Below are positions 1 to 64,000 of a stretch of DNA of 64,000 bases, one piece after another. A model generated the notes under the pieces. The model searched no databases, was not told where the DNA came from, and was given only the letters and a program-made list of their open reading frames with translations. Numbering within the stretch: position 1 is the first letter of the stretch; each line of letters opens with the position of its first letter. Source of the stretch: Subtercola vilae. GTDB lineage: Bacteria; Actinomycetota; Actinomycetes; Actinomycetales; Microbacteriaceae. Position numbers and translations under genes: made by a program. Location of the stretch: assembly GCF_004923255.1 (NCBI RefSeq), contig NZ_QYRT01000001.1, forward strand, positions 124,001 to 188,000, written 5' to 3'.

Positions 1-1311
1 TGGCGACGCCTCCCGCGCTGCCCGAATCGGCACTCAGCACGTCGGCGCCGTAGAACAGCGAGGTGGGCGACTCGCGCCCCGAGCCGAGCGTGCCGATGGC
101 CGCGAACGGAATCTTCTCGTCGGCCTGCATGGCGTACACGCTACCGCCGGGCACGTGGATCGACCCGGCCCCGGCGAAAGTCGGTGCCACACCCGCGGAG
201 CCGACGGTGGTGAACGAGTCGACGACGCCCGGCCGAATGTCGGTGAGGGCCACGGCGGCGGTGGTGGAGCCGTACGAATGCCCGACGACGCTGAGGCGCG
301 AGGAGTCGCTGCCCCGGCCATCCTGCGCGTTCAGCGTCGCGTCGTACCCGAGCAGCGCTTTCTCGAGCCGCGAACCGCCAAGGTTGGCCGAGTCGTTCGC
401 CAATACGGCGAGGTCTTTGTTGTCGACGGAGGGCACTTCTGGTGAGTCGTAGTTCATCCACGCCACAACGGCGATCTGTTTCGAGAGACCGTTGCTGATG
501 GCGTCGCGATGCTCCTGCTGCCACAGGTCGCGCGCCGCGCCGGTGAGACCGGTGGGCGTGCCGGCGCTGTTGCTGCCCATGCCGGGGATGACGAATGATG
601 CGTACTTCGCCTTGTCGAGGTCGCCGACAGAGATCGCGGCGAGTGGCGGCGGCCCCGAGGTGACACTGATCAGCTGGTACGGAGGGTCGACCTGCCCTTT
701 CAGCGACTTCTCGACCGACTCGAGGTATTTCAGAGTGGTCGTGTCACCGGACGCCTTCGCGGCTGCGATGCCGGTGTCGAGCACGGCGCGGTTGGCCACG
801 TCGCGGTCAGCGTAGCGCACCCCTTCGAGTGAGCCGACGAGCTGTGGATGCTCGAGGCGAAGCTCTTTCTGCTCGGCCGCGGTCAGCCCGGCCCACCACT
901 TCGCCACGGCCTTCGGGTCGGCGTTATTGTCGGCCGCGTACGACTCGAGCCGGGCCTCGGCCGCGGCACTGGCGGAGTCGCTGCCGCGGGCTGCCGTACC
1001 TGTCACGCCCGTACCCCCAGCCCCGCCTGCGCCGCCCCCGTCGTTCGTGCTGGTGCGTTGCTGCTCGTCGGCTTGGCGCGCGAGCTCGGTCGAGCGCTGT
1101 TCGAGGGAACGCGCGGCCGCGGTGATGCTGCCGCGGTAGGTGGAGTGCCAGTGCGAGACGAACTGTTGGGCATCCGGGCCCTGCCACCGGCTCACCGCCA
1201 CAAGGGCGGTGAGCTGCGATTCGGCGCTGCCGAGGTTCTGGCTTGCCGCGCTCATGTGCTTGGCGAGTTCTCGCAGCTGGTCGACATCGGCGCCCACGAA
1301 CCCTTCGGCCA
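1..1311 (-). CDS. Alpha/beta hydrolase with WXG100-like N-terminus (DUF1023 family), C-terminus cut by window edge
   Basis: The reading frame is open from the ATG at 1311 leftwards to base 1 with no stop, so at least 437 residues are present and the C-terminus is missing. The first 80 residues are helical and carry a WQG turn resembling WXG100 proteins. After an Ala/Gly/Thr-rich linker, the second half has the nucleophile elbow GHSYGS (around 264-285), as in DUF1023 alpha/beta hydrolases of actinobacteria. No signal peptide is visible. In the family these are predicted serine esterases or lipases, and a secretion link is suggested only by the WXG-like fold. The substrate is unknown. Confidence 0.85.
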
Positions 1312-1435
1312 TGTCGAACCTCCCGTTCGGGGCGGGGCCGGGTGCCTCCGCTGGCTTCACAGTAGCGAGAGGCGCCGCTCGCGTCGATGGTGTGAACTAC
1401 CCATGCCGAAATGCGGGCCTGTGGACGAGTAGTGA

Positions 1436-1457
1436 TGTGCCGGCAGCAGCCGGCACA
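1436..1457 (-). terminator. Hairpin downstream of the SulP gene
   Basis: A perfect 9-bp stem (TGTGCCGGC / GCCGGCACA) closes an AGCA loop just beyond the stop codon of the leftward SulP gene. There is no clear U-tract, which is common for high-GC actinobacterial terminators, so the function is inferred from position and stem strength. Confidence 0.5.
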
Positions 1458-1474
1458 CGCTGCCCTGCCGCCGC

Positions 1475-3001
1475 CTACTCGGGCGCGTCGTTGAGGTGCC
1501 CCGACAGTTGCTCGCGCAGGGCCCCGCTGCGGGCATCCAGCCCCCGCACTTCGACAGACGTACCGATGGCGTGGTACTTGGCCTCGATGGCGTCGAGCAC
1601 CGCGACGGTCGAGGCGTCCCAGATGTGTGAATCGCTGAGGTCGATGACCACCAGCGCGGGGTCGGCGGCGTACGAGAAGTGCTCGGGCAGATCGTTGCTC
1701 GACGCGAAGAACAGTGAGCCGCCCACGCGATAATGCGCCTTCGAGCCGTCGGCCGACAGTTCGCGCGTCACCGAGCGGTGCCCGGCGACCCGCCGCAGCA
1801 ACAGGATGCTCGCCAGCAGCACCCCGACTCCCACCCCGATGGCCAGATTGCCCGTGGCCACCACCACGACCACCGTCACCACCATCACCGCCGTCTCAGG
1901 CACCGGCATTCGGCGGATCACGCGCGGGCGCACGCTGCCCCAGTTCACCGTGCGCACGGCCACGATCATCATGACCGCGGCGAGGGCGACCATCGGAATG
2001 CGCGCCATGGCTCCCGACAGCACGGCGACGAGCAGAAGGAGAAAGAGCCCCGCCGCGATGGTCGACAGCCGCGTGCGGGCGCGGCCGATCTTCACGTTCA
2101 CCACGGTCTGCCCGATCATGGCGCAGCCCGCCACGCCGCCCCAGAAGCCGGCCATCACATTGGCCACGCCGAGAGCCCACGACTCGCGCGTCTTCGACGA
2201 CGGGCTGTCGGTGAGGTCGTCGACCAGCTTGGCGGTCAGCAGCGTTTCGATGAGCCCCACGAAGGCGACGGCGATGGCGGTGGGCGCGATGATGCCCAGC
2301 GTCGCGAGGTCGAACGGCACCCCGAACGGCGTGAACCCGGGCAGGCCCCCCGAGATGGCGCCCTCGTCTCCGACCGTGGGCACCGCGATGCCGAACGCCA
2401 CAGTGAGGGCGGTCACCGCAACGATCGCGACGAGCGGAGCCGGCACCACCTTCGTGATCTTCGGGAACAGCCAGATGATGGCGAATGTCAGCGCGAACAG
2501 CGGGTACACCGGCCACGGCACGTTCAGAAGGTGCGGTACCTGGGCGGCGAAGATGAGAATGCCGAGGGCATTCACGAAGCCCAGCATCACCGATCGCGGA
2601 ATGTAACGCATGAGCTTCGACAGCCCGGTCGCTCCGAAGGCGATCTGGATGACCCCCGCAACGATCACCGTCGGCAACAGGTATTCCACCCCGTTCGACT
2701 TCACCATCGGCGCCACCACCAGCGCCACCGACCCGGCCGCAGCGGTCACCATAGCCGAACGCCCGCCGAGCACCGACATGCTCAGCGCCAGCACCACCGA
2801 GGCCACCAGGCTGTTGATCGGGTCGACCCCGGCGATGATCGAGAACGAGATGACCTCGGGGATGAGCGCGAGGGTCGTCACCAGCCCGGCCAGCGCCTCG
2901 GTGCCGAGCAGCGCCGGGTTTCGGAGCTGCACCGCAAGCGGCAGGCGCCCCCGCGCGTTGAGCGCGCGCGTCGACAGGGGTTCTCTGCGGGTGGTGGGCA
3001 T
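1475..3001 (-). CDS. SulP-family anion transporter with C-terminal STAS domain
   Basis: This 508-residue membrane protein has the SulP (SLC26) layout: a short cytoplasmic N-terminus, about ten to twelve hydrophobic segments (residues 30-390), and a soluble STAS domain in the last 100 residues. Members move sulfate, bicarbonate or other anions, and the sequence does not settle which. The early motif EALAGLVTTLALIPEVISF fits the conserved first transmembrane helix of the family. The start is the ATG at 3001. The gene is divergent from the MMPL transporter with only about 50 bp between them. No carbonic anhydrase or sulfate-assimilation gene is adjacent. Confidence 0.93.
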   Translation of the reverse strand: MPTTRREPLSTRALNARGRLPLAVQLRNPALLGTEALAGLVTTLALIPEVISFSIIAGVDPINSLVASVVLALSMSVLGGRSAMVTAAAGSVALVVAPMVKSNGVEYLLPTVIVAGVIQIAFGATGLSKLMRYIPRSVMLGFVNALGILIFAAQVPHLLNVPWPVYPLFALTFAIIWLFPKITKVVPAPLVAIVAVTALTVAFGIAVPTVGDEGAISGGLPGFTPFGVPFDLATLGIIAPTAIAVAFVGLIETLLTAKLVDDLTDSPSSKTRESWALGVANVMAGFWGGVAGCAMIGQTVVNVKIGRARTRLSTIAAGLFLLLLVAVLSGAMARIPMVALAAVMMIVAVRTVNWGSVRPRVIRRMPVPETAVMVVTVVVVVATGNLAIGVGVGVLLASILLLRRVAGHRSVTRELSADGSKAHYRVGGSLFFASSNDLPEHFSYAADPALVVIDLSDSHIWDASTVAVLDAIEAKYHAIGTSVEVRGLDARSGALREQLSGHLNDAPE

Positions 3002-3051
3002 CTGTCAAGGCTATCGGCCCCCTGTCTACGGGCTGGCCGGGGCCCCCGCGG

Positions 3052-5280
3052 GTGGGTATGGTGATGCCCGTGAAACGCACACTTCCGCCGCGCTGGCTGC
3101 GCATCGTTCTTCCGCTGGTACTCGTAGGCCTCTGGGTCTTCGTGTCGTCGCAGGGCGGGCCCACTTTCGGCACGATCGGCGAGGTGACGAACAACAACCA
3201 GAGCTCGTACCTGCCGGCCAGCGCCGAGTCGACCAAGGTGCAGGCGCTTCAGACGCAGTTCTTCGGCTCTGACACGATTCCGGCCATTGTGCTCTACACG
3301 CGGGATGCGGGTATCACCCCCGCAGACCAGGCTGCGGTGGCCACGCAGATAACAGCGTTCCAGGCGGTGTCCGGAGTGAAGAGCGCGTCGCCCGGGGTGC
3401 CCTCGAGCGACGGCAAGGCGCTCGAGGTGTTCGTCTCGGTCGACCAGGCGGCCGACGGCAGCACGGTGATCGCAGCGTTGCGAAGCGTGTTGACCGCGCA
3501 TCCGGAGCCCGGGCTGACCGGCTACGTGACCGGGCCGTCGGCGCTCGGCGCAGACTTCGGCGCCGGGTTCGCAGGCATCGACGGCATTCTGCTGCTCGTC
3601 GCGCTCGCGGCCGTGTTCTTCATTCTGCTGCTCGTGTACCGCTCGCTGCTGTTGCCGGTACTGGTGCTGCTGACGTCGGCGTTCGCGCTCACGGGCAGCA
3701 TTCTGCTCGTCTACTTCGTGGCCAAAGCCGGGTGGGTGACGGTGACGGGCCAGAGCCGGGGCATCCTGGCGATTCTGGCGATCGGCGCCGCCACCGACTA
3801 CTCGCTGCTACTGGTTTCGCGCTACAGGGAGGCCCTGTTCACCGAGCAGACGGCGTGGGAGGCCATGCGCGTAGCGCTTCGCCGAGCGGTCGAGCCCATT
3901 GCCGCGTCGGCGGCCACCGTTATTCTGGCGGTGCTCTGCCTGCTCTTCTCCGACCTCAACTCGAACAAGGGGTTGGGGCCGGTGGCGGCGATCGCCATTC
4001 TCTTCTCCCTGCTGTCGGCGCTCACCGCGCTGCCGGCGCTGCTGGTGCTCACGGGGCGGGCTGCGTTCTGGCCGTTCCGCCCGAAGTATGTGGGTGCGGC
4101 TCAGTATGACGGTGCGGCTCCGGATGACGGTGCGGCTCCGGATGCCCGGGCGGCCGCCGATGTCGTCACGATCGGACGGGTGTGGGCCGCCCTGGGCCGC
4201 CTGATCGCCCGCCGCCCGCGGGTCACCTGGGTGGCCACGGCGCTGCTTCTCGGAGTGTTCAGCCTGGGGCTGCTGCAGCTGAGTGCGAGCGGGGTGCCGC
4301 AGACCGACTTGCTGCTCTCGGCGTCGCAGTCGGTCGACGGCCAGAAAGCCCTCGCCCAGCACTTCGACGCCGGCAGTGGCAGCCCGGTGATCGTCGTGAC
4401 GAGCCAGACGCAGGCGGCTGCGGCGCTCGCCGCGACAGCGGCCACGCCCGGCCTGACCGGCGCGTACGTCTACTCGGGAACGCAGGGCGGCAGCGCCGCG
4501 AAGGGCAGCGCGGCCACGCCGACAGCCACGCCGACAGCCACGCCGACAGCCACGCCGACAGCCACGCCCACACCTGCCCCCGTCGTCGTCGGCGACCAGG
4601 TGCTCATCGAGGCCACGCTCACGGCGCAACCCGACTCCGACGAGGCGGCCGGTGTGGTGAGCGACCTGCGCGCCCGCCTCGGCACCGCGGCCCCCGGCTC
4701 ACTCGTGGGCGGTACGACCGCGCTGAGCCTCGACACGAACACCACTGCCCAGCGCGACCTGGTCACGATCATCCCGATCGTGCTGCTCGTCATTCTGGTG
4801 GTGCTGTTTCTGCTGCTGCGTTCGATTGTGGCGCCGCTGCTGCTCGTGGGCACGGTGGTGCTGTCGTACGCGGCCACGCTCGGCATCTCGGCGTTCGTCT
4901 TCAACCACCTGTTCAACTTCGCGGGCGCCGACCCGTCGGTGCCGCTGTTCGGGTTCGTGTTTCTGGTGGCCCTCGGGGTCGACTACAACATCTTTCTCAT
5001 GACGAGGGTGCGAGAGGAGTCGCTGGTGAGGGGTACGAGGCCCGGCATTCTGCGCGGGCTCGGGGCGACCGGCGGCGTGATCACATCGGCCGGGATCGTG
5101 CTGGCGGCCACTTTCGCGGCCCTCGGCGTGGTGCCGATTCTGTTCCTGGTGCAGATCGCGTTCATCGTGGCGTTCGGTGTGCTGCTCGACACGTTCCTCG
5201 TGCGCTCGCTGCTCGTGCCGGCACTGTCGTACGACGTGGGCCGCGCCATCTGGTGGCCCTCGAAACTGTCGAAGGGGTAG
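3052..5280 (+). CDS. MMPL/RND-family membrane transporter
   Basis: The 742-residue protein has the duplicated RND layout: transmembrane helix 1 near residues 15-35, a periplasm-facing domain to about 170, a helix cluster at 175-330, a second single helix near 390, a second outer domain, and a final helix cluster at 560-720. Such proteins export lipids, siderophores or drugs in actinobacteria; the cargo here is unknown. Residues 488-507 are five ATPT units encoded by a 12-bp tandem repeat in the second outer loop. The start is ambiguous: GTG at 3052 and ATGs at 3058 and 3064 are in frame and none has a clear ribosome binding site. Confidence 0.92.
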   Translation: MGMVMPVKRTLPPRWLRIVLPLVLVGLWVFVSSQGGPTFGTIGEVTNNNQSSYLPASAESTKVQALQTQFFGSDTIPAIVLYTRDAGITPADQAAVATQITAFQAVSGVKSASPGVPSSDGKALEVFVSVDQAADGSTVIAALRSVLTAHPEPGLTGYVTGPSALGADFGAGFAGIDGILLLVALAAVFFILLLVYRSLLLPVLVLLTSAFALTGSILLVYFVAKAGWVTVTGQSRGILAILAIGAATDYSLLLVSRYREALFTEQTAWEAMRVALRRAVEPIAASAATVILAVLCLLFSDLNSNKGLGPVAAIAILFSLLSALTALPALLVLTGRAAFWPFRPKYVGAAQYDGAAPDDGAAPDARAAADVVTIGRVWAALGRLIARRPRVTWVATALLLGVFSLGLLQLSASGVPQTDLLLSASQSVDGQKALAQHFDAGSGSPVIVVTSQTQAAAALAATAATPGLTGAYVYSGTQGGSAAKGSAATPTATPTATPTATPTATPTPAPVVVGDQVLIEATLTAQPDSDEAAGVVSDLRARLGTAAPGSLVGGTTALSLDTNTTAQRDLVTIIPIVLLVILVVLFLLLRSIVAPLLLVGTVVLSYAATLGISAFVFNHLFNFAGADPSVPLFGFVFLVALGVDYNIFLMTRVREESLVRGTRPGILRGLGATGGVITSAGIVLAATFAALGVVPILFLVQIAFIVAFGVLLDTFLVRSLLVPALSYDVGRAIWWPSKLSKG
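4513..4572 (+). repeat. 12-bp coding tandem repeat in the MMPL gene
   Basis: Four exact copies of GCCACGCCGACA are followed by one variant copy. The array is in frame and adds ATPT units to the second extracytoplasmic loop. Gain or loss of units would keep the reading frame, so the array could vary in length between strains. Confidence 0.9.
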
Positions 5281-5305
5281 ATTGCGAGAGACGAAAGGGT
5301 CTCTC

Positions 5306-6115
5306 GTGAGCATTCCGGCAACCTCCTCCTCTCTCGATGTGCGCGGCGCGCGGCTCGGTTTCACCGACTTCGGCGCTGAGAATCTGCCGCTGGCGATCAG
5401 CGCGCATGGGCTGACGTCGAGCCGAGCATCGACGCTGCGCTCCGGGGTGGGCGACTACACCGCCGTGGGTCAAGGCGGGCATCGGCGGCTCGTCTCATAC
5501 GATGCCCGCGGGCACGGCGAATCGAGCGGCGGCAGGTCGGCCGAGGAGTACCACTGGTCGAAGCTGGCGCTCGACCTTCTCGCGGTGGCAGACCACTTCT
5601 CACCCGAGGCGCCCGTGGCCGGTATCGGCCTGTCGATGGGAACCGGCACCCTGCTGCACGCCGTCACGCATCTGCCCGGCCGGTTCGACCGGCTCGTCTT
5701 GAGCGCTCCGCCGACCGCATGGCAGACGCGCGCCGGCCAAGCCGGCATGTACAACCAGATGGCCGATGTCATCGAGAAGGGCACACCCGACGAACTCGTC
5801 GAGCTGTTCGCTTCGGTGCCGCTGCCGGAGATCTTCGCTGATCTGCCCGAGTTCGGTGCCGTTCCCGACATTGACATCTCGCTGCTGCCCACGGTGTTCA
5901 GGGGGGCCGGTCAGTCTGATCTTCCTCCGTTCGAGGCGTTGAGCGGCATCACGCAGCCCACACTGATTCTGGCGTGGGCCGGCGACCCCGGGCATCCGGT
6001 GTCAACGGCTGAGAAGTTGGCCGAACTGATACCGAACTCTGAGCTGGTTGTGTCGACGACGAGTTCGGATGTTCAGACCTGGGGTGCCCGAGCCGCAGCC
6101 TTTCTCGCGTCGTAG
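5306..6115 (+). CDS. Alpha/beta hydrolase
   Basis: This 269-residue alpha/beta hydrolase has a nucleophile elbow GLSMG near residue 108 and ends with a region matching the catalytic Asp/His part (AWAGDPGHPVS). The frame is open further upstream into the MMPL gene, but the GTG at 5306 follows an AAAGGG motif by 8 bases and begins where family similarity begins, so it was chosen. It lies 25 bp after the MMPL stop and may be co-transcribed with it. The substrate cannot be read from sequence; small esters, lactones or haloperoxidase-type chemistry are all possible for this family. Confidence 0.87.
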   Translation: MSIPATSSSLDVRGARLGFTDFGAENLPLAISAHGLTSSRASTLRSGVGDYTAVGQGGHRRLVSYDARGHGESSGGRSAEEYHWSKLALDLLAVADHFSPEAPVAGIGLSMGTGTLLHAVTHLPGRFDRLVLSAPPTAWQTRAGQAGMYNQMADVIEKGTPDELVELFASVPLPEIFADLPEFGAVPDIDISLLPTVFRGAGQSDLPPFEALSGITQPTLILAWAGDPGHPVSTAEKLAELIPNSELVVSTTSSDVQTWGARAAAFLAS

Positions 6116-6152
6116 TCGACCCCGGCTGCTCGACGATTGCCGCACTTTCGAA

Positions 6153-6174
6153 CAGTTGTTGCGTAAACCAACTG
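6153..6174. promoter_or_regulatory. Candidate MarR operator upstream of the MarR gene
   Basis: An inverted repeat with perfect 6-bp arms (CAGTTG / CAACTG) and a 10-bp spacer lies 15 bp before the MarR start codon. A TAGACT hexamer at 6177-6182 could be the -10 element. MarR proteins commonly repress their own promoters through such sites; assignment is from position and symmetry. Confidence 0.45.
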
Positions 6175-6188
6175 GATAGACTGTTCTC

Positions 6189-6710
6189 ATGACCAGCGAC
6201 ACGAACCACGAGCGGTGGCTGAGCGATGACGAAGCTGCCGCCTGGGTGAACTTCATTGCGGTGGTCGAGCTGCTGCCCGGCGTGCTCGACACGCAGTTGC
6301 AGCACGACGCCGACCTCACCCACTTCGAGTACTTCACGCTTGCGATGCTCTCAGAGGCTCCGGAGAAGACCCTCCGCATGACTGCGCTCGCGGCCGCCAC
6401 GAACTCGACGCTGCCCCGGCTCTCGCACGTGGTATCGCGGCTCGAGGGCCGCGGCTACATCAGTCGGCTGCCGTGCGCGGCAGACCGGCGGGCGACCAAT
6501 GCGAAGCTCACCGAGCAGGGCTGGCAGAAGGTCGTGGCCACGGCTCCGGGGCACGTGTCGACGGTGATCCGCAACGTCATCGCCCCACTCGACGCTGCCG
6601 ATGTGGCCGACCTTGCCCGCATAACTGGGCGCATGCTGGCAACCCTCGACCCCGACGGAAAGCTGCGGCCGCGTCAAGGGGTCGCTCAGAAGCGGCCCAG
6701 CGAAGCATGA
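6189..6710 (+). CDS. MarR-family transcriptional regulator
   Basis: This 173-residue protein has the MarR winged-helix layout: N-terminal dimerisation helices, a recognition region around residues 60-100 (ATNSTLPRLSHVVSRLEGRGYI), and a wing with the typical DRRATNAKLTEQGW sequence. It probably controls itself and perhaps a neighbour in response to a small aromatic ligand; none can be named. It lies 73 bp after the hydrolase and 34 bp before the small membrane protein, all on one strand. The ATG at 6189 is immediately downstream of the inverted repeat and possible -10 element. Confidence 0.92.
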   Translation: MTSDTNHERWLSDDEAAAWVNFIAVVELLPGVLDTQLQHDADLTHFEYFTLAMLSEAPEKTLRMTALAAATNSTLPRLSHVVSRLEGRGYISRLPCAADRRATNAKLTEQGWQKVVATAPGHVSTVIRNVIAPLDAADVADLARITGRMLATLDPDGKLRPRQGVAQKRPSEA

Positions 6711-6744
6711 TTGAGTTGTTCACGAAACGAATGGAGACATACCC

Positions 6745-6996
6745 ATGCGCAGTAAAGTAACCCTGTTCTTTGTCGTTGTGATCGGTTTCGCCGCCTACAC
6801 GCTGGGTGCGAAAGCGGGCAAAGCCCGTTACAAAGAGATCGCGACCACCGCAAGCACGTTCTGGAACGATCCCAAGGTTCAGAAGGCCCGCAAGCAGGCC
6901 GTAAAGACCGCCAAGAAGGCCACCGCCGACGCCAGTGACGCAGCCGAGAAGGCCGCGAAGAAGGCAGCTAAGCGCGCCAAGAAGCGCTTCAGCTGA
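6745..6996 (+). CDS. Small Lys/Ala-rich single-pass membrane protein
   Basis: The 83-residue product has one N-terminal transmembrane segment (residues 5-23) followed by a soluble tail that is almost entirely Lys, Ala and Arg (KKATADASDAAEKAAKKAAK). It is preceded by a GGAG site 10 bases before the ATG. The tail would be a basic amphipathic helix in the cytoplasm and could contact nucleic acid or membrane phospholipid. It resembles small YtxH-like or histone-tail-like actinobacterial proteins in composition only, and no function is assigned. Its last 8 bases overlap the end of the convergent methyltransferase gene. Confidence 0.75.
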   Translation: MRSKVTLFFVVVIGFAAYTLGAKAGKARYKEIATTASTFWNDPKVQKARKQAVKTAKKATADASDAAEKAAKKAAKRAKKRFS

Positions 6997-7759
6997 CGGG
7001 TAGCGCTCTGGCGAGCGTCACCGAGGTGACGTAGGGCATCACGTAGGTGTCGTGGCCTGCGAGCTGTGGATGCTCGTCGAGAAGTTCTTCGAGCTGTTGG
7101 AGCAGCGCCCGTCGCTTGTCTTCGCTCATCGCGATGATGTAGCTGCGCGACGTGACCATCGCCAGCAGCTGCTCGCGGCTCAGGGGGTTGTCCCAGAAGA
7201 AGTCGGCGTGGGCTACGCGCTCGAGGCTCGCCCCCACGGGCGGGGTGAGCGTCTCGTACTCCTCTGCTGCGCTCGCGCCCATGATCTCGCCGAGCTGCCT
7301 GACCCACTCCACCGAATCGTCGCGAATGTTCCAGATCAGCCCGAGCGTGCCGCCGGGCTTCAGTACGCGGGCAATCTCGGCCGAGGCGGCTTCGACGTCG
7401 ACCCAGTGCCAAGCTTGAGCGAAGGTGACGAGGTCGACGCTTGTGTCGGGCAGCGGCAGGGATTCGCCGGTTCCCTCGAGCGCTTCGACGTGGGGAAATC
7501 GGGCCGAGAATCGGGCGCGCATGGCAGAGTCGGGCTCGACGGCCGTGACGTTCAGGCCGCGTTCGGCGAAGGAGGCGGTGAACTTTCCGGTTCCAGCTCC
7601 GACGTCGACGATGACGAGATCAGCCGCGCTGGGGGGCTCGTTCGGGCTCGACTGGGCGAGCATCCAGTCGACCGCAGCGGCGGGGTAGCTCGGGCGGCCA
7701 CGCTCGTAGTCGTCGACGGCGAGGCCGAACGAGAGGGCGTGGGTGTTGTCGCGTGCCAT
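6989..7759 (-). CDS. Class I SAM-dependent methyltransferase
   Basis: The 256-residue protein has the class I methyltransferase signature: motif I VDVGAGTGKF near residue 52, an acidic residue ending strand 2 (AVEPD), and a motif LVTFAQAWHWVD that places it with the UbiE/Methyltransf_11 group. The methyl acceptor is not determinable. The N-terminal FGLAVDDYERGRPSYP segment is typical of stand-alone actinobacterial enzymes of this type. It is monocistronic on the minus strand and convergent with the small membrane-protein gene. Confidence 0.92.
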   Translation of the reverse strand: MARDNTHALSFGLAVDDYERGRPSYPAAAVDWMLAQSSPNEPPSAADLVIVDVGAGTGKFTASFAERGLNVTAVEPDSAMRARFSARFPHVEALEGTGESLPLPDTSVDLVTFAQAWHWVDVEAASAEIARVLKPGGTLGLIWNIRDDSVEWVRQLGEIMGASAAEEYETLTPPVGASLERVAHADFFWDNPLSREQLLAMVTSRSYIIAMSEDKRRALLQQLEELLDEHPQLAGHDTYVMPYVTSVTLARALPVS

Positions 7760-7815
7760 ACGACCAACACTACGGTGCCGGTCAGGCAGAGAAGCAGGTC
7801 AGGCAGGGAAGCCGG

Positions 7816-8388
7816 TCACGCGGGAAACGTGTAGCTGTGACGAATGTGGTGTCGGTCGTGGCTGGCCTGCCAGAACTCCACCTCGGTGGGCTGCACGGCG
7901 TAGAGCTGCCAGGTGGGGTTGGGCCGGGCGTCTGCCGCCGGGCGTTCAGACCAGTCGAGCGCTGAGGCCTCGGCAGAGAGCAGGGTGACCGGGCCGGCGA
8001 CGCGCACCTGACGCCCCAGATCGGCCCAGTAGAAGTTGAGCGCCGCGAACGGGTTGGCTTCGAGCTCGCGGCCCTTGCGGGAGGTGCGCGAACTGGCGAA
8101 CTGCCAGCCGCCTTCGTCGAGGTTCTTCAAGATGAGCATGCGCGACGAGAGGGTCACGAGTGCGGGCCCGGTGGCGCCGTCGGCCCCGGGAACGGGGCTG
8201 TGCGCGGCGGGCAGCGCGGTGGCGAGGCTGAAAGCGTGCGGCTGGCGGATGCCGGCAGCGATGGCCTCGTCGAGCCACTGTACGAACAACTCGGCAGGGT
8301 CATCCGGTGCCGCCTCTGGGTCGAACGAGGGCAGAGTTTCGGCGAAATCGGGCAGCGCGCGCAGTCGGCGGCGAAAAGTGTCACTCAC
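7816..8388 (-). CDS. Pyridoxamine 5'-phosphate oxidase-like flavoprotein
   Basis: This 190-residue protein matches the PdxH/PNPOx split-barrel flavoprotein family. The central block SSRMLILKNLDEGGW, then TSRKGRELEANPFAALNFYW and RQVRVAGPV, is the canonical FMN- and substrate-binding region. True PdxH catalyses the last step of PLP synthesis. The C-terminal motif that normally reads RLHDR is replaced by RHHIRH, and the protein is shorter than the about 215 residues of typical PdxH. A related FMN enzyme with another substrate is therefore possible. The start is the GTG at 8388. Confidence 0.82.
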   Translation of the reverse strand: MSDTFRRRLRALPDFAETLPSFDPEAAPDDPAELFVQWLDEAIAAGIRQPHAFSLATALPAAHSPVPGADGATGPALVTLSSRMLILKNLDEGGWQFASSRTSRKGRELEANPFAALNFYWADLGRQVRVAGPVTLLSAEASALDWSERPAADARPNPTWQLYAVQPTEVEFWQASHDRHHIRHSYTFPA

Positions 8389-8436
8389 GGTGCGAGCCTA
8401 CGTCGCGCCGCTGCGAGTAGTGCGGTTTCAGCAGCA

Positions 8437-8465
8437 GAACGCCCGGGGCTCGACCCCGGGCGTTC
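8437..8465 (-). terminator. Strong hairpin between the Qor-like and PdxH-like genes
   Basis: A perfect 12-bp stem (GAACGCCCGGGG / CCCCGGGCGTTC) with a 5-base loop lies 27 bp beyond the stop of the leftward oxidoreductase gene. It lacks a U-tract, but the stem strength and position indicate a transcription terminator. Confidence 0.7.
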
Positions 8466-8491
8466 GCACTGCTAGGGCCAGGGCCCGGCGG

Positions 8492-9349
8492 CTAGCTGAG
8501 CACGGTGCGCAGGGTGTCGGCGACGGGGGTGGTGGGGTGGCCGATGAGCGTTGACAGGTCATCCGTGATCTTGTCGAGCTCGCCGGCGGCGATGTTGGCG
8601 TCGAGCGCGGTGATGAAGCCGATGGTGCCCTCGTCGAGGCCTGCCGAGCGCAGAACCTCGGTGTGGGCCTCGCTCGAAACCGACTCGAAGACGACGTCGC
8701 GGTTCAGCACATCGCTGAGGGTGGCGGCGAAGTCGTCGCCGTTCCACGCTACGTCGCCCGAGAGCTCGTACGTCGCGTTCGTGTGCCCCGGGGTGCTGAG
8801 CACCACAGCCGCAGCCTCGGCGTAGTCGGAACGGCTGGCACTGGCGACGCGGCCCGTGCCGGTGCTGGCGAGGTAGACGCCGGTCTGCTGAACCTGCCCG
8901 AGGGTCTGGGTGTAATTCTCGTTGTACCAGTTGTTGCGCACGATGGTGAAGTCGACTCCGGATGCCCGCAGGTACTCTTCGGTCGCCGTGTGTTCTGGGG
9001 CCAGCACGAGCGTCGTGTTGTCGGCCTTCGGAGCGCTCGTATAGACGATCTGTGTCACGCCGGCCGCTTTGGCTGCGTCGATGGCATTGATGTGCTGTTG
9101 TACGCGGCTGCCCACTTCGCTTCCTGAAACGAGGAGAACACCCTCGGCGCCCTCGAAGGCGGCGGCGAGGGTGGCCGGGTCGGTGAAGTCGATGACGGCG
9201 GTGCGAACGCCGAGGCTCTTCAGGGCATCCAGTCGACCGGCATCGCGACCAGCCGCGACGATGTCGGCGGGCGGGGTGCCGCGGGCGATGAGGTGATCGA
9301 TGGCGAGGCGGCCGAGGTGGCCGGTGGCACCGGTGACGACGAGTGACAT
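8492..9349 (-). CDS. NmrA-like NAD(P)H:quinone oxidoreductase (QorB/Qor2 type)
   Basis: The 285-residue protein begins with the dinucleotide-binding motif MSLVVTGATGHLGRLA and continues like the QorB (YtfG) branch of atypical short-chain dehydrogenases, which reduce quinones with NAD(P)H. Open frame continues upstream, but the ATG at 9349 is preceded by AAAGGA and begins the Rossmann fold, so it was chosen. It is divergent from a HxlR-type gene with 103 bp between them. The same qor/qorR arrangement is known in E. coli and Corynebacterium and supports a role in quinone or electrophile stress. Confidence 0.88.
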   Translation of the reverse strand: MSLVVTGATGHLGRLAIDHLIARGTPPADIVAAGRDAGRLDALKSLGVRTAVIDFTDPATLAAAFEGAEGVLLVSGSEVGSRVQQHINAIDAAKAAGVTQIVYTSAPKADNTTLVLAPEHTATEEYLRASGVDFTIVRNNWYNENYTQTLGQVQQTGVYLASTGTGRVASASRSDYAEAAAVVLSTPGHTNATYELSGDVAWNGDDFAATLSDVLNRDVVFESVSSEAHTEVLRSAGLDEGTIGFITALDANIAAGELDKITDDLSTLIGHPTTPVADTLRTVLS

Positions 9350-9436
9350 GGGGTGGATCCTTTCGTGGAGGCGAGCTACATCAGGGGTCAACGGGAGAAG
9401 GGCCTCGGTACTTCCCGAACGAAGGTACCCACTATT

Positions 9437-9453
9437 TGGTAAGCTACTAACCA
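9437..9453. promoter_or_regulatory. Candidate QorR/HxlR operator
   Basis: TGGTAAGCTACTAACCA is an interrupted palindrome (TGGTnAG / CTnACCA) that ends on the start codon of the HxlR-type gene, in the divergent intergenic region. HxlR/DUF24 repressors bind short palindromes in exactly this position; the assignment is inference from symmetry and context. Confidence 0.5.
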
Positions 9454-9836
9454 TGAGTGAAGCCGTGTCATTGCAAACCGTCGTTGGCGTGAACGTCTTC
9501 GCGGCGAACTGCCCCAGCCGCAGCGTGCTCGACCATGTCACAAGCAAGTGGGGCGTACTGGTGATCGTGGCGCTCTCGGGCGACACTCTGCGGTGGGGCG
9601 AGCTGCGGCGCAGCATCGGGGGCATCAGCGAGAAGATGCTGGCGCAGACCCTCCGTGTGCTCGAGGCCGACGGTATGGTGCTGCGCACGGTGCAGGCCAC
9701 CATTCCGCCCCGCGTCGACTACCAGCTCACCGATCGCGGGCGCTCGCTCGCCGACCGACTCATCCCCCTGGTGGAGTGGGTCGGCGACAATGCGGTTGAG
9801 ATCGTGGCTGGCCGGCCGGAGGCTGGCGCCAGCTGA
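9453..9836 (+). CDS. qorR: HxlR-family redox-sensing regulator (QorR-like)
   Basis: The 127-residue protein is a HxlR/DUF24 winged helix: VLDHVTSKWGVLVIVAL, RWGELRRSIGGISEKMLAQTL and a wing ending in YQLTDRG. It has a single cysteine, Cys20, in an ANCPSR context near the N-terminus. That is the arrangement of QorR, where one N-terminal cysteine is oxidised by diamide or quinones to release DNA. The frame is open upstream, but the ATG at 9453 begins the family similarity. It probably represses itself and the divergent quinone oxidoreductase. Confidence 0.88.
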   Translation: MSEAVSLQTVVGVNVFAANCPSRSVLDHVTSKWGVLVIVALSGDTLRWGELRRSIGGISEKMLAQTLRVLEADGMVLRTVQATIPPRVDYQLTDRGRSLADRLIPLVEWVGDNAVEIVAGRPEAGAS

Positions 9837-9893
9837 GCTACCGTCGGTGGCGCGTTAGAGCAATTTCGTCATGACGTTCTCGAGCCCTGGTTT

Positions 9894-10445
9894 TCAAGCA
9901 ACATTTGCCAGTCCGGCGATGAGCAGTTCTACCGCGGCGCGTGACTCGGACGCCCAGTCGGGCCGGTCAGTCGCCGAACCGATGCCGTGCAGAACGACCA
10001 TCACCGCCCCTGCGGCGACATCGTGGCGGATGGCGCCGTCGGCGACAGCCCGGGTCATCAGCGTGGCGACGGTGTCTTCGAGTTGGCTCCCGCCGTCGGA
10101 TTGAACGGCGGGAGCGACGACGGCTGCCAGCGTGCGCGCAAGGCCGGCATGCTCCACCACGTAGTCCACGAAGCCGCGCAGAAACAGGTTGAGGTTCTCG
10201 CCAGGCGACTGTAGAGAGTCGCGGGCCCGATCGCAGAGCGCAGTCACCTCGCCTTGGTACACCGCCGCGGCCAACGCCTCCCGGGTGGGGAAATGCCGGT
10301 AGAGCGTGCCCACGCCCACGCCGGCGCGCGCCGCGAAATCATCGAAGCGAAACTGCTCATCGTCATCGAATGCCGCTCGCGCAGCCGCTACGATCGCATC
10401 CCGGTTACGCCGGGCATCGGCGCGCAATGATCGTGGCTCCGTCAT
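9894..10445 (-). CDS. TetR-family transcriptional repressor
   Basis: This 183-residue TetR protein has its helix-turn-helix at residues 25-50 (FDDFAARAGVGVGTLYRHF), followed by a helical ligand domain with the tail common to actinobacterial TetR repressors. The frame is open for a further 90 codons upstream, but the ATG at 10445 with GGAGG seven bases before it is the clear start. It is divergent from a ketopantoate-reductase-like gene. Two nearly identical palindromes occupy the promoter between them, so this protein most likely represses both directions. Confidence 0.92.
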   Translation of the reverse strand: MTEPRSLRADARRNRDAIVAAARAAFDDDEQFRFDDFAARAGVGVGTLYRHFPTREALAAAVYQGEVTALCDRARDSLQSPGENLNLFLRGFVDYVVEHAGLARTLAAVVAPAVQSDGGSQLEDTVATLMTRAVADGAIRHDVAAGAVMVVLHGIGSATDRPDWASESRAAVELLIAGLANVA

Positions 10446-10455
10446 GAGTCCTCCG

Positions 10456-10484
10456 TTGACAATTGGAGACGATCTCCATATTCT
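10456..10484 (+). promoter_or_regulatory. Sigma70-type promoter of the reductase-like gene
   Basis: A consensus TTGACA (10456-10461) is followed after exactly 17 bp by TATTCT (10479-10484). Transcription would begin near 10491, giving a leader of about 35 bases before the chosen ATG at 10526. Confidence 0.75.
10464..10478. promoter_or_regulatory. TetR operator 1, between -35 and -10
   Basis: TGGAGACGATCTCCA is a perfect 6-bp-arm palindrome with a 3-bp centre filling the promoter spacer. A second copy lies 27 bp further on (centre to centre). Binding here would block RNA polymerase directly. Confidence 0.7.
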
Positions 10485-10487
10485 CGT

Positions 10488-10508
10488 ACATGGAGACAAT
10501 CTCCATGT
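10488..10508. promoter_or_regulatory. TetR operator 2, over the transcription start
   Basis: This 21-bp palindrome has perfect 9-bp arms (ACATGGAGA / TCTCCATGT) around a CAA centre. It covers the predicted transcription start and shares the TGGAGA/TCTCCA core with operator 1, showing that one dimeric repressor probably binds both. Confidence 0.72.
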
Positions 10509-10525
10509 TATCCGAAGGGTGCGGC

Positions 10526-11473
10526 ATGAGAATTCTGATGTTCGGTCGCGGAGTGATTGCAACGATCTACGGAAGCCTGCTTCAGGAAGCCGGGCACCAC
10601 GTCGAGTTCTATGTCCGTCCGGGGCGCGCAGCGGAGTACGGCGATGACGTGCGGATAGACCTGATCGACGCGCGTCGCTGGCCGCTCGGCAGGCGGAACC
10701 GCGAGTCGTTCGCAATTCGGTTGCGTGAATCCGTAGCCGCGGAAGACGGATTCGATCTCATCGTGCTCAGCGTCGCGCACCACCGTCTTTCAGAGGCGGC
10801 GGCATTTTTGGCTCCCCGGCTCGGCGAGGCATCGGTGTTCGTCTTCGGCAACGTGTGGGAGGAGCCTCTCGACGCGATCGCACCGCTTCCCGTCGATCGC
10901 GTCGTGTTTGGGTTTCCACAGGCAGGCGGCGGCTTCGGGGACGATGGTGTGTTGCACGGCGGTTTGCTCCGATCCGTCATTGTCGGCACGGCCGGTGCTT
11001 CGCCGACGCGTCGGGAACGCGATGTGCAGACAGCTTTTCGTCAGGCCGGTCTCACCATTCGCGAAGAGCGGGACATGCGAGGGTGGCTGTGGTTGCACTT
11101 CATCTCTGATGCAGGCATGTTCGCTCAGGGGCTTCGGAGCGGGTCGCTGGCGAACATGATCGGCGACCGTCGAGCACTCCGAGACGCGTTCCTGACGGCT
11201 CGTGAGCTTCTGCCCGTTCTCAAGGCTCGGGGGGTCGACTTCCGTCGACACCACGCCGCCATGCTGCCGTATCGGCTGCCCGGCCTGGTCGGCGCGATGA
11301 TGGCAGGGGTGACCGTGGTACTGCCTCTCGCCAAGCCCAGCCTCGCTGCCCACACAGACCCCCACGCGCCCGAACCCCTGGCCGTACTCGCAGACACGCG
11401 TCGCGAAGCCCGCCGGCTCAACATCCCCACCCCGCGCCTTGACGAGTCGGCGGGTATTGCGTCGCCAGCCTGA
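10526..11473 (+). CDS. Ketopantoate reductase-like NAD(P)-binding protein
   Basis: This 315-residue protein resembles the ApbA/PanE family: N-terminal MRILMFGRGVIATIYGS Rossmann motif, helical C-terminal half. The family's catalytic Lys is not seen: the aligned segment reads GWLWLHFISDAG, with His191 in its place, and the following Asn is Asp. It is therefore unlikely to be the pantothenate enzyme and is better called a PanE-like oxidoreductase. In-frame ATGs at 10463, 10490 and 10505 lie within or next to the promoter and operators; the ATG at 10526 has GAAGGG upstream and begins the fold. It is controlled by the divergent TetR. Confidence 0.82.
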   Translation: MRILMFGRGVIATIYGSLLQEAGHHVEFYVRPGRAAEYGDDVRIDLIDARRWPLGRRNRESFAIRLRESVAAEDGFDLIVLSVAHHRLSEAAAFLAPRLGEASVFVFGNVWEEPLDAIAPLPVDRVVFGFPQAGGGFGDDGVLHGGLLRSVIVGTAGASPTRRERDVQTAFRQAGLTIREERDMRGWLWLHFISDAGMFAQGLRSGSLANMIGDRRALRDAFLTARELLPVLKARGVDFRRHHAAMLPYRLPGLVGAMMAGVTVVLPLAKPSLAAHTDPHAPEPLAVLADTRREARRLNIPTPRLDESAGIASPA

Positions 11474-11488
11474 CATCGCTGCCAGGGC

Positions 11489-11537
11489 TTCGATAGGTAA
11501 AAGTTGTTGTGGTGCTGTGTAGATCGTCGCTATCGAA
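11489..11537. repeat. Inverted repeat between convergent genes
   Basis: The arms TTCGATAG (11489-11496) and CTATCGAA (11530-11537) are perfect complements separated by 33 bp, between the ends of two convergent genes. A smaller hairpin (CACCT/AGGTG, 11587-11599) follows. They could serve as bidirectional termination or processing signals, but neither is strong. Confidence 0.4.
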
Positions 11538-11603
11538 AACCGTACTGTGGCGGGGTGGATGATCTTTGGGCCCGCCCTCCTCACGTCACCTTTCAGGTGT
11601 GAT

Positions 11604-12038
11604 CTACGAGGGCTCGGCATCAGCCCCAGCCGGTTTTGCAGCCGCGGCGGCCTTCTCGGCCTTCGCCCGGCGCGACGTCTCGAGGTAGGCCAGCGCATCG
11701 GCGAGCCGAAAACGGCGGTGCGTACCGCGGTACTCCACCGCGATCACGCCCTCGTTCGCGAGCCGCAGCAGGTATGTCGCCGAGACGCCCACCAGTTCGG
11801 CGGCCTGCGAGGTGGTCAGCAGCGAGTCGGTCGACCCCACCACCACGGCCTGCCCGTCGGCGAACCGTTGCAGCAGGTCGACCACGGCAGAGACGGCTTC
11901 GGGCGGTAGGTCGAGGGTCTGGGCATCCAGAGCCAGCGTCACAGTGGCGGGGTTCGGGATGCCCCGCAGCACCCCCGCGAGCCGGGCCGCCGAGGCGGGG
12001 GCGAGGGCGCCGGTCGCGTGTTCCCTGAGCAGCGGCAT
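11604..12038 (-). CDS. Excisionase-like helix-turn-helix DNA-binding protein
   Basis: The 144-residue protein carries a MerR/excisionase-type HTH at residues 68-115 (LLTTSQAAELVGVSATYLLRLANEGVI, then HRRFRLADALAYLE). An N-terminal helical part precedes it and a Lys/Ala-rich tail follows. Such proteins occur as antitoxin-like or promoter-binding factors in actinobacteria. No integrase, PIN-domain toxin or phage gene is adjacent, so neither excision nor toxin-antitoxin function is supported. It is monocistronic and convergent with the PanE-like gene. Confidence 0.8.
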   Translation of the reverse strand: MPLLREHATGALAPASAARLAGVLRGIPNPATVTLALDAQTLDLPPEAVSAVVDLLQRFADGQAVVVGSTDSLLTTSQAAELVGVSATYLLRLANEGVIAVEYRGTHRRFRLADALAYLETSRRAKAEKAAAAAKPAGADAEPS

Positions 12039-12155
12039 GGTCTCACTTTCGTCGTCGTCGCGCCCAGCCTAGCCAGCCGCAGAGGGTCGCTGCAGGGGCG
12101 GTCGTGAACAGTCGCCGCACAGACCGAACCGAGTCGCCGCGAATAGAGTGGGCGC

Positions 12156-12827
12156 GTGCGTGAGAAAACGAAGGCCCAGCCCCAACCGCCCCGCGTCGAC
12201 TTCGAACCGCGCGCGGTGTCGCGGCTCGAGCCGGCCGGCGCAGAAGAGCTCATGGCCGGCGACTACCGCGAAGCCGAACTGTTCGCCGGCGCCGATGTGA
12301 CCGAGTACGACCTGGCCGGATGTTCGTTTCTCGAGTGCCGTTTCGCCTCTGTCACCCTCACCGACGCCGAGTTGCGCGGCAGTCGTTTCATCGAGACCGT
12401 CTTCGATTCGACGTTCGCCCACTCGCTGAAGGCAGCCCGTACGACGTGGCGTGATGTTCTGATCGAGAACCCGCGCTGGGGATCAGCCGAACTGTTCGAC
12501 GCCGAACTCGACTCCGTGCACGTGCGCGGTGGCAAAATCGACTACCTGAATTTGCGGGGCTCCCGCTTGTCGAACGTGGTCATCGAAGGGTGCGCCATCA
12601 CCGACCTCGACCTCGGCGGCGTCACCGCGAACAGGGTCGCACTCATCGACTGCCGTATCGGCACCCTCGACACCACGGGGGCCACCCTCGTGAACGTCGA
12701 CCTGCGCTCGAGCGAGTTCTCTGCCCTGCACGGGCTGGCCGGCCTCGCGGGCGCCACCATCGACGACGCGCAGCTCACCCTGTTCGCGCCGTGGCTCGCC
12801 CAGCACCTCGGCTTGCGCGTCGAGTAG
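12156..12827 (+). CDS. Pentapeptide-repeat protein
   Basis: The 223-residue protein contains pentapeptide repeats of the A(D/N)LxX type in its middle part (YDLAG CSFLE CRFAS VTLTD AELRG, and a second run from about residue 125). These predict a right-handed quadrilateral beta-helix. Some family members mimic DNA and protect gyrase, as Qnr/MfpA do, but most have no known role. The repeat run is interrupted and MfpA-type overall length is only approximate, so no function is assigned. The start is the GTG at 12156. It stands alone. Confidence 0.82.
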   Translation: MREKTKAQPQPPRVDFEPRAVSRLEPAGAEELMAGDYREAELFAGADVTEYDLAGCSFLECRFASVTLTDAELRGSRFIETVFDSTFAHSLKAARTTWRDVLIENPRWGSAELFDAELDSVHVRGGKIDYLNLRGSRLSNVVIEGCAITDLDLGGVTANRVALIDCRIGTLDTTGATLVNVDLRSSEFSALHGLAGLAGATIDDAQLTLFAPWLAQHLGLRVE

Positions 12828-13073
12828 CGGTCAGCCCAATACACGCTTTTCGGGCCCAACCGTTCAGTAGCGCCGTCGTTCGGTAAGGTTTGCCCCAGTT
12901 TTGCGACAGGTTTCTGTTCGATGGCACAGAGAGTCGGGTAATGTGCTGAACACCGAGCCCCTGCCGCAGCACCCGCGCGTGCACTCTCGCTTTAGACCTC
13001 ATAGCCGACGTTCTGCACGCGAGCCACCCAGTCTCGTGGCGAGATTCCGGCGCCCTGCCGAACTTTAGGACGC

Positions 13074-15455
13074 ATGCCGAAGTCGACGAAACCTCCCACC
13101 ACCCGCCGACGCCAGTGGGGATCCGAGCGCAACCGCATCCCGCTGCCCACCGTGCACAAACGCCCCTCCGACGCGAAGATCGTCTGGGGCCGCATTGCGG
13201 TGGTGATCACGGTGACCGCGTGGATCCTCTACGTCATCACCACGATTGCGCGCCTGATCTTCGAATACGGCAACCAAGACTTTCGTCTGTCGCTCGAAGC
13301 GATCTTCTACCTGGTGGTCGTCACCTTTCTCACGTTCTCGGCGCTCATGTACCTGGTTGCCCGGCAGGGTGCACTCCGCCGGTTCCGCGACCATGTGCGC
13401 GTTCCGAGGGCCGAGCTCGACCGTCATTTCGCCGAACCGCATCTCGACGGCATGACTGTTCTCGTGCCCTCGTACGCCGAAGAGCCGTCGGTGGTGCGCA
13501 AGACCTTGTGGTCTGCGGCGCTGCAGGAGTACCCGGGCCTGCACCTCGTGCTGTTGCTCGACGACCCGCCCGCCCCGACCGACCCGTATGTGGCTTACCG
13601 CCTCGACGCGACTCGCCGCCTCACCAACGAGATCGCCGAAGCACTGATCGACCCGAGCACCCGCTTCTCTGACGCCCTGTTCGCGTTCGAGAGCGGGTTG
13701 TCGGCAACCGGCACCGTCTCCACTGAGGCTGTCAGCGCGCTCGCCGGTGAGTATGACAGTGCAACCCGCTGGCTGCGCGACATGGCCGCCGCCGAAGAGC
13801 ACGAAGATCACGTCGACACCTTCTTCATCGACGAGGTGCTGGGCGGCCTGGCCGATGACCTCGAGCTCACCGGCCGGGCGATCGAAGCTTCACTCGATGG
13901 CTCAATCGATCTCACCAGTGACCGGATGCTCGAACTGCACCGTCGCCTGGTCTGGATCTTCACTGTTGAGACCGCGACCTTCGAGCGCAAGAAATACGCC
14001 TCCCTCTCGCACGAGGCCAACAAGGCGATGAACCTCAACGCCTACATCGGCCTGATGGGCGGGCGTTTTCGCACGGAGCTCACCCCCGACGGCCCCTTCC
14101 TGCGGCCGGTGACGGATGCCCAGCAGGCCGAACTCGTCGTGCCGAACGCCCAGTACCTGCTCACTCTCGATGCCGATTCCCTGCTGCTTCGCGATTACTG
14201 TCTGCGGCTCGTGTACCTGCTCGAGCAGCCCGACAACGAGCGAGTGGCTGTCACGCAGACGCCCTACTCCGCGTTTCGGGGTTCTCCGACCCGCATTGAG
14301 CGCCTCGCCGGGGCGACCACCGATCTGCAGCACATCTTGCACCAGGGGCTGACCGAGTACAACGCTACGTTCTGGGTGGGCGCGAACGCGGTCATTCGCA
14401 TGGAGGCCCTCGACGACATCCTCGAGATCGAATCGGTGGGTGCCTTCGAGGTGCGCCGGTACGTTCAAGACCGAACCGTGATCGAAGACACCGAGTCGAG
14501 CATCGACCTCGCCGAACACGGCTGGACTCTGGTGAACTACCCTGAGCGGCTCAGCTACAGCGCGACCCCGCCCGACTTCGGCTCGCTGATCGTGCAGCGC
14601 CGTCGCTGGGCCAACGGTGGGCTTCTGATTCTGCCGAAGTTCTTGCGCCAGCTGAAGGCGCGAAAGCGCGCGGGCATCCCGGTGCGCTGGCTCGAGAGCA
14701 TGCTGCGGGTGAACTACATGGCCTCGATCTCGTGGGCGAGCGTCGGCCTCGTGTTCCTTCTCGTCTACCCGTACGACAGTCGGCTGCTCAGCCCGCTGGT
14801 GCTCGTGGCGGCGTTGCCGTACTTCATCGCGCAGACGAGTGACCTCCGCGCGTGCGGGTACAAGTTCGCCGACATTTTTCGCATCTACGGCTTCAATCTG
14901 ATTCTGCTGCCGGTCAACCTGGCCGGTGTCGTCAAGTCGGTCGAGCAGTCGCTGACGGGCAAGAAGATTCCGTTCGCCCGCACCCCGAAGGTGCGCAACC
15001 GCACCGCGTCGCCCCTTCTCTACGTGGTGGCGCCCTATGTGATCGTCGCTTTCTCGGTGTTCACGGTTTGGCGCAACGTCGTCGACCAGAACTGGGGCAA
15101 CGCAGCGTTCGCTGCATTCAACGCGATGTGCGCCGCGTGGGCCATCGTCGACAACATCGGCGTGCTGAACTCGCTCGTCGACATCTGGCTGGGCCTGACC
15201 GACTGGATGTGGGTCGACCGCAAACGCACGCACTCCGACGACACTGTGGTGACGCTGGGTACTGACTTCGACTGGCAGACAGCGCTCTACCATGGGCACG
15301 CTCCGGCCGGGTCGGGCGACCGCAACCACCGCGTGAAGCGCAAGAAGCCCTCTCGTCGAACACCGATTGTCGCGCTCGCGGAGACCCCCGATCATCCTGA
15401 ACCCATCGCCGTCGGCACTCTCGGTGGTAGCGAGAACGAGAGCCCCACCGCATGA
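13074..15455 (+). CDS. Membrane glycosyltransferase, family 2 (cellulose/hyaluronan synthase-like)
   Basis: This 793-residue processive-type GT2 enzyme has two N-terminal transmembrane helices (about 40-62 and 77-97), a cytosolic catalytic domain, and about five C-terminal helices. The catalytic motifs are present: TVLVPSYAEEP, LLLDDPP, the DxD-type LTLDADS, VIEDTESS and QRRRW. An unusual helical insertion of about 140 residues separates the first Asp motif from DADS. The family polymerises a beta-linked polysaccharide and extrudes it through the membrane. The stop overlaps the start of a GH18 chitinase-like gene by 4 bp, suggesting a GlcNAc-containing or related polymer. A 245-bp leader precedes it. 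Confidence 0.9.
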   Translation: MPKSTKPPTTRRRQWGSERNRIPLPTVHKRPSDAKIVWGRIAVVITVTAWILYVITTIARLIFEYGNQDFRLSLEAIFYLVVVTFLTFSALMYLVARQGALRRFRDHVRVPRAELDRHFAEPHLDGMTVLVPSYAEEPSVVRKTLWSAALQEYPGLHLVLLLDDPPAPTDPYVAYRLDATRRLTNEIAEALIDPSTRFSDALFAFESGLSATGTVSTEAVSALAGEYDSATRWLRDMAAAEEHEDHVDTFFIDEVLGGLADDLELTGRAIEASLDGSIDLTSDRMLELHRRLVWIFTVETATFERKKYASLSHEANKAMNLNAYIGLMGGRFRTELTPDGPFLRPVTDAQQAELVVPNAQYLLTLDADSLLLRDYCLRLVYLLEQPDNERVAVTQTPYSAFRGSPTRIERLAGATTDLQHILHQGLTEYNATFWVGANAVIRMEALDDILEIESVGAFEVRRYVQDRTVIEDTESSIDLAEHGWTLVNYPERLSYSATPPDFGSLIVQRRRWANGGLLILPKFLRQLKARKRAGIPVRWLESMLRVNYMASISWASVGLVFLLVYPYDSRLLSPLVLVAALPYFIAQTSDLRACGYKFADIFRIYGFNLILLPVNLAGVVKSVEQSLTGKKIPFARTPKVRNRTASPLLYVVAPYVIVAFSVFTVWRNVVDQNWGNAAFAAFNAMCAAWAIVDNIGVLNSLVDIWLGLTDWMWVDRKRTHSDDTVVTLGTDFDWQTALYHGHAPAGSGDRNHRVKRKKPSRRTPIVALAETPDHPEPIAVGTLGGSENESPTA

Positions 15456-17137
15456 GCCTGCCCGTCTTTCCTGCCGGCCGCCCGCCGTTTGCCGAACCCT
15501 CCAGCCCACGCGCGGGAAAGCGGCTGTCGTTCTGGCGAGTACTGCTCGGCCTCGTTGTCGTTGCTGCAGTGGTGCTGGTGAGCATCTTCGGTTTTCGCTT
15601 CTTCGTGGTCGATCAGGCCCGGGCGAGCCAGGCTGCGCCGTCGTTCGCCGGCTATGTCGACGCCACCGTGACGCCGCAGTATGCGTTCGAGGCCCCGGCT
15701 ACTGACGCGCAGAACGATGTGGTGCTGTCGTTCGTCGTCGCGCATTCGGCCACCGACTGCACGCCGAGCTGGGGTGCGGCCTACACTCTGGATGCCGCGG
15801 CAGAGAATCTCGACATCGATCGCCGAATCGCGCGGCTGCGCCAGCTCGGAGGGGATCCGATTGTGTCTTTCGGGGGCGCGATCAACACTGACCTCGCCAC
15901 CGCCTGCACGAACGTCGGCGATCTGACGAAGGCGTACAAGTCGGTCATCGACCGTTACGACCTGTCGACCATCGACCTCGATGTCGAAGCCGGCGACCTG
16001 AGCGATTCGCTGGCAGGCGAGCGCCGGGCCGTTGCCATCGCCGCTCTGCAGTCAGAGCGCCGGGCACAGGGCGACGACCTCACGGTCTGGCTCACGTTGC
16101 CCACCATGCCCACCGGCCTCACTGCCGATGGCACCCGTCTGGTTTCGCAGATGCTTGCCGACGGTGTTGATCTGGCCGGGGTGAACATCATGACGATGGA
16201 CTACGGCATCGACCTGCACAACGAGAGCATGGGCCAGGTCGCCATCGACGCGCTGAACGCCGTGCATGCCCAACTCGCGAGTCAGTACATCACGGCCGGC
16301 ACGCAGCTGACCGACGCGTCGCTCTGGGCGAAGCTCGGCGCGACGCCGATGATCGGCCAGAACGATGTCGCTGGCGAGGTGTTCACCCTCGCTGACGCGG
16401 CGCAGCTGAACGCCTTCGGCCAGCTGAAGCAGCTCGGGCGACTCTCGGCCTGGTCGCTCAACCGCGACCGCTCGTGCGGCCCCAACTATCTCGATCTCGC
16501 CACGGTGTCGAACCAGTGCAGCGGGGTCGACCAGGGCAGCACGACCTTTGCCGAGGTGTTGAATGCAGGTTTCGGCGGCGGCCTGAGCGCCACGCCGTTG
16601 CCCGTCACGACGGTGCCTGCCAGCGACGCCGCGGGCACACAGCCGACGCCGACGCCCACTTCTACGGCTCCCGCAGCGCGCGGCCGCGAATCCGACCCGC
16701 CTGCCGATGACCCCGCGACCAGCCCGTACCCGATCTGGGCCGCAGGCGTGACCTATGTCGCGGGCACCAAGGTCGTCTGGCACGCCACCGTCTACGAGGC
16801 CAAGTGGTGGACTCTCGGCGACGTTCCAGACAACCCGGTGCTCACTGCGTCGAGTACTCCCTGGGCGCTCATCGGCCCGGTTCTGGCGGGCGAGACGCCG
16901 TATGTTGTGCCGACACTGCCGGTCGGCACCTACCCCGACTGGTCGGGCAACGCCACCTACAATGAGGGTGACCGCGTGCTGTTCAACACGGTGCCGTATG
17001 TGGCGAAGTGGTGGACGAGGGGCGACAGCCCGGCTGCGGCAGTTCTCAGCGCTGACAGCTCGCCCTGGCTCCCGCTGACGGCGGCGCAGGTGGCCGCGGT
17101 CAGCGCCGGTACCGCGGGTACCGCGGCTACCCCTTAG
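15452..17137 (+). CDS. Membrane-anchored GH18 chitinase-like protein with two CBM5/12 domains
   Basis: The 561-residue protein has an N-terminal membrane anchor (residues 26-52), then a GH18-type barrel. The substrate strand VSFGGA and the catalytic strand STIDLDVEAG place Asp175, Asp177 and the acid Glu179 as in active chitinases. After a Pro/Thr linker come two chitin-binding CBM5/12 modules, each with the AKWWT signature (about residues 430-465 and 490-530). It would act outside the cell on chitin-like or other beta-linked polymers. ATGA overlap with the GT2 gene implies translational coupling. Its end overlaps the convergent SURF1 gene by 4 bp. Confidence 0.9.
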   Translation: MSLPVFPAGRPPFAEPSSPRAGKRLSFWRVLLGLVVVAAVVLVSIFGFRFFVVDQARASQAAPSFAGYVDATVTPQYAFEAPATDAQNDVVLSFVVAHSATDCTPSWGAAYTLDAAAENLDIDRRIARLRQLGGDPIVSFGGAINTDLATACTNVGDLTKAYKSVIDRYDLSTIDLDVEAGDLSDSLAGERRAVAIAALQSERRAQGDDLTVWLTLPTMPTGLTADGTRLVSQMLADGVDLAGVNIMTMDYGIDLHNESMGQVAIDALNAVHAQLASQYITAGTQLTDASLWAKLGATPMIGQNDVAGEVFTLADAAQLNAFGQLKQLGRLSAWSLNRDRSCGPNYLDLATVSNQCSGVDQGSTTFAEVLNAGFGGGLSATPLPVTTVPASDAAGTQPTPTPTSTAPAARGRESDPPADDPATSPYPIWAAGVTYVAGTKVVWHATVYEAKWWTLGDVPDNPVLTASSTPWALIGPVLAGETPYVVPTLPVGTYPDWSGNATYNEGDRVLFNTVPYVAKWWTRGDSPAAAVLSADSSPWLPLTAAQVAAVSAGTAGTAATP

Positions 17138-18186
17138 GGTTTCGGGTCGCCTGCTGTACCCGAAACACCCCACCGGGTGAGAGGCAGGAAGCCGTCGATC
17201 TCCTCGTCTTCGAGCTCTTCGTCACTGAACGGCTTGCGTGCGCGTTTTTTCAGTCGCGCTGATGCTCGCTCTCGTTCCTCCGGGTCGTCGGAGTTGAGCT
17301 GGCGGTATTCTTTGCGCATCGCGAAACCGAGTGCCAGAAACCCGATCAGCGCGAAGAACACCCACTGCACCAGGTAGGAGTAGTGCAGCCCGACATCTTC
17401 GGTGGGCATCGTTGTCTGAATCGCCGCGAGGCCCGGGTTCGCTGCTGGCGACTGGCTGTTCAGCACCCCGTAGGCGCCGGTGTAGACATCTGTGCCGAAC
17501 CGATCGTGAATTCGCGAGAGGGTGATCGACGCGATCTGGTTTCCCGGCGCGTTCGCAGTTCCCTGCGCAGCCTCACTCGGCCGCAGTTGCACCACGACAT
17601 CGACGGTTCCGGCGGCCGGCGGCGTGATTTCGCCCGGCGCGAGCGCGTTGGTGGCTGAGGGCGCCACCCAGCCGCGGTCGACCATGAAGACGGAGCCGTC
17701 GCTCAGCTGCAGGGGAGTGATCACCTCGAAGCCGTTGGAGCCGTTGTTCGAACGGTTTCGCGCAACAAGCTCGTCGTCGGCCAGATACACGCCGGTCGCG
17801 CTCACCCGCTGCCAGCTCTGCGTCGCATCGTACGAACCCAGGGTCGGCAGAGCTTTCTCAAGCGCGACCGGGGCGGCGGCGAAGTTGGCCGAGACGATGC
17901 TGTTGTCTGCCGATGCCTGAAGCCCGCGGTCGAGCTGCCACTGGGCGAGCAACACGCAGACCACGGCGAAGACGATTGCCGAAGCGATGAACGCGAACCA
18001 GCGCCATGTGCGGAGAAACTGCCACCCGGTCATGCCCTCGGTGACCGTGTCGTACACGGCGACGGTCGCCCCGGGCCGCCTGACCGGTCGGGCGAGCCCG
18101 CCGGAGCGCCGCACCTCGACGTCGGTGCTGACGCCGGTGGCAACCTCGGTACGCTGCCGAGCGGTTCTCGCCGTCTCTTCGGTCAT
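17134..18186 (-). CDS. SURF1-family cytochrome oxidase assembly protein
   Basis: The 350-residue protein has the SURF1 architecture: a cytoplasmic N-terminus, transmembrane helix 1 at WFAFIASAIVFAVVCVLLAQ (directly followed by the family WQLDRG motif), a large extracytoplasmic domain, and a second helix near residue 290. SURF1 proteins help insert heme a into cytochrome aa3 oxidase. The charged C-terminal tail is typical of actinobacterial members. The frame is open upstream, but the ATG at 18186 follows GAGAAGAG and precedes the family-typical region. No oxidase genes are in the window. Confidence 0.92.
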   Translation of the reverse strand: MTEETARTARQRTEVATGVSTDVEVRRSGGLARPVRRPGATVAVYDTVTEGMTGWQFLRTWRWFAFIASAIVFAVVCVLLAQWQLDRGLQASADNSIVSANFAAAPVALEKALPTLGSYDATQSWQRVSATGVYLADDELVARNRSNNGSNGFEVITPLQLSDGSVFMVDRGWVAPSATNALAPGEITPPAAGTVDVVVQLRPSEAAQGTANAPGNQIASITLSRIHDRFGTDVYTGAYGVLNSQSPAANPGLAAIQTTMPTEDVGLHYSYLVQWVFFALIGFLALGFAMRKEYRQLNSDDPEERERASARLKKRARKPFSDEELEDEEIDGFLPLTRWGVSGTAGDPKP

Positions 18187-18338
18187 CTCTTCTCGGGCCT
18201 GGTCTCTGTGACGGCCTGGTGCTGATGGGCAGGCCTGGTGCTCAGCGGTACCCGTACAGCTTATGACGCGAACCCTCGAAGCATCCTGCGGGGTGTTCCC
18301 GACGGGCGGCGCGTGTGGGGCCGCCTTCGGGTTTTCCC

Positions 18339-19169
18339 TCAGAGTCGGAAGTACCCCCACGCGACCTGCCATGTCTCACCGAGCTCGAGGCGATCGAGCA
18401 CGGCGCGCTGCAGCGAAGTGTCGCGGGGAAGCTCGCTCAGACGATCGAGGTCGCGGGTGCGAAAGACGAAGTAGAGGGCATCCGTGTGCCCGTCGGTTGA
18501 GTGCCCGAGGGGGGTGAAGCGTCTGACGAAGGCGCCGACATTGCTCGTCGCAGAGACGCGGTCGAGCAAGAAGGGGTCGAGCATCCACGAGTCGCAGGTG
18601 ACAACGGTGACTGGCCGGTCGCCGAAGAACCGGGGAAAGAAGGAGCGCGCCGCGGCAAGGCTCTCGTCGACCAGCGAGGGCAGCAACGGGCCCTGTTCGG
18701 GGATGTGCACCGCGAGTACCCAGTCGCCCGGGGTGATGGCGCCCGCGGCTTCGAGATCGGTTCGCTGTAGCGCGAACTGCAACCGGCCGAGCGCGAAGAT
18801 GCGCACGGTGAAGTGGTGGGTGAGCCAGCGCCAGGTCTGCAGGCTGAACTCGCCGGTGACACGGCGGCTGATGGCCAGGTGTCGGCCGACATCGGCCAGG
18901 GTGTCGCGCGTGACCTGCTCGGGGATGCCGCGCTCGCGGTGCCATTCGAGCACCGCGGGGGTGAGTCTGAAGTACGCCTTCAGCCAGACCAGGGGGTCTT
19001 GGGTCGGTTCGGTGACGGTGATTTCGTTGAATGTTCCGAAGCTGCGGGTGAGAGAAGCGGCGACCTCGGCGACGACGATGTCGTGGGCCGGGTCGGCCAG
19101 CAGGGCCAGACAGTCTTCGCGGTCGGCTTCGGCGATGGCGAGCAGGTCGAACAGCTCGGTTGTGTTCAT
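18339..19169 (-). CDS. Two-domain GNAT-like acyltransferase (NAT_N / GNAT_C)
   Basis: This 276-residue protein matches the actinobacterial acyltransferase-domain family made of an N-terminal NAT_N and a C-terminal GNAT_C domain. Typical features are LGRLQFALQR, then VLAVHIPEQGPLLPSLVDESL, and CDSWMLDP in the second half. The acceptor is unknown. The frame runs open into the permease gene, but the ATG at 19169 starts the family similarity and lies just after the permease stop, so it is the last gene of the leftward sugar-importer operon. This location suggests it modifies the imported sugar or a derivative. Confidence 0.8.
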   Translation of the reverse strand: MNTTELFDLLAIAEADREDCLALLADPAHDIVVAEVAASLTRSFGTFNEITVTEPTQDPLVWLKAYFRLTPAVLEWHRERGIPEQVTRDTLADVGRHLAISRRVTGEFSLQTWRWLTHHFTVRIFALGRLQFALQRTDLEAAGAITPGDWVLAVHIPEQGPLLPSLVDESLAAARSFFPRFFGDRPVTVVTCDSWMLDPFLLDRVSATSNVGAFVRRFTPLGHSTDGHTDALYFVFRTRDLDRLSELPRDTSLQRAVLDRLELGETWQVAWGYFRL

Positions 19170-19174
19170 GGCGG

Positions 19175-19996
19175 TCACCGGCTCGAGATCCCGCCGAGCA
19201 TTCCGCTGATGAAGCGTTTCTGCAAGAAGAAGTAGAGGATGACGATGGGGGCCGCGATGATGATGCCGGCGGCCGCGAGCAACGCGTAGTCGGTGGCGTG
19301 CTGGCCCTGGAAGAACGCCAGCCCGAGGGGTGCGGTGCGCAGGTCGTCGCGGGTGACCATGACGAGCGGGATGAGGAACTCGTTCCAGGTCCACATCGAG
19401 ATGAGCAGGCACATCGTCATGATCGACGGCGCCGAGGGTGGAACGATGATCTGCCAGAGCGTGCGCAGGTCGGATGCCCCGTCGAGCCGGGCCGCTTCGA
19501 TGACCTCGTTCGGGAAGGTCATGAACTGGTTGCGCATCCAGAAGATGCCGAAGGCGAGAGACTGGGCCACCTGCGGCAGGATGAGCGCCCAGTAGCTGTC
19601 GGTGATGTGCGCCGACCGCAGGTTGTAATAAAGGGGAATGATGAAGGCCTCGGCGGGCAGCAGCAGCCCCGCGAGAATGACGAAGAAGATGATGTTCGAG
19701 CCGAAGAAGCGCAGGCGGGCGAAGGCGAAGCCGGCGAGCACGCTGAGCACGGTCGTGATGACGACCACGGCGACCACCACGGTGATGCTCGAGAGCAGGT
19801 AGCTGGCGAAGTGCCCCCGGTTCCACGCTTCGACGAAGTTGCCGAGGTCGATCGAGCGGGGAATCTGAAACCCCCCGCTGGTGCTCGAGGGGGTGACGGC
19901 GGTGATGACCACGCCGAGCAGGGGCACCAGAGCGAAGGCCGCGAAGAACGTCAGCACCAGATAGGTGACGAGCTTCTCTGGCAGAGAGATCTTCAT
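19175..19996 (-). CDS. Carbohydrate ABC transporter permease (MalG-type, CUT1)
   Basis: The 273-residue inner-membrane permease has six hydrophobic segments and the ABC coupling loop EAARLDGASDLRTLWQIIVPP, which docks to the ATPase. It belongs with MalG-type CUT1 permeases for mono- or oligosaccharides. The ATG at 19996 overlaps the stop of the upstream permease by 4 bp. No ATPase gene is in the operon, as is common in actinobacteria where a shared MsiK-type ATPase serves several importers. Confidence 0.93.
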   Translation of the reverse strand: MKISLPEKLVTYLVLTFFAAFALVPLLGVVITAVTPSSTSGGFQIPRSIDLGNFVEAWNRGHFASYLLSSITVVVAVVVITTVLSVLAGFAFARLRFFGSNIIFFVILAGLLLPAEAFIIPLYYNLRSAHITDSYWALILPQVAQSLAFGIFWMRNQFMTFPNEVIEAARLDGASDLRTLWQIIVPPSAPSIMTMCLLISMWTWNEFLIPLVMVTRDDLRTAPLGLAFFQGQHATDYALLAAAGIIIAAPIVILYFFLQKRFISGMLGGISSR

Positions 19997-20937
19997 TCGG
20001 TTTCTTTCGGTTGCAGTCGCCCGATGAGCGCGGTGATGATCAGGATGCCGATGGTGAGCACCACGGCGACGCTGGCCGCCGAACCCACCTGGCCCGAGTT
20101 GAATGCGCGGTTGTACGCCTCGTATGCGGGAACGGTTGTGGCATCGCCCGGCCCGCCGCGGGTCGTGATGTAGACAAGGTCGAAGGTCTTCAGCGACGAC
20201 ACCACGGTCAGCGTGAGCGCGACGGTGATCTGGCCACGAAGGGCCGGCAGAGTGATGCCGAAGAACTCCTGCAGGCTGCTCGCGCCATCGAGGCGGGCTG
20301 CCTCGAACAGCTCGGGCTGCACGTTGCCGACACCGCTCAGAAAGAGCACGAGGCAGAGCCCCACGTTCAGCCACGTGCCGACGAAGCCCACCGAGACGAG
20401 TGCCGTGCTGAAGTCGCCCAGCCACACCTTGGTGAGCGAGTCGAGACCCACACCTCGCAGCGCCGTATTGAGCAGCCCGTTCGGTGAGTAGATCGAGAGC
20501 CAGGTCGTCGCGACCACGACGGAGGCGATGACCTGCGGCAGAAACAGTACGGTGCGGTAGAAAGACATGCCGCGAAGGGCATGCGCCCGCGAGATGACCA
20601 TGGTGAGCAGCAGGGCGATGACGATGGGGATGAAGGAGTAGAAGACGACGAGCACGCCCACGTGCAGAAACGAGTCGCGCAGCTTCTCGTCCTGCACGAT
20701 GTTGACGTAGTTCTGAACGCCGGCCCAGGTGGCCGCGCTCAGCCCGTTCCAGTTGTAGAACGAGTACCACGCGGTCTGGAAAGTGGGAACGATGAGAAAG
20801 GTGAGTGAGAACGCGAGGGCCGGAACGACGTAGAGAAATGCCTTCCACGCGTCGATGCGGCGACGACGGGCACGGTTCTTGGTGACCGTGCCCGTCTGGC
20901 GCAGCTCACTCGACCGAACTCGAGCGGTGACTGTCAT
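19993..20937 (-). CDS. Carbohydrate ABC transporter permease (MalF-type, CUT1)
   Basis: This 314-residue permease has six predicted transmembrane segments and the coupling loop EAARLDGASSLQEFFGITLPA. It pairs with the MalG-type permease that overlaps its 3' end and with the lipoprotein encoded just upstream (11 bp gap). A basic cytoplasmic N-terminus (KNRARRRRIDAW) precedes the first helix. It forms half of the membrane channel for a sugar whose identity is suggested only by the amino-sugar genes across the divergent promoter. Confidence 0.93.
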   Translation of the reverse strand: MTVTARVRSSELRQTGTVTKNRARRRRIDAWKAFLYVVPALAFSLTFLIVPTFQTAWYSFYNWNGLSAATWAGVQNYVNIVQDEKLRDSFLHVGVLVVFYSFIPIVIALLLTMVISRAHALRGMSFYRTVLFLPQVIASVVVATTWLSIYSPNGLLNTALRGVGLDSLTKVWLGDFSTALVSVGFVGTWLNVGLCLVLFLSGVGNVQPELFEAARLDGASSLQEFFGITLPALRGQITVALTLTVVSSLKTFDLVYITTRGGPGDATTVPAYEAYNRAFNSGQVGSAASVAVVLTIGILIITALIGRLQPKETE

Positions 20938-20948
20938 GAGTGATCGGC

Positions 20949-22301
20949 CTACTTGCTCGAGAGGAAGCTCGAATAGTCTTTCTGCAGAATCTCAGTGAAG
21001 GCCTTCGGGGTGACCTGGTCGTCTGTCAACTGTTGCACGGCGCTCGTGAGGGTGTCGTAGAACGTTGGCGTCGAGTAGTCGAGGTAGGGAACGAGGCCGC
21101 CCGACGCGGTGACCGCGCCGTAGGTCTTGAACACGTCGGTCTCGAGGCCCGCGGTCGGGGTGTACCCGGCGGGGATGACCGAGGGCAGGCTCTTCTTGTC
21201 GATGAAGGTCTGGGCCGCGTCAGCGTTGTTGATGAAGTCGATGTAGGCAGCGGAGACGTCGGGGTGCTTCGAGCCGGTCGTCACGGCCCAGGCGAGGCCT
21301 TCGCCGCCGGTCGTGACGGGCGTGGTGCCGCCGGCGGGAATCAGCGTCGTGAAGCCCGCGTCTGCGCCGAGCGTTGCAGAAATGGCCGCCTGCTTCCACG
21401 TGCCCACCACATAGAAGGCCGACTTTCCGGCCTCGAACTGGGCGAGTGCGTCGTCGCGGGAGATACCGCTGGCGCCCTTGGTGATGTAGCCCTCGTCAGA
21501 CCAGTTCTGAATGGTCGTGGCCGCCTTCACCGACACATCGTCTGTCCACGCGCCACCCTGCCCGGTCACCAGCTTGTTGACCGCGTCGGCGCCGGCGAGC
21601 GAGGCCTGCACGATGCCGAACAGGTGGATGCCCGGGCTCTTCTCGATGTCTCCGTAGGCCATGGGCAGAATGCCCGCGCTCTTCGCCGCTGCCATGTCGG
21701 TCTCGAGGCTGGCGAGCGAGGTAGGGGCAGCGACCCCGAGCTGCGTGAGAATCTTCTTGTTGTAGTAGACCCCGACCACCTCGCCGGTCTGCGAGATGCC
21801 GTAGAGGTTGTCGCCCTGCCACTTCTTGCCGTCAGCGCTGAACGAGTTGATCTTCAGTAGCGACTCGGGGTAGTACGAGCTCCACTTGTACACATCGTTG
21901 TAGTCGTTCAGCGACCGGATCAGCCCGCCCTGCACGAACGCGCCCATGTCGGGGTAGCCCTGGTTGGCCTGGATGACGTCGGGCGGGTTGTCACCCGAGA
22001 GTGCCAGCTTCAGCGTGGTCTTCAGGTCGGCGAACGACTGTGTGACGCGGTTGATGGTGACGTTCGGGTACTTCTTGGTGAAGGCCGCGTTCAACGCTTC
22101 CTGCGCATCAGTGATGCCCTCATCGGTGTTCTGATCCCACACGGTGAGGGTGACCGGGCCGGCTGAGGCGACGTCGGTCGACACGGGCCCGGAGGAGGCC
22201 GCGGGTGCCGCGGTACCGCCCGGAGCGCACGCACTCAGTGAAAGAGCTACGGCGACCGACAATGCTATCGATCCTGTCCAAATCCGGGTCTTCCTGGCCA
22301 T
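20949..22301 (-). CDS. Sugar ABC transporter substrate-binding lipoprotein
   Basis: The 450-residue protein begins with a lipoprotein signal ending in LSLSAC (Cys25), then the periplasmic-binding fold of CUT1 sugar receptors (VTLTVWDQNTDEGITDAQEALNAAF). It would be anchored outside the membrane and deliver the sugar to the two permeases downstream. GAGGAGA lies before the ATG at 22301. It is the first gene of a leftward operon and shares a 142-bp divergent promoter region with a ROK repressor, which probably controls it. Confidence 0.95.
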   Translation of the reverse strand: MARKTRIWTGSIALSVAVALSLSACAPGGTAAPAASSGPVSTDVASAGPVTLTVWDQNTDEGITDAQEALNAAFTKKYPNVTINRVTQSFADLKTTLKLALSGDNPPDVIQANQGYPDMGAFVQGGLIRSLNDYNDVYKWSSYYPESLLKINSFSADGKKWQGDNLYGISQTGEVVGVYYNKKILTQLGVAAPTSLASLETDMAAAKSAGILPMAYGDIEKSPGIHLFGIVQASLAGADAVNKLVTGQGGAWTDDVSVKAATTIQNWSDEGYITKGASGISRDDALAQFEAGKSAFYVVGTWKQAAISATLGADAGFTTLIPAGGTTPVTTGGEGLAWAVTTGSKHPDVSAAYIDFINNADAAQTFIDKKSLPSVIPAGYTPTAGLETDVFKTYGAVTASGGLVPYLDYSTPTFYDTLTSAVQQLTDDQVTPKAFTEILQKDYSSFLSSK

Positions 22302-22377
22302 GCTGTCTCCTCGATACGTGATGGTGCGGCGTACGTTCCACGCTACGGTTCGTATGTTTCGTGCGAGTTACGATTCG

Positions 22378-22437
22378 AAGACTAGCTCAAGTCATTCGCA
22401 AATCGGTAGTCTTTGTTCGATTTGTGCGAGTAGTCTT
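22378..22437. promoter_or_regulatory. Repeat-rich operator region between the sugar-importer and ROK operons
   Basis: The heptamer TAGTCTT occurs three times: inverted at 22378-22384 and direct at 22407-22413 and 22431-22437. A separate inverted repeat CAAATCG / CGATTTG (22399-22405 and 22418-22424, 12-bp spacer) lies among them. The cluster is immediately upstream of the ROK repressor start and is the probable binding region for it, but a single consensus site cannot be fixed by eye. Confidence 0.5.
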
Positions 22438-22443
22438 GAGCAC

Positions 22444-23655
22444 ATGAAACGACCCGAACTGTTCCGAGACCAGGAATACGCCCCTGGTTCGGTGGGCGAC
22501 ATCTTCCGCCTCATTCGTTCCGGCGCCGTGACGTCGCGGTCGGCGCTGGCCCGCAAGATCGGCATGGCGCCGTCGACGGTCTCGCTGCGGGTCGACGCTC
22601 TCGTGCGGCTCGGCCTTGTTACTGAAGGCGACAACGAGCTCTCCCGCGGTGGCCGTCGTGCCCGCTCGCTCGAGGTGCCGGGTTCTGCAGGCTTCGTCGG
22701 CGCTATGGATGTCGGCGCCCACCACGTGCAGCTGGCCATCGCCGATCTCACCGGGGTGCTGCTCGTGGTCGAAGACGTTCCGGTCTCGATCGAAGACGGC
22801 CCGTCGTCTGCCGTCGAACGTCTCTGGTGTGCGCTCACCGATCTCGTGGTGGCGAACGGGCTCGAACCCGAACTGCTTCGCGGCGTGGCCATCGGGCTGC
22901 CCGCTCCCATCGAGTTTCCGAGCGGGCGGGTCGTTCTGCCCTCGTTCATGCCCAGCTGGCACAACGCCGACCTCCCGGCTCTGTTCTCTGCTCACACGGC
23001 GGTGCCGGTGCTGGTCGAGAACGACGCCAACCTGATTGCTCTCGCCGAGCAGTCGAACGTGCATCCGGAAACCGACGAACTGTTGGCCATCAAGCTCGGC
23101 ACGCGCATCGGCTGCGGCATCATCTCGTCGGGCAGGTTGCACCGCGGGGTGGGGGGAGCGGCGGGCGAGATCAGCCACACGTCGGTCGAGGGCACATCGA
23201 CCATCTCGTGCGTGTGCGGGGCCCCGCACTGCCTCGAGTCGGTGGCCAGCGGCGGCGCGATCGTCGCACGGCTGGCCGCTGAGGGGTACGACGTGCGAAC
23301 GGCGAGCGATGTCGTCGAGCTGGGCCGGGGTGGAGACGCTCACGTGGTCGACGTTCTGCGAACCGCCGGCACCTCGATCGGCGGCGTGCTGTCATCGATC
23401 GTCAACTTCTTCAATCCGCGCGACGTGGTTCTGGGCGGAGCCATGTCGGCGTCGGCGCCGCTGGTCGCAGCCATTCGGGCCGAACTCTTTCAGAAGTGCC
23501 TGCCGCTCGTGACGAACGACCTCGAAGTGCGCGCTGCGAGCAGCCCGGGCGATGCGGGTGTGCGCGGGGCTACACACCTGATTCTCGAAGAGGTGCTGGC
23601 ACCCGCGCGAATCGAGCGGCTCGTGCGCGAGCTCGACGGGGCCGCCGCATCGTGA
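22444..23655 (+). CDS. ROK-family transcriptional repressor (NagC/XylR-like)
   Basis: This 403-residue protein joins an N-terminal winged helix (residues 18-70, VTSRSALARKIGMAPSTVSLRVDALV) to a ROK sugar-kinase-like domain (GAMDVGAHHVQLAIADLTG). The ROK zinc motif is present as CVCGAPHCLE. The kinase-like domain senses sugar ligands in NagC, Mlc and XylR. The frame is open upstream but the ATG at 22444 begins the HTH domain and follows the operator-like repeats. It heads a six-gene operon and is divergent from the sugar-importer operon, so it likely represses both. Confidence 0.92.
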   Translation: MKRPELFRDQEYAPGSVGDIFRLIRSGAVTSRSALARKIGMAPSTVSLRVDALVRLGLVTEGDNELSRGGRRARSLEVPGSAGFVGAMDVGAHHVQLAIADLTGVLLVVEDVPVSIEDGPSSAVERLWCALTDLVVANGLEPELLRGVAIGLPAPIEFPSGRVVLPSFMPSWHNADLPALFSAHTAVPVLVENDANLIALAEQSNVHPETDELLAIKLGTRIGCGIISSGRLHRGVGGAAGEISHTSVEGTSTISCVCGAPHCLESVASGGAIVARLAAEGYDVRTASDVVELGRGGDAHVVDVLRTAGTSIGGVLSSIVNFFNPRDVVLGGAMSASAPLVAAIRAELFQKCLPLVTNDLEVRAASSPGDAGVRGATHLILEEVLAPARIERLVRELDGAAAS

Positions 23656-23705
23656 CTGAGCACCACCCCGTGACTGAGCACCACCGCGCGGCCGAGCACC
23701 ACCCC
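23652..23705 (+). repeat. 18-bp tandem repeat at the start of the ROK kinase
   Basis: Three 18-bp copies encode VTEHHP, VTEHHR and AAEHHP. The first two carry alternative in-frame GTG starts, so the repeat number could affect both length and translation initiation of the kinase. Confidence 0.85.
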
Positions 23706-24848
23706 ACTTCTCGCGCCGCGGTGGCACTGGCCGTCGATATCGGTGGCACCACCGTGAAAGGGGCCGCCGTCGACCGCTTCGGTGTAGTCGTTCAGAAGTT
23801 CACCGTCGGCACCTTCGACGTTGACGGTGATGCCTATGCGGCGGTTCTGGCGGTCATCCGGATGCTCCACTCGGGTGTGCTCGCCGATGGCTACCTGCCC
23901 GTGGGAATCGGCATCGCGTCACCCGGGCTGGTCGACGCCGCGACGGGAACGATCGCGTTCGCAGCGAACCTCGGCTGGGAGGCGCTACCGCTTCGGGATC
24001 GCCTCGAAGAGGAGTTCACAATCCCGGTGCGGGTCGACCACGACGCCCGTGCGGCGGCGCTGGCTGAGCGGGCCGCGCATGCGGGGGCGGCGGAGGTCGG
24101 AGCGGCGGCGGTCGGTGCAGCGGCGGCAAGAGCGACGGGTGCGGCGGGCTCTGTGGGGTCGGCAGAGCCCCAGCCGGCCGACGCGTTCGCGGATTTTGTG
24201 CTGATTCCGATCGGTACGGGCGTGTCTGCGGCCGTTGTCACATCGGGCGTGCTGGTGCGGGGTGCGGCGGGTGCCGCGGGGGAGTTCGGCCATGTTCCGG
24301 CGGTTCCGAACGGCGACCTGTGCGCCTGCGGACAGCACGGGTGCATTGAGGCGTACGCCTCGGCCACGAGCATCCTCACGCGCTATCGTGCAGCGGGCGG
24401 CACAGCCGCAGGCTCAACGCGGGAGCTCGCGGCGACGCTCGACACCGATCCCATCGCCAGAGCGGTCTGGCACGACGCGGTCGAAGCGCTGGCCGTCGGG
24501 GTGGTCGGGCTGACCGCGGTGCTCGACCCCGCCGTCGTGGTGATCGGAGGCGGGCTCTCTGCCGCGGGCGACGCCGTGCTTCTGCCGCTGCGAGCCGGTG
24601 TCGAGCGGCGGCTCGGCTGGCGTGCGGCTCCGCTGATCATCCGGTCGGCGCTCACCTCGCAGGGCGGCCTCATCGGCGCTGCGATGCTCGGCTGGGCGGG
24701 CCACGAGCTCGAGCCCGGATTCGCTGTGCGTGCGCACGGCATGCTCGGCAGCGCCACCGCCACCGCTGTGAGAGAACCGTCAGCTGCCGGCCCGTCGGGC
24801 TTCACGCCGTCACCCCCGAGCCCGCCGGTGGGGGCTGCCCATGGCTAG
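23652..24848 (+). CDS. ROK-family sugar kinase
   Basis: The 398-residue protein has the ROK kinase motifs: ALAVDIGGTTVKGAAVD for ATP binding and the zinc-binding CACGQHGCIE. Such enzymes phosphorylate glucose, GlcNAc, ManNAc or related sugars; NagB in the same operon favours an amino sugar. The GTG at 23652 overlaps the repressor stop (GTGA), but the first 18 codons are three copies of an 18-bp repeat, so the real start could be the second GTG or later. An Ala-rich insertion of about 40 residues follows the catalytic loop (around 24080-24180), unusual for the family. Confidence 0.87.
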   Translation: MTEHHPVTEHHRAAEHHPTSRAAVALAVDIGGTTVKGAAVDRFGVVVQKFTVGTFDVDGDAYAAVLAVIRMLHSGVLADGYLPVGIGIASPGLVDAATGTIAFAANLGWEALPLRDRLEEEFTIPVRVDHDARAAALAERAAHAGAAEVGAAAVGAAAARATGAAGSVGSAEPQPADAFADFVLIPIGTGVSAAVVTSGVLVRGAAGAAGEFGHVPAVPNGDLCACGQHGCIEAYASATSILTRYRAAGGTAAGSTRELAATLDTDPIARAVWHDAVEALAVGVVGLTAVLDPAVVVIGGGLSAAGDAVLLPLRAGVERRLGWRAAPLIIRSALTSQGGLIGAAMLGWAGHELEPGFAVRAHGMLGSATATAVREPSAAGPSGFTPSPPSPPVGAAHG

Positions 24849-26220
24849 CACCGGCGCCGGGCTGCAGGCCCACCTCGCGGCCACGGTGCGCACAGTGCGC
24901 ACAGCGCGCACCGACCACAGACTGATGTTCATCTGGATCGTCGGCGTCATCGCCTACTCCGTCTCGATCCTCAACCGCACCTCGCTGTCTGCGCTCGGTG
25001 TCGACGCCTCTGCCCGCTTTCACGCCGACGCCTCGACGCTCTCGCTGTTCGCCGTGCTGCAGTTGCTGGTCTACGGCGCGCTGCAGATTCCCGCCGGGCT
25101 GCTTCTTGACCGGTTCGGCGCGCGAAAGGTGCTCACCACCGGCATGATCGTGATGGCCCTCGGGCAGGTCGTCATGGCGCTGACCACCGACGTGAGTGTT
25201 GCCATCGGGGCCCGGGTGCTGCTCGGCGCGGGTGATGCCGCGATCTTTCCGAGCATTCTGCGGGTGATCGCCGCGTGGTTCGCGCCGCGTCGGGCACCCG
25301 TCGTCACCCAGATCACCGGGCTGCTCGGCCAGTTCGGGCAGATTGCCAGCGTCATTCCGCTCGCCGCGCTGTTGCACGCGGCCGGCTGGCAGACCGCCTT
25401 TCTCTCGGTCGCCTCGCTCGGTGTGCTCGTTGCTGTACTGGCCTTCGCCGTTGTGCGCAATGAACCCGTGCGAACAGGTGCGATCACCGTGATCACCGCC
25501 CCGCGCGACCTGCGGCGCGGGTTCACCGAGGCCTGGCGGCATCCGGGTACCCGCCTCGCGTTCTGGTCGCACTTCTCGACTCCCTTCGCCAGTACTGCGT
25601 TCGCGCTGCTCTGGGGGTATCCGTTCCTGATTCAGGGTGAGGGGCTCTCGGCCGGCAGCGCCTCGGCGATCTTCACGCTCTACGTCGTCTTCGGCGCGGT
25701 GCTCGGGCCCGTGGTCGGCACCCTGTCAGCCCGGCACCCACTGCGGCGGTCGTGGCTGGTACTCGCGGTCATCGGTTCGCAGGCGGCGGTCTGGATGCTC
25801 GTGATCGTGTGGCCCGGGCGCGCCCCGTTCGCCGTGCTCATCGCCCTGGCCCTGGTGCTCTGCGCGGGTGGGCCGGGGTCAATGATCGCGTTCGACTTCA
25901 CCCGGGCGCACAACCCCGCCAGCCGCCTCGGTACCGCCACCGGAATCGTGAACGGGGGCGGCTTTCTGGCCGGTGTCATCGCGATCTTCCTCATCGGGGT
26001 GGCGATGGATCTGCAGAATGCCGGCACGCCGGCCACTTACTCGCTCGAGGCCTTCAAAGTCGCCTTTCTCGTTCAGTTTCCCATCTGGGCGATCGGTGTC
26101 GTCGCTCTGCTTCGCGAGCGACGACGTACTCGTGCGCACATGGCCACCCTGGGCATCCACCTCCCTCTCATTCGTGACGTTATTCGTTCTCGTAGACCCG
26201 CCACCCGTTCTCAACCGTGA
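24841..26220 (+). CDS. MFS transporter
   Basis: The 459-residue protein has twelve predicted transmembrane segments in two halves of six, with a basic loop RFGARKVLTTGMI after helix 2 matching MFS motif A. A polar N-terminus of about 30 residues precedes helix 1. It starts inside the end of the ROK kinase (8-bp overlap) and is followed within 14 bp by an oxidoreductase. This operon position suggests uptake of a sugar acid or sugar, or export of a metabolite. The substrate cannot be told from sequence. Confidence 0.9.
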   Translation: MASTGAGLQAHLAATVRTVRTARTDHRLMFIWIVGVIAYSVSILNRTSLSALGVDASARFHADASTLSLFAVLQLLVYGALQIPAGLLLDRFGARKVLTTGMIVMALGQVVMALTTDVSVAIGARVLLGAGDAAIFPSILRVIAAWFAPRRAPVVTQITGLLGQFGQIASVIPLAALLHAAGWQTAFLSVASLGVLVAVLAFAVVRNEPVRTGAITVITAPRDLRRGFTEAWRHPGTRLAFWSHFSTPFASTAFALLWGYPFLIQGEGLSAGSASAIFTLYVVFGAVLGPVVGTLSARHPLRRSWLVLAVIGSQAAVWMLVIVWPGRAPFAVLIALALVLCAGGPGSMIAFDFTRAHNPASRLGTATGIVNGGGFLAGVIAIFLIGVAMDLQNAGTPATYSLEAFKVAFLVQFPIWAIGVVALLRERRRTRAHMATLGIHLPLIRDVIRSRRPATRSQP

Positions 26221-26233
26221 TGGAAAGACACTC

Positions 26234-27259
26234 ATGACACTCTCTTCGCTCAAAATCGGCCTCGTGGGGGCCGGCGGCATCAGCAATTCGCACCTGCCGC
26301 ATCTGCTCACCCTCGGTGCCGATGTCTACGTCTTTTCAGACGCCGGTGCGGCTGACCTTGTGGCGCGCCACGGGGGAACGGTCGTCGACACACTCGACGA
26401 GCTGCTGGCCATCGTCGACTACGTCGATGTCGCAACGCCGACCTTCACGCACTACGCGGTGGCGAAGCGGGCCCTCGAAGCCGGCAAAGACGTCATCTCA
26501 GAGAAGCCGCTCGCGCGAACCGACGAGGAGGCGGCCGAGCTGGTGCAGCTGGCCGAGCGCCTCGGCAGGCGGCTCTACCCGGCCCACGTGGTGCGGTTCT
26601 TCCCCGAATACGTGCGGCTGCACGAGGCGGTTCAGAGCGGGTTGCTCGGAGACCTCGCCGTGCTGCGGTTCTCCCGCTCTGGCGCGTTCCCGACGCGCAC
26701 ACCCTGGTTCGCCGATCGGGCGCTGTCGGGCGGAATCATCATGGATCAGATGATTCACGACATCGACATCGCGCGCTGGGTCGCGGGCGAGGTTGTGCGG
26801 GTCTCGGCGGTCTCGAACCGCGCCGGTACTGCCGCGGCGCCCGTTGAGGCAGCGCATGTGCTGCTGACGCATGCTTCGGGTGCGATCAGCCACGTTGCCG
26901 GCATCTGGGGGCCCGCGCATCTGCCCTTCACCACGGAATACTCGGTGACGGGAACGCTCGGCAGCCTCGAACACTCGTCGGTGGCCGAACGCAACTACAC
27001 CGCTCACCTGCTCGAGGCGGCGGAGCAGGGCGGGCTGCTGCCCGACGTCGACCCCGCCGAGAACCCGTACTTCGCGGAGTTGCGGGAGTTCACCGAGGCC
27101 TTTGGGGGCGGCCCGGAGCCGCGCGTGAGTGTGGTCGATGGCGCAGAGGCGGTGCGGCTGGCGAACGCCGCGCTGCTCTCGCTCGAGACCGGCCAGCCGG
27201 TGGAGTTGGTCTCGCGAGTCGATGCCAGCGCCGAAGCAGAAGAAAAGAGAGCGCTGTGA
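26234..27259 (+). CDS. Gfo/Idh/MocA-family NAD(P)-dependent oxidoreductase
   Basis: This 341-residue enzyme has the Rossmann motif GLVGAGGISNSHLP near the N-terminus and the family EKP motif (VISEKPLART), whose Lys is catalytic, with a C-terminal substrate domain (DQMIHDIDIARWVAGE). Family members oxidise sugars, inositols or amino-sugar derivatives with NAD(P). The ATG at 26234 follows GGAAAG. It overlaps the next oxidoreductase by 4 bp. Two adjacent paralogues beside NagB suggest successive oxidation and reduction of a sugar, for example through a 3-keto intermediate. Confidence 0.93.
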   Translation: MTLSSLKIGLVGAGGISNSHLPHLLTLGADVYVFSDAGAADLVARHGGTVVDTLDELLAIVDYVDVATPTFTHYAVAKRALEAGKDVISEKPLARTDEEAAELVQLAERLGRRLYPAHVVRFFPEYVRLHEAVQSGLLGDLAVLRFSRSGAFPTRTPWFADRALSGGIIMDQMIHDIDIARWVAGEVVRVSAVSNRAGTAAAPVEAAHVLLTHASGAISHVAGIWGPAHLPFTTEYSVTGTLGSLEHSSVAERNYTAHLLEAAEQGGLLPDVDPAENPYFAELREFTEAFGGGPEPRVSVVDGAEAVRLANAALLSLETGQPVELVSRVDASAEAEEKRAL

Positions 27260-28284
27260 ACACCGCTTCCCGCCCCCTCAAGGTGGCCGTCATGTCGTTC
27301 GCCCACACGCACGCACGCGGGTATGTCGAACTGCTGCTGCAGAACCGTTCTGTTTCTGTGCTGACCTCAGATCCGGGCATCCATTCGCCGGCTGAGACGC
27401 GCGGGCGTACGCTCGCCGACGAACTGGGCGTCGACTACGTCGACACGTATCACGAGCTACTCGCCTGGCAGCCCGACGCGGTCATCGTGACCAGTGAGAA
27501 CGCCCATCACCGCGAACACGTGGAGCTGGCGGCGCGCGCCGGGGCCCACATTCTCTGCGAGAAGCCGCTCGCCACGACGCTCGCCGACGGCGAAGCGATG
27601 CTCGCGGCAACCCAGGCGGCGGGGGTCATTTTGATGGTGGCGTTCCCCGTGCGGTTCGCGAGCACCTTTCTGCATCTCAAGGCCGACTACGACGCTGGCG
27701 CCCTCGGCGACGTCTTCTCGGTTCGCGGCAGCAACAACGGAAAGCTGCCGAGCGCTCGGGAATGGTTCACCGACCCAGCGCTTTCGGGTGGCGGAGCTCT
27801 CGTCGACCATGTCGTGCACATCGCCGACCTCCTCGAGGCCCTGATGCACGCGGCGCCGCTGTCGGTCACGGCGGTGGCGAACCAGAAGCTGTACGCCGAC
27901 CGGGCGAAGGCCGAGACGGCCGGGCTGGTCTCGATCAGTTACGACAACGGTGTGATCGCCGCGATCGACTGTTCGTGGAGCCGCGCAGAGACGGCCCCGA
28001 CCTGGGGCGGCGTCAGGCTGTCGGTCGCCGGCACGCGCGGCACGGTCGACGTGGACTTCTTCGGCCCCCGCGTGCACGGCCTCGATTCGGCTTCGGGCGT
28101 GCCTCTCGAACTGCCGTACGGGCCCGACTTCGACGCGGCGCTGCTCGGTACCTTTCTCGAGGCGGTAGGCACAGGGGTACAGCCGCAACCTGACGGGGCC
28201 GTCGGACTCCGCACGCTGAAGATCGTGCTCGCCGCGCAGGAGTCGGTGGCCACCGGCCGCACCGTGCAGATCGTCGAAGGGTAG
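27256..28284 (+). CDS. Gfo/Idh/MocA-family NAD(P)-dependent oxidoreductase
   Basis: The 342-residue protein is the second member of the pair. It has LKVAVMSFAHTHARGYVEL in place of the usual glycine-rich first loop, which means a less canonical dinucleotide motif. It keeps the ILCEKPLATT motif with the catalytic Lys and the LVDHVVHIADLLEAL active-site helix. Its GTG start overlaps the previous stop. The His-rich first loop (FAHTHARG) resembles Gfo enzymes in sugar-acid loci, but the substrate is not determinable. It is co-transcribed with NagB, 9 bp downstream. Confidence 0.9.
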   Translation: MNTASRPLKVAVMSFAHTHARGYVELLLQNRSVSVLTSDPGIHSPAETRGRTLADELGVDYVDTYHELLAWQPDAVIVTSENAHHREHVELAARAGAHILCEKPLATTLADGEAMLAATQAAGVILMVAFPVRFASTFLHLKADYDAGALGDVFSVRGSNNGKLPSAREWFTDPALSGGGALVDHVVHIADLLEALMHAAPLSVTAVANQKLYADRAKAETAGLVSISYDNGVIAAIDCSWSRAETAPTWGGVRLSVAGTRGTVDVDFFGPRVHGLDSASGVPLELPYGPDFDAALLGTFLEAVGTGVQPQPDGAVGLRTLKIVLAAQESVATGRTVQIVEG

Positions 28285-28293
28285 AAGAACACC

Positions 28294-29064
28294 ATGCAGG
28301 TCATCATTCTGAAGAACGCAGAGGAGATCGGCGACTACGTTGCTGGCGTCATTCTGGCCGGGGTCGACGACGGCTCGCTGAAGGTTCTCGGGGTCGCGAC
28401 GGGTTCGTCGCCGCTGCCGGTCTACGAGGCGCTCGAACGGCGGCGCACCCCCGAGCTGTCATCGATCAGCGCCTTCGCGCTCGACGAATACGTGGGGCTG
28501 CCCTACTCGCACGCCGAGAGCTATCACGCGGTCATCGATCGGGAGGTCACGAAACGGCTGCGCCTCGACCCTGCCCGCGTGCATGTTCCCGACGGGGCAT
28601 CCGACGACCTGCCGCAGGCCTGTCTCGACTATGAAGAGGCGATTCGCCAAGCGGGTGGTGTCGACCTGCAGATTCTCGGCATCGGCGGCTCGGGTCACAT
28701 CGGCTTCAACGAGCCGACCTCGTCATTCGCCTCGCGCACCCGCATCAAGACGCTGACGCCCGAGACCCGCGCCGACAATGCGCGGTTCTTCGACACGCCA
28801 GACCAGGTGCCGCTGCACTGCATGACGCAGGGGCTCGGCACCATTCTCGCTGCCCGGCGGGTGGTGCTCGTGGCGCAGGGTCGGCAGAAGGCTGCGGCCG
28901 TAGCGGCGGCGGTCGAGGGGCCGCTGACGGCGATGTGCCCCGGGTCGGCGCTGCAGCTGCACCCCGACGCGACCATCGTCGTTGACGAGCAGGCGGCGGC
29001 CGACCTGCGCCTGAGCGACTATTACCGCTTCGTGTTCGACAACCGCCCTGCCTTTCAGCGATAG
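28294..29064 (+). CDS. nagB: Glucosamine-6-phosphate deaminase
   Basis: The 256-residue protein has all blocks of the NagB family: VATGSSPLPVYEAL for the phosphate, FALDEYVGLP with the catalytic Asp, GIGGSGHIGFNEP, and the C-terminal MCPGSALQLHPDATIVVDE. It converts glucosamine 6-phosphate to fructose 6-phosphate and ammonia. It lies last in the ROK operon after two oxidoreductases. No NagA deacetylase gene is seen in the window, so the pathway substrate may be an unacetylated amino sugar, or NagA may be elsewhere. Confidence 0.95.
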   Translation: MQVIILKNAEEIGDYVAGVILAGVDDGSLKVLGVATGSSPLPVYEALERRRTPELSSISAFALDEYVGLPYSHAESYHAVIDREVTKRLRLDPARVHVPDGASDDLPQACLDYEEAIRQAGGVDLQILGIGGSGHIGFNEPTSSFASRTRIKTLTPETRADNARFFDTPDQVPLHCMTQGLGTILAARRVVLVAQGRQKAAAVAAAVEGPLTAMCPGSALQLHPDATIVVDEQAAADLRLSDYYRFVFDNRPAFQR

Positions 29065-29110
29065 TCGGCGGGCCGCGGAGCCCATTTCTCGAATCCACTC
29101 GCCGAATCCA

Positions 29111-29136
29111 CCCGCTGAGCCCACCCGCTGAGCCCA
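29111..29136 (+). repeat. 13-bp tandem repeat after nagB
   Basis: CCCGCTGAGCCCA occurs twice head to tail, preceded by two copies of GAATCCAC. The repeats are in non-coding DNA between nagB and the next operon's promoter region. No function is evident. Confidence 0.75.
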
Positions 29137-29171
29137 CTTCCCGAAACCCCTCATCGCTGAACAGTTTCGCA

Positions 29172-29185
29172 AACTGCATACCGTT
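29172..29185. promoter_or_regulatory. Degenerate upstream copy of the 29231 operator
   Basis: AACTGCATACCGTT keeps one half-site (ATACCGTT) identical to the strong palindrome whose centre is 62 bp downstream, roughly six helical turns, while the other half is degenerate. It may act as an auxiliary site. The nearby TGCGTTGATTAACGCA is also symmetric. Confidence 0.35.
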
Positions 29186-29230
29186 GCGTTGATTAACGCA
29201 GTTTTAACGCGCTGAAACATGGCCGACACA

Positions 29231-29250
29231 TCAAATGGTATACCGTTTGA
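29231..29250. promoter_or_regulatory. GntR/FadR-type operator upstream of the BtpA-like gene
   Basis: TCAAATGGTATACCGTTTGA is a 20-bp palindrome with a single mismatched pair. Its core GGTATACC matches the TGGTATACCA-type sites of the UxuR/ExuR branch of FCD-domain GntR regulators. An FCD-type GntR gene ends this operon, so autoregulation through this site is the simplest reading. Confidence 0.68.
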
Positions 29251-29286
29251 GCAAGTTGTTCGGGTTTCGATATTTGGAGAAGGCTC

Positions 29287-30069
29287 ATGGGCGCATTTCG
29301 ATTGGTAGGGGTACTCCACCTGCCGCCGCTGCCCGGGGCCGCGAACTACGCCGGGGCGAAGGTCGGCGAGCTGGCCGAGATCGCCGCGGTTGACGCCCGA
29401 GTGCTCGCCGAAAGCGGCTTCACTGACGTCATGATTCAAGACGCGAGCGACAACCCGCAGGCCGACCGCGTCGGTGCGGCCACGGTGGCGGCGATGAGTG
29501 TCATCGGGGCAGCGGTTCGCCGCGCGGTGACGATACCTGTCGGAATCGTCGTCGGCCACAATGACGGGCCGTCGGCCGTCGCCATTGCGCACGCGATCGA
29601 CGCCCAGTTCGTTCGGGTGAAGGTTCTCACCGGCGTCTCGGTGGGGCCCACCGGGTTCATCGAAGGCTGCTCGCACGACGTCAGTCTGATGAAACGGATG
29701 CTCGGCAGCGCTGTCGAGGTGTGGGCCGACGCCCACGAAGCCACCAGCCTCGCACTGTCTGGCAATACCGACTGGGCGGCAGCTGAGGCCCGTTCGTTCG
29801 GTGCGGCAGACAAGATCATCGTCACCCGCGACAGTGGCGTGGCCGACGCCATCGACGACATCGCCCGGCTTCGGGCTCAGTTCGGTTCTGACGCGGTCGA
29901 CCTGCTCATCGGCGGCCGGGTGACCGGTGCCACCCTCGCTGCGGCGATCGCCGGTTCTGACGGTGCGATTCTCGGCAGCGTGCTGAAGACCGGCTCGGGG
30001 CACGACGCACGCATCGACCCGGTTGCTTCGCGCCTGCTCGGCGAGGCCGCTCGCGACCATGCCGCGTAG
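29287..30069 (+). CDS. BtpA/SgcQ-family TIM-barrel protein
   Basis: This 260-residue protein has the BtpA family signature: VGVLHLPPLPGAANY at the start, an early DGFTDVMIQD-like strand (GFTDVMIQDASDNP), and a late glycine-rich phosphate loop region (LIGGRVTGATLAAAIAGSDGAILGS). The family adopts a TIM barrel and is poorly characterised: BtpA affects photosystem I in cyanobacteria, and SgcQ sits in a sugar-phosphate gene cluster. Here it heads a catabolic operon, so an enzyme acting on a sugar phosphate or nucleoside-like compound is plausible but unproven. The start lies 36 bp after the strong palindrome and follows GGAGAAGG. Confidence 0.87.
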   Translation: MGAFRLVGVLHLPPLPGAANYAGAKVGELAEIAAVDARVLAESGFTDVMIQDASDNPQADRVGAATVAAMSVIGAAVRRAVTIPVGIVVGHNDGPSAVAIAHAIDAQFVRVKVLTGVSVGPTGFIEGCSHDVSLMKRMLGSAVEVWADAHEATSLALSGNTDWAAAEARSFGAADKIIVTRDSGVADAIDDIARLRAQFGSDAVDLLIGGRVTGATLAAAIAGSDGAILGSVLKTGSGHDARIDPVASRLLGEAARDHAA

Positions 30070-30119
30070 CTGATACCCCGACTCTCCCCGATTTCACCCA
30101 CCAGAAAGCGCCCCACCTC

Positions 30120-31310
30120 ATGACCACCACCCTCGACAGCCCCCTTCTCGGCCCCGACAGCCCGCTCGACGAGCGACAGAAAGCCGTTGTCGTGCGTGTC
30201 TCCGCGGCCGAGCGGGCGAGCATCCTGTCGCTGCCGACCGACGACCCGCTCGACGCGAAGCGCCGGCACCGGGTCGAGGTCACGAGAGATGAGATGTTCG
30301 GGCAGCCGCAGGCTATTCGGGCCACGTGGGCGCGAAACAGTGACGCGCTGGTCGAGATCAGCGCGCAGATCGCCGAGCGCACGACCGATCGCGTCTTTCT
30401 GGTCGGTGCCGGCGACTCGCTTGCCGTCATGATCGCGTCTCGCCGGGCACTCGAGTTGATGCTCGGGGTTCCGTGCGAACCCGTACCGAGCCTCGAGTTC
30501 GCGTATTACCAGCAGCATCTCGTGACCGAGCGAAGCATGGTGATCGCCCTGTCGAGTTCGGGCGAGACGACCCGAACGGTCGAGGCCGTGCTCGTGGCGC
30601 AGCATGCCGGCGCCCTGACCATCGCGCTCACGAACACCCCCGGCTCGTCGCTCGACCAGGAGAGTGAGCGCACGCTGCTCATCGAGGCGACGCGCGTGGG
30701 CTGGCCGACCCAGTCGTCGACGGCCGCGATCGCGCTGCTCATGAAGCTGGCCACCGAGGTCGGTGTGCGCCGGGGTGCTCCGGATGCCGCGCAACTGGTC
30801 GCCGAGTTGCAGACACTTCCCGACGTGATCGGCGATGTCTTGACGGCGAACGACGAGCCGATCGCCGAGATCGCCCGGGCAGAGGCCGCCCGAACCATGT
30901 ACCTGTTCTCTGCGGGTGGACCGAACTGGGCGGCGGCGATCGTCGGTTCGGCCAAGGTGAAGGAGACCACACCCGACCACGCTGTCGAGATCGAGGTCGA
31001 GGAGTACCACCACTACAACACGCAGAAGCCGTTCGAGCCGCTGTTCATCTTTGCGCCGAGCGGCCCGTCGGTGCCGCGGGCCGTCGACACCGGCCGCGAT
31101 GCCCGGCGTTACGGCGGCCAGCTGTACGTGATCACCACGACCGGCGAGCACGCGTTCGACGAGCACGCGAACGCCGTGCTCACGGTGCCGCCGATCACCG
31201 AGGCGCTGAGCTCGCTCGTCTACCTGGTGCCGGCCCAGATGATCGGGTACCACCTCGGCATGGCGAAGTTCGCGGCCGCCGAGCGGGCGCTCGCCGAGGG
31301 CGCCCGGTGA
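30120..31310 (+). CDS. Double SIS-domain protein, sugar isomerase/deglycase type
   Basis: The 396-residue protein contains two SIS domains like the isomerase half of GlmS or the fructosamine-6-phosphate deglycases (FrlB). The phosphate loop SSSGET is at residues 145-150, and a second-domain segment EIEVEEYHH (290-298) occupies the place of the catalytic Glu region. There is no glutaminase domain, so it would not make glucosamine 6-phosphate from glutamine. FrlB-type enzymes remove the amine from a phosphorylated Amadori sugar. The next gene, overlapping by 4 bp, is a PfkB kinase, the partner expected in such a pathway. Confidence 0.8.
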   Translation: MTTTLDSPLLGPDSPLDERQKAVVVRVSAAERASILSLPTDDPLDAKRRHRVEVTRDEMFGQPQAIRATWARNSDALVEISAQIAERTTDRVFLVGAGDSLAVMIASRRALELMLGVPCEPVPSLEFAYYQQHLVTERSMVIALSSSGETTRTVEAVLVAQHAGALTIALTNTPGSSLDQESERTLLIEATRVGWPTQSSTAAIALLMKLATEVGVRRGAPDAAQLVAELQTLPDVIGDVLTANDEPIAEIARAEAARTMYLFSAGGPNWAAAIVGSAKVKETTPDHAVEIEVEEYHHYNTQKPFEPLFIFAPSGPSVPRAVDTGRDARRYGGQLYVITTTGEHAFDEHANAVLTVPPITEALSSLVYLVPAQMIGYHLGMAKFAAAERALAEGAR

Positions 31311-32407
31311 CGTCGCCCGCCCGCGCCACCCGCGCCGGCCGCGGAGCCGTGTCGTCGCTGGTCTGCATCGGCAACCTCACGATCGACGAAGCCGTTCACG
31401 ATGCCCCGGTCGTCGAGGCGCCTGGTGCTCTGCCGGGCGTGCTGCCTGCCGCCGCGCCGGGCTCCCTGCGCGACGCGGCGCTTGACGCCCTGCCGGGCAC
31501 CGTGCCTGCCGCGGCGGGCACGGGCGCGACGGGCGAACGCATCCGCAGCGCACCGGCGATGGGCGGCGATGCCGCGTACGCCGCTCTGGCCGCTCGCCTG
31601 AACCTCGCCGACGTTCGGATGCTGGCACCCATCGGCACCGATCTGCCCGACTCGTTCTTCGACGCCTTGGCCGCAGCCGGCGTGACGACCGCCGATCTGC
31701 CGCACCGCGACCTTCCCACCGTGCGCAACGTCATCGACTACTTCGGTGACGGAACGCGCCGCTGGAACATGCTCTGCTCCGAGGCCGACTTCGATGCCCT
31801 CTCGGTGTACCCGGCCGACGTGCCCGCGTGGGCGCTCGACGCCGACGCCATTCTCATCTCGGCGATGAGCCTCGAGTCGCAGCTGGCCCTCACGCCGTGG
31901 CTTCGCGCGAACTCTGCCGCGACCCTCTACCTCGATCTGCAGGAGGACTACCTCGAGGGCACCAGAGACGCTCTGTTCGGCATCATCGCCGCGTGCGACG
32001 TGTTCATGCCCAGCGAGATCGAGGCGCGCACCCTGGCCGAAACGAACGACCTGACCGCCGCCGGCCGCCTCTTTCAGTCGCTCGGCCCCGGCATCGTGGT
32101 CATCAAGCGGGCCGAACACGGCTGCCTCGTGTTCGACGGCGACACTGTCACCGCGGTGGCCACTGCGCCGATCGATGCCGTCGACAGCACCGGTGCCGGC
32201 GACGCGTTCTGCGGAGCCTTCGCCGCCACTCACGTTCAGACCGGCGACGCCATCGAGGCGGCCCGCGCCGGTGCGGCTGCCGCAGCCATCGCCATCAGCG
32301 GCTTCGGCATCGACGCACTGGCCGCGGCGGCCATCGAGCACGTTGCACCCCGCGAGCACGCTGCACCCCACGACCACGTTGCCCACCGCGAAGTCGGTGC
32401 CCGCTGA
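31307..32407 (+). CDS. PfkB-family carbohydrate kinase
   Basis: The 366-residue kinase has the PfkB/ribokinase fold with GGDAAYAALAARL near residue 84 and the anion hole and catalytic base DSTGAGDAF at 293-301 (Asp299 the base). Members phosphorylate fructose-type sugars, nucleosides or fructosamines. Two low-complexity segments are unusual: a Pro/Ala-rich insertion at about residues 34-75, and a His-rich tail (HVAPREHAAPHDHVAHREV). The GTG start overlaps the SIS gene, and its stop shares one base with the next start, so the genes are translationally coupled. Confidence 0.87.
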   Translation: MTSPARATRAGRGAVSSLVCIGNLTIDEAVHDAPVVEAPGALPGVLPAAAPGSLRDAALDALPGTVPAAAGTGATGERIRSAPAMGGDAAYAALAARLNLADVRMLAPIGTDLPDSFFDALAAAGVTTADLPHRDLPTVRNVIDYFGDGTRRWNMLCSEADFDALSVYPADVPAWALDADAILISAMSLESQLALTPWLRANSAATLYLDLQEDYLEGTRDALFGIIAACDVFMPSEIEARTLAETNDLTAAGRLFQSLGPGIVVIKRAEHGCLVFDGDTVTAVATAPIDAVDSTGAGDAFCGAFAATHVQTGDAIEAARAGAAAAAIAISGFGIDALAAAAIEHVAPREHAAPHDHVAHREVGAR

Positions 32408-33120
32408 TGCGCATCGCCATCGTGAACCCCAACACCACCTCGTCGATGACCGACACCGTCGTCGCTTTCGCCGCGTCGTCTGCCCGGGCAGACACCACCC
32501 TCGTCGGCGTCACCCCCCTGACCGGGGCCCCGAGCATCGAGACCCACATCGACGAGGTGCACGGCGCGGCCTCGGTGCTGTTCGAGATCGAGCGGCTCGA
32601 GAGCGGCCCCACGGATGGTCGCCCTGACGCCTACGTCATCGCATGCTTCGGTGACACCGGCCTGCCGGGCGCCCGCGAGGCGGCCTCGGGCCCGGTCGTC
32701 GGCATGACCGAAGCCGCGCTGATGACCGCCGCGCTGTTGGCGCACCGGTTCACGATCATCACGATGCCCGCTCGCACCATGGAGCAGTCCGACCGCGTCG
32801 TGCGAACCCTCGGAATGGGCCACCGCGTCACCGTTCGGGCCGTCGACGAGCCCGTCGCCGAGGTGACGAATGGCTCGCTGCACCTGCTCGAACTGTTCGT
32901 GGCCGAAGCGCGCCGGGCGATGACAGACGATCACGCCGAAGCGATCGTTCTCGGATGCGCGGGGCTCGCCGATCTCGTCGAGCCTCTCACCGCCGCGCTC
33001 GGTGTGCCCGTGATCGAGGGTGTCGCCGCCGCGATCACGCTGGCCGAAGGACTGGTTGCACAGGGGCTGTCGACGTCGCGCGCCAGCACGTGGGGTCGAG
33101 CGGGAGGAATGGTCTCGTGA
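32407..33120 (+). CDS. Asp/Glu/hydantoin racemase-family protein
   Basis: This 237-residue protein belongs to the Asp/Glu racemase superfamily, closest in layout to hydantoin racemases: it opens MRIAIVNPNTTSSMTDTV and has the two catalytic cysteines, Cys80 (IACFGDTG) and Cys184 (LGCAGLADL), placed as in cofactor-independent racemases. The reaction could be racemisation of a hydantoin, an amino acid, or a related isomerisation. The ATG overlaps the kinase stop by one base. Its neighbours downstream are an amidohydrolase and a PuuE-like deacetylase, which suits a cyclic-amide substrate. Confidence 0.88.
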   Translation: MRIAIVNPNTTSSMTDTVVAFAASSARADTTLVGVTPLTGAPSIETHIDEVHGAASVLFEIERLESGPTDGRPDAYVIACFGDTGLPGAREAASGPVVGMTEAALMTAALLAHRFTIITMPARTMEQSDRVVRTLGMGHRVTVRAVDEPVAEVTNGSLHLLELFVAEARRAMTDDHAEAIVLGCAGLADLVEPLTAALGVPVIEGVAAAITLAEGLVAQGLSTSRASTWGRAGGMVS

Positions 33121-34745
33121 GCATCCTCTTCACCGACGTCTATATCTACGACGCCGAGGCCGAGTCGGGCATGTTCGGGCCCACCGACGTGCTCGTTCGG
33201 GGCAACCGCATCGACACGATCGGGGCCGGAGCGCGCCTCGCGTTCGAATTGAACGCCGACATCACGGGCGGAGCGGTGGCTGGCGCTGACGCCGGTTCTC
33301 ACACTGGCGCAAGGGCTCGCACAGACACCGCATCGCAGAGCCGGCAATCGCAGCCAGAGACCCATCGCATCATCGACGGAGCGCGCCACCACCTGCTGGT
33401 TCCCGGTCTCATCAACGCGCACTTCCACTCGCCCGCGAACCACCTCAAGGGCTCGCTTCGGAGCCTGCCGCTCGAACTCTTCATGCTCTACGAATCTCCC
33501 GCCGACCCGGCCCTCACGCCCTCTCCGCGCGAGGCGTACCTGCGCACAATGCTCGCCGCGCTCGAGATGCTGCGAACCGGAACCACCAGCGTGCAAGACG
33601 ACGCATTTCTCATGCCCTTCCCCACCCCCGAGATCATCGATGCTGTCATGCAGGCGTATGCCGATTGCGGCATACGAGCATCGGTGGCGCTTGACCAGCC
33701 CGAACTCAGCGAAGCCGAGAAGCTGCCGTTCATTGCTGAGACAGCCGACGAACAGCTTCGGCGCTCACTGCAGAACCCCGCGCCCCTCGACGCTTCGGGG
33801 TTGCTCGAGGCGTATGACTATCTGCTGGCGCGCTGGCACAGAGCCGAGGGCGGCCGGCTGACGGCAGCGGTGTCGATCTCGGCGCCGCAGCGGGTCAGCC
33901 CGCAGTACTTCGAAGCGATCAACGAGCTCAGCCGCACCCACACCGTGCCGCTGTTCGCCCACATGCTCGAAACGAAGGTGCAGCGCACCCTCGCAGAGCA
34001 CCAGCCGCGTTTTGCGGGGCGCTCCCTCATCGAGTACACGGCTGACCTCGGTCTGCTGAGCGAGCGGATGAACGTCATACATGCCGTGTGGGTCGACGAT
34101 GCCGATCTGGCCCTCGTCGCCGCAGCCGGTGCGACGATCGCCCACAACCCGGTGAGCAATCTGCGCCTCGGCAGCGGAGTGGCACCGTTTCGCCGCATGA
34201 AAGACTTCGGCATCACCGTGAGCCTCGGTATCGACGAGGCGATCTGCGACGACAGCGCCAACATGTGGGGTGTCGTGAAGGCGGCCGGGCTGATTCACAA
34301 CGTCTCGGGTCTTGACAGCGACCTGTGGCCGGCGGCCGCCGAAGTACTCGACAGTCTCTGGCGCGGTGGGGCATCCGCGATGCTGCAATCGCACCAGCTG
34401 GGCGCCGTGCGGGAAGGCTACCTTGCCGACCTGGCGATGCTCGACCTGCACTCGAGTGCGTTCACGCCCTTCAACGACCTGCGCGGCCAACTCGTGTACT
34501 GCGAAGCGGGCGGCAGCGTGCGCCTGACCGTCGTGAACGGCGCGGTGGTCTTCGAGAACGGAGCCGTCACGACGGTCGACGAGACCGCCCTGCTCGACGA
34601 GGCCCGCGAGCTGTTCGCAGAGAAACTGCCCGTGATCGAGCGGGCCAGACGCAACGAAGACGCGAACTTCGGGCACTACCAGGCGATGGTTCGCCGTGCC
34701 GCAGCAACAGATGTCGGCATGACCCGATGGATCGGAAACTCATGA
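33117..34745 (+). CDS. Amidohydrolase (chlorohydrolase/guanine deaminase-like)
   Basis: The 542-residue enzyme has the amidohydrolase metal site: HxH at His102 and His104 (LINAHFHSP), His282, His322 and Asp373, with the AHNPVSNLRLGSG segment of the ATZ/TRZ deaminase branch. Such enzymes hydrolyse C-N bonds, often removing ammonia from purine- or triazine-like rings. An insertion of about 30 residues rich in Ala, Gly, Ser and Gln (around 33264-33360) splits the N-terminal beta-sandwich. The GTG start overlaps the previous stop by 4 bp. It is one of a coupled series of enzymes, and its physiological substrate is unknown. Confidence 0.88.
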   Translation: MSILFTDVYIYDAEAESGMFGPTDVLVRGNRIDTIGAGARLAFELNADITGGAVAGADAGSHTGARARTDTASQSRQSQPETHRIIDGARHHLLVPGLINAHFHSPANHLKGSLRSLPLELFMLYESPADPALTPSPREAYLRTMLAALEMLRTGTTSVQDDAFLMPFPTPEIIDAVMQAYADCGIRASVALDQPELSEAEKLPFIAETADEQLRRSLQNPAPLDASGLLEAYDYLLARWHRAEGGRLTAAVSISAPQRVSPQYFEAINELSRTHTVPLFAHMLETKVQRTLAEHQPRFAGRSLIEYTADLGLLSERMNVIHAVWVDDADLALVAAAGATIAHNPVSNLRLGSGVAPFRRMKDFGITVSLGIDEAICDDSANMWGVVKAAGLIHNVSGLDSDLWPAAAEVLDSLWRGGASAMLQSHQLGAVREGYLADLAMLDLHSSAFTPFNDLRGQLVYCEAGGSVRLTVVNGAVVFENGAVTTVDETALLDEARELFAEKLPVIERARRNEDANFGHYQAMVRRAAATDVGMTRWIGNS

Positions 34746-35629
34746 GCTCGCTCAGCACCCACGATCGTTACGACTACGCGCCCATCGCCAGTCGCGCCCA
34801 GGCGCCCTGGCCCGACGATAAGAAGCTCGCCCTCTATATAGCGGTGGGCATCGAGGATTACCACTTCGGCGACGGGCACGTCGAGAACCTGCTCGACGGT
34901 GTGCCCGCACCCGACCTCGTGAACGCCAGCTGGCGCGACTACGGCAACCGGGTGGGGGCGTTCCGCCTGCTGAAGCGACTCGAGTCTTTCGGCATTCGGC
35001 CGACCATCCTGCTGAACACTGCCGTCTACGATTCGGCGCCAGAGCTACTCGCCGAAGCCCGGCGGCAGGGCGCCGAGATAGTGGGGCACGGGGTGTCGAA
35101 CTCCGACTCGCTCGAAGGACTGAACGAGGCCGACGAACTCGCATACCTCGACGAGGTCGCCGGGCGTATCGAACTCGAAGAGGGCGCGCGGCCGGCCGGA
35201 TGGTCGAGCCCCTGGTTGACACACACCGAGAGCACGCTCGATCTGCTCGCCGAGGCCGGTTACCGCTACGTGATGGACCTGCGTCTCGACGATCAGCCGG
35301 TGTGGTTGAACACCCGCAGCGCTCCGCTGCTCGCGATGCCGTACGGCCTCGAACTGAATGACAGCACGTCGATGATCGGTCGCGGGGTGGCGCCCAGCGA
35401 GTTCGCCGACATGATCATCGACGAATTCGACGAGCTGCTCGCGGCGGCGATCGACGAGGGAAAGCCGCTCGTCATGAGCATCATCGTGCACTCCTTCATC
35501 TCAGGTGTTCCCTTCCGGTTGAAACAGCTGACGAGGGCGCTCGAACACATCGCGGCCCATGCCGATCAGGTCTGGTTCACCCAGCCCCGCGAGATCTACG
35601 AGGTGGTGGCCCATGCTCACGCCGAGTGA
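34742..35629 (+). CDS. Polysaccharide deacetylase-family hydrolase, PuuE (allantoinase)-like
   Basis: This 295-residue NodB-fold protein is closer to metal-independent PuuE allantoinase than to chitin deacetylases. The NodB TFDDG motif is replaced by GIEDYHFGDG (residues 36-45) and the HxxxH metal pair by GHGVSNSD, leaving only His116. Allantoinases of this type open a hydantoin ring. Beside a hydantoin racemase-like gene, ring opening of a cyclic ureide or imide is a better guess than polysaccharide deacetylation. The ATG overlaps the amidohydrolase stop, and the end overlaps the ATPase gene by 17 bp. Confidence 0.83.
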   Translation: MSSLSTHDRYDYAPIASRAQAPWPDDKKLALYIAVGIEDYHFGDGHVENLLDGVPAPDLVNASWRDYGNRVGAFRLLKRLESFGIRPTILLNTAVYDSAPELLAEARRQGAEIVGHGVSNSDSLEGLNEADELAYLDEVAGRIELEEGARPAGWSSPWLTHTESTLDLLAEAGYRYVMDLRLDDQPVWLNTRSAPLLAMPYGLELNDSTSMIGRGVAPSEFADMIIDEFDELLAAAIDEGKPLVMSIIVHSFISGVPFRLKQLTRALEHIAAHADQVWFTQPREIYEVVAHAHAE

Positions 35630-37514
35630 CGACAGGAGCGCCGCGTCGATTTCAGGCCTGACACTCAGCCTCGAACGCGACGGAGTGCGCTCGAACGTGC
35701 TGCGCGGCATCGACCTCGAGGTTCTGCCCGGCGAGATCATCGGGCTGGTCGGTGAGAGCGGTTCGGGCAAGAGTGTGCTGGCACTGGCGCTGATGGGTCT
35801 GCTGCCCGAGCGCTCGAATCCCGTGGTGGGCGGCAGCATCCGCGTAGCCGGAGTCGACATGGTCGACGGCCGGCCCGATGAGCTGCGGGCTGTGCGCCGC
35901 GACGAACTCGGCGTCATCTTTCAAGACCCGATGACCTCGCTGAACCCGACTATGCGCATCGGCGCCCAGGTGACCGAATCGAGCCGAAACGCAGCCGAGT
36001 CGCTGAGGCTGATGTCTGCGGTCGGCATTGCCGACGCCGAGCTGCGCTTCACGGTCTTTCCGCACGAACTCTCGGGCGGCCTGCGGCAGCGCGTCATGGC
36101 GGCCATTGCCGTCGCCGGCAAGCCGTCGCTGATCATCGCCGACGAACCGACCACCGCGCTCGATGTCACCGTTCAGGCGCAGGTGCTCGACCTGCTGAGA
36201 GAGCTGCGCGACGAGTTCGGCTGCAGCGTTGTTCTGATCACGCACGACCTCGCCGTCGCGGGTCAGATCGCCGACCGCATCGCCGTGCTCTACGCGGGTC
36301 GCATCGCCGAGATCGGCCCGGCGGCCGACGTGCTGCACGCGCCCACGCACCCCTATACCGTCGGGCTTCTGCGCTCGCGGTTGTCACTTAGCACGCCCCG
36401 CGACCTCGAGTTGCAGACACTGCGGCCCGAGACCGCATCGGCCGGCGAACGGATGCTCGGCTGCGCGTATCACTCACGCTGCCCCCTTGCCGTGCCCGAG
36501 TGCCGGGCCGAACAGCCGCCGCTCGTCTCGGTGGCGGCGCCCGCGACCGCGACGGACACGGAGACCGCATTCGAGAACGAGCCCGCGGCAACGACCGCGA
36601 CCGCGACAGTGACCGCGGCAGCACCAGCGCCCGCGACGAGCCACGACCGTGCCTGCTGGCGCAGCGTCGACGACGTGCAGGGGTTCATCCACACCGGCGT
36701 GAGCGCGGCATCCGTTCTGCCCGTCAGCGTTTCGGGTGCAGCCCGAGAACCGGCCGTGCGCGTCACCGACCTCACCGTCACCTTCAGCCTCAAGACGGGC
36801 TGGCGGGGCCGGGGGCGGGGCGGTGGTCGCACCTCACCCGCCGAAGTCCGCGCGCTCCGCGGCGTGAGCCTTCAGATTCAGCCGGGCGAAGCAGTGTCGA
36901 TCGTCGGCGAGAGCGGGTCGGGCAAATCGACCCTGCTGCGGGTCATCGGTGGTCTCACTCCCGCCACCTCAGGCAGCGTCACCCTTGCCGGCGGCGGCGC
37001 GCAGATGGTCTTTCAAGACGCCGGCTCGTCGCTCACGCCCTGGCTCACGGTGGGCGAGATGCTGCGCGAGCGGCTGCTGCCGCTGAAGCTCAGCCGGCCT
37101 GAGAGCCAGAAGCGCATCGACCACGCACTGACGGCCATCGGGTTGCCCCTCACCGTGGCGCGTGTTCGGCCCTCTGAGCTGTCGGGCGGCCAGCGGCAAC
37201 GCGTGGCGCTCGCCCGCGCCACCATCATCGCCCCGGCCGTGCTGCTCTGCGACGAGCCGACCAGCGCGCTCGACGCGTCTCTCGCTGCGAGCGTGCTCAA
37301 CCTCATTCGCGAGATGCGCAAAGAGCTGGAGATGACGGTGCTCTTCGTCACCCACGACCTCTCGGTGGCCAGGCTGATGGGCGACCGCATTGTGGTCATG
37401 ACCCACGGCGAGATCGTAGAGGTCGGGCCGTCGGCTGACGTCATCGAGCGCCCCTCGCACCCGTACACCCAGGCGCTGCTCGCTTCAGTTCCCGAAATAG
37501 GGGTGTTGTCATGA
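35613..37514 (+). CDS. Fused double ABC ATPase, Opp/Dpp type (OppD-OppF fusion)
   Basis: The 633-residue protein contains two full ABC ATPase domains. Walker A GESGSGKS occurs at residues 47-54 and again from 432, with signatures LSGGLRQR and LSGGQRQR. The first half ends with the Cys-rich oligopeptide-transporter tail (CAYHSRCPLAVPEC) of OppD. The linker between them is Ala/Thr-rich and of low complexity. It powers the two permeases that follow. The gene starts inside the previous one. Such fusions are common in actinobacteria for peptide, nickel or glycoside importers. Confidence 0.93.
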   Translation: MLTPSDDRSAASISGLTLSLERDGVRSNVLRGIDLEVLPGEIIGLVGESGSGKSVLALALMGLLPERSNPVVGGSIRVAGVDMVDGRPDELRAVRRDELGVIFQDPMTSLNPTMRIGAQVTESSRNAAESLRLMSAVGIADAELRFTVFPHELSGGLRQRVMAAIAVAGKPSLIIADEPTTALDVTVQAQVLDLLRELRDEFGCSVVLITHDLAVAGQIADRIAVLYAGRIAEIGPAADVLHAPTHPYTVGLLRSRLSLSTPRDLELQTLRPETASAGERMLGCAYHSRCPLAVPECRAEQPPLVSVAAPATATDTETAFENEPAATTATATVTAAAPAPATSHDRACWRSVDDVQGFIHTGVSAASVLPVSVSGAAREPAVRVTDLTVTFSLKTGWRGRGRGGGRTSPAEVRALRGVSLQIQPGEAVSIVGESGSGKSTLLRVIGGLTPATSGSVTLAGGGAQMVFQDAGSSLTPWLTVGEMLRERLLPLKLSRPESQKRIDHALTAIGLPLTVARVRPSELSGGQRQRVALARATIIAPAVLLCDEPTSALDASLAASVLNLIREMRKELEMTVLFVTHDLSVARLMGDRIVVMTHGEIVEVGPSADVIERPSHPYTQALLASVPEIGVLS

Positions 37515-38437
37515 GCGCGTCTGACCCGAACGAAATCCTCCTGCCGCCGCTTGAAACCGTCTCGACCGTCACCGGAGCGCCCGAGGTCATCTCGCCGCGG
37601 TTCCGGATGCCCGGCTTCCCCCGCGGGCAGAGAACACCGGGTCGGCGGCTCAGCTGGGTCATCATCGCCCTGCTCATCGCCCTCACTCTGCTCGCGATCT
37701 TCGCTCGCCTGCTGGCCCCCTTCGACCCGGTGCAGCCGGCCAGCGGGCTGAACCTGCCCCCGGGTACGCCCGGAAACCTGCTCGGCACCGACTCGATCGG
37801 CCGCGACCTGCTCTCGCGCACGCTCTACGGCATTCAGGTCAGCTGGTTCGCAGCGCTCATCGTGGTGGCCTCTGGCCTCATCATCGGCGGTCTTATCGGC
37901 ACGCTCGCCGGAGTGTTCGGCGGCTGGCTCGACAACCTGCTGATGCGTTTCACCGACCTCTTTCTCGCCCTGCCCGGCACGCTCGTCGCGATCGCCATCG
38001 TGGCCGCGCTCGGCTACAACCTGCAGAACACGCTGCTCGGCATCGCCATCGTCTGGTGGCCGTACTACGCCCGCATCATTCGCGGCGAAGTGAAGTCGCT
38101 CGCTTCCCGGCCGCACGTCGAGGCGGCCCGGCTTGCCGGAACGAGCCGCACCCGCATCGTCTTTCGGCACATCATCCCGGGGGTCATCCCGACGGCGATC
38201 GTCACGGCCAGCCTCGACATCGGCAACGTGGTTCTGCTGCTCGCCGGCCTGTCGTTCCTCGGTCTCGGCCAGCCGGCCCCGGCGCCCGAACTCGGGGCCG
38301 ATACGGCCCGAAACCTCGGGCAGCTTCTGACCGAACCGTGGATCCCGATCATCCCTGGCCTCGCCGTTCTGATGCTCAGTCTCATTGCCAATCTCGGCGG
38401 CGACGCCGTGCGCAACCTGATCGGAGGCCGGCGATGA
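37511..38437 (+). CDS. ABC transporter permease, DppC/OppC type
   Basis: The 308-residue permease has a cytoplasmic N-terminus of about 45 residues, six predicted transmembrane segments, and the coupling-loop motif EAARLAGTSRTRIVFRHIIPG of peptide-type permeases. The segment LLGTDSIGRDLLSRTLYG is the OppC N-terminal family hallmark. It overlaps the ATPase and the next permease by 4 bp on both sides, so the importer is made in balanced amounts. Confidence 0.95.
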   Translation: MSASDPNEILLPPLETVSTVTGAPEVISPRFRMPGFPRGQRTPGRRLSWVIIALLIALTLLAIFARLLAPFDPVQPASGLNLPPGTPGNLLGTDSIGRDLLSRTLYGIQVSWFAALIVVASGLIIGGLIGTLAGVFGGWLDNLLMRFTDLFLALPGTLVAIAIVAALGYNLQNTLLGIAIVWWPYYARIIRGEVKSLASRPHVEAARLAGTSRTRIVFRHIIPGVIPTAIVTASLDIGNVVLLLAGLSFLGLGQPAPAPELGADTARNLGQLLTEPWIPIIPGLAVLMLSLIANLGGDAVRNLIGGRR

Positions 38438-39420
38438 CCCGCTTCATCGTTCGGCGACTGGCCTCGGCCGTCGTGCTCATTCTGGTTCTCTCCGCGGTGA
38501 TCTTCGTTCTGCAGTCGGTCTCGACCGGCGACCCTGTGAAGGCCTACCTCGGCGCCAATGCTTCGCCGGCCGCCATCGCTGCCGAACGCCAGGCGCTCGG
38601 GCTGAACGACCCCTTGCCCGTGCGGTACGTGAACTTCATCGTGAACCTCGTGCATGGCGACCTCGGCATCTCGTTTCGAACCCACCGCCCCGTCGTGACC
38701 GACCTCCAGACCTTTCTGCCGGCGACGATCGAGCTCGTGATCTGGTCGTTCGTCTTCGCAGTGTTGTTGGGCGGCATCTTCGCTGTCTCTGGTGCGCTGC
38801 GGTGGCGGGGCAGCTCGATCTTTCGCGCGCCACTGCTTGTTCTCGCGACGGCGCCGCCGTTTCTGCTGGCGCTCGGCGGAATCGTTCTGTTCTATGCGCA
38901 GCTGGGCATCCTGCCGGCCAACGGCCGTGGCCCCGGCGAAACAGGGCCGACGGGTTTTCTGCTGATCGACACCCTGGTAGCGGGCGACACGGCGGGTTTC
39001 GCCAGCGCGGCGCAACACCTGCTGCTGCCCGCGGTCGTTCTGGCCATCGCCCCAGCCATCGCCATCGGTCGCATCATGCGCTCGAGCCTCGAGAACACCT
39101 TCGGCGCCGACTACGTGCGCACCGCCGAGTCGAAAGGGCTCACGCCGTTTCGTGTGCTACGACGCCACGTCGTACGCAACTCGATCGGCCCCGGGCTCTC
39201 GATGGCGGGCCTGCAACTCGGGTTCATGTTCGCCGGCGTCGTGGTGGTCGAACAGATCTTCAGCTGGCCGGGCATCGGCAACTACCTGGCCGCCAGCATC
39301 CCCACCTCAGATTTTCCTGCCATCGCCGGCGTCACCCTCGTGCTCGGAACGATCTACATCGTTGCGAATGCGCTGGTCGACGTTCTCCAAGCCATCGCCG
39401 ACCCGCGCCTGAATGCGTGA
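38434..39420 (+). CDS. ABC transporter permease, DppB/OppB type
   Basis: This 328-residue permease starts MTRFIVRRLASAVVLILVLS, the typical OppB/DppB N-terminus, and has LGLNDPLPVRYVNFI and the coupling loop TAESKGLTPFRVLRRHVVRNS. It has six predicted transmembrane segments. It is encoded between the DppC-type permease (4-bp overlap) and the substrate-binding lipoprotein (56-bp gap). Open frame upstream belongs to the overlap with the previous gene. Confidence 0.95.
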   Translation: MTRFIVRRLASAVVLILVLSAVIFVLQSVSTGDPVKAYLGANASPAAIAAERQALGLNDPLPVRYVNFIVNLVHGDLGISFRTHRPVVTDLQTFLPATIELVIWSFVFAVLLGGIFAVSGALRWRGSSIFRAPLLVLATAPPFLLALGGIVLFYAQLGILPANGRGPGETGPTGFLLIDTLVAGDTAGFASAAQHLLLPAVVLAIAPAIAIGRIMRSSLENTFGADYVRTAESKGLTPFRVLRRHVVRNSIGPGLSMAGLQLGFMFAGVVVVEQIFSWPGIGNYLAASIPTSDFPAIAGVTLVLGTIYIVANALVDVLQAIADPRLNA

Positions 39421-39476
39421 GCCGTCGATCAGCACCACCCGCACCACCACCACCCCTCGCAAACCAAGGAGTTGAA

Positions 39477-41069
39477 GTGAAGCTGTCTCTCAATCGCAAG
39501 CGCACCCGTGCTGCCATCGCCGCCCTGGCGATCCTGCCGCTGCTCGCGCTCGCGGCCTGTTCGTCGAGCTCGTCGAGCGCGAAAGCAAACCCGGCGCCCA
39601 CCAACGCAACGCTCACCGTCGGGCTGCTCGGCGACATCGGCCAGCCGCCAGACCCTGACGTCTACTACGCCAACAACGGCCTCGCCATCGTGCTCAACAC
39701 GTACGAGGGCCTCGTTCAGTACACCAACAACCTCGACCACGTGGCATACTCGCCGCGCCTGGCCACCTCGTGGACCGTCTCGCCCGACAACACCGTCTAC
39801 ACCTTCACACTGCGAAGCGGGGTCACGTTCCACGACGGCACCCCGTTCACCTCGGCCGCAGTGAAGGCGTCGTTCGACCGCCGTACCGCCGTCGCCGGTG
39901 GGGCCGCGTACATGACGGCAGGCATCACGTCGGTTGCGACTCCGGATGATCTGACCGCCGTCGTCACGCTGAACGCCCCCAACTCGGCCTTCCTCGACTA
40001 CCTCGCCTCGCCGTTCGGGCCGAAGATGGAGTCGCCGACCGGCCTCGCCGCCAACGCCGGCACCGACAATGCCCAGACCTACCTGCAGACCCACGACCTC
40101 GGCACCGGCCCCTACATGCTGACCGATGCCGAGGTGGGCACGAAGTACGGCCTCACGCAGTACGACAAGTACTGGGGCACCGTCTCGCCGTTCAAGACCG
40201 TCAACCTGCCGGTCTACAGCGACGCGTCTGCCCTGCAGCTCGCCATCAACAGCGGCGACGTCAGCGTGAGCGTGGCGAACCTCCCGTCGACGAGCCTGTC
40301 GAAGTACGAGAACAACGCGACGTTCAACAGCGACCTGCTGCCCACCCTGCAGTCGGCGCTGATCACCACGAACCCGAGCAAGTCGTTCTTCGCCACCAAA
40401 CAGGCTCGGCAGGCGTTCATGTCGTCGATCGACCAGACCAAGCTCGTCAGCCAGGTTCTGGGCGACCGCTCAGAGCCGGCCACCACTCTGTACGCCAAAG
40501 GCATGATCACCGACGGCAGCGACAAGCAGAACATCAGCTACGACCCCACAGCGATGGCGGCCTACGCCAAGACGCTTCCGTCGGGCACCCCGATGGTGCT
40601 GGGCTACGCCTCTGACAACACCAATGCCCAGGCCATGGCGAACATCGTGGCTGCGAACCTGCAGACCGACGGCATCCAGGCGACCGCGCAGGGCTTCCCC
40701 ACCTCTCAGGTGTTCGGCTGGGCGAACGACCCGACCACCGGGCCCGACGCCTTCATCGACGGCAACAACGGCCCCGATGGCGGCAGCCCGTACATGTGGG
40801 GCCACGTCTTCTGGGACAAAACCGGCGGCATCAACTATTTTCTCTGCGATGACCCGAGCACCGACGCCGACCTGAACCAGGCCGTGCAGACGGGTGACAC
40901 GGCCCTGTACGCCAAGGCCGCCCAGACCTACTCGGCGACCGGATGCTACATGAACCTGTCGTACAACAAAGACTGGGTCGTCTCGCAGAAGTGGCTGACG
41001 GGCGTCGCCGCCGCGCAGAACCTCGGTGCCAACGAGCTCGACTTCAGCATGCTCGGCATTGCCAAGTAG
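39477..41069 (+). CDS. ABC transporter substrate-binding lipoprotein, DppA/OppA type (SBP_bac_5)
   Basis: The 530-residue protein has a lipoprotein signal ending LALAAC (Cys28), then a Ser-rich linker and the family 5 binding fold (SWTVSPDNTVYTFTLRSGVTFHDG). Family members bind peptides, glycosides, opines or nickel chelates; the ligand here is unknown. The GTG at 39477 follows an AAGGAG site by 7 bases. Its place after enzymes for C-N bond cleavage suggests a sugar-amine or ureide-type ligand rather than plain peptides. A strong hairpin follows it. Confidence 0.93.
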   Translation: MKLSLNRKRTRAAIAALAILPLLALAACSSSSSSAKANPAPTNATLTVGLLGDIGQPPDPDVYYANNGLAIVLNTYEGLVQYTNNLDHVAYSPRLATSWTVSPDNTVYTFTLRSGVTFHDGTPFTSAAVKASFDRRTAVAGGAAYMTAGITSVATPDDLTAVVTLNAPNSAFLDYLASPFGPKMESPTGLAANAGTDNAQTYLQTHDLGTGPYMLTDAEVGTKYGLTQYDKYWGTVSPFKTVNLPVYSDASALQLAINSGDVSVSVANLPSTSLSKYENNATFNSDLLPTLQSALITTNPSKSFFATKQARQAFMSSIDQTKLVSQVLGDRSEPATTLYAKGMITDGSDKQNISYDPTAMAAYAKTLPSGTPMVLGYASDNTNAQAMANIVAANLQTDGIQATAQGFPTSQVFGWANDPTTGPDAFIDGNNGPDGGSPYMWGHVFWDKTGGINYFLCDDPSTDADLNQAVQTGDTALYAKAAQTYSATGCYMNLSYNKDWVVSQKWLTGVAAAQNLGANELDFSMLGIAK

Positions 41070-41107
41070 CACAGCACCAGTAATACAGTCGTACATCATC
41101 ACCTGAT

Positions 41108-41142
41108 GGTGGCGGGCAGAGTCATCGCTCTCGCCCGTCACC
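41108..41142 (+). terminator. Hairpin after the peptide-type importer
   Basis: A long stem (GGTGGCGGGC-AGAG pairing with CTCTCGCCCGTCACC, one mismatch and one bulge) with a 6-base loop lies between the binding protein and the GntR gene. It could end or attenuate the operon, so that the regulator may also be expressed separately. Confidence 0.6.
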
Positions 41143-41170
41143 CTCAGTACCCTTTCAAGAGAAAGTCACC

Positions 41171-41845
41171 ATGACCGTCGAGACAGATGCTCCGATCGAA
41201 GCTGAACGACCCGACTCCCTCTCCAGGCAGGCCTACCTCGCCGTTCGTGAAGGCATCATCCGGGGCCGATACCCGCAGGGTTCGCGTCTCGCAGAGCAGC
41301 GCCTCGCCGAAGAACTGCAGGTGTCGCGAGTGCCGCTGCGTGAAGCCGTGCCTCAACTCGAACGAGACGGCTTCGTTCGCACCTACCCCCGTCGCGGAGC
41401 CGTTGTGCTCAAGTGGGACGCGAAGACGGTCGACGACCTCTTCGACCTTCGCCTCTGCCTCGAGGTGGGCGCCGCCCGTTTCGCCGCTCGTCAGGTCTCC
41501 CGGGGTGCCTCGATGCAGGTGCTCGACAGCGCCCTGAAATACTCCCAAGACGTCGTTCACGAGGGTGACGCGTACAAAATCGCCCAGGCCAGCACCTGGT
41601 ACCACGAGGCGATCGTCGACCTTGCCGACAACGAACTGATGACGACCCTGATGCGATCGGTCACGGGCCGCATGCTCTGGCTGTTCTACCTCACCTCGAA
41701 ACTCGATGCCGACGACGCGTTCGAAGACCACGTGACGCTGCGCGACGCCATCGCCTCGGGCAACGAACGGGTCGCCGAATCGGTGGCCTACGCCCACATC
41801 GAGCGCGACCGGGTGCCGTCGTTCACGGCGCTCGACACGGTCTGA
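41171..41845 (+). CDS. GntR-family regulator, FadR (FCD) subfamily
   Basis: The 224-residue protein has an N-terminal winged helix (residues 12-75; RLAEQRLAEELQVSRVPLREAV) and a C-terminal all-helical FCD domain of the FadR subfamily (LFDLRLCLEVGAARFA, then the metal-binding-type ASTWYHEAIVDLA). FCD regulators respond to sugar acids, amino acids or other carboxylates. It follows the eleven-gene operon on the same strand and is its most probable regulator through the palindrome at 29231-29250. It is convergent with the GH1 gene, 24 bp away. Confidence 0.92.
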   Translation: MTVETDAPIEAERPDSLSRQAYLAVREGIIRGRYPQGSRLAEQRLAEELQVSRVPLREAVPQLERDGFVRTYPRRGAVVLKWDAKTVDDLFDLRLCLEVGAARFAARQVSRGASMQVLDSALKYSQDVVHEGDAYKIAQASTWYHEAIVDLADNELMTTLMRSVTGRMLWLFYLTSKLDADDAFEDHVTLRDAIASGNERVAESVAYAHIERDRVPSFTALDTV

Positions 41846-41869
41846 TCAGCCCCGACTATCGTCGCCCGG

Positions 41870-43048
41870 TCACTCGGGCAGCCCGTTGTTCTGTGCGACC
41901 GCCCCCAGCCACGCGAGGCTCGGCTTGGGGGTTCGCACGAACGACTCGCGGTCGACGGCGATGAGGCCGAACGTCGGCCAAAAGCCGCTCGCCCATTCGT
42001 AGTTGTCGAGGGCGCTCCAGTGCTGGTAGCCGAGCACCGTGATTCCATCGGCGATCGCGGCGTGGAGCCCCCGCAGCGCGCCGTCGGTGTAGTCGATGCG
42101 GCGTTCGTCGTCGGCCGTCGCGATGCCGTTCTCGGTGACCATGACGGGTACGTGCTCGCTGAGCTCCCACGCGGCTCGAACGCCGAGCTCGAGCGCCGGG
42201 GGAAAGAATTCCCAGCCGGTGAGCGTGGTTTCGACGTCGTCGGAGACGGGGAGGGGCCCGTCAGGCCCGATGAACGTGCGGGTGTAGGCCTGCACTCCGA
42301 CGAAGTCGTCGCCGCGGGCATTCTCGAGGTACCAGTCGTCGCTCGAATAGCGGTAGTCGCGAAGCGTTTCGTCGGCGCCGGGCTCGCCGGTCGAATGAAA
42401 TGCCTGGGTCGCGATCGTCCATCCGGTCTTCAGCCCGCTCACCGAGGAGAGCACCTCGCGCGAGGCTCTGTGCGAGGCGAGCAGTGCGTCGGCAACGGCG
42501 AGGTCGGGGCGAGGGAGCCCGAAGGCGACCAGATTCGAGGCGGTCTCGCCGCCGGCGAGCATGGCCGCGATGTTCGGTTCGTTGATGGTGCAGACGTACT
42601 CGACGCCCTCTGACACGATCGGTACGATCGCCTCGGTGAACCGGGCGAACAGCGAGGGGGCCTCGGGGTTACGCCAGAACCCGCGCGCGAACATCCACTG
42701 CGGCACAGTGAAGTGCAGCAGTGACACGACGGGTTCGAGCCCGAACTCGTGGGCAGTGTCGACCATGCGGCGGTAGTGGTCGATCTCTGCGCGGGAGAAG
42801 AACCCGGGTTCTGGCTCGATGCGGCTCCATTCGAGGCTGAAGCGGTACGACGTCAGACCGGCGTCGGCGAGCAGCTTCATGTCTTCTCTGTAGCGGTGGT
42901 AGCTGTCCATGGCGTCGCCGCTGGGTTCGACGATGGCGGTTCCCGGGGTGTGCTCCTTCACCCACCAGTCGTTGTTGGTGTTATTGCCCTCGATCTGGTG
43001 GGCTGCGGTGGCGGCACCCCACAGAAAGCCCTTCGGAAATGTCAGCAC
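41870..43048 (-). CDS. GH1 beta-glucosidase-family glycosidase
   Basis: This 392-residue enzyme starts MLTFPKGFLWGAATAAHQIEG, the GH1 N-terminus, and has both catalytic glutamates: the acid/base Glu157 in TINEPN and the nucleophile Glu306 in VTENG. It is shorter than the usual 440-470 residues, lacking part of the loop regions. It has no signal peptide, so it acts on imported beta-glycosides in the cytoplasm. The GTG at 43048 was chosen because AGGAG lies upstream and the family similarity begins there. The leader holds a hexamer repeat. It follows a TetR gene on the same strand. Confidence 0.93.
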   Translation of the reverse strand: MLTFPKGFLWGAATAAHQIEGNNTNNDWWVKEHTPGTAIVEPSGDAMDSYHRYREDMKLLADAGLTSYRFSLEWSRIEPEPGFFSRAEIDHYRRMVDTAHEFGLEPVVSLLHFTVPQWMFARGFWRNPEAPSLFARFTEAIVPIVSEGVEYVCTINEPNIAAMLAGGETASNLVAFGLPRPDLAVADALLASHRASREVLSSVSGLKTGWTIATQAFHSTGEPGADETLRDYRYSSDDWYLENARGDDFVGVQAYTRTFIGPDGPLPVSDDVETTLTGWEFFPPALELGVRAAWELSEHVPVMVTENGIATADDERRIDYTDGALRGLHAAIADGITVLGYQHWSALDNYEWASGFWPTFGLIAVDRESFVRTPKPSLAWLGAVAQNNGLPE

Positions 43049-43065
43049 GGTGTTGCTCCTGCTCC

Positions 43066-43098
43066 TGGTTCTGGTTCTGGTTCTGGTCTGGTTCTGGT
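43066..43098 (-). repeat. Hexanucleotide repeat in the GH1 leader
   Basis: Four TGGTTC units (plus-strand sense) and one 5-base variant run between the TetR stop and the GH1 ribosome binding site. Slippage here would change the leader length but not a reading frame, so any effect would be on translation or transcript structure. Confidence 0.8.
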
Positions 43099-43124
43099 GG
43101 TGAAAGTGAAATGAGGTTGCGGCG

Positions 43125-43787
43125 TCAGGCGCGTTCGAGAATGGATGCCCGGGGCTCGAGCACCGAGGCCAGAATTGCGTCGATCGCGAATTCGGTGGCG
43201 GCGACAAGGTCGACGTTCGTCGGGTCGAGCAACCACTGCACCTGCAGGCCGTCCATCACGGCCAGAATGGCGGCGGCCGCGAGGGAGGCCTGTGCCGGCG
43301 GTACGACTCCGCGCTCAGCGCAGATCATTTCGAAGGCCTGCAGGGCCTCGGCGCGCAGGGTCTGATACCGGCTCACGAAGTAGTCGCGGGCGGGGTGGCC
43401 CTCTGTGACCGATTCTGCCGACAGCACGACGAAGGTCTGCACGAGCCCGGCGCGGTGGGCGTTGCTCAATGCCGTCGTCACCAGGTGGCGAAAGAACTCG
43501 ATGCCGTCGGGCACACGCTGGCCCGGCAGGTTCTGCACGTCGGTGTCGTCGCGAAACTGCAGAACGTCGAGAAGGAGCTGATGCTTCGAGCCGAAGTGGT
43601 GCAGGATGCCCGCGTGGGTCATGTTCACCTGCTGCGCTATCTCGGCCAGCGTGCTGTTGCTGTACCCCTTGCGGCCGAACACCTCGACGGCCGCCTCGAG
43701 AATCTCGTTGCGGCGCACGGCGGTCTGGGCGTGCGGGCGCGACTTTCGTCGCGGTGTCGGCGCTCGGCCGTCGGGCGATTCGGTCAT
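43125..43787 (-). CDS. TetR-family regulator of the beta-glucosidase genes
   Basis: The 220-residue TetR protein has its HTH at residues 44-66 (TLAEIAQQVNMTHAGILHHF) after a basic N-terminus, and a C-terminal ligand domain of the TetR_C type. It is encoded upstream of and on the same strand as GH1, and divergent from GH3 (59 bp between start codons). An imperfect palindrome lies in that short intergenic region. It therefore probably controls both glycosidase genes in response to a glucoside or its product. Confidence 0.92.
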   Translation of the reverse strand: MTESPDGRAPTPRRKSRPHAQTAVRRNEILEAAVEVFGRKGYSNSTLAEIAQQVNMTHAGILHHFGSKHQLLLDVLQFRDDTDVQNLPGQRVPDGIEFFRHLVTTALSNAHRAGLVQTFVVLSAESVTEGHPARDYFVSRYQTLRAEALQAFEMICAERGVVPPAQASLAAAAILAVMDGLQVQWLLDPTNVDLVAATEFAIDAILASVLEPRASILERA

Positions 43788-43812
43788 GAAGCGAGCGTAG
43801 CGCTCGGAGCTT

Positions 43813-43844
43813 GAATACTTACTAACAAGAAGGTAACTTTATTC
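43813..43844. promoter_or_regulatory. Imperfect palindrome between TetR and GH3
   Basis: GAATA and TTAC on the left pair with GTAA and TATTC on the right, around a 10-bp centre. The element covers most of the 59-bp intergenic region and ends two bases before the GTG of the GH3 gene. It is the likely TetR site, but the arms are imperfect. Confidence 0.4.
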
Positions 43845-43846
43845 GC

Positions 43847-46090
43847 GTGATCACCTACCTCGACCCGACCGAGTCCATCGGCGCCCGCGTCTTCGACCTG
43901 CTTGCCCGCATGACGCTCGAAGAGAAGGTCGGGCAGATGATGCAGCTCGATGCGCGAGACGACATCGAAGATCACGTGCTCAGTACGCACGTCGGGTCGA
44001 TTCTGCACGCCTCGCCCGACAGGCTCGAGCTGGCGCAGCGGCTGACGGCTCAGACGCGCCTGCGAATTCCGCTCATCGTGGGAGAAGACTGCATCCACGG
44101 CCACTCCTTCTGGATCGGCGCGACAATCTTTCCCACCCAGCTCGCCATGGCGGCGTCGTGGAACCCCGAACTGATCGAGCAGGTGGCGAGGGCCACCGCA
44201 GTTGAGGTTTCGGCGACGGGGATTCACTGGACCTTCTCTCCTGTGCTCTGCATTGCGCGCGACCTGCGGTGGGGCCGCGTCGGCGAGACCTTCGGCGAAG
44301 ACCCCTTTCTCATCGGCGAGCTGGCCTCTGCGATGGTGCGCGGGTACCAGGGCACCGGGCTGAGCGACCCGACCGCCATTCTGGCGACGGCGAAACACTT
44401 CGCGGGGTACTCAGAGACCCAGGGTGGGCGCGATGCGAGCGAGGCCGACATCTCGATGCGCAAGCTGCGCTCGTGGTTCCTGCCCCCGTTCGAGCGGGTT
44501 GCCAGGGAGGGCTGCCGCACCTTCATGCTCGGCTACCAGTCGATCGACGGCGTGCCCATCACCGTGAACGACTGGCTTCTGAACGACGTGCTGCGGGGGG
44601 AGTGGGGCTACACCGGAACCCTCATCACCGACTGGGACAACGTGGGCCGCATGGTGTGGGAGCAGCAGGTGCAACCCGACTACGCACACGCGTCGGCTGC
44701 CGCGGTGCACGCGGGCAACGACATGGTGATGACCACGCCGGGGTTCTTTCGTGGCGCACTCGATGCCATCGAACTCGGCCTGCTGGCCGAATCCGACCTC
44801 GATGCCGCCGTCGCGCGTATTCTGACGCTCAAGTTCGAGCTCGGCCTTTTCGAGAACCCCCGCTTGCCCGATCTCGACAGGCAGCGGGCATCCATCGCCA
44901 CCTCGAGTCACACCGACCTCAACCGCGAGATCGCCAGGCGTTCCGTGGTGCTCCTGCAGAACGACGGAGTGCTGCCGCTACCGGCTGCCGAGCCGGCGCC
45001 CCGGCGCATTGCGCTCGTCGGGCCACTGATCGACGACGCTCAGACCCAGCTCGGTGACTGGGCCGGCGCGTCAGGGCAAGCGGGGTGGCTTCCCGACGGC
45101 CAGCCTCGGCACATGATCACGACGGTGTTCGATGGGTTGAGCACGCTGCTGCCGGCCGGCTGGGAGCTCACGGCGAACGTCGGCGCGGAGATTCTGCGGC
45201 TGCGGCCCGACCCGTCGGGAACGAACTTTCCCGACGGCCAGCCCCGCCCGCCTGTCGCGATCGCGTGCGAACCCGACGCCGAGCTGATCGCCGCGGCCCT
45301 CGACGCCGCGCACGCTGCCGACTACGTCATCGCCGTGGTGGGTGACCGAATCGAACTCGTCGGTGAGGGCCGCTCGACGGCGACCCTCGAGCTGGTCGGC
45401 GCACAGATCGCGCTGCTCGATGCCCTGGCCGCCACGGGAAAGCCGCTGATCGTCGTACTGATGGCGTCGAAGCCGCTGGTGCTTCCTCCGTCTGCGCTGA
45501 ACGCGGCCGCCATCGTCTGGGTGGCGAGCCCGGGAATGGAAGGCGGCCGCGCCATCGCCGAACTCGTGCTGGGTCTCGTCGAACCGTCGGGCCGGCTGCC
45601 GATCTCGTTCGCACGGCACGCAGGCCAGCAGCCGACGTACTACAACCAGATTCGTGGGCAACACGGTGACCGGTACGCCGATCTCACACAGAGCCCCGCG
45701 TTCGCGTTCGGAGAAGGGCTGTCGTACAGCCGCGTCGAGTATTCAGGCCTGCGGCTGCAGCAGACCGAACTGAACCGCGACGGCACCGTCACGGCCGAGA
45801 TCACCCTGCAGAACGTCGGTTCGCGAACTGCGGTCGAGACGGTGCAGGCGTATGTCAGCGACACGGTCACGTCTGTCAGCTGGGCGTTCAAAGAGCTCAA
45901 AGCCTTTCGCCAGGTCACTCTGGCTGCGGGAGAAACGGCCGTGGTCACCATTGACGTACCGGTAGCCGAGTGCAGCGTGGTCGATGCTCGCGGCAACCGA
46001 ATCGTCGAAGCCGGCGAGTTTCGGATGCTCGTCGGCCCGTCTTCGCGCGATGACACCCTGCTCAGTGCGGGGTTCCTCGTGGTCGACTGA
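43847..46090 (+). CDS. GH3 beta-glucosidase/beta-xylosidase-family glycosidase
   Basis: The 747-residue protein has the three GH3 parts: a barrel with KHFAGYSETQGGRD and the nucleophile Asp262 (TLITDWDNV), an alpha/beta sandwich domain, and a C-terminal fibronectin III-like domain (about 660-745). It has no signal peptide and should act on imported oligosaccharides. Whether the glycon is glucose or xylose cannot be told. The start is the GTG at 43847, preceded by AAGAAGG. Its end overlaps the convergent SMP-30 gene by 29 bp. Confidence 0.95.
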   Translation: MITYLDPTESIGARVFDLLARMTLEEKVGQMMQLDARDDIEDHVLSTHVGSILHASPDRLELAQRLTAQTRLRIPLIVGEDCIHGHSFWIGATIFPTQLAMAASWNPELIEQVARATAVEVSATGIHWTFSPVLCIARDLRWGRVGETFGEDPFLIGELASAMVRGYQGTGLSDPTAILATAKHFAGYSETQGGRDASEADISMRKLRSWFLPPFERVAREGCRTFMLGYQSIDGVPITVNDWLLNDVLRGEWGYTGTLITDWDNVGRMVWEQQVQPDYAHASAAAVHAGNDMVMTTPGFFRGALDAIELGLLAESDLDAAVARILTLKFELGLFENPRLPDLDRQRASIATSSHTDLNREIARRSVVLLQNDGVLPLPAAEPAPRRIALVGPLIDDAQTQLGDWAGASGQAGWLPDGQPRHMITTVFDGLSTLLPAGWELTANVGAEILRLRPDPSGTNFPDGQPRPPVAIACEPDAELIAAALDAAHAADYVIAVVGDRIELVGEGRSTATLELVGAQIALLDALAATGKPLIVVLMASKPLVLPPSALNAAAIVWVASPGMEGGRAIAELVLGLVEPSGRLPISFARHAGQQPTYYNQIRGQHGDRYADLTQSPAFAFGEGLSYSRVEYSGLRLQQTELNRDGTVTAEITLQNVGSRTAVETVQAYVSDTVTSVSWAFKELKAFRQVTLAAGETAVVTIDVPVAECSVVDARGNRIVEAGEFRMLVGPSSRDDTLLSAGFLVVD

Positions 46091-47033
46091 CGGAGGGCCA
46101 GAGGGTCGAGACCACTCCACGCTGGCCTGGGGTCGAGCGGTAGAGCAGGCCAGCCGCAGAATCGACCGTGTCGACCGCTTCGACCGTGTCGACCGCTTCG
46201 ACAGTGTTACCGCCGACAGCGCTGCCCCGGGCATCCGGTGCCGGCTGCTCGCGCGCCGTCGTGATGTAGAGCGTTTCGAGGTCGACGCCACCGAAGGCGA
46301 CGGCTGTGACGAGGCGCGTAGGTAGCTCGACGGTCGCCAGAACCGTACCGTCGAGCGCGAAGCGCCGCACCGCGCCGCCGTTCCAGAACGCGCACCAGAG
46401 AGCGCCTTCCGCGTCGAGCGTGAGGCCGTCGGGTACGCCGTCGAAGCGGGAGACGTCGATGCTTCCCGTCTGCTCGAGCAGGTCGCCGGTCTCGGGCTCT
46501 ACCGACCACAGGGCGATGCTGCGGGTCATCGAGTCGACGTACGCCAGCAGATCGGGCCGCGGCCAGGCGAGACCGTTCGGGCAGCCGAGCCCGGTGAGTA
46601 CCGCAACCGCGGGGTTCTGGCCCGTGACCCGGTAGAGCACGCCGTCGTGCGGCGGGTCGCCCGCGTTCCACCGCATGGTTCCGGCGTAGACGCGCCCCGC
46701 GGGGTCGACGGCAGCATCGTTCATGCGGCGCTCGCCGAGTTCGGCCTCGATGGGCACGATGATGACGCTCTCGCCGGTTGCCGGGTCGAAGAGCTCCACC
46801 CCGGCCGTTGTCGCGAGCAGCAGCCGGCCGTCGGCCGCAACGTTCACCGCACCGGCAGCCCGGGGAAGGGTGTGGGTGGTCACCCGGCCGTCAGCGTGCA
46901 GCGCGTGAAGCGAACTGCCGATGATGTCGACCCACCAGAGCACGCCGCGCTGGGCATCCCACCGAGGCGATTCGCCGAGCTCGGAGATCGTGTGCGACGC
47001 GACGTCGAGCGAGCCACCTGCCCTCAGGTGCAT
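46062..47033 (-). CDS. SMP-30/gluconolactonase-family lactonase
   Basis: The 323-residue beta-propeller protein has the conserved metal ligands of SMP-30 lactonases: Glu in ELGESPRWD, Asn in RRMNDAAVDPAGRVYAGTM, Asn in CPNGLAW and Asp in VPDGLTLD. It opens a sugar lactone to the acid. The last 60 residues include a repeated VEAVDT stretch from an 18-bp duplication. It is the last gene of the leftward sugar-oxidation operon and lies 7 bp after the aldehyde dehydrogenase, where a lactonase is expected between dehydrogenase and dehydratase steps. Confidence 0.92.
   Translation of the reverse strand: MHLRAGGSLDVASHTISELGESPRWDAQRGVLWWVDIIGSSLHALHADGRVTTHTLPRAAGAVNVAADGRLLLATTAGVELFDPATGESVIIVPIEAELGERRMNDAAVDPAGRVYAGTMRWNAGDPPHDGVLYRVTGQNPAVAVLTGLGCPNGLAWPRPDLLAYVDSMTRSIALWSVEPETGDLLEQTGSIDVSRFDGVPDGLTLDAEGALWCAFWNGGAVRRFALDGTVLATVELPTRLVTAVAFGGVDLETLYITTAREQPAPDARGSAVGGNTVEAVDTVEAVDTVDSAAGLLYRSTPGQRGVVSTLWPSVSRPRGTPH
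46164..46199 (-). repeat. 18-bp coding duplication in the SMP-30 gene
   Basis: GACCGTGTCGACCGCTTC (plus-strand sense) occurs twice in tandem, exactly. It is in frame and gives the protein a repeated EAVDTV segment near the C-terminus, outside the metal site. Confidence 0.88.
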
Positions 47034-47040
47034 CGAACCC

Positions 47041-48651
47041 TCAGTTCCACGACAGAGCCCGCTCGCGCAGGTCGTCTGGCAGGTCTTGGTACGTCACCGG
47101 CCGAAGAAAACGGTCTATGGCTCTGACGCCGACAGACGTCGTTGCCGGTGAGCTGGTGGCGGGAAACGGGCCGCCGTGGGTGGTCGCCCGCCCGACACGC
47201 ACGCCCGTGGGAAACCCGCCGAACAGCACCCGGCCCGCTCGCAGCCGCAGCCGCCGAAGCAGCGCGCTCGCCGAGCCAGCCTCGGCCGGGGCCGCGTGGA
47301 TCGTCGCTGTGAGGCCACCGGGGATCACCTGGGCGACCTCGATGAGATCGTCAACGCTCTCGCAGTACACCACGACCACCGCGGGGCCGAAGAGCTCGTC
47401 GGTGATCGAGGGGTCTTCTCGAAGCACCCCGCTTGTCACGGTCGCGAGAAAGCTCGGCACCCGGTCGGCGGCTGCGGTGTCATCTGACGGGCCGCCCAGA
47501 ATGACCTCGACCCATGGCAGGCCGCGAAGCCGGTCAACGCCAGCTCTCAAACCGGTGAGGATGTCCGGGGTCAGCAGTGGGGGGCTCGCGACGCCAGAAA
47601 GGGCCCGGCTGAGTTCAGACACAATCTGCCGGCCGGCTTCGTCGTCGACGATCACCAGCAGACCCGGTTTGGTGCAGAACTGCCCGCTTCCGCCCGTGAT
47701 CGACTGCGCCAGCCCCGTGACGAAGGCTGAAGTGCCTGAAGTGGCTTCAGCCTTGGCGTCGTTCGCGAAAGCGGCCTCCGCAGCGGCCGCGGGGAGCAGG
47801 TAGAGCGCATTGATGCCGCCGAGTTCGGCGAACACCGGAATCGGCACAGGCCTTGCCGCGGCAGCAGCCACGAGGGCAAGGCCACCTCGGGTCGAGCCGG
47901 TGAAGGCGACCGCCGAGATACCGGCGGCTTCGACGAGGGCCAGGCCGATCGCCGTTTCTCTGCCGTGCAGCAGCGAGAACCAGCCCGCAGGCCAGCCGGC
48001 GTCGGCGAGCACCCGCGTGGCGATGGCGGCGAGAAGCTGGCTGGTTTCCGGATGCGCGGGGTGCCCCTTCGCGACGACCGGGCACCCCGCCGCCAGTGCT
48101 GCGGCCGTGTCGCCGCCGAGCACACCGAAGGCGAACGGAAAGTTGCTCGCGCCGAACACGGCGACCGGGCCGACGGGCACGTGCCCCAGGGCCAGCGCAG
48201 GCGCGAAGCCCTCTGCGCCCCGCGGGTCGCTCTCTGCCGCTACCCCGGAACGGCCCGCTGCCTCTGCCCCCAGCAGCCGTAACTGGCCGGTGGTTCGGCT
48301 CAGCTCTGAGTTGAGCCGCTCGGCACTGAGCCCTGTTTCGATGCCGGCAATCTCGACGAGTTCAGGGCGCCGCCCCTCGAGAGCATCCGCCAATTCTCTG
48401 ACGAGGGCTTCTGGCCTGAGAGTCGACTCGGTTGTCTGCACGGCGAAGAACGCTTCGGAGGCGGCCCGGGCGGCGGTATCGGCCTCGCTCGTGGCCGCAT
48501 CAGCAAAGGTGATAGCGAGGTCTGTGCCGCGGGTGACATCACGCCCGTGAAAAGTCGTGCCCGGTGCGGCGAGTGCCGGCCGCCCGGCGACGATACCCGC
48601 GACAGGAATATCCGTCGCAAGAGAGCGGATGCCCGTGGTGCCCATGGTCAC
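47041..48651 (-). CDS. Aldehyde dehydrogenase, ketoglutarate semialdehyde (2,5-dioxovalerate) type
   Basis: This 536-residue NAD(P)-dependent aldehyde dehydrogenase has the catalytic Glu motif FAELGGINALYLL and catalytic Cys in GSGQFCTKPGLL. Its pattern (VFGASNFPFAFGVLGGDTAAALAAGCPVVAKGHPAHP) is that of the 2,5-dioxovalerate dehydrogenase group. Such enzymes finish oxidative pentose or sugar-acid routes by making 2-oxoglutarate. The GTG start overlaps the preceding gene by 4 bp. A dehydratase, a lactonase and an SDR in the same locus support the assignment. Confidence 0.9.
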   Translation of the reverse strand: MTMGTTGIRSLATDIPVAGIVAGRPALAAPGTTFHGRDVTRGTDLAITFADAATSEADTAARAASEAFFAVQTTESTLRPEALVRELADALEGRRPELVEIAGIETGLSAERLNSELSRTTGQLRLLGAEAAGRSGVAAESDPRGAEGFAPALALGHVPVGPVAVFGASNFPFAFGVLGGDTAAALAAGCPVVAKGHPAHPETSQLLAAIATRVLADAGWPAGWFSLLHGRETAIGLALVEAAGISAVAFTGSTRGGLALVAAAAARPVPIPVFAELGGINALYLLPAAAAEAAFANDAKAEATSGTSAFVTGLAQSITGGSGQFCTKPGLLVIVDDEAGRQIVSELSRALSGVASPPLLTPDILTGLRAGVDRLRGLPWVEVILGGPSDDTAAADRVPSFLATVTSGVLREDPSITDELFGPAVVVVYCESVDDLIEVAQVIPGGLTATIHAAPAEAGSASALLRRLRLRAGRVLFGGFPTGVRVGRATTHGGPFPATSSPATTSVGVRAIDRFLRPVTYQDLPDDLRERALSWN

Positions 48652-49547
48652 AGGCTTCTGGGCAGAGCGAGATCGGCCTCGGCCCGGGTGAGCATTGCCA
48701 ACCCGAGTGAGGCGCGACGCACCCGCTCCCGCGCCGTCGCTTCGAGCACTCCCGCGAGGTGTCCTCCGCTGGGGTACAGGCTGGGTGAATTGCGCACCGC
48801 GAACTTGAGGTGCACGGGAGCCGCGACCCGCACGATCTCGGGAATCTCGTAGTAGCGAATCACTCCACCGAAATCGTCAGACGATTCGATGTAGAGGTCG
48901 AGAGGAATCGAAACCGCCGCGCGAATTGCGGAGAGTGTGGGCAAGCTCAAGTCGACGGCAACGTTCAGTGTTGACGCTCCCAGATCTTCGAGAAGCCGTG
49001 CGCCGGCCGGGTTCGAGACCGGCAGAGAGGCCGAGACCTTCAGAACGAGATCGCTCGGCAGATTGCCCTGCGCCTTGAGCTTGCCGAGTACGGTGAGCTG
49101 GCCGAGGTCGGAGACGAGCACCGACCGAAGGCCCAGGGCGCAGCCGCGAACGACTTCTTCGATGCCGTAGGCCAGTTGGTCAGCTCCGCGCAGCGAGCCG
49201 AACAGAACGGCTCCGCCGGGGCTCGTTGCCTGGGCTCCGGTGTCCCAGCCCGCGCGCGGCCCGACAAACAGGCAGACCTCGATGTTGTGTACCCGACCGA
49301 GTTCGACCATCTGTTCGATCTCGGTGTCGGTGAGCATCCAGATGCCGCTGCCCTGGCTCACCCGGTGCACGGGTACGCCCCGAAGGGCTGCTTCGTCGAT
49401 GACCGCTTCCATCGCGGCCGGCCCTTCGACAGAGGGGATCTCGATGTGAAAGGCTCCTCCGTCGGCGAACCGGCGTGTGCTGGTGGGCAGCGAGTAGTCG
49501 TCACCGCTGGGCAGTCCCAACGAGGCCAGATAGTGTTGCGCTTTCAT
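48648..49547 (-). CDS. U32-peptidase-like TIM-barrel protein of unknown function
   Basis: The 299-residue protein has an alternating strand/helix pattern and a KFAVRNSPSLYPSGGH segment near the C-terminus. It looks like the U32-peptidase-like proteins found in actinobacterial sugar operons, which lack evidence for peptidase activity. I recognise the family only moderately. Its ATG overlaps the SDR stop and its stop overlaps the aldehyde dehydrogenase start, so it is coupled to both. In a Weimberg-type route this is where a 2-keto-3-deoxy acid dehydratase or an aldolase would be expected, which makes an enzymatic role conceivable but unproven. Confidence 0.65.
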   Translation of the reverse strand: MKAQHYLASLGLPSGDDYSLPTSTRRFADGGAFHIEIPSVEGPAAMEAVIDEAALRGVPVHRVSQGSGIWMLTDTEIEQMVELGRVHNIEVCLFVGPRAGWDTGAQATSPGGAVLFGSLRGADQLAYGIEEVVRGCALGLRSVLVSDLGQLTVLGKLKAQGNLPSDLVLKVSASLPVSNPAGARLLEDLGASTLNVAVDLSLPTLSAIRAAVSIPLDLYIESSDDFGGVIRYYEIPEIVRVAAPVHLKFAVRNSPSLYPSGGHLAGVLEATARERVRRASLGLAMLTRAEADLALPRSL

Positions 49548-50428
49548 TGAGAAGACTCCTTCGTGGTTGTGCTGCGTTGTGGATCTGCGGGCCTGTTGCG
49601 CCCGGAATCGTCGATGCGATCGGCAAAGGGCTGCATGAACTGCAGACGGGGAACCTGGTTTGCGAGAACCCCGCCGTCGACGACAAGGGAGTGCCCGTTC
49701 ACGTACGAGCCCGCAGCGGAGGCGAGAAACAGCACGGGGCCGACCATCTCATCGGGCCGCGCGAAGCGGTTCTCGAGGGGAATGTGCTGCTGGTAGTACG
49801 GAGTGAACTTCTCCCAGTCGAGCGGAAAGTCGCTCGCCAGCCCGGTGTCGACGATGCCGGGGCACACGGTGTTGACGGTGATGCCGTGAGGCCCGAGCTC
49901 GACCGCGAGGCTTCGCGCGAGCAGCTCGAGGCCACCCTTGGCCGCGTTGTAGTGCGCCAGCCCGGGTTCCGCCTGCAGGCCGTTCTTCGACGAGATCATG
50001 ATGATCCGGCCCTGCACCCTGTCGTGGATCATTCTCTCGGCGACACGTTGACTGATGAGAAACGGTGCGTCGAGATCGACCGACATCGTGGCTCGCCACG
50101 CGGCGTAGTCGATGCGGTTGAAGTGGTCCATGGTGGCGTAGCCCGCGTTGTTGACAAGAACGTCGAGCGGCCCGTCTGCCCAGACGCTGTCGACGAAGTC
50201 GGTGAGTGTCTCGGCCTCTGAAAGGTCGTGAAAGTACCAGCGCACGTCGCGCGTTGTGGCCGCCAGGGCTTCTGAGAACTCGGCACTCGGCGTGACGCCG
50301 GGCCGTTCGGTGAGCGCAAGATCGGCGCCGGCCCGGGCGAGACCGAGTGCGAGCGCTCGGCCGATGCCACCCGCGGCGCCCGTGAGCAGCACGCGCCGGC
50401 CGGTCAGATCGAACAGATCGGGCGTCAT
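49544..50428 (-). CDS. SDR-family dehydrogenase
   Basis: This 294-residue classical short-chain dehydrogenase has TGAAGGIGRALALG at residues 13-26, the NNAGYA motif, Ser in IIMISSKNG and the catalytic HYNAAKGG (Tyr-x-x-x-Lys). It oxidises a sugar or polyol with NAD(P), probably as the first step of the pathway. The ATG at 50428 overlaps the IclR stop (ATGA) and was chosen because the Rossmann motif begins there, although the frame stays open further upstream into IclR. It couples to the U32-like gene downstream. Confidence 0.9.
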   Translation of the reverse strand: MTPDLFDLTGRRVLLTGAAGGIGRALALGLARAGADLALTERPGVTPSAEFSEALAATTRDVRWYFHDLSEAETLTDFVDSVWADGPLDVLVNNAGYATMDHFNRIDYAAWRATMSVDLDAPFLISQRVAERMIHDRVQGRIIMISSKNGLQAEPGLAHYNAAKGGLELLARSLAVELGPHGITVNTVCPGIVDTGLASDFPLDWEKFTPYYQQHIPLENRFARPDEMVGPVLFLASAAGSYVNGHSLVVDGGVLANQVPRLQFMQPFADRIDDSGRNRPADPQRSTTTKESSQ

Positions 50429-51255
50429 TTCAGAGAACCCATGCGCTGTGAGATGGCTTCGGCCGTCGCCATCACCAGCTCGCCGACCCTCATCACGCGA
50501 TCGGCCGACAGGCTCACCTTCAGCCCCGTCACGCTGATGCCGCCGGCACAGGCATTGGTGTGGTCGATGAGCGGTGCCCCGATGCAGATCACCCCTTCGG
50601 CGTCTTCTTCGTCGTCGACCGAGAAACCGCGTTCCCGCACCTTTCTGATGTCGTCGAGAAGGGCGTCGATCGACGTGATGGTGTAGTCGGTGTGACGAGG
50701 GAGACCGGTCTGTTCGGCAAGCTCGATCACTTCGGCATCGGTGCACTGCCCGAGGATGGCCTTGCCGATGCCCGTGCAGTGCAGGCGTTCACGCCCGCCC
50801 ATGTTCAGATCGAACCGAACCGAGGCGGGCCCGTCGACCTGGCCCAGAACGACGGCAATGCCCTGCGACATCGTCGCCACCCGCGATGACAGCTTCGTCA
50901 TCTTCGTGAGGCGCTCGAGGTGCGGCATAGCCGAGTCGAGCATCGACACCCGGCTGACGGCGCGGTGCCCGAGCCGCGCGAGACCGAGGCCCAGTTCGTA
51001 GCGGCGCTGAAATCCTTCGCCCGCCGAGCTGACGAGGTTTCGCTCCTCCAGGGTCTGCAGGATGGCGAAGGCGGTGCTCTTCGATGCGCCGAGAGCGCGG
51101 GCCACGTCGCTCACCCCCATCGAGGTCTCGGCCGCTGCGAGTATTTCGAGCGCATCGATTGCGCGCGAAATACTGCGCAGCGTGTATCGGCCCGCGGTGG
51201 CGTCTGCGATTTGGCGTACTTTGTCGGAATCGTGCCCGACGGTTTCGATAGTCAT
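50425..51255 (-). CDS. IclR-family transcriptional regulator
   Basis: The 276-residue protein has an N-terminal winged helix (residues 28-85; MGVSDVARALGASKSTAFAILQTL) and a C-terminal IclR effector domain with the RFDLNMGGRERLHCTGIGKAIL motif. IclR proteins such as KdgR respond to keto-deoxy acids, which fits the surrounding oxidative pathway. It lies within the leftward operon, after the importer genes (9 bp) and before the SDR. A KdgR-like palindrome at 56369-56383, between the two divergent operons, is its best candidate site. Confidence 0.93.
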   Translation of the reverse strand: MTIETVGHDSDKVRQIADATAGRYTLRSISRAIDALEILAAAETSMGVSDVARALGASKSTAFAILQTLEERNLVSSAGEGFQRRYELGLGLARLGHRAVSRVSMLDSAMPHLERLTKMTKLSSRVATMSQGIAVVLGQVDGPASVRFDLNMGGRERLHCTGIGKAILGQCTDAEVIELAEQTGLPRHTDYTITSIDALLDDIRKVRERGFSVDDEEDAEGVICIGAPLIDHTNACAGGISVTGLKVSLSADRVMRVGELVMATAEAISQRMGSLK

Positions 51256-51264
51256 CGAATTCCC

Positions 51265-52194
51265 CTATTTTCCTGTTCCGGCGGTCAGGCCGACGGCGAT
51301 TTGTCGCTGGAAAATCACATACACGATGATGCAGGGGATAGCGCTGAGCAGCGACCCGGCCATGACCTGGCTGACATCGAACGTGCGGGTATCCTGCGCA
51401 CCGGCCATTACCACGCTGAGAGTACGCGATCCCGGCGTGGGAAGGAACAGCAGGGCGATGAGCAAGTCGTTCCAGACGCCGATGAACGCCAGCACTCCCA
51501 CGGTGACCATCGCTGGTCTGGCCAGCGGCAGGAAGATGCTCCAGAACACCCGCGGGTACGAGGCGCCGTCGATGATGGCCGCCTCGACCAGTTCGTCGGG
51601 TATCGCGCGAAAGAAGTTCGTGAGGATGAACGTCGCGAACGGTATCTGCGTGACCCCGTAGAGCACACCGACAGCAGGAATGTTGCCGATCAACCCCAGG
51701 TGGCTGAAGTTGAAGTACTCCGTGATGATGAACGTCTGGCCGGGCACCAGCATGAGCACGATGATCGTCGCCATGATCGGCTGCGAACCCGTGAAGCTCA
51801 GCTTTGCAAATCCGAAGGCGGCGAGGGTGGCGATCGAGAGAATCACCAGAATGGCGATGACGCTCACCTGCAGCGAGATCAGACCGGCCTGCGGCAGCTT
51901 GCCGTTCAGCACGGCTGCCCAGGCATCGAACGTCACGGCATTCGTGCCGTCTTGTTTCGTGAGTGACTTGAAGACCATGAACACGAGCGGGGCGATCGTG
52001 CCGGCAGCGAGCCCCACGAGAACAATGCGTGTCAGCCCGGTGGAGAACAGCGCGCTGATTCTGTCACCGACGCGCCGGCCCCCTGTGCGGTGAGCTGCAG
52101 ACGACGATCGGGGCGGCGCCACTCGGGGTGGGGTGGCAGACAGCGGCACATCGTTCGACGTGTCGGTTTCGATGGTGCTGTTTCGATCAGTCAT
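51265..52194 (-). CDS. Carbohydrate ABC transporter permease (MalG-type, CUT1)
   Basis: The 309-residue permease has a polar N-terminus of about 50 residues, six transmembrane segments and a coupling loop VEAAIIDGASYPRVFWSIFLPL. It overlaps the MalF-type permease by 8 bp. As with the other importer here, no ATPase is encoded in the operon, so a shared MsiK-type ATPase is presumed. Confidence 0.94.
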   Translation of the reverse strand: MTDRNSTIETDTSNDVPLSATPPRVAPPRSSSAAHRTGGRRVGDRISALFSTGLTRIVLVGLAAGTIAPLVFMVFKSLTKQDGTNAVTFDAWAAVLNGKLPQAGLISLQVSVIAILVILSIATLAAFGFAKLSFTGSQPIMATIIVLMLVPGQTFIITEYFNFSHLGLIGNIPAVGVLYGVTQIPFATFILTNFFRAIPDELVEAAIIDGASYPRVFWSIFLPLARPAMVTVGVLAFIGVWNDLLIALLFLPTPGSRTLSVVMAGAQDTRTFDVSQVMAGSLLSAIPCIIVYVIFQRQIAVGLTAGTGK

Positions 52195-53152
52195 CGTCGG
52201 CTTTCACTCCGGCGCGCAAGCGCACTACGGCGAATACAAGGGAGATAAGGAACAACAGGATGCCGAACGCGGCCCCCTGGGAGAAGTGACCGAGGCTGAA
52301 CGATCGGGTGTACAGCGCGTACTCGAGCGTCGTTGTCGATACTCCGGGGCCACCCGAGGTCATCGTGTAGATGAGGGCGAAGATCGAAGTGATCGCGGCC
52401 GCCATCGTGAGAATCAGACACAACTCCACATACCGACGAACCTGCGGAATCACGATGTTGAAGAACATCTTGACCCCGTGCGCTCCGTCGAGCCTCGCCG
52501 CCTCGGTGATCGAGGCATCCGCCGTTGTCATGCCGGTGAAGAGCAGAACGACGTTGATACCGAAGTACGACCAGTTGAAGACCAGAATGATGCTGATCAG
52601 CGCAGACGTCTCGCCGCCCAGCCAGTCCTGGCTGAACATGCCGAGCCCGACGCTCGAGAGCAGGCCGTTGATCGGCCCGCGACCCGAGAGCAGGTAGGCG
52701 AAGGTGATGCCGATCACGACCCACGAGAGGGCGATGGGCAAGAAGTAGATGCCGCGAAACCACGCGCGGCCCCAGAGGTTGTTGGCCAGCAGGTTTGCGA
52801 CGATCACCGAAAGGGCCACACCGAACGGCACCGAGAGCACCACGCACACGCTGTTCAACGCGATGCGGGCGAAATCGGGAGACAAGAAAATGCCGTTGAT
52901 GTAGTTGTCGAGGCCCACCCAGGTGGCGCTTCGACCGTTCCAGTTCGTGAAGCTGTAATACAGGCCCTGGATGCTCGGCACGATGATCAGCAGCGAAACG
53001 AGCACAACGGCCGGCAGTACGAACAATCGCCCCCAGTACTGGCGTTGGCGGATTACGGTTTGTCTCTTCTGTGAAGCACGAGGAGGCCCGGCAGGCGACC
53101 TCCGCCATGCCACAGCTTTCTCGGCCGGTGCACGGCGGAGGTCGACAGTCAT
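52187..53152 (-). CDS. Carbohydrate ABC transporter permease (MalF-type, CUT1)
   Basis: This 321-residue MalF-type permease has six hydrophobic segments and the coupling loop TEAARLDGAHGVKMFFNIVIPQ. It follows the substrate-binding lipoprotein by 10 bp and overlaps the MalG-type permease. The segment TWVGLDNYINGIFLSPDF is the usual extracytoplasmic CUT1 loop. It carries the sugar oxidised by the downstream genes. Confidence 0.94.
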   Translation of the reverse strand: MTVDLRRAPAEKAVAWRRSPAGPPRASQKRQTVIRQRQYWGRLFVLPAVVLVSLLIIVPSIQGLYYSFTNWNGRSATWVGLDNYINGIFLSPDFARIALNSVCVVLSVPFGVALSVIVANLLANNLWGRAWFRGIYFLPIALSWVVIGITFAYLLSGRGPINGLLSSVGLGMFSQDWLGGETSALISIILVFNWSYFGINVVLLFTGMTTADASITEAARLDGAHGVKMFFNIVIPQVRRYVELCLILTMAAAITSIFALIYTMTSGGPGVSTTTLEYALYTRSFSLGHFSQGAAFGILLFLISLVFAVVRLRAGVKADDD

Positions 53153-53162
53153 GACCGGGTTC

Positions 53163-54452
53163 CTACTTTCCTGAGAGGTTGTAGGTGACGCGATCGCTCG
53201 AACTGACTGCCGCGGTGGCCTGATCGACCTTGTTCAGCGCATCTGCCGCCGAAAGCTGGCCGGCCATCACTTGGTTGAGCGACGAACGGAGCGCTGTCGT
53301 GACGGATGCGTCAAGGAAGTTGTCCATCATCGGCATCACCTTCCACTTCTGGCTCACCGAGTTCGCGAGGATCTCCTGGTTCACGGCGCTGTCTGTGTTG
53401 ATACCGGTGCGTGCGGGAACACCGCCGGCGTCAGCGATGATCTGCTGGCCTGCCTGTGAGATCGCGTACGCGGCGAAGGCCGCTGCCGTGGTTGTGTTCT
53501 TGGAGTCTTTCGACACCGAGAGGCCCGAATCCTGAAGCCGCACGAGAACATCCATCGGGCTGTCGCTGAAGGGGGTGGGGGCCGCGTGCACGTTCGTGCC
53601 AAGCCCGTCTGTCGCCCAGCTCGCATCCCAGCTGCCGGTCATGTACATAGCCGTTTTGCCCGCGAGGAAATCGGTGCGCACGTCACGCCAGGTGAGCACG
53701 TCGGGGTTGGTGTACCCCTTCGTCTGCAGTGCCCCCCACTTGGTCACCTGGTCGACCAGCGCGGGAGTGTCGTACTTCTGGCTGCCGTCGATGAGCCCGT
53801 CCCAGCCCGAGAGCCCGATGCTGGCCCCCGACATGTAGCTGAAGTCCTGGTAGGCGTCGAAGCCGCCGGCGCCCGTGTCGCTGCCGTAGCCGATGCAGAG
53901 AAAACCCGCTGCCGTGATCTTCTTGCAGGCGTCGTCGACTTCGGCCCAGTCGGTGGGAAACTTCGTGACACCGGCCTTGTCGAGCACGGCCTGGTTGTAG
54001 AGCGTGTAGTACATGTTGCTCACGAGCGGCACGCCGTACACGGGGTTGTCGAGGTTCGACTTCTCAGCGAAGTACTGCCCCTGAACGGCTTCGAACTCCG
54101 AGCGGGGGATCGATTTGCTCAGATCGAGCGAGTAGTCGGAGAACTGGTGTTGGTAGCCGCCCGGGAACATCTGAAAGATGTCGGGGCCCTGGCCTGACGT
54201 CAGCGCAGCACGAAGAAGAGCGAAGTACTGGTCTCCCGGCTCCTCGATCACGTTGACGGTTGTTCCCGCGTTGGCTGCCTCGAAGCCCGCGATGAGTTTC
54301 GTCATGCTGGGCTGCACTTTGCCGTAGCTCCAGAGCGTGACCTCTCCGGCGACGGTGCCTGAGTTCGCTGTTGGCTCCGAGGAGCAACCGGCGAAAACCA
54401 GAGTGGAAACGGCGAGCACTGCTGCGGCCGCGCCGATTCTGAAGGTCTTCAT
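53163..54452 (-). CDS. Sugar ABC transporter substrate-binding lipoprotein
   Basis: The 429-residue protein has a lipoprotein signal ending LVFAGC (Cys23) and the CUT1 binding fold (TLWSYGKVQPSMTKLIAGFEAAN). It binds the incoming saccharide outside the membrane. GAAAGGA lies before the ATG at 54452. It follows a Gfo/Idh oxidoreductase (55-bp gap) in the leftward operon. Confidence 0.95.
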   Translation of the reverse strand: MKTFRIGAAAAVLAVSTLVFAGCSSEPTANSGTVAGEVTLWSYGKVQPSMTKLIAGFEAANAGTTVNVIEEPGDQYFALLRAALTSGQGPDIFQMFPGGYQHQFSDYSLDLSKSIPRSEFEAVQGQYFAEKSNLDNPVYGVPLVSNMYYTLYNQAVLDKAGVTKFPTDWAEVDDACKKITAAGFLCIGYGSDTGAGGFDAYQDFSYMSGASIGLSGWDGLIDGSQKYDTPALVDQVTKWGALQTKGYTNPDVLTWRDVRTDFLAGKTAMYMTGSWDASWATDGLGTNVHAAPTPFSDSPMDVLVRLQDSGLSVSKDSKNTTTAAAFAAYAISQAGQQIIADAGGVPARTGINTDSAVNQEILANSVSQKWKVMPMMDNFLDASVTTALRSSLNQVMAGQLSAADALNKVDQATAAVSSSDRVTYNLSGK

Positions 54453-54507
54453 TGTGGTTCCTTTCGTTGGTGTTCAGGATGATCGTTGGTACAGATGTGG
54501 GGCTGCT

Positions 54508-55647
54508 TCAGGCGAGCGGGGCTTCCCTCGATGGCTCGACGCCGATGCCTCCGGTGAAGAAGCGGGGGTTCGGCACGTGCACCCATGCTCCGTTCTGTGC
54601 AATCGACAGCTCGGAGAGAATGCCGGGCAGCGTCATGTCGAGCGCGGCGTACACGTCGATCTCCGGTGTGGTGCCGGCGAGAATCGACTCGATGAAGTCA
54701 CGCACCGGCCAGGCATCCGAACCCCAGTGGGTGTCTTTCGAACCGGGCTGGTTGTACCGGCTCGGCAGATAGAGGTCGGCGAACTTCTCCAGCGGCTCCC
54801 ACACCCCGTCGGGTGAACGCCCGTTGAGATAGACGACGGCCTCGGAGTTGACCGTTCTGGCCGCTTCGTAAGCGCCCTCGGTGCCCTGGATGGCGTAGTA
54901 AGCGTAGAGCTCCGGGCGGTTCGACAGCAGGTCGAAGCGAAGGCGCAGCAGTCGGCCCTTAAGGGTGCGCGCGAGAAGGATGGTCGTGTCTTGCAGTTCG
55001 TGTTCCGGGTCGGTGTGCCGACCGGTTCCCACGCAGCTGACCGAGACGACACGGTCACCGAACCACTGCAGCAGGGGCCCGAGGCTGTGGGTGGGGTAGG
55101 TGATACCGTCGCGCCCGACCTGCCAGTAGTAACGCCAGGTGCGCTCGCCTGTCGCCGCGGTGTGCCAGGTCTTCATCTCGTGCAGGTACTCGCCCTCGCC
55201 GTAGTACAGGTCGCCGAAGGCTCCTTCGCGCACCATTTCGCGAACGATCAGGTTCTCGCGAATGTAGCCGTAGTTCTCCGACATCATGTACTGGGCGTTC
55301 GACTCGCGTACTGCCGTGACGAGGGCATTGGCCTGCTCGAGGCTCACGGCGGCCGGCACCTCGCTCAGCACGTGGATGTCGCGGGCGAGCGCGGCCAGTG
55401 CCTGAGGGGTGTGGTGCTGCTGCGGTGACGCGAGGATGACGAGGTCGACGTGGTCGAGCAGCTCGTCGAAACTCCCGCACACGAACTCGACCTCGTTGGT
55501 CGCGGCGAACGATTCGCGGGCAGAGGCAATGGGGTCGTAGACGGCGACAAGTTCGGCGCGATCACTCTCGGCGCGCAGACCTGAGATGAAGCCGCCACCG
55601 CGAACTGCTCCGGCGATGCCGACTCTCAGTTTGGGCTGTGATGCCAC
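54508..55647 (-). CDS. Gfo/Idh/MocA-family oxidoreductase with altered EKP motif
   Basis: This 379-residue protein has the Rossmann start LRVGIAGAVRGGGFISGL and the C-terminal domain of Gfo/Idh/MocA enzymes. The motif that usually reads EKP is SEVPAAVSL, so the catalytic Lys position holds Val. Activity may use a different residue, or the protein may bind rather than oxidise. It lies between the acetyltransferase gene and the importer. The GTG at 55647 was used, with AAAGGA upstream. Confidence 0.88.
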   Translation of the reverse strand: MASQPKLRVGIAGAVRGGGFISGLRAESDRAELVAVYDPIASARESFAATNEVEFVCGSFDELLDHVDLVILASPQQHHTPQALAALARDIHVLSEVPAAVSLEQANALVTAVRESNAQYMMSENYGYIRENLIVREMVREGAFGDLYYGEGEYLHEMKTWHTAATGERTWRYYWQVGRDGITYPTHSLGPLLQWFGDRVVSVSCVGTGRHTDPEHELQDTTILLARTLKGRLLRLRFDLLSNRPELYAYYAIQGTEGAYEAARTVNSEAVVYLNGRSPDGVWEPLEKFADLYLPSRYNQPGSKDTHWGSDAWPVRDFIESILAGTTPEIDVYAALDMTLPGILSELSIAQNGAWVHVPNPRFFTGGIGVEPSREAPLA

Positions 55648-55713
55648 AGAGGATGTTCCTTTCGTGAGGGGGTACGAAGCGGGGCTGACACGAAGGCGTG
55701 CCAGCGAGGTGCG

Positions 55714-56238
55714 TCAGTGCTTCGTGCCGAAGAGGGTGGGAAACAGGGCCGACCAGGCGTGCTGCTCGAGCTCGCTGCGGTAGGTCGGCACGAATCCGAG
55801 GCGGAGGTAGGTGACCACGGCCGGCGCGCGAAAGTCGTCGGTCTCGAGAACGGTGCGGGTCAGGCCGCGCTCGAAGAAGCCCTGAACGCAGCGCGCCGTG
55901 AGTGCCGCGCCGATGCGTCGCCCTCTGGCGCGATCGAGTACACCGACGTAGTGCACGTAGCCGGCCCCCGGGTAGGTGTCGGGCATGACCCGTTCTGACG
56001 CGACGCCGAGAATGCCCTGCGCGTCTTCGGCTACCCAGGTGACGGGCACGTCGGTGGCTTCGGTGAGCTCGGCGCGAACCCGGGCGATGTCCCATGCCTC
56101 GGCGAAGCTTTCGGCGAGCGTTTCAGCGATCGCCGATTCGTCTGCCTTCGTCGCAGAGCGCAGGGTGATGCCGTCGCTGAGCGGCACCGGGGTGACGAGG
56201 TCGAGCGGCCCCGGGTGGGTCATGAACAGCTGCGTCAT
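55714..56238 (-). CDS. GNAT-family N-acetyltransferase
   Basis: The 174-residue protein has the GNAT core: VTWVAEDAQGILGVASERV, the acetyl-CoA loop VLDRARGRRIGAALTARCV, and VLETDDFRAPAVVTYLRLGF. It probably acetylates an amine; the acceptor is unknown. The ATG at 56238 follows GAGAGG, although the frame is open to 56376. It is the first gene of the leftward sugar-oxidation operon and is divergent from the ceramidase-like gene across a 175-bp promoter region. Confidence 0.88.
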   Translation of the reverse strand: MTQLFMTHPGPLDLVTPVPLSDGITLRSATKADESAIAETLAESFAEAWDIARVRAELTEATDVPVTWVAEDAQGILGVASERVMPDTYPGAGYVHYVGVLDRARGRRIGAALTARCVQGFFERGLTRTVLETDDFRAPAVVTYLRLGFVPTYRSELEQHAWSALFPTLFGTKH

Positions 56239-56368
56239 CGGTGCCTCTCTGCGGTGAGCCAGGGCTCGATGCCCGGTCGGTTGAGTGTATGAAGGCGTTT
56301 CTGAAAAAACAACACCGTTCGTTTCAGCCGAACAAATTGGGCAAGTTGGCCCCTCTCGTTCCGCCTTC

Positions 56369-56383
56369 ACGAACATGTTTCGT
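56369..56383. promoter_or_regulatory. KdgR-like palindrome in the divergent promoter
   Basis: ACGAACATGTTTCGT has 5-bp complementary arms and an AACATGTT centre, resembling the TGAAACATGTTTCA form of KdgR-type IclR sites. It lies 30 bp before the GTG of the ceramidase-like gene in the region shared with the leftward operon, which encodes an IclR regulator. Confidence 0.5.
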
Positions 56384-56413
56384 CAATTTGACCGCTTCGT
56401 CTAGGGTTTCACT

Positions 56414-57856
56414 GTGCCGACGCCGACCTTCTCTCCGACTGCAGCCCCGCCCAGCTACGCCCTGCCCGGCTGGAGCGGAAAGATCGGCGTGGCCCGTGCC
56501 GACATCAGCGCGCCCGTCGGAATCCGCATGCGCAATTGGGGCTATGGCGACGCCGATCTGAGCACGGGCGTGCACGGCGCGCTCACCCTGACGGCCCTCG
56601 CGCTGGAGTCGACCGACGCGGAGAATGCGGAAACACCCGCCGCCCGCCGCTCGCTCGTGATCACCGCCGATCTCGGCTGGTGGCGCACCGTCGAAGACGA
56701 GCAGCAGGTTCGGGGCGCGGTGCTCACTGCAACGGGGCTCGCGGCCGACCAGGTTCTTCTGCACCTCACCCACACCCACGCCGGGCCGTCGATCTGCCGC
56801 GAAGACGCGGATCTCGAGGGCGGCGCGCTCGTGCCCGGCTACCTCGACGACCTGGCGGCTGCGGCTGCGGATGCGGCCGTTCGGGCTGTCGGCGACCTCC
56901 AGCCCGCCGAAATGGTGTGGAGCACGGGCCAGCACACCCTCGCTGCGGTGCGTGATCTGCTGCACGACGGGCAGGCGCTGCTCGGCTTCGACCCCGACCA
57001 AGAACCCGACCAGACCCTCCTTGTGGGGCGCGCAAGCGGGGCTGATGGCAGGCTGCTGGCGACGATCGTCAACTACGCCTGCCACCCGACGACCCTCGGC
57101 TACGAGAACAGTCATCTCTCGGCCGACTTCGTGGGCCCGATGCGAACCGTCGTCGAGGCGGAGACCGCCGCGCCCTGCCTCTTTCTTCAGGGGGCGAGCG
57201 GCGAGCTGGGCCCACGGCAGCAGTACAGCGGCGACCTGCGCCTCGCCGATCGACATGGTGCATCACTCGGGCACGCCGTGCTCGGCGTGTTGCTCACCAT
57301 GCCTACTCCCGGCACAGGGCTCGTGCTGGGCGACGTCATTCAGTCGGGTGCGCCGCTCGCGATCTGGCAGCCGGTGCCCACCACATGGCAGCGCGCGTCG
57401 GCACGCGTGTATCGCGAGGTTCCCGTCGAGGTGAAGGTGCTGCCGCCCCTCGAGCTACTCGAACAGGAGTGGGCCGCTATCGACCCGCGGAGTCGGGCCG
57501 AACGCCTGCGCCGGGCTGTGCGCCTGCGGCGCACGTATGTCGACATGGATCACCCCGTGCATCCCCTCTGGGTGTGGCGGTTCGGCCAGGCGGTCTTCGT
57601 CGCTCATCCCGGCGAGGCGTACTCGGCGCTGCAGTCGACACTTCGTGCCCGGTTTCCGTCGGCGACGATCGTCGTCATGAACCTGACCAATGGCCCCGGC
57701 TGGGTGTATCTGCCGCCCGAAGGCGCCTATCGCGAAGACCGCTACCAGGCGTGGCAGACCGTGGTCGCCGCGGGGTCACTCGAACGGCTCATCGCCGCCG
57801 CGAGTGACACCATCTCGAGCCTCGGATTCGTTGCGGGCGAAACGGATGCGTCATGA
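56414..57856 (+). CDS. Neutral/alkaline ceramidase-like hydrolase
   Basis: The 480-residue protein resembles the N-terminal domain of neutral ceramidases. It has VARADISAPVGIRMRNWG at the start, the zinc-binding HLTHTHAGP (His120, His122), and NYACHPTTLG. It has no signal peptide and lacks the C-terminal domain of true ceramidases, so it is probably an intracellular amidase- or esterase-like relative. Such genes occur beside sugar-degradation enzymes; here the stop overlaps the sugar-acid dehydratase by 4 bp. A TAGGGT hexamer 7 bp before the GTG suggests a leaderless transcript. Confidence 0.82.
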   Translation: MPTPTFSPTAAPPSYALPGWSGKIGVARADISAPVGIRMRNWGYGDADLSTGVHGALTLTALALESTDAENAETPAARRSLVITADLGWWRTVEDEQQVRGAVLTATGLAADQVLLHLTHTHAGPSICREDADLEGGALVPGYLDDLAAAAADAAVRAVGDLQPAEMVWSTGQHTLAAVRDLLHDGQALLGFDPDQEPDQTLLVGRASGADGRLLATIVNYACHPTTLGYENSHLSADFVGPMRTVVEAETAAPCLFLQGASGELGPRQQYSGDLRLADRHGASLGHAVLGVLLTMPTPGTGLVLGDVIQSGAPLAIWQPVPTTWQRASARVYREVPVEVKVLPPLELLEQEWAAIDPRSRAERLRRAVRLRRTYVDMDHPVHPLWVWRFGQAVFVAHPGEAYSALQSTLRARFPSATIVVMNLTNGPGWVYLPPEGAYREDRYQAWQTVVAAGSLERLIAAASDTISSLGFVAGETDAS

Positions 57857-59586
57857 ACACTCTTCGATCGAGTGCCTGGTTCGATGGCGACGATGAGGTC
57901 GCGCTCGCCCATCGCGTCGCCGTGCGAATGGGCGGCGGCGAGATCGAACAGGGTGTGCGTCGTCCGATCGTCGCCGTGATCGACACCAGCAGCGACGCGA
58001 ACCCCTGCAATCTGCCGTTGCGCGAACTCGCCGAGCACGTTCGGCGAGGCGTGACAGACGCGGGTGGCACGGCGATGGTCATGCCGGCGATGTCGCTCGG
58101 CGAAGACCTCATGAAGCCGAGCGCGATGCTCTATCGCAACCTGCTCTCGATGGAGGTCGAAGAGCTGCTGCGCGCCAACCCCATCGACGGCGTGGTCTTG
58201 CTGACCAACTGCGACAAGACGACCCCCGGCGCCCTGATGGGCGCCATCAGTGCAGATCTGCCGACCATCCAGATCGTGGGCGGCAACCGCCCGGCACCCG
58301 TCTTTGATGGCCGGGAGATCGGCACCGGCACCGACCTCTGGCGCGAGATGGATCGCTACCGCAGCGGCGAGATCGACAACGCGGAGTGGCGTCGATTCGA
58401 GGCGTGTTATGCCTGCGGCAGCGGCTCGTGCAACACGGCCGGCACCGCTTCGTCGATGGCCATGGTGGTCGAGGCGCTCGGCTTCACCCTGCCCGGTGCG
58501 GCGACAGTGCAGGCGAGCCAGGATCCGAGCCGGGAGCTCTCGTACCAGTCAGGCCGACGCATCATCGGCATGATCGAAGAAGCCCTCACGCCCTCACGGA
58601 TTCTCACGCCCGCATCGTTTCGCAATGCCGCGCGCATTCTGCAGTCGGTGGGTGGGTCGACGAACGCCGTCATTCACCTTGCCGCTCTCGCCGGGCGGGC
58701 CGGAATCGTCTTCGGGCCGAGCGATGTCTCGGCAGCGGGCGACGGCATCCCGGTCATCGCCGATGTTCAACCGTGTGGCAGTGGCCTCATGCGCGAACTC
58801 GATCGCGCCGGTGGCGTACCGTCTCTGGTCTTCGAACTCGGAGACGCCATCGAGGCGGAGCCCCTCACGTGCACCGGTCACCCGCTGGCGGCCTCGGCCC
58901 GGGCTCCCCTCGACGACAACCTGCGAACCAGGGCTATTCGAACGCTCTCCGACCCCGTCGTGGGCGGGCCCGCGATCCGTTCGGTTTCGGGTACCCTGGC
59001 GCCGGGCACCGCCGTTCTGAAGGCCGCTGCGTCTGACCCGCGCTTGTGGAAGCACCGGGGGCCTGCTCTGGTCTTCCACGGCTATGACGAGATGCGCGAG
59101 CGCACCCAAGATCTCGATCTCGATGTCACCGCAGACCACGTGCTCGTGCTGAGCGGCAGTGGGCCGGTGGGGGTGCCGGGCATGCCCGAGTGGGGAATGA
59201 TTCCGATTCCCCGGCGGCTGCTCGAAGAGGGCGTCACCGACATGGTGCGCATCAGCGATGCGCGCATGAGCGGCACCAGCTTCGGTACCGTCTTTCTCCA
59301 CGTCTCGCCCGAAGGTGCCGTCGGTGGCCCCATCTCACTCGTGCGTGACGGCGACATGATCACCGTCGATGTTGAGGCGGGAATCCTCGATCTCGACGTA
59401 TCGGCCGAAGAACTCGATCGCCGCCGGCGGGAGTGGGTGGCACCCGTCTCTCAGCACGTGCGCGGCTGGCCGATGCTCTACCAGCAGCACGTCGAGCAGG
59501 CCGACCGCGGTGCCGACCTCGACTTTCTCACCGCCAGGGAGCCCGGGCAGCGCCGCCGCATCGAACCCGTCATCGGTCGCTCATGA
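57853..59586 (+). CDS. IlvD/Edd-family sugar-acid dehydratase
   Basis: This 577-residue dehydratase has the Fe-S motifs NCDKTTPG (Cys120) and ACYACGSGSCNTAGTASS (Cys185, Cys188, Cys193). These place it in the IlvD/Edd family, with the pentonate/hexonate dehydratases (arabinonate, xylonate) rather than with valine-pathway IlvD. It makes a 2-keto-3-deoxy sugar acid. The ATG overlaps the ceramidase-like stop. The companion lactonase, SDR and semialdehyde dehydrogenase lie across the divergent promoter. The extra Cys near position 193 is worth checking against known cluster ligands. Confidence 0.93.
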   Translation: MNTLRSSAWFDGDDEVALAHRVAVRMGGGEIEQGVRRPIVAVIDTSSDANPCNLPLRELAEHVRRGVTDAGGTAMVMPAMSLGEDLMKPSAMLYRNLLSMEVEELLRANPIDGVVLLTNCDKTTPGALMGAISADLPTIQIVGGNRPAPVFDGREIGTGTDLWREMDRYRSGEIDNAEWRRFEACYACGSGSCNTAGTASSMAMVVEALGFTLPGAATVQASQDPSRELSYQSGRRIIGMIEEALTPSRILTPASFRNAARILQSVGGSTNAVIHLAALAGRAGIVFGPSDVSAAGDGIPVIADVQPCGSGLMRELDRAGGVPSLVFELGDAIEAEPLTCTGHPLAASARAPLDDNLRTRAIRTLSDPVVGGPAIRSVSGTLAPGTAVLKAAASDPRLWKHRGPALVFHGYDEMRERTQDLDLDVTADHVLVLSGSGPVGVPGMPEWGMIPIPRRLLEEGVTDMVRISDARMSGTSFGTVFLHVSPEGAVGGPISLVRDGDMITVDVEAGILDLDVSAEELDRRRREWVAPVSQHVRGWPMLYQQHVEQADRGADLDFLTAREPGQRRRIEPVIGRS

Positions 59587-59607
59587 AACTCGACGATTGA
59601 GCGGTCG

Positions 59608-60213
59608 TCAGCGGAGCACCACGCCGATGGCGACGGTCATGCGCGCGAGGTAGTCGTCGCGCGAGGCGGCCTGGTGTTTGATGCCGAGGGATGCGCTGAT
59701 GAGGGTCTGCGCTACGGGTGCCGCTGCGCCGGCGCTGGCACGAGCGGCGATGGCGGCGGTCACCAGTTCTTCGAACCGGCGCGGTGCCGTCTCGACCACT
59801 GCGCCCAGCAGGTCGGGGTTGTCGGCGATGACCGCGCTGATGTCGGCGGTGAGGGGCCCCACGTACGAACCCGCCCACGTATCGAAAGCCCTGACCAGCC
59901 GCTCGTCGAGCGGGGTGGCCGTGTCGGCGAGAACACGTTCGATGGTCTCGAGGTCACGCAGCAGCGCCTGGGTTGCAGCTGCCCGGAACAGGGCCGGTTT
60001 CGAGTCGAAGAGAAAGTAGAGGCCGGGCCGGGAGATGCGCGCGGCGCGGGCCACTTCGTTCATCGAGGTCTTCTGATAGCCGAAGCGCGCGAACGTGAGT
60101 AGCGCAGACTCCAAGACGGCGGACCTACGGTCTGACTCGGTGGGCGCTGGGGGTGAGGGGAGTGATGCCGCTAATGCTGAGCCCGACACGGGTACTGCAG
60201 GCACTGAACTCAT
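59608..60213 (-). CDS. TetR-family transcriptional regulator
   Basis: The 201-residue TetR protein has its HTH at about residues 48-70 (SMNEVARAARISRPGLYFLF), preceded by a Pro/Ser-rich N-terminus, and a helical C-terminal domain. Four in-frame starts exist (60213, 60225, 60237 and the TTG at 60249); 60213 is used but none has a good ribosome binding site. It is divergent from an SDR gene, with symmetrical elements between them, and is the likely local repressor of the SDR and of the MFS exporter downstream. Confidence 0.9.
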   Translation of the reverse strand: MSSVPAVPVSGSALAASLPSPPAPTESDRRSAVLESALLTFARFGYQKTSMNEVARAARISRPGLYFLFDSKPALFRAAATQALLRDLETIERVLADTATPLDERLVRAFDTWAGSYVGPLTADISAVIADNPDLLGAVVETAPRRFEELVTAAIAARASAGAAAPVAQTLISASLGIKHQAASRDDYLARMTVAIGVVLR

Positions 60214-60242
60214 ACCGACGATCATATGGCGGATCATCCAAC

Positions 60243-60270
60243 TAGACAACTATGGCTTAGTGCGTATAGT
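60243..60270 (+). promoter_or_regulatory. Promoter and TetR-site region of the SDR gene
   Basis: TAGACA (60243-60248) is followed after 16 bp by TATAGT (60265-60270), 7 bp before the ATG, so the transcript is probably leaderless. ACTAT (60249-60253) and ATAGT (60266-60270) are complementary arms across the spacer, overlapping the -10 element. AACTA repeats at 60240 and 60248. Confidence 0.6.
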
Positions 60271-60276
60271 GGATGC

Positions 60277-61284
60277 ATGACGACACCCCGACTGATCACG
60301 ACGAGATTCACCGCAGACAGCACCACCGATGTCGTGCTGCGCGGAGTTGACCTGACGGGCCTGCGTGCCATCGTGACGGGAGCGTCGTCGGGGCTCGGGA
60401 GAGAGACCGCCCGGGCGCTCGCGGCGGCGGGGGCCGAGGTCACCCTGGCTGTGCGAAATCGGGCGGCCGGCGACGCGGCGGCCGACGCGATCGCACGATC
60501 GACCGGGCGCGCGCGGCCTCACGTGCGCCCCCTCGACCTCGCCGATCGGTCATCGATCGCTGCGTTCGTCGGGGCATGGGATGCCCCCCTGCACCTGCTC
60601 GTCAACAACGCTGGTCTCGTCACGAGCGGTCTCGAACGAACCCGTGAGGGCTGGGAGCTGCAACTCGCCACCAACCACCTGGGGCACTTCGCCCTCTCGG
60701 TCGGCCTCCACGATGCGCTGGCGGTGGGCGCTTCGGGCGCACCAAGGGCATCCGGGCGCCCGACCCCGGCCGGCCACCGCGGCGCCCGCATTGTCTCGCT
60801 CAGCTCGACCGCGCACATGCGCGCGAACGTCGATTTCGACGACCTGCACTTCGAGCGGCGCGACTACGATCCGCAGCTCGCATACGCCCAGTCGAAAACC
60901 GCGAACGCTCTGTTCGCCGTCGAGGCGACCCGATTGTGGGCCGCCGACGGAATTGTCGTGAACGCCGTCAACCCGGGCGGGGTGGCGACGGGGTTGCAAC
61001 GCAACTTCTCGGCCAGCCAGAAGTCGTCACTCGACGCAGCCGAAGCGGCGGGAGTCTTTGCATACAAGAGCATCGCGCAGGGTGCGGCGACCACCCTTGT
61101 CGCCGCGGTCGCGCCCGAGTTCGCGAGCACGGGCGGCCACTACCTCGACGACGCAGTCGAGGCGTACACCGTTGCCGACGACGCGCTTCTCGCCGAGCAT
61201 CCGCACGGCGTCAAGCAGTGGGCCCTCGACCCGGCGAACGCCGAACGCCTCTGGGCCGTTTCGCTCGGGATGCTCGCCGGCTGA
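60277..61284 (+). CDS. SDR-family oxidoreductase (retinol dehydrogenase/WWOX-like)
   Basis: The 335-residue protein has TGASSGLGRETARALAAAG near residue 32, NNAGLV, Ser in SLSSTAHM and the catalytic YAQSKTAN (Tyr-x-x-x-Lys). The layout matches the retinol dehydrogenase/WW-domain oxidoreductase-like SDRs of actinobacteria. The substrate is unknown. The ATG at 60277 lies 7 bp from a -10 element and begins the protein. It is divergent from the TetR gene and 84 bp upstream of an MFS exporter. Confidence 0.9.
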   Translation: MTTPRLITTRFTADSTTDVVLRGVDLTGLRAIVTGASSGLGRETARALAAAGAEVTLAVRNRAAGDAAADAIARSTGRARPHVRPLDLADRSSIAAFVGAWDAPLHLLVNNAGLVTSGLERTREGWELQLATNHLGHFALSVGLHDALAVGASGAPRASGRPTPAGHRGARIVSLSSTAHMRANVDFDDLHFERRDYDPQLAYAQSKTANALFAVEATRLWAADGIVVNAVNPGGVATGLQRNFSASQKSSLDAAEAAGVFAYKSIAQGAATTLVAAVAPEFASTGGHYLDDAVEAYTVADDALLAEHPHGVKQWALDPANAERLWAVSLGMLAG

Positions 61285-61333
61285 ATATTACGTGCCATGA
61301 CCCATCTCACGTTGTTTCGGTTTTACTACCGGC

Positions 61334-61362
61334 TTGACAACTGATAGTTACGTGTTCACAAT
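61334..61362 (+). promoter_or_regulatory. Promoter of the MFS exporter gene
   Basis: TTGACA (61334-61339) is followed after 17 bp by CACAAT (61357-61362). The start GTG is at 61369, so the transcript is probably leaderless. AACTGATAGTT (61339-61349) is symmetric, and the heptamer GACAACT (61336-61342) also occurs at 60245-60251 in the SDR promoter, hinting at a shared regulator. Confidence 0.65.
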
Positions 61363-61369
61363 TATTGTG
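61357..61369. promoter_or_regulatory. Palindrome over the -10 and start codon of the MFS gene
   Basis: CACAATTATTGTG is a perfect palindrome with 6-bp arms and a single central base. It covers the -10 element and reaches the first base of the GTG start. It is the probable operator for the TetR or the co-transcribed MarR protein. Confidence 0.6.
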
Positions 61370-63003
61370 TGTTTACAACTGTTTCGAAGTCACCCTCCCG
61401 CGCCGTGAAGCCCGGGCGCATGCCACGCAAACCGGCCCCGAAGGGGCTCATCCTCGCTATCTGCTGCATGAGCCTGTTCATCGTGTCGATGGATGCGACG
61501 GTCGTCAACGTCGCCCTCCCCGCCATCAGCCGCGACCTCAACGCGTCGATCAGCGACCTGCAGTGGATCGTCGACGGCTACACGCTCACGCTCGCCAGCT
61601 TTCTGCTGCTCTCCGGCTCGACCGCCGACAGGCTGGGCCGGCGGCGGGTGTTCCAGGTGGGGCTCGTTGTCTTCAGCATCGGGTCGCTGCTCTGCAGTGT
61701 CGCGCCGAGTATCGGCTTTCTCATCTTCGCCCGCGTTCTGCAGGCGCTCGGCGGTTCGATGCTCAACCCCGTGGCCATGTCGATCATCACCAACACTTTC
61801 ACCGAGAAGAAGGCGCGGGCCCGCGCGGTTGGCGTGTGGGGCGCGATCGTGGGTGTGTCGATGGCGTTCGGGCCGCTGGTGGGCGGCGCGCTCACCGAGA
61901 CCGTGGGGTGGCGTTCGGTGTTCTGGGTGAATGTTCCGGTGGGGGTGGCGGCGATCATCCTGTGCGCCATCTTCGTGCCGGAGTCGCGAGCGACGAAGGC
62001 CCGCAAGCTCGACCCGATCGGCCAGCTGCTCGTGATCGTGGCGCTGGTGTCGCTCGTGTTCGGGCTCATCGAGGGCACCCGGCAGGGCTGGGGGTCGCCG
62101 CTCATCATCGGCCTGTTCGTGCTGAGCGCGGTGGCCGTGGTGCTGTTGCTGCGGCACGAGAGCCGCACGGCCCAGCCGTTCGTCGACCTGCGGTTCTTTC
62201 AGAGCGTTCCGTTCAGCTCGGCGACGATCATCGCCCTCTGCGCCTTCGCGGCGTACGGCGCGTTTCTGTTCATCAATGCGCTCTACCTGCAGGATGTTCG
62301 GGGCCTCAGTGCCTTCGAAACGGGTATCTACATGCTGCCCCTCGCCATCGCCACCCTGGTCTGTTCGCTCATTTCGGGGCGACTGGTGGGTCGGTTCGGA
62401 ACCCGCCCCTCGCTGGTGATCGCCGGAACGCTGCTCGCCGCGAGTGCGGTCTCACTCACGTTTCTCACGGCCACGACGCCTGACGCGCAGCTGCTCGTGT
62501 CGTACGTTCTGTTCGGCCTCGGGTTCGGAATGGTCAATGCGCCCATCACCACCACCGCGGTTTCGGGCATGCCCCTCTCGCAGGCGGGCGTGGCCGCGGG
62601 GCTCGCCTCGACCAGTCGCCAGGTGGGCGTCTCCGTGGGTGTCGCGCTCGCCGGCACCGTGACTGGCGCGGGTGCGTCGGCGATGATCGGGGCCGGCTTC
62701 GCCACTGCGACCCACGCCATGTGGTGGATCGTGGTGGGCTGCGGCCTGACCATCGCGGCGCTCGGAATCGCCTCAACCACGGCGTGGGCGCGCCAGACCA
62801 CCGAGAAGATCGGCCATCTGCTGGCCGAGCCGGTGGCGACGGGCGCAGTGAAGGTCAGCGCGACGGCGCGGGGTGCTGTGCAGGCTGCCGCATCGCAGAC
62901 CGACGCATCGCAGCCAACCTCGGTGCGGCCAGCCGCCGGGCAACCCGCCGCATCGCACACCGACGTGATCACCGCCGGCGAGGCACGCGGAGGCATCCAG
63001 TGA
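61369..63003 (+). CDS. DHA2-type MFS multidrug exporter (14 TM)
   Basis: This 544-residue protein has 14 predicted transmembrane segments and the DHA2 motifs SDLQWIVDGYTLTLASFLLL, STADRLGRRRVFQVGL and WRSVFWVNVPVG. Exporters of this group expel drugs, dyes or detergents with proton exchange. A soluble C-terminal tail of about 60 residues is rich in Ala, Thr and Gln. The stop overlaps the start of a MarR gene (GTGA), so regulator and pump are co-transcribed. Confidence 0.94.
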   Translation: MFTTVSKSPSRAVKPGRMPRKPAPKGLILAICCMSLFIVSMDATVVNVALPAISRDLNASISDLQWIVDGYTLTLASFLLLSGSTADRLGRRRVFQVGLVVFSIGSLLCSVAPSIGFLIFARVLQALGGSMLNPVAMSIITNTFTEKKARARAVGVWGAIVGVSMAFGPLVGGALTETVGWRSVFWVNVPVGVAAIILCAIFVPESRATKARKLDPIGQLLVIVALVSLVFGLIEGTRQGWGSPLIIGLFVLSAVAVVLLLRHESRTAQPFVDLRFFQSVPFSSATIIALCAFAAYGAFLFINALYLQDVRGLSAFETGIYMLPLAIATLVCSLISGRLVGRFGTRPSLVIAGTLLAASAVSLTFLTATTPDAQLLVSYVLFGLGFGMVNAPITTTAVSGMPLSQAGVAAGLASTSRQVGVSVGVALAGTVTGAGASAMIGAGFATATHAMWWIVVGCGLTIAALGIASTTAWARQTTEKIGHLLAEPVATGAVKVSATARGAVQAAASQTDASQPTSVRPAAGQPAASHTDVITAGEARGGIQ

Positions 63004-63566
63004 GCATCGCCGCCGACGAGGTGTGGGCGTCGCTGATGGCCCTCGCCACCCAGCACCTCGGCGAGTGGCGCCGCCAGGCTGCCGAGGAGGTGGGCCTGCC
63101 GTTCAGTCGAGTGCGGGTTCTGCGCCGCCTGGCCGACGGCCCGCTCACGTTGAAGGCACTGGCCGATGTGGCGTCGATGGATGCCCCGGCCGCCACCGTC
63201 GCAGTGAACGACCTCGAGGCACACGGCCTTGTGGCACGGGTTGTCGACCCCGCCAACAGGCGGGCCAAAATCGTCGATCTCACACCCTCCGGTCGGGCAG
63301 CGCTCGGGCGCGTCGATCGGTTGCGCCCGCCGGCCCCGCCGGAGATCGCTGCGTTGGGCGACGACGACCTCGAAGCTCTGGCGGGCATCCTGTCGCGGGC
63401 CAGCAGGTTCGGGCGACCGGCGGCGGTTCGCCGCATGGGCATGGGCGTGGGCGTGGGCACGGGCATTGGCGCGGATACGGATACGGATACGGACGCGGAT
63501 ACGGACACCGGAACGAATACGCGCTCTGCCGCGCAGCCGGGTGACGTTGTGCGCCAGATGGGGTGA
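63000..63566 (+). CDS. MarR-family regulator with repetitive C-terminal tail
   Basis: The 188-residue protein is a MarR-type winged helix (residues 30-100; TLKALADVASMDAPAATVAVNDLEAHGLV and the wing DPANRRAKIVDLTPSGRAA). The last 45 residues are a simple hexamer-coded tail of Gly-Met/Val, then Asp-Thr pairs, not part of the MarR fold. The GTG at 63000 overlaps the exporter stop. It probably controls the exporter operon together with, or in place of, the upstream TetR. The tail could vary in length between strains. Confidence 0.88.
   Translation: MSIAADEVWASLMALATQHLGEWRRQAAEEVGLPFSRVRVLRRLADGPLTLKALADVASMDAPAATVAVNDLEAHGLVARVVDPANRRAKIVDLTPSGRAALGRVDRLRPPAPPEIAALGDDDLEALAGILSRASRFGRPAAVRRMGMGVGVGTGIGADTDTDTDADTDTGTNTRSAAQPGDVVRQMG
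63435..63521 (+). repeat. Hexanucleotide coding repeat in the MarR tail
   Basis: Consecutive 6-base units of the forms ATGGGC, GTGGGC and ACGGAT/ACGGAC encode alternating Gly and Asp pairs from residue 146. The unit length keeps the frame, so copy-number change only lengthens or shortens the tail. Confidence 0.9.
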
Positions 63567-63714
63567 CTTCGGGCGTCGTGAGCGCCAGACTGGGCTGGTT
63601 CGCCGCAGCGACGCGCTGAACGCGCCGATCTGGCAGAACGCAACGATCTGGCAGATCCAGCCAATCACGCAGAACGCACCAGATCGCACCGAGGCTCGTC
63701 GAGGAGAAGCGCAG

Positions 63715-64000
63715 ATGAAGGCAATCACGTTCGGTTCGTATGGGGGCACCGAGGTTCTCGAGATCAGAGAGGTCGCCCGACCGGTCGCCGGGGTCGACGA
63801 GGTGCTGGTTCGTGTGCGGCTCGCGGCGGTGAACCCATACGACCTCAAACTGCGCTCCGGTGCGATGAGCGAGTTCGTGAAGACCACTTTTCCCGTCATC
63901 CCCGGTAGTGAGATGGCCGGAGTGGTCGAAGCGGTGGGCATCGCGGTCGAAGGGCTGAGCGTCGGTGACGAGGTGTTCGGCTGGGCGACGAGCGGCGGTT
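63715..64000 (+). CDS. Zinc-independent quinone oxidoreductase-like MDR protein, 3' cut by window edge
   Basis: The frame is open from the ATG at 63715 to the window end (95 codons seen). The start MKAITFGSYGGTEVLEIREV, then NPYDLKLRSG and FPVIPGSEMAGVVEAVG, is the quinone oxidoreductase branch of the medium-chain dehydrogenases (N-terminal GroES-like domain). The C-terminal NADPH domain is beyond the window. GAGGAGAAG lies upstream of the ATG. It follows the MarR gene by 148 bp and probably belongs to the same stress-response cluster. Confidence 0.9.
   Translation, partial: MKAITFGSYGGTEVLEIREVARPVAGVDEVLVRVRLAAVNPYDLKLRSGAMSEFVKTTFPVIPGSEMAGVVEAVGIAVEGLSVGDEVFGWATSGG

Follow-up and report, generated by a model that had tools for sequence, protein, structure and literature searches.

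The window, that is, the whole 64-kb stretch of DNA analysed here from a 4.04-Mb draft genome, contains a pair of divergent genes separated by a gap of 80 bp. The first gene (9894..10445, minus strand) encodes a TetR-family repressor of 183 amino acids, characterized by an N-terminal TetR helix-turn-helix domain (PF00440, 33.6 bits against a Pfam cut-off of 24) and by a C-terminal SbtR-like domain (PF21597, TetR_C_43, 54.1 bits against a cut-off of 27). The solved sequence nearest to this repressor is 2q24 (E 1.6e-30 over residues 4-180), which we take to be SCO0520 of Streptomyces coelicolor. The second gene (10526..11473, plus strand) encodes an enzyme of 315 amino acids related to ketopantoate reductase, in which an invariant histidine, His191, is found at the position of the catalytic lysine. 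As the genes flanking the pair are both oriented towards it, each gene of the pair is transcribed alone. A second regulator-oxidoreductase pair adjoins this one, with divergent genes at 8492-9349 (minus strand) and 9453-9836 (plus strand), whose products are presumably, judging from their sequences, an NmrA/quinone-oxidoreductase-like protein and an HxlR-like regulator, respectively. A role of the TetR-enzyme pair in defence was rejected, as neither protein matched a PADLOC defence profile at E values up to 0.01. In addition, no close relative was found on the plasmids of the collection searched, one record of which contains a relative with 26% identity.

The gap between the two genes accommodates, on the plus strand, a promoter for the enzyme gene and two palindromes. 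Specifically, the -35 hexamer TTGACA (10456..10461) and the -10 hexamer TATTCT (10479..10484) are separated by a spacer of 17 bp, 15 bases of which are taken up by the palindrome TGGAGACGATCTCCA (10464..10478), the putative operator 1. The second palindrome, the putative operator 2, has its core, TGGAGACAATCTCCA, at 10491-10505 and becomes a 17-bp palindrome (10490..10506) once the flanking A/T is counted. It lies at the predicted transcription start, which falls about 7 nt past the -10 hexamer, near 10491, where this second site begins. Both palindromes have the form TGGAGA-N3-TCTCCA, with a start-to-start distance of 27 bp, and the start codon of the TetR gene is 18 bases from operator 1. 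The sequence itself thus bears out what the sequence-only reading had described, namely two tandem palindromes, one filling the spacer and the second 27 bp further on over the start point. That reading had also spoken of a near-perfect promoter, a wording that is justified for the perfect TTGACA but slightly strong for TATTCT, which matches the consensus at four of six positions (10 of 12 overall). A promoter scan of the region returned one such promoter against 0.3 expected from shuffled sequences, so that the promoter match alone proves little; on the minus strand, the scan found no promoter for the TetR gene.

A genome-wide search for the exact palindrome returned two occurrences, both of them in this gap. 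When one mismatch is allowed, 11 places are found, against five for a reversed control. As far as a wider regulon is concerned, no exact site is present elsewhere in the 4.04 Mb, and nine places with one mismatch are.

The strongest test of the palindromes being more than a chance occurrence is the conservation of the pair. Relatives of the locus were gathered by scanning a genome collection with an alignment and two peptide patterns; 288 were confirmed and the best 80 were kept, which together with the window give 81 loci, a sample biased to close relatives. A site pair was scored when the two sites, each with up to three mismatches, were 18-36 bp apart. Such a pair is present in 73 of these 81 loci, always at 24-30 bp and in 60 cases at 27 bp (42 loci) or 26 bp (18 loci); of 3825 control windows taken from these loci, 5 contain a pair. 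Among the 73 loci with the pair, the -35 hexamer TTGACA is exact in 68 and the 17-bp spacer is found in 69.

Close relatives of the enzyme (E below 1e-60) are encoded by nine of the 149 genomes searched, the window's own included. Among the eight other carriers, five loci (L007-L011) share the same two-site promoter, one (L012) differs in both palindrome and regulator, and two (L013, L014) belong to a third type. Across 119 related genomes, strict sites lying within 30 bp of each other were found only in G000, G053 and G060, all of which carry close relatives of the enzyme, while in the carriers G009 and G011 one site is strict and the other contains mismatches. Some strict match exists in 29 of the 119 genomes; in 23 of these, which are without a close enzyme relative (E below 1e-60), the sites are unpaired and are taken, as a matter of judgement, as background.

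Which protein these sites belong to can be addressed through co-occurrence. Taking a score over 140 bits with the subgroup profile as the definition of a subgroup TetR, this regulator is found in 73 of the 80 loci (best 80 of 288), the TetR of L058 being cut by a contig end. The site pair accompanies it in 72 of these 73 loci and is found in none of the seven others. The sole exception among the TetR-carrying loci is L079, which lacks an intergenic region and whose TetR is missing the N-terminal part. In this locus of Microbispora rosea, where TetR is at 2484-3038 (minus strand) and the enzyme at 2995-3960 (plus strand), the TetR codons run straight into the enzyme start, and the promoter and both operators are missing, through either a natural deletion or an assembly fault. 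In another locus, L073 of Pseudonocardia sp. ICBG1293, the TetR gene lies within 4928-5893 (plus strand), downstream of the enzyme gene and of a cytochrome P450 gene and about 2 kb downstream of the enzyme start. There, no site accompanies the TetR gene, and the two sites that the locus has are both at the enzyme promoter. Moreover, none of the 80 loci contains a strict site outside the 150 bases before the enzyme. Considering the co-occurrence, the layout of L073 and the lack of strict sites elsewhere in the loci, the palindromes very probably belong to the subgroup TetR and serve the enzyme promoter. The proposal that they are operators of the divergent TetR gains support in this way from the contrast of 72/73 with 0/7, as well as from the lack of further exact copies in the window's genome. 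The switch is not strictly required, since L078, L105 and L113 contain the enzyme with neither the subgroup TetR nor the site pair, a situation to which the arrangement of L079 can be added.

Two other uses of the palindromes have to be weighed. It is improbable that TetR uses only operator 1 and that operator 2 acts as RNA, forming a 5′-terminal hairpin that stabilises the mRNA or sets its translation. The leader does form a stem of 6 bp closed by a loop of 3 nt and, according to the Jungle Express report (PMC6127294), induced expression also rose when a second operator was placed at the start, possibly via such a stem. Nevertheless, site 1, which lies upstream of the start point, shares with site 2 both the core and a frequent change, T to C at position 9, seen in 30 of the 73 loci at each of the two sites; the same core and the same change at both sites point to one DNA-binding protein. 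In addition, this change breaks the innermost pair of the RNA stem, and the leader folds no better than its shuffles (z -0.90). Somewhat less credible still is the view that the palindromes mainly serve autoregulation of the TetR gene, with the control of the enzyme being incidental. In its favour are the location of the sites in the shared gap and the behaviour of two TetR regulators with gaps above 200 bp that, according to PMC3511530, bound their DNA and did not regulate the neighbouring gene. This view is opposed by the constant placement of operator 1 between the -35 and the -10 of the enzyme promoter and by L073, in which both sites are at the enzyme promoter and none at TetR, even with the TetR gene downstream. 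The same paper reports that in Streptomyces all five TetR regulators tested whose divergent gap was below 200 bp repressed their neighbour, and the 80-bp gap of the window fits this '200 bp rule' for TetR repressors.

Turning to the predicted target of the TetR, the enzyme can be compared with E. coli PanE, whose general acid is Lys176, together with Asn98 and Glu256, as stated in PMC3478992 and PMC10127515. Sequence alignment places His191 (codon CAC, 11096..11098, plus strand) on the catalytic lysine. This column holds His in 80 of 80 alignable members of the clade, one truncated row being without the position, and Lys in five of the five Lys-type paralogues encoded by the window's genome. 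The remaining triad residues are retained, the asparagine (Asn109, corresponding to PanE Asn98) in 80 of 81 and the glutamate (Glu283, corresponding to PanE Glu256) in 80 of 80 alignable members, together with the GxG motif. Further conserved residues of the clade are His276 and His242, each in 79 of 80 alignable members, and Trp111, in 81 of 81. The earlier claim of a ketopantoate reductase look-alike without the catalytic lysine is therefore not only supported but sharpened, the lysine being replaced by an invariant histidine with Asn and Glu kept.

Domain searches separate this clade from its Lys-type relatives. The N-terminal ApbA domain (PF02558) is recognized in the window enzyme with 27.6 bits against a cut-off of 22.2, and it matches, at E values up to 0.01, all 32 clade members scanned with Pfam (the window, 28 of the 80 loci and three from the genome search). 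None of these 32 members matches the C-terminal domain PF08546 (ApbA_C) at E values up to 0.01, whereas the five Lys-type paralogues all match both domains. Likewise, the window enzyme reaches 34.2 bits with TIGR00745, below the cut-off of 141.35, whereas the five paralogues, used as a control, pass it with 151-205 bits. Altogether, the window's genome gives ten ApbA matches, which comprise the window enzyme, the five Lys-type paralogues and four proteins (L119, L121, L122 and L123) that do not contain a W-x-K motif and were left out of the paralogue control; we assume the latter to be a glycerol-3-phosphate dehydrogenase, two hydroxyacid-dehydrogenase-like proteins and one pyrroline-carboxylate-reductase-like protein. 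Three of the Lys-type ketopantoate-reductase-like paralogues (L115, L117 and L118) are located within about 8 kb of one contig (G000:C82:23113-30715).

The predicted structure of the enzyme (pLDDT 89.8) displays the ketopantoate reductase fold, with a Rossmann domain followed by a helical C-terminal domain. Ketopantoate reductases are the closest matches in structure searches with the model, with an E value of 3.9e-14 for 3hn2 and a Z score of 24.1 for 8ix9 (rmsd 3.4, 289 aligned residues). The D-mandelate dehydrogenase 5x20 scores nearly as high (Z 23.3), and glycerol-3-phosphate and opine dehydrogenases reach Z scores of about 18-20; with other dehydrogenases scoring so close, the reaction cannot be read from the fold alone. 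Opine dehydrogenases employ a catalytic His-Asp pair. One of them, 1bg6, aligns with the model over 281 residues (Z 19.6, rmsd 4.2) in a comparison at the level of whole folds.

The invariant replacement and the conservation of the rest of the triad argue for an active site that is changed rather than dead. Loss of the catalytic lysine might be taken to mean that the protein has abandoned catalysis and acts in ligand binding or scavenging, but we regard this as unlikely: the replacement is always one and the same residue and Asn, Glu and GxG are kept, while drift would be expected of a dead enzyme. That the enzyme is the cell's own ketopantoate reductase (PanE), its active site having drifted, is very unlikely, since the ketopantoate reductase fold and the retained Asn and Glu are outweighed by the invariant His where Lys is expected, by a TIGR00745 score and a lack of ApbA_C matches that set it apart from the five paralogues, which pass both, and, in our judgement, by a TetR control that would be odd for a step of a vitamin pathway. 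In summary, the clade shares with the PanE/ApbA family (TIGR00745, PF02558/PF08546) the fold, the N-terminal domain and two residues of the triad, and differs from it in the Lys-to-His change, in the lack of an ApbA_C match, in scores far below the family cut-off and in the adjoining TetR gene. It combines a known fold with an uncharacterised variant of the active site, and no assigned reaction for a Lys-to-His variant with Asn and Glu kept was found in the literature searched. Most likely, the clade consists of NADP(H) oxidoreductases induced by their own substrate or a relative of it, NADP(H) use being suggested by the GxG motif and by the arginines that follow strand 2.

Some indication of the substrate comes from the neighbourhood of the pair in relatives. 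A full-length P450 gene (PF00067) lies 3′ of the enzyme gene on the same strand in nine of the 81 loci (L065, L068, L073, L074, L075, L090, L093, L103 and L104), and a small ferredoxin gene is present in six of these nine. The P450 proteins are 75-94% identical to that of L104, encoded at 4090-5292 (plus strand), and among solved structures a compactin hydroxylase (2z36) and P450-SU1 (2zby) come nearest to them, followed lower down by enzymes named CYP105. Five more loci (L058, L066, L089, L092 and L096) contain only pieces of a P450, which look as if the P450 had decayed while the pair was kept. In a direct search, no P450 was found in the window or in 67 of the 81 loci, its presence being only partly judged in L081 and L095, which hold less than 2.5 kb downstream. 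The pair had been described as a stand-alone one, which is true of the window and usual among relatives but not of the loci with a full-length P450 or its pieces. When P450 and ferredoxin are set aside, no cluster of neighbouring frames extends over more than five of the 81 loci, where its positions are scattered, in a count in which 224 frames straddle the ends of the pair in 74 loci.

In P450-SU1 type systems, an inducible P450 and a small ferredoxin are placed under a repressor. The nine loci resemble these systems in having a P450 for which P450-SU1 is one of the nearest solved relatives and, in six cases, a ferredoxin; in contrast, the pair of the window is without a P450, and it is the ketopantoate-reductase-like enzyme that stays constant. 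The CYP105-like neighbours are a hint at xenobiotic or natural-product metabolism, albeit an indirect one as regards the substrate, given that the window and most of the loci are without the P450. As a P450 and a ferredoxin follow the enzyme in some relatives, a foreign compound or a natural product would be the likeliest class of substrate.

The regulator beside the enzyme can differ. In L059, L067, L071 and L097, the enzyme stands beside a different TetR-type gene, so judged by sequence rather than by a family search, and a single palindrome, GTACGATACCGTTTCGTAC (differing by one letter in L067), is found just before the enzyme start; L012 comes from the same genome as L097. These four loci form one group in the enzyme tree (97/93). 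Two loci of the third type, L013 and L014, whose enzymes are 40-41% identical, show another TetR-type gene and a palindrome-like GTGGAAACCAYCTTCCAC in the gap before the enzyme start. Furthermore, the enzyme tree, whose bootstrap had not converged, mixes Pseudonocardiaceae and Streptosporangiaceae within the starred forks, and this mixing suggests horizontal transfer. A broader reading, to which we give about even credence, is that the exchange of Lys for His gave the clade a novel reaction, with a natural product or a foreign compound as substrate, and that TetR and enzyme form the core of a small inducible cassette moving between actinobacteria, in which a CYP105-like P450 and ferredoxin may be gained or lost and the TetR may be exchanged.

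For the pair itself, we consider it probable that it represents a substrate-induced TetR switch for a single NADP(H) oxidoreductase, in which His191 serves as acid/base on a substrate other than ketopantoate. In this model, without ligand, TetR dimers bound to operator 1, inside the -35/-10 spacer, would block the binding of RNA polymerase, and dimers bound to operator 2, at the start point, would block initiation or escape. With both operators occupied, the strong enzyme promoter would be silent. The same sites would probably also damp transcription of the TetR gene, a possibility raised by the start codon of this gene lying so near operator 1; the argument for this autoregulation is a geometrical one, as the scan found no minus-strand promoter and the TetR gene of L073 has no site. 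A small molecule, most likely the substrate of the enzyme or a close chemical relative, would then release TetR and allow the enzyme to be made. Once synthesized, the enzyme would act on a carbonyl or an alcohol other than ketopantoate, His191 taking over the general acid/base role of the usual lysine. The very tight repression that had been predicted for the enzyme promoter is plausible, in analogy with the engineered Jungle Express promoter (PMC6127294), which has this arrangement.

A close parallel is offered by EilR/eilA of E. lignolyticus and by the engineered Jungle Express promoters, as described in PMC6127294. In Jungle Express, repression was enhanced when the operator in the 17-bp spacer was supplemented with another at the start point, and the natural eil region likewise has two operators. 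EilR/eilA resembles the pair of the window in its divergent TetR gene and in a pair of palindromic operators, of which one is embedded in the promoter region and the other lies closer to the start codon, and Jungle Express in having an operator, truncated in that case, in a 17-bp spacer and another at the start point. Conversely, the EilR/eilA operator is 24 bp long and of another sequence, against 15-17 bp here, its natural sites are about 36 bp apart, against 27 bp here, and its target is an efflux pump instead of an oxidoreductase. A second comparison is with SbtR of Thermus thermophilus, which belongs to the same C-terminal family as the window TetR (PF21597). According to PMC4948773, the SbtR consensus is TGACTGGCCAGTCA, of the TGAC-N6-GTCA type, with no core shared with TGGAGA-N3-TCTCCA, and SbtR has several candidate sites in its genome, unlike the single promoter with exact sites found here. 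The different sites led us to reject the idea that the window TetR is SbtR itself.

The regulatory arrangement is a new example of a known, textbook kind. In the open-licence literature, nothing was recognised on the operator sequences or on the TetR-enzyme pair, which is not proof of their absence from print. Thanks to the conservation, operator and target can be predicted without experiment for many species, and the promoter could provide a natural, compact and probably tight option for actinobacteria. In addition, two handles on the substrate are available, namely the ligand of the repressor and the likely chemistry of the P450 in some relatives. Strict helical phasing of the two TetR dimers is probably not needed, as the spacing of the sites varies between 24 and 30 bp. 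In L070 of Kribbella antibiotica, an extra palindrome, GCGGAGATCATCTCCGG, lies further upstream than the usual pair, some 105 to 89 bases ahead of the enzyme start, and represents a possible third operator.
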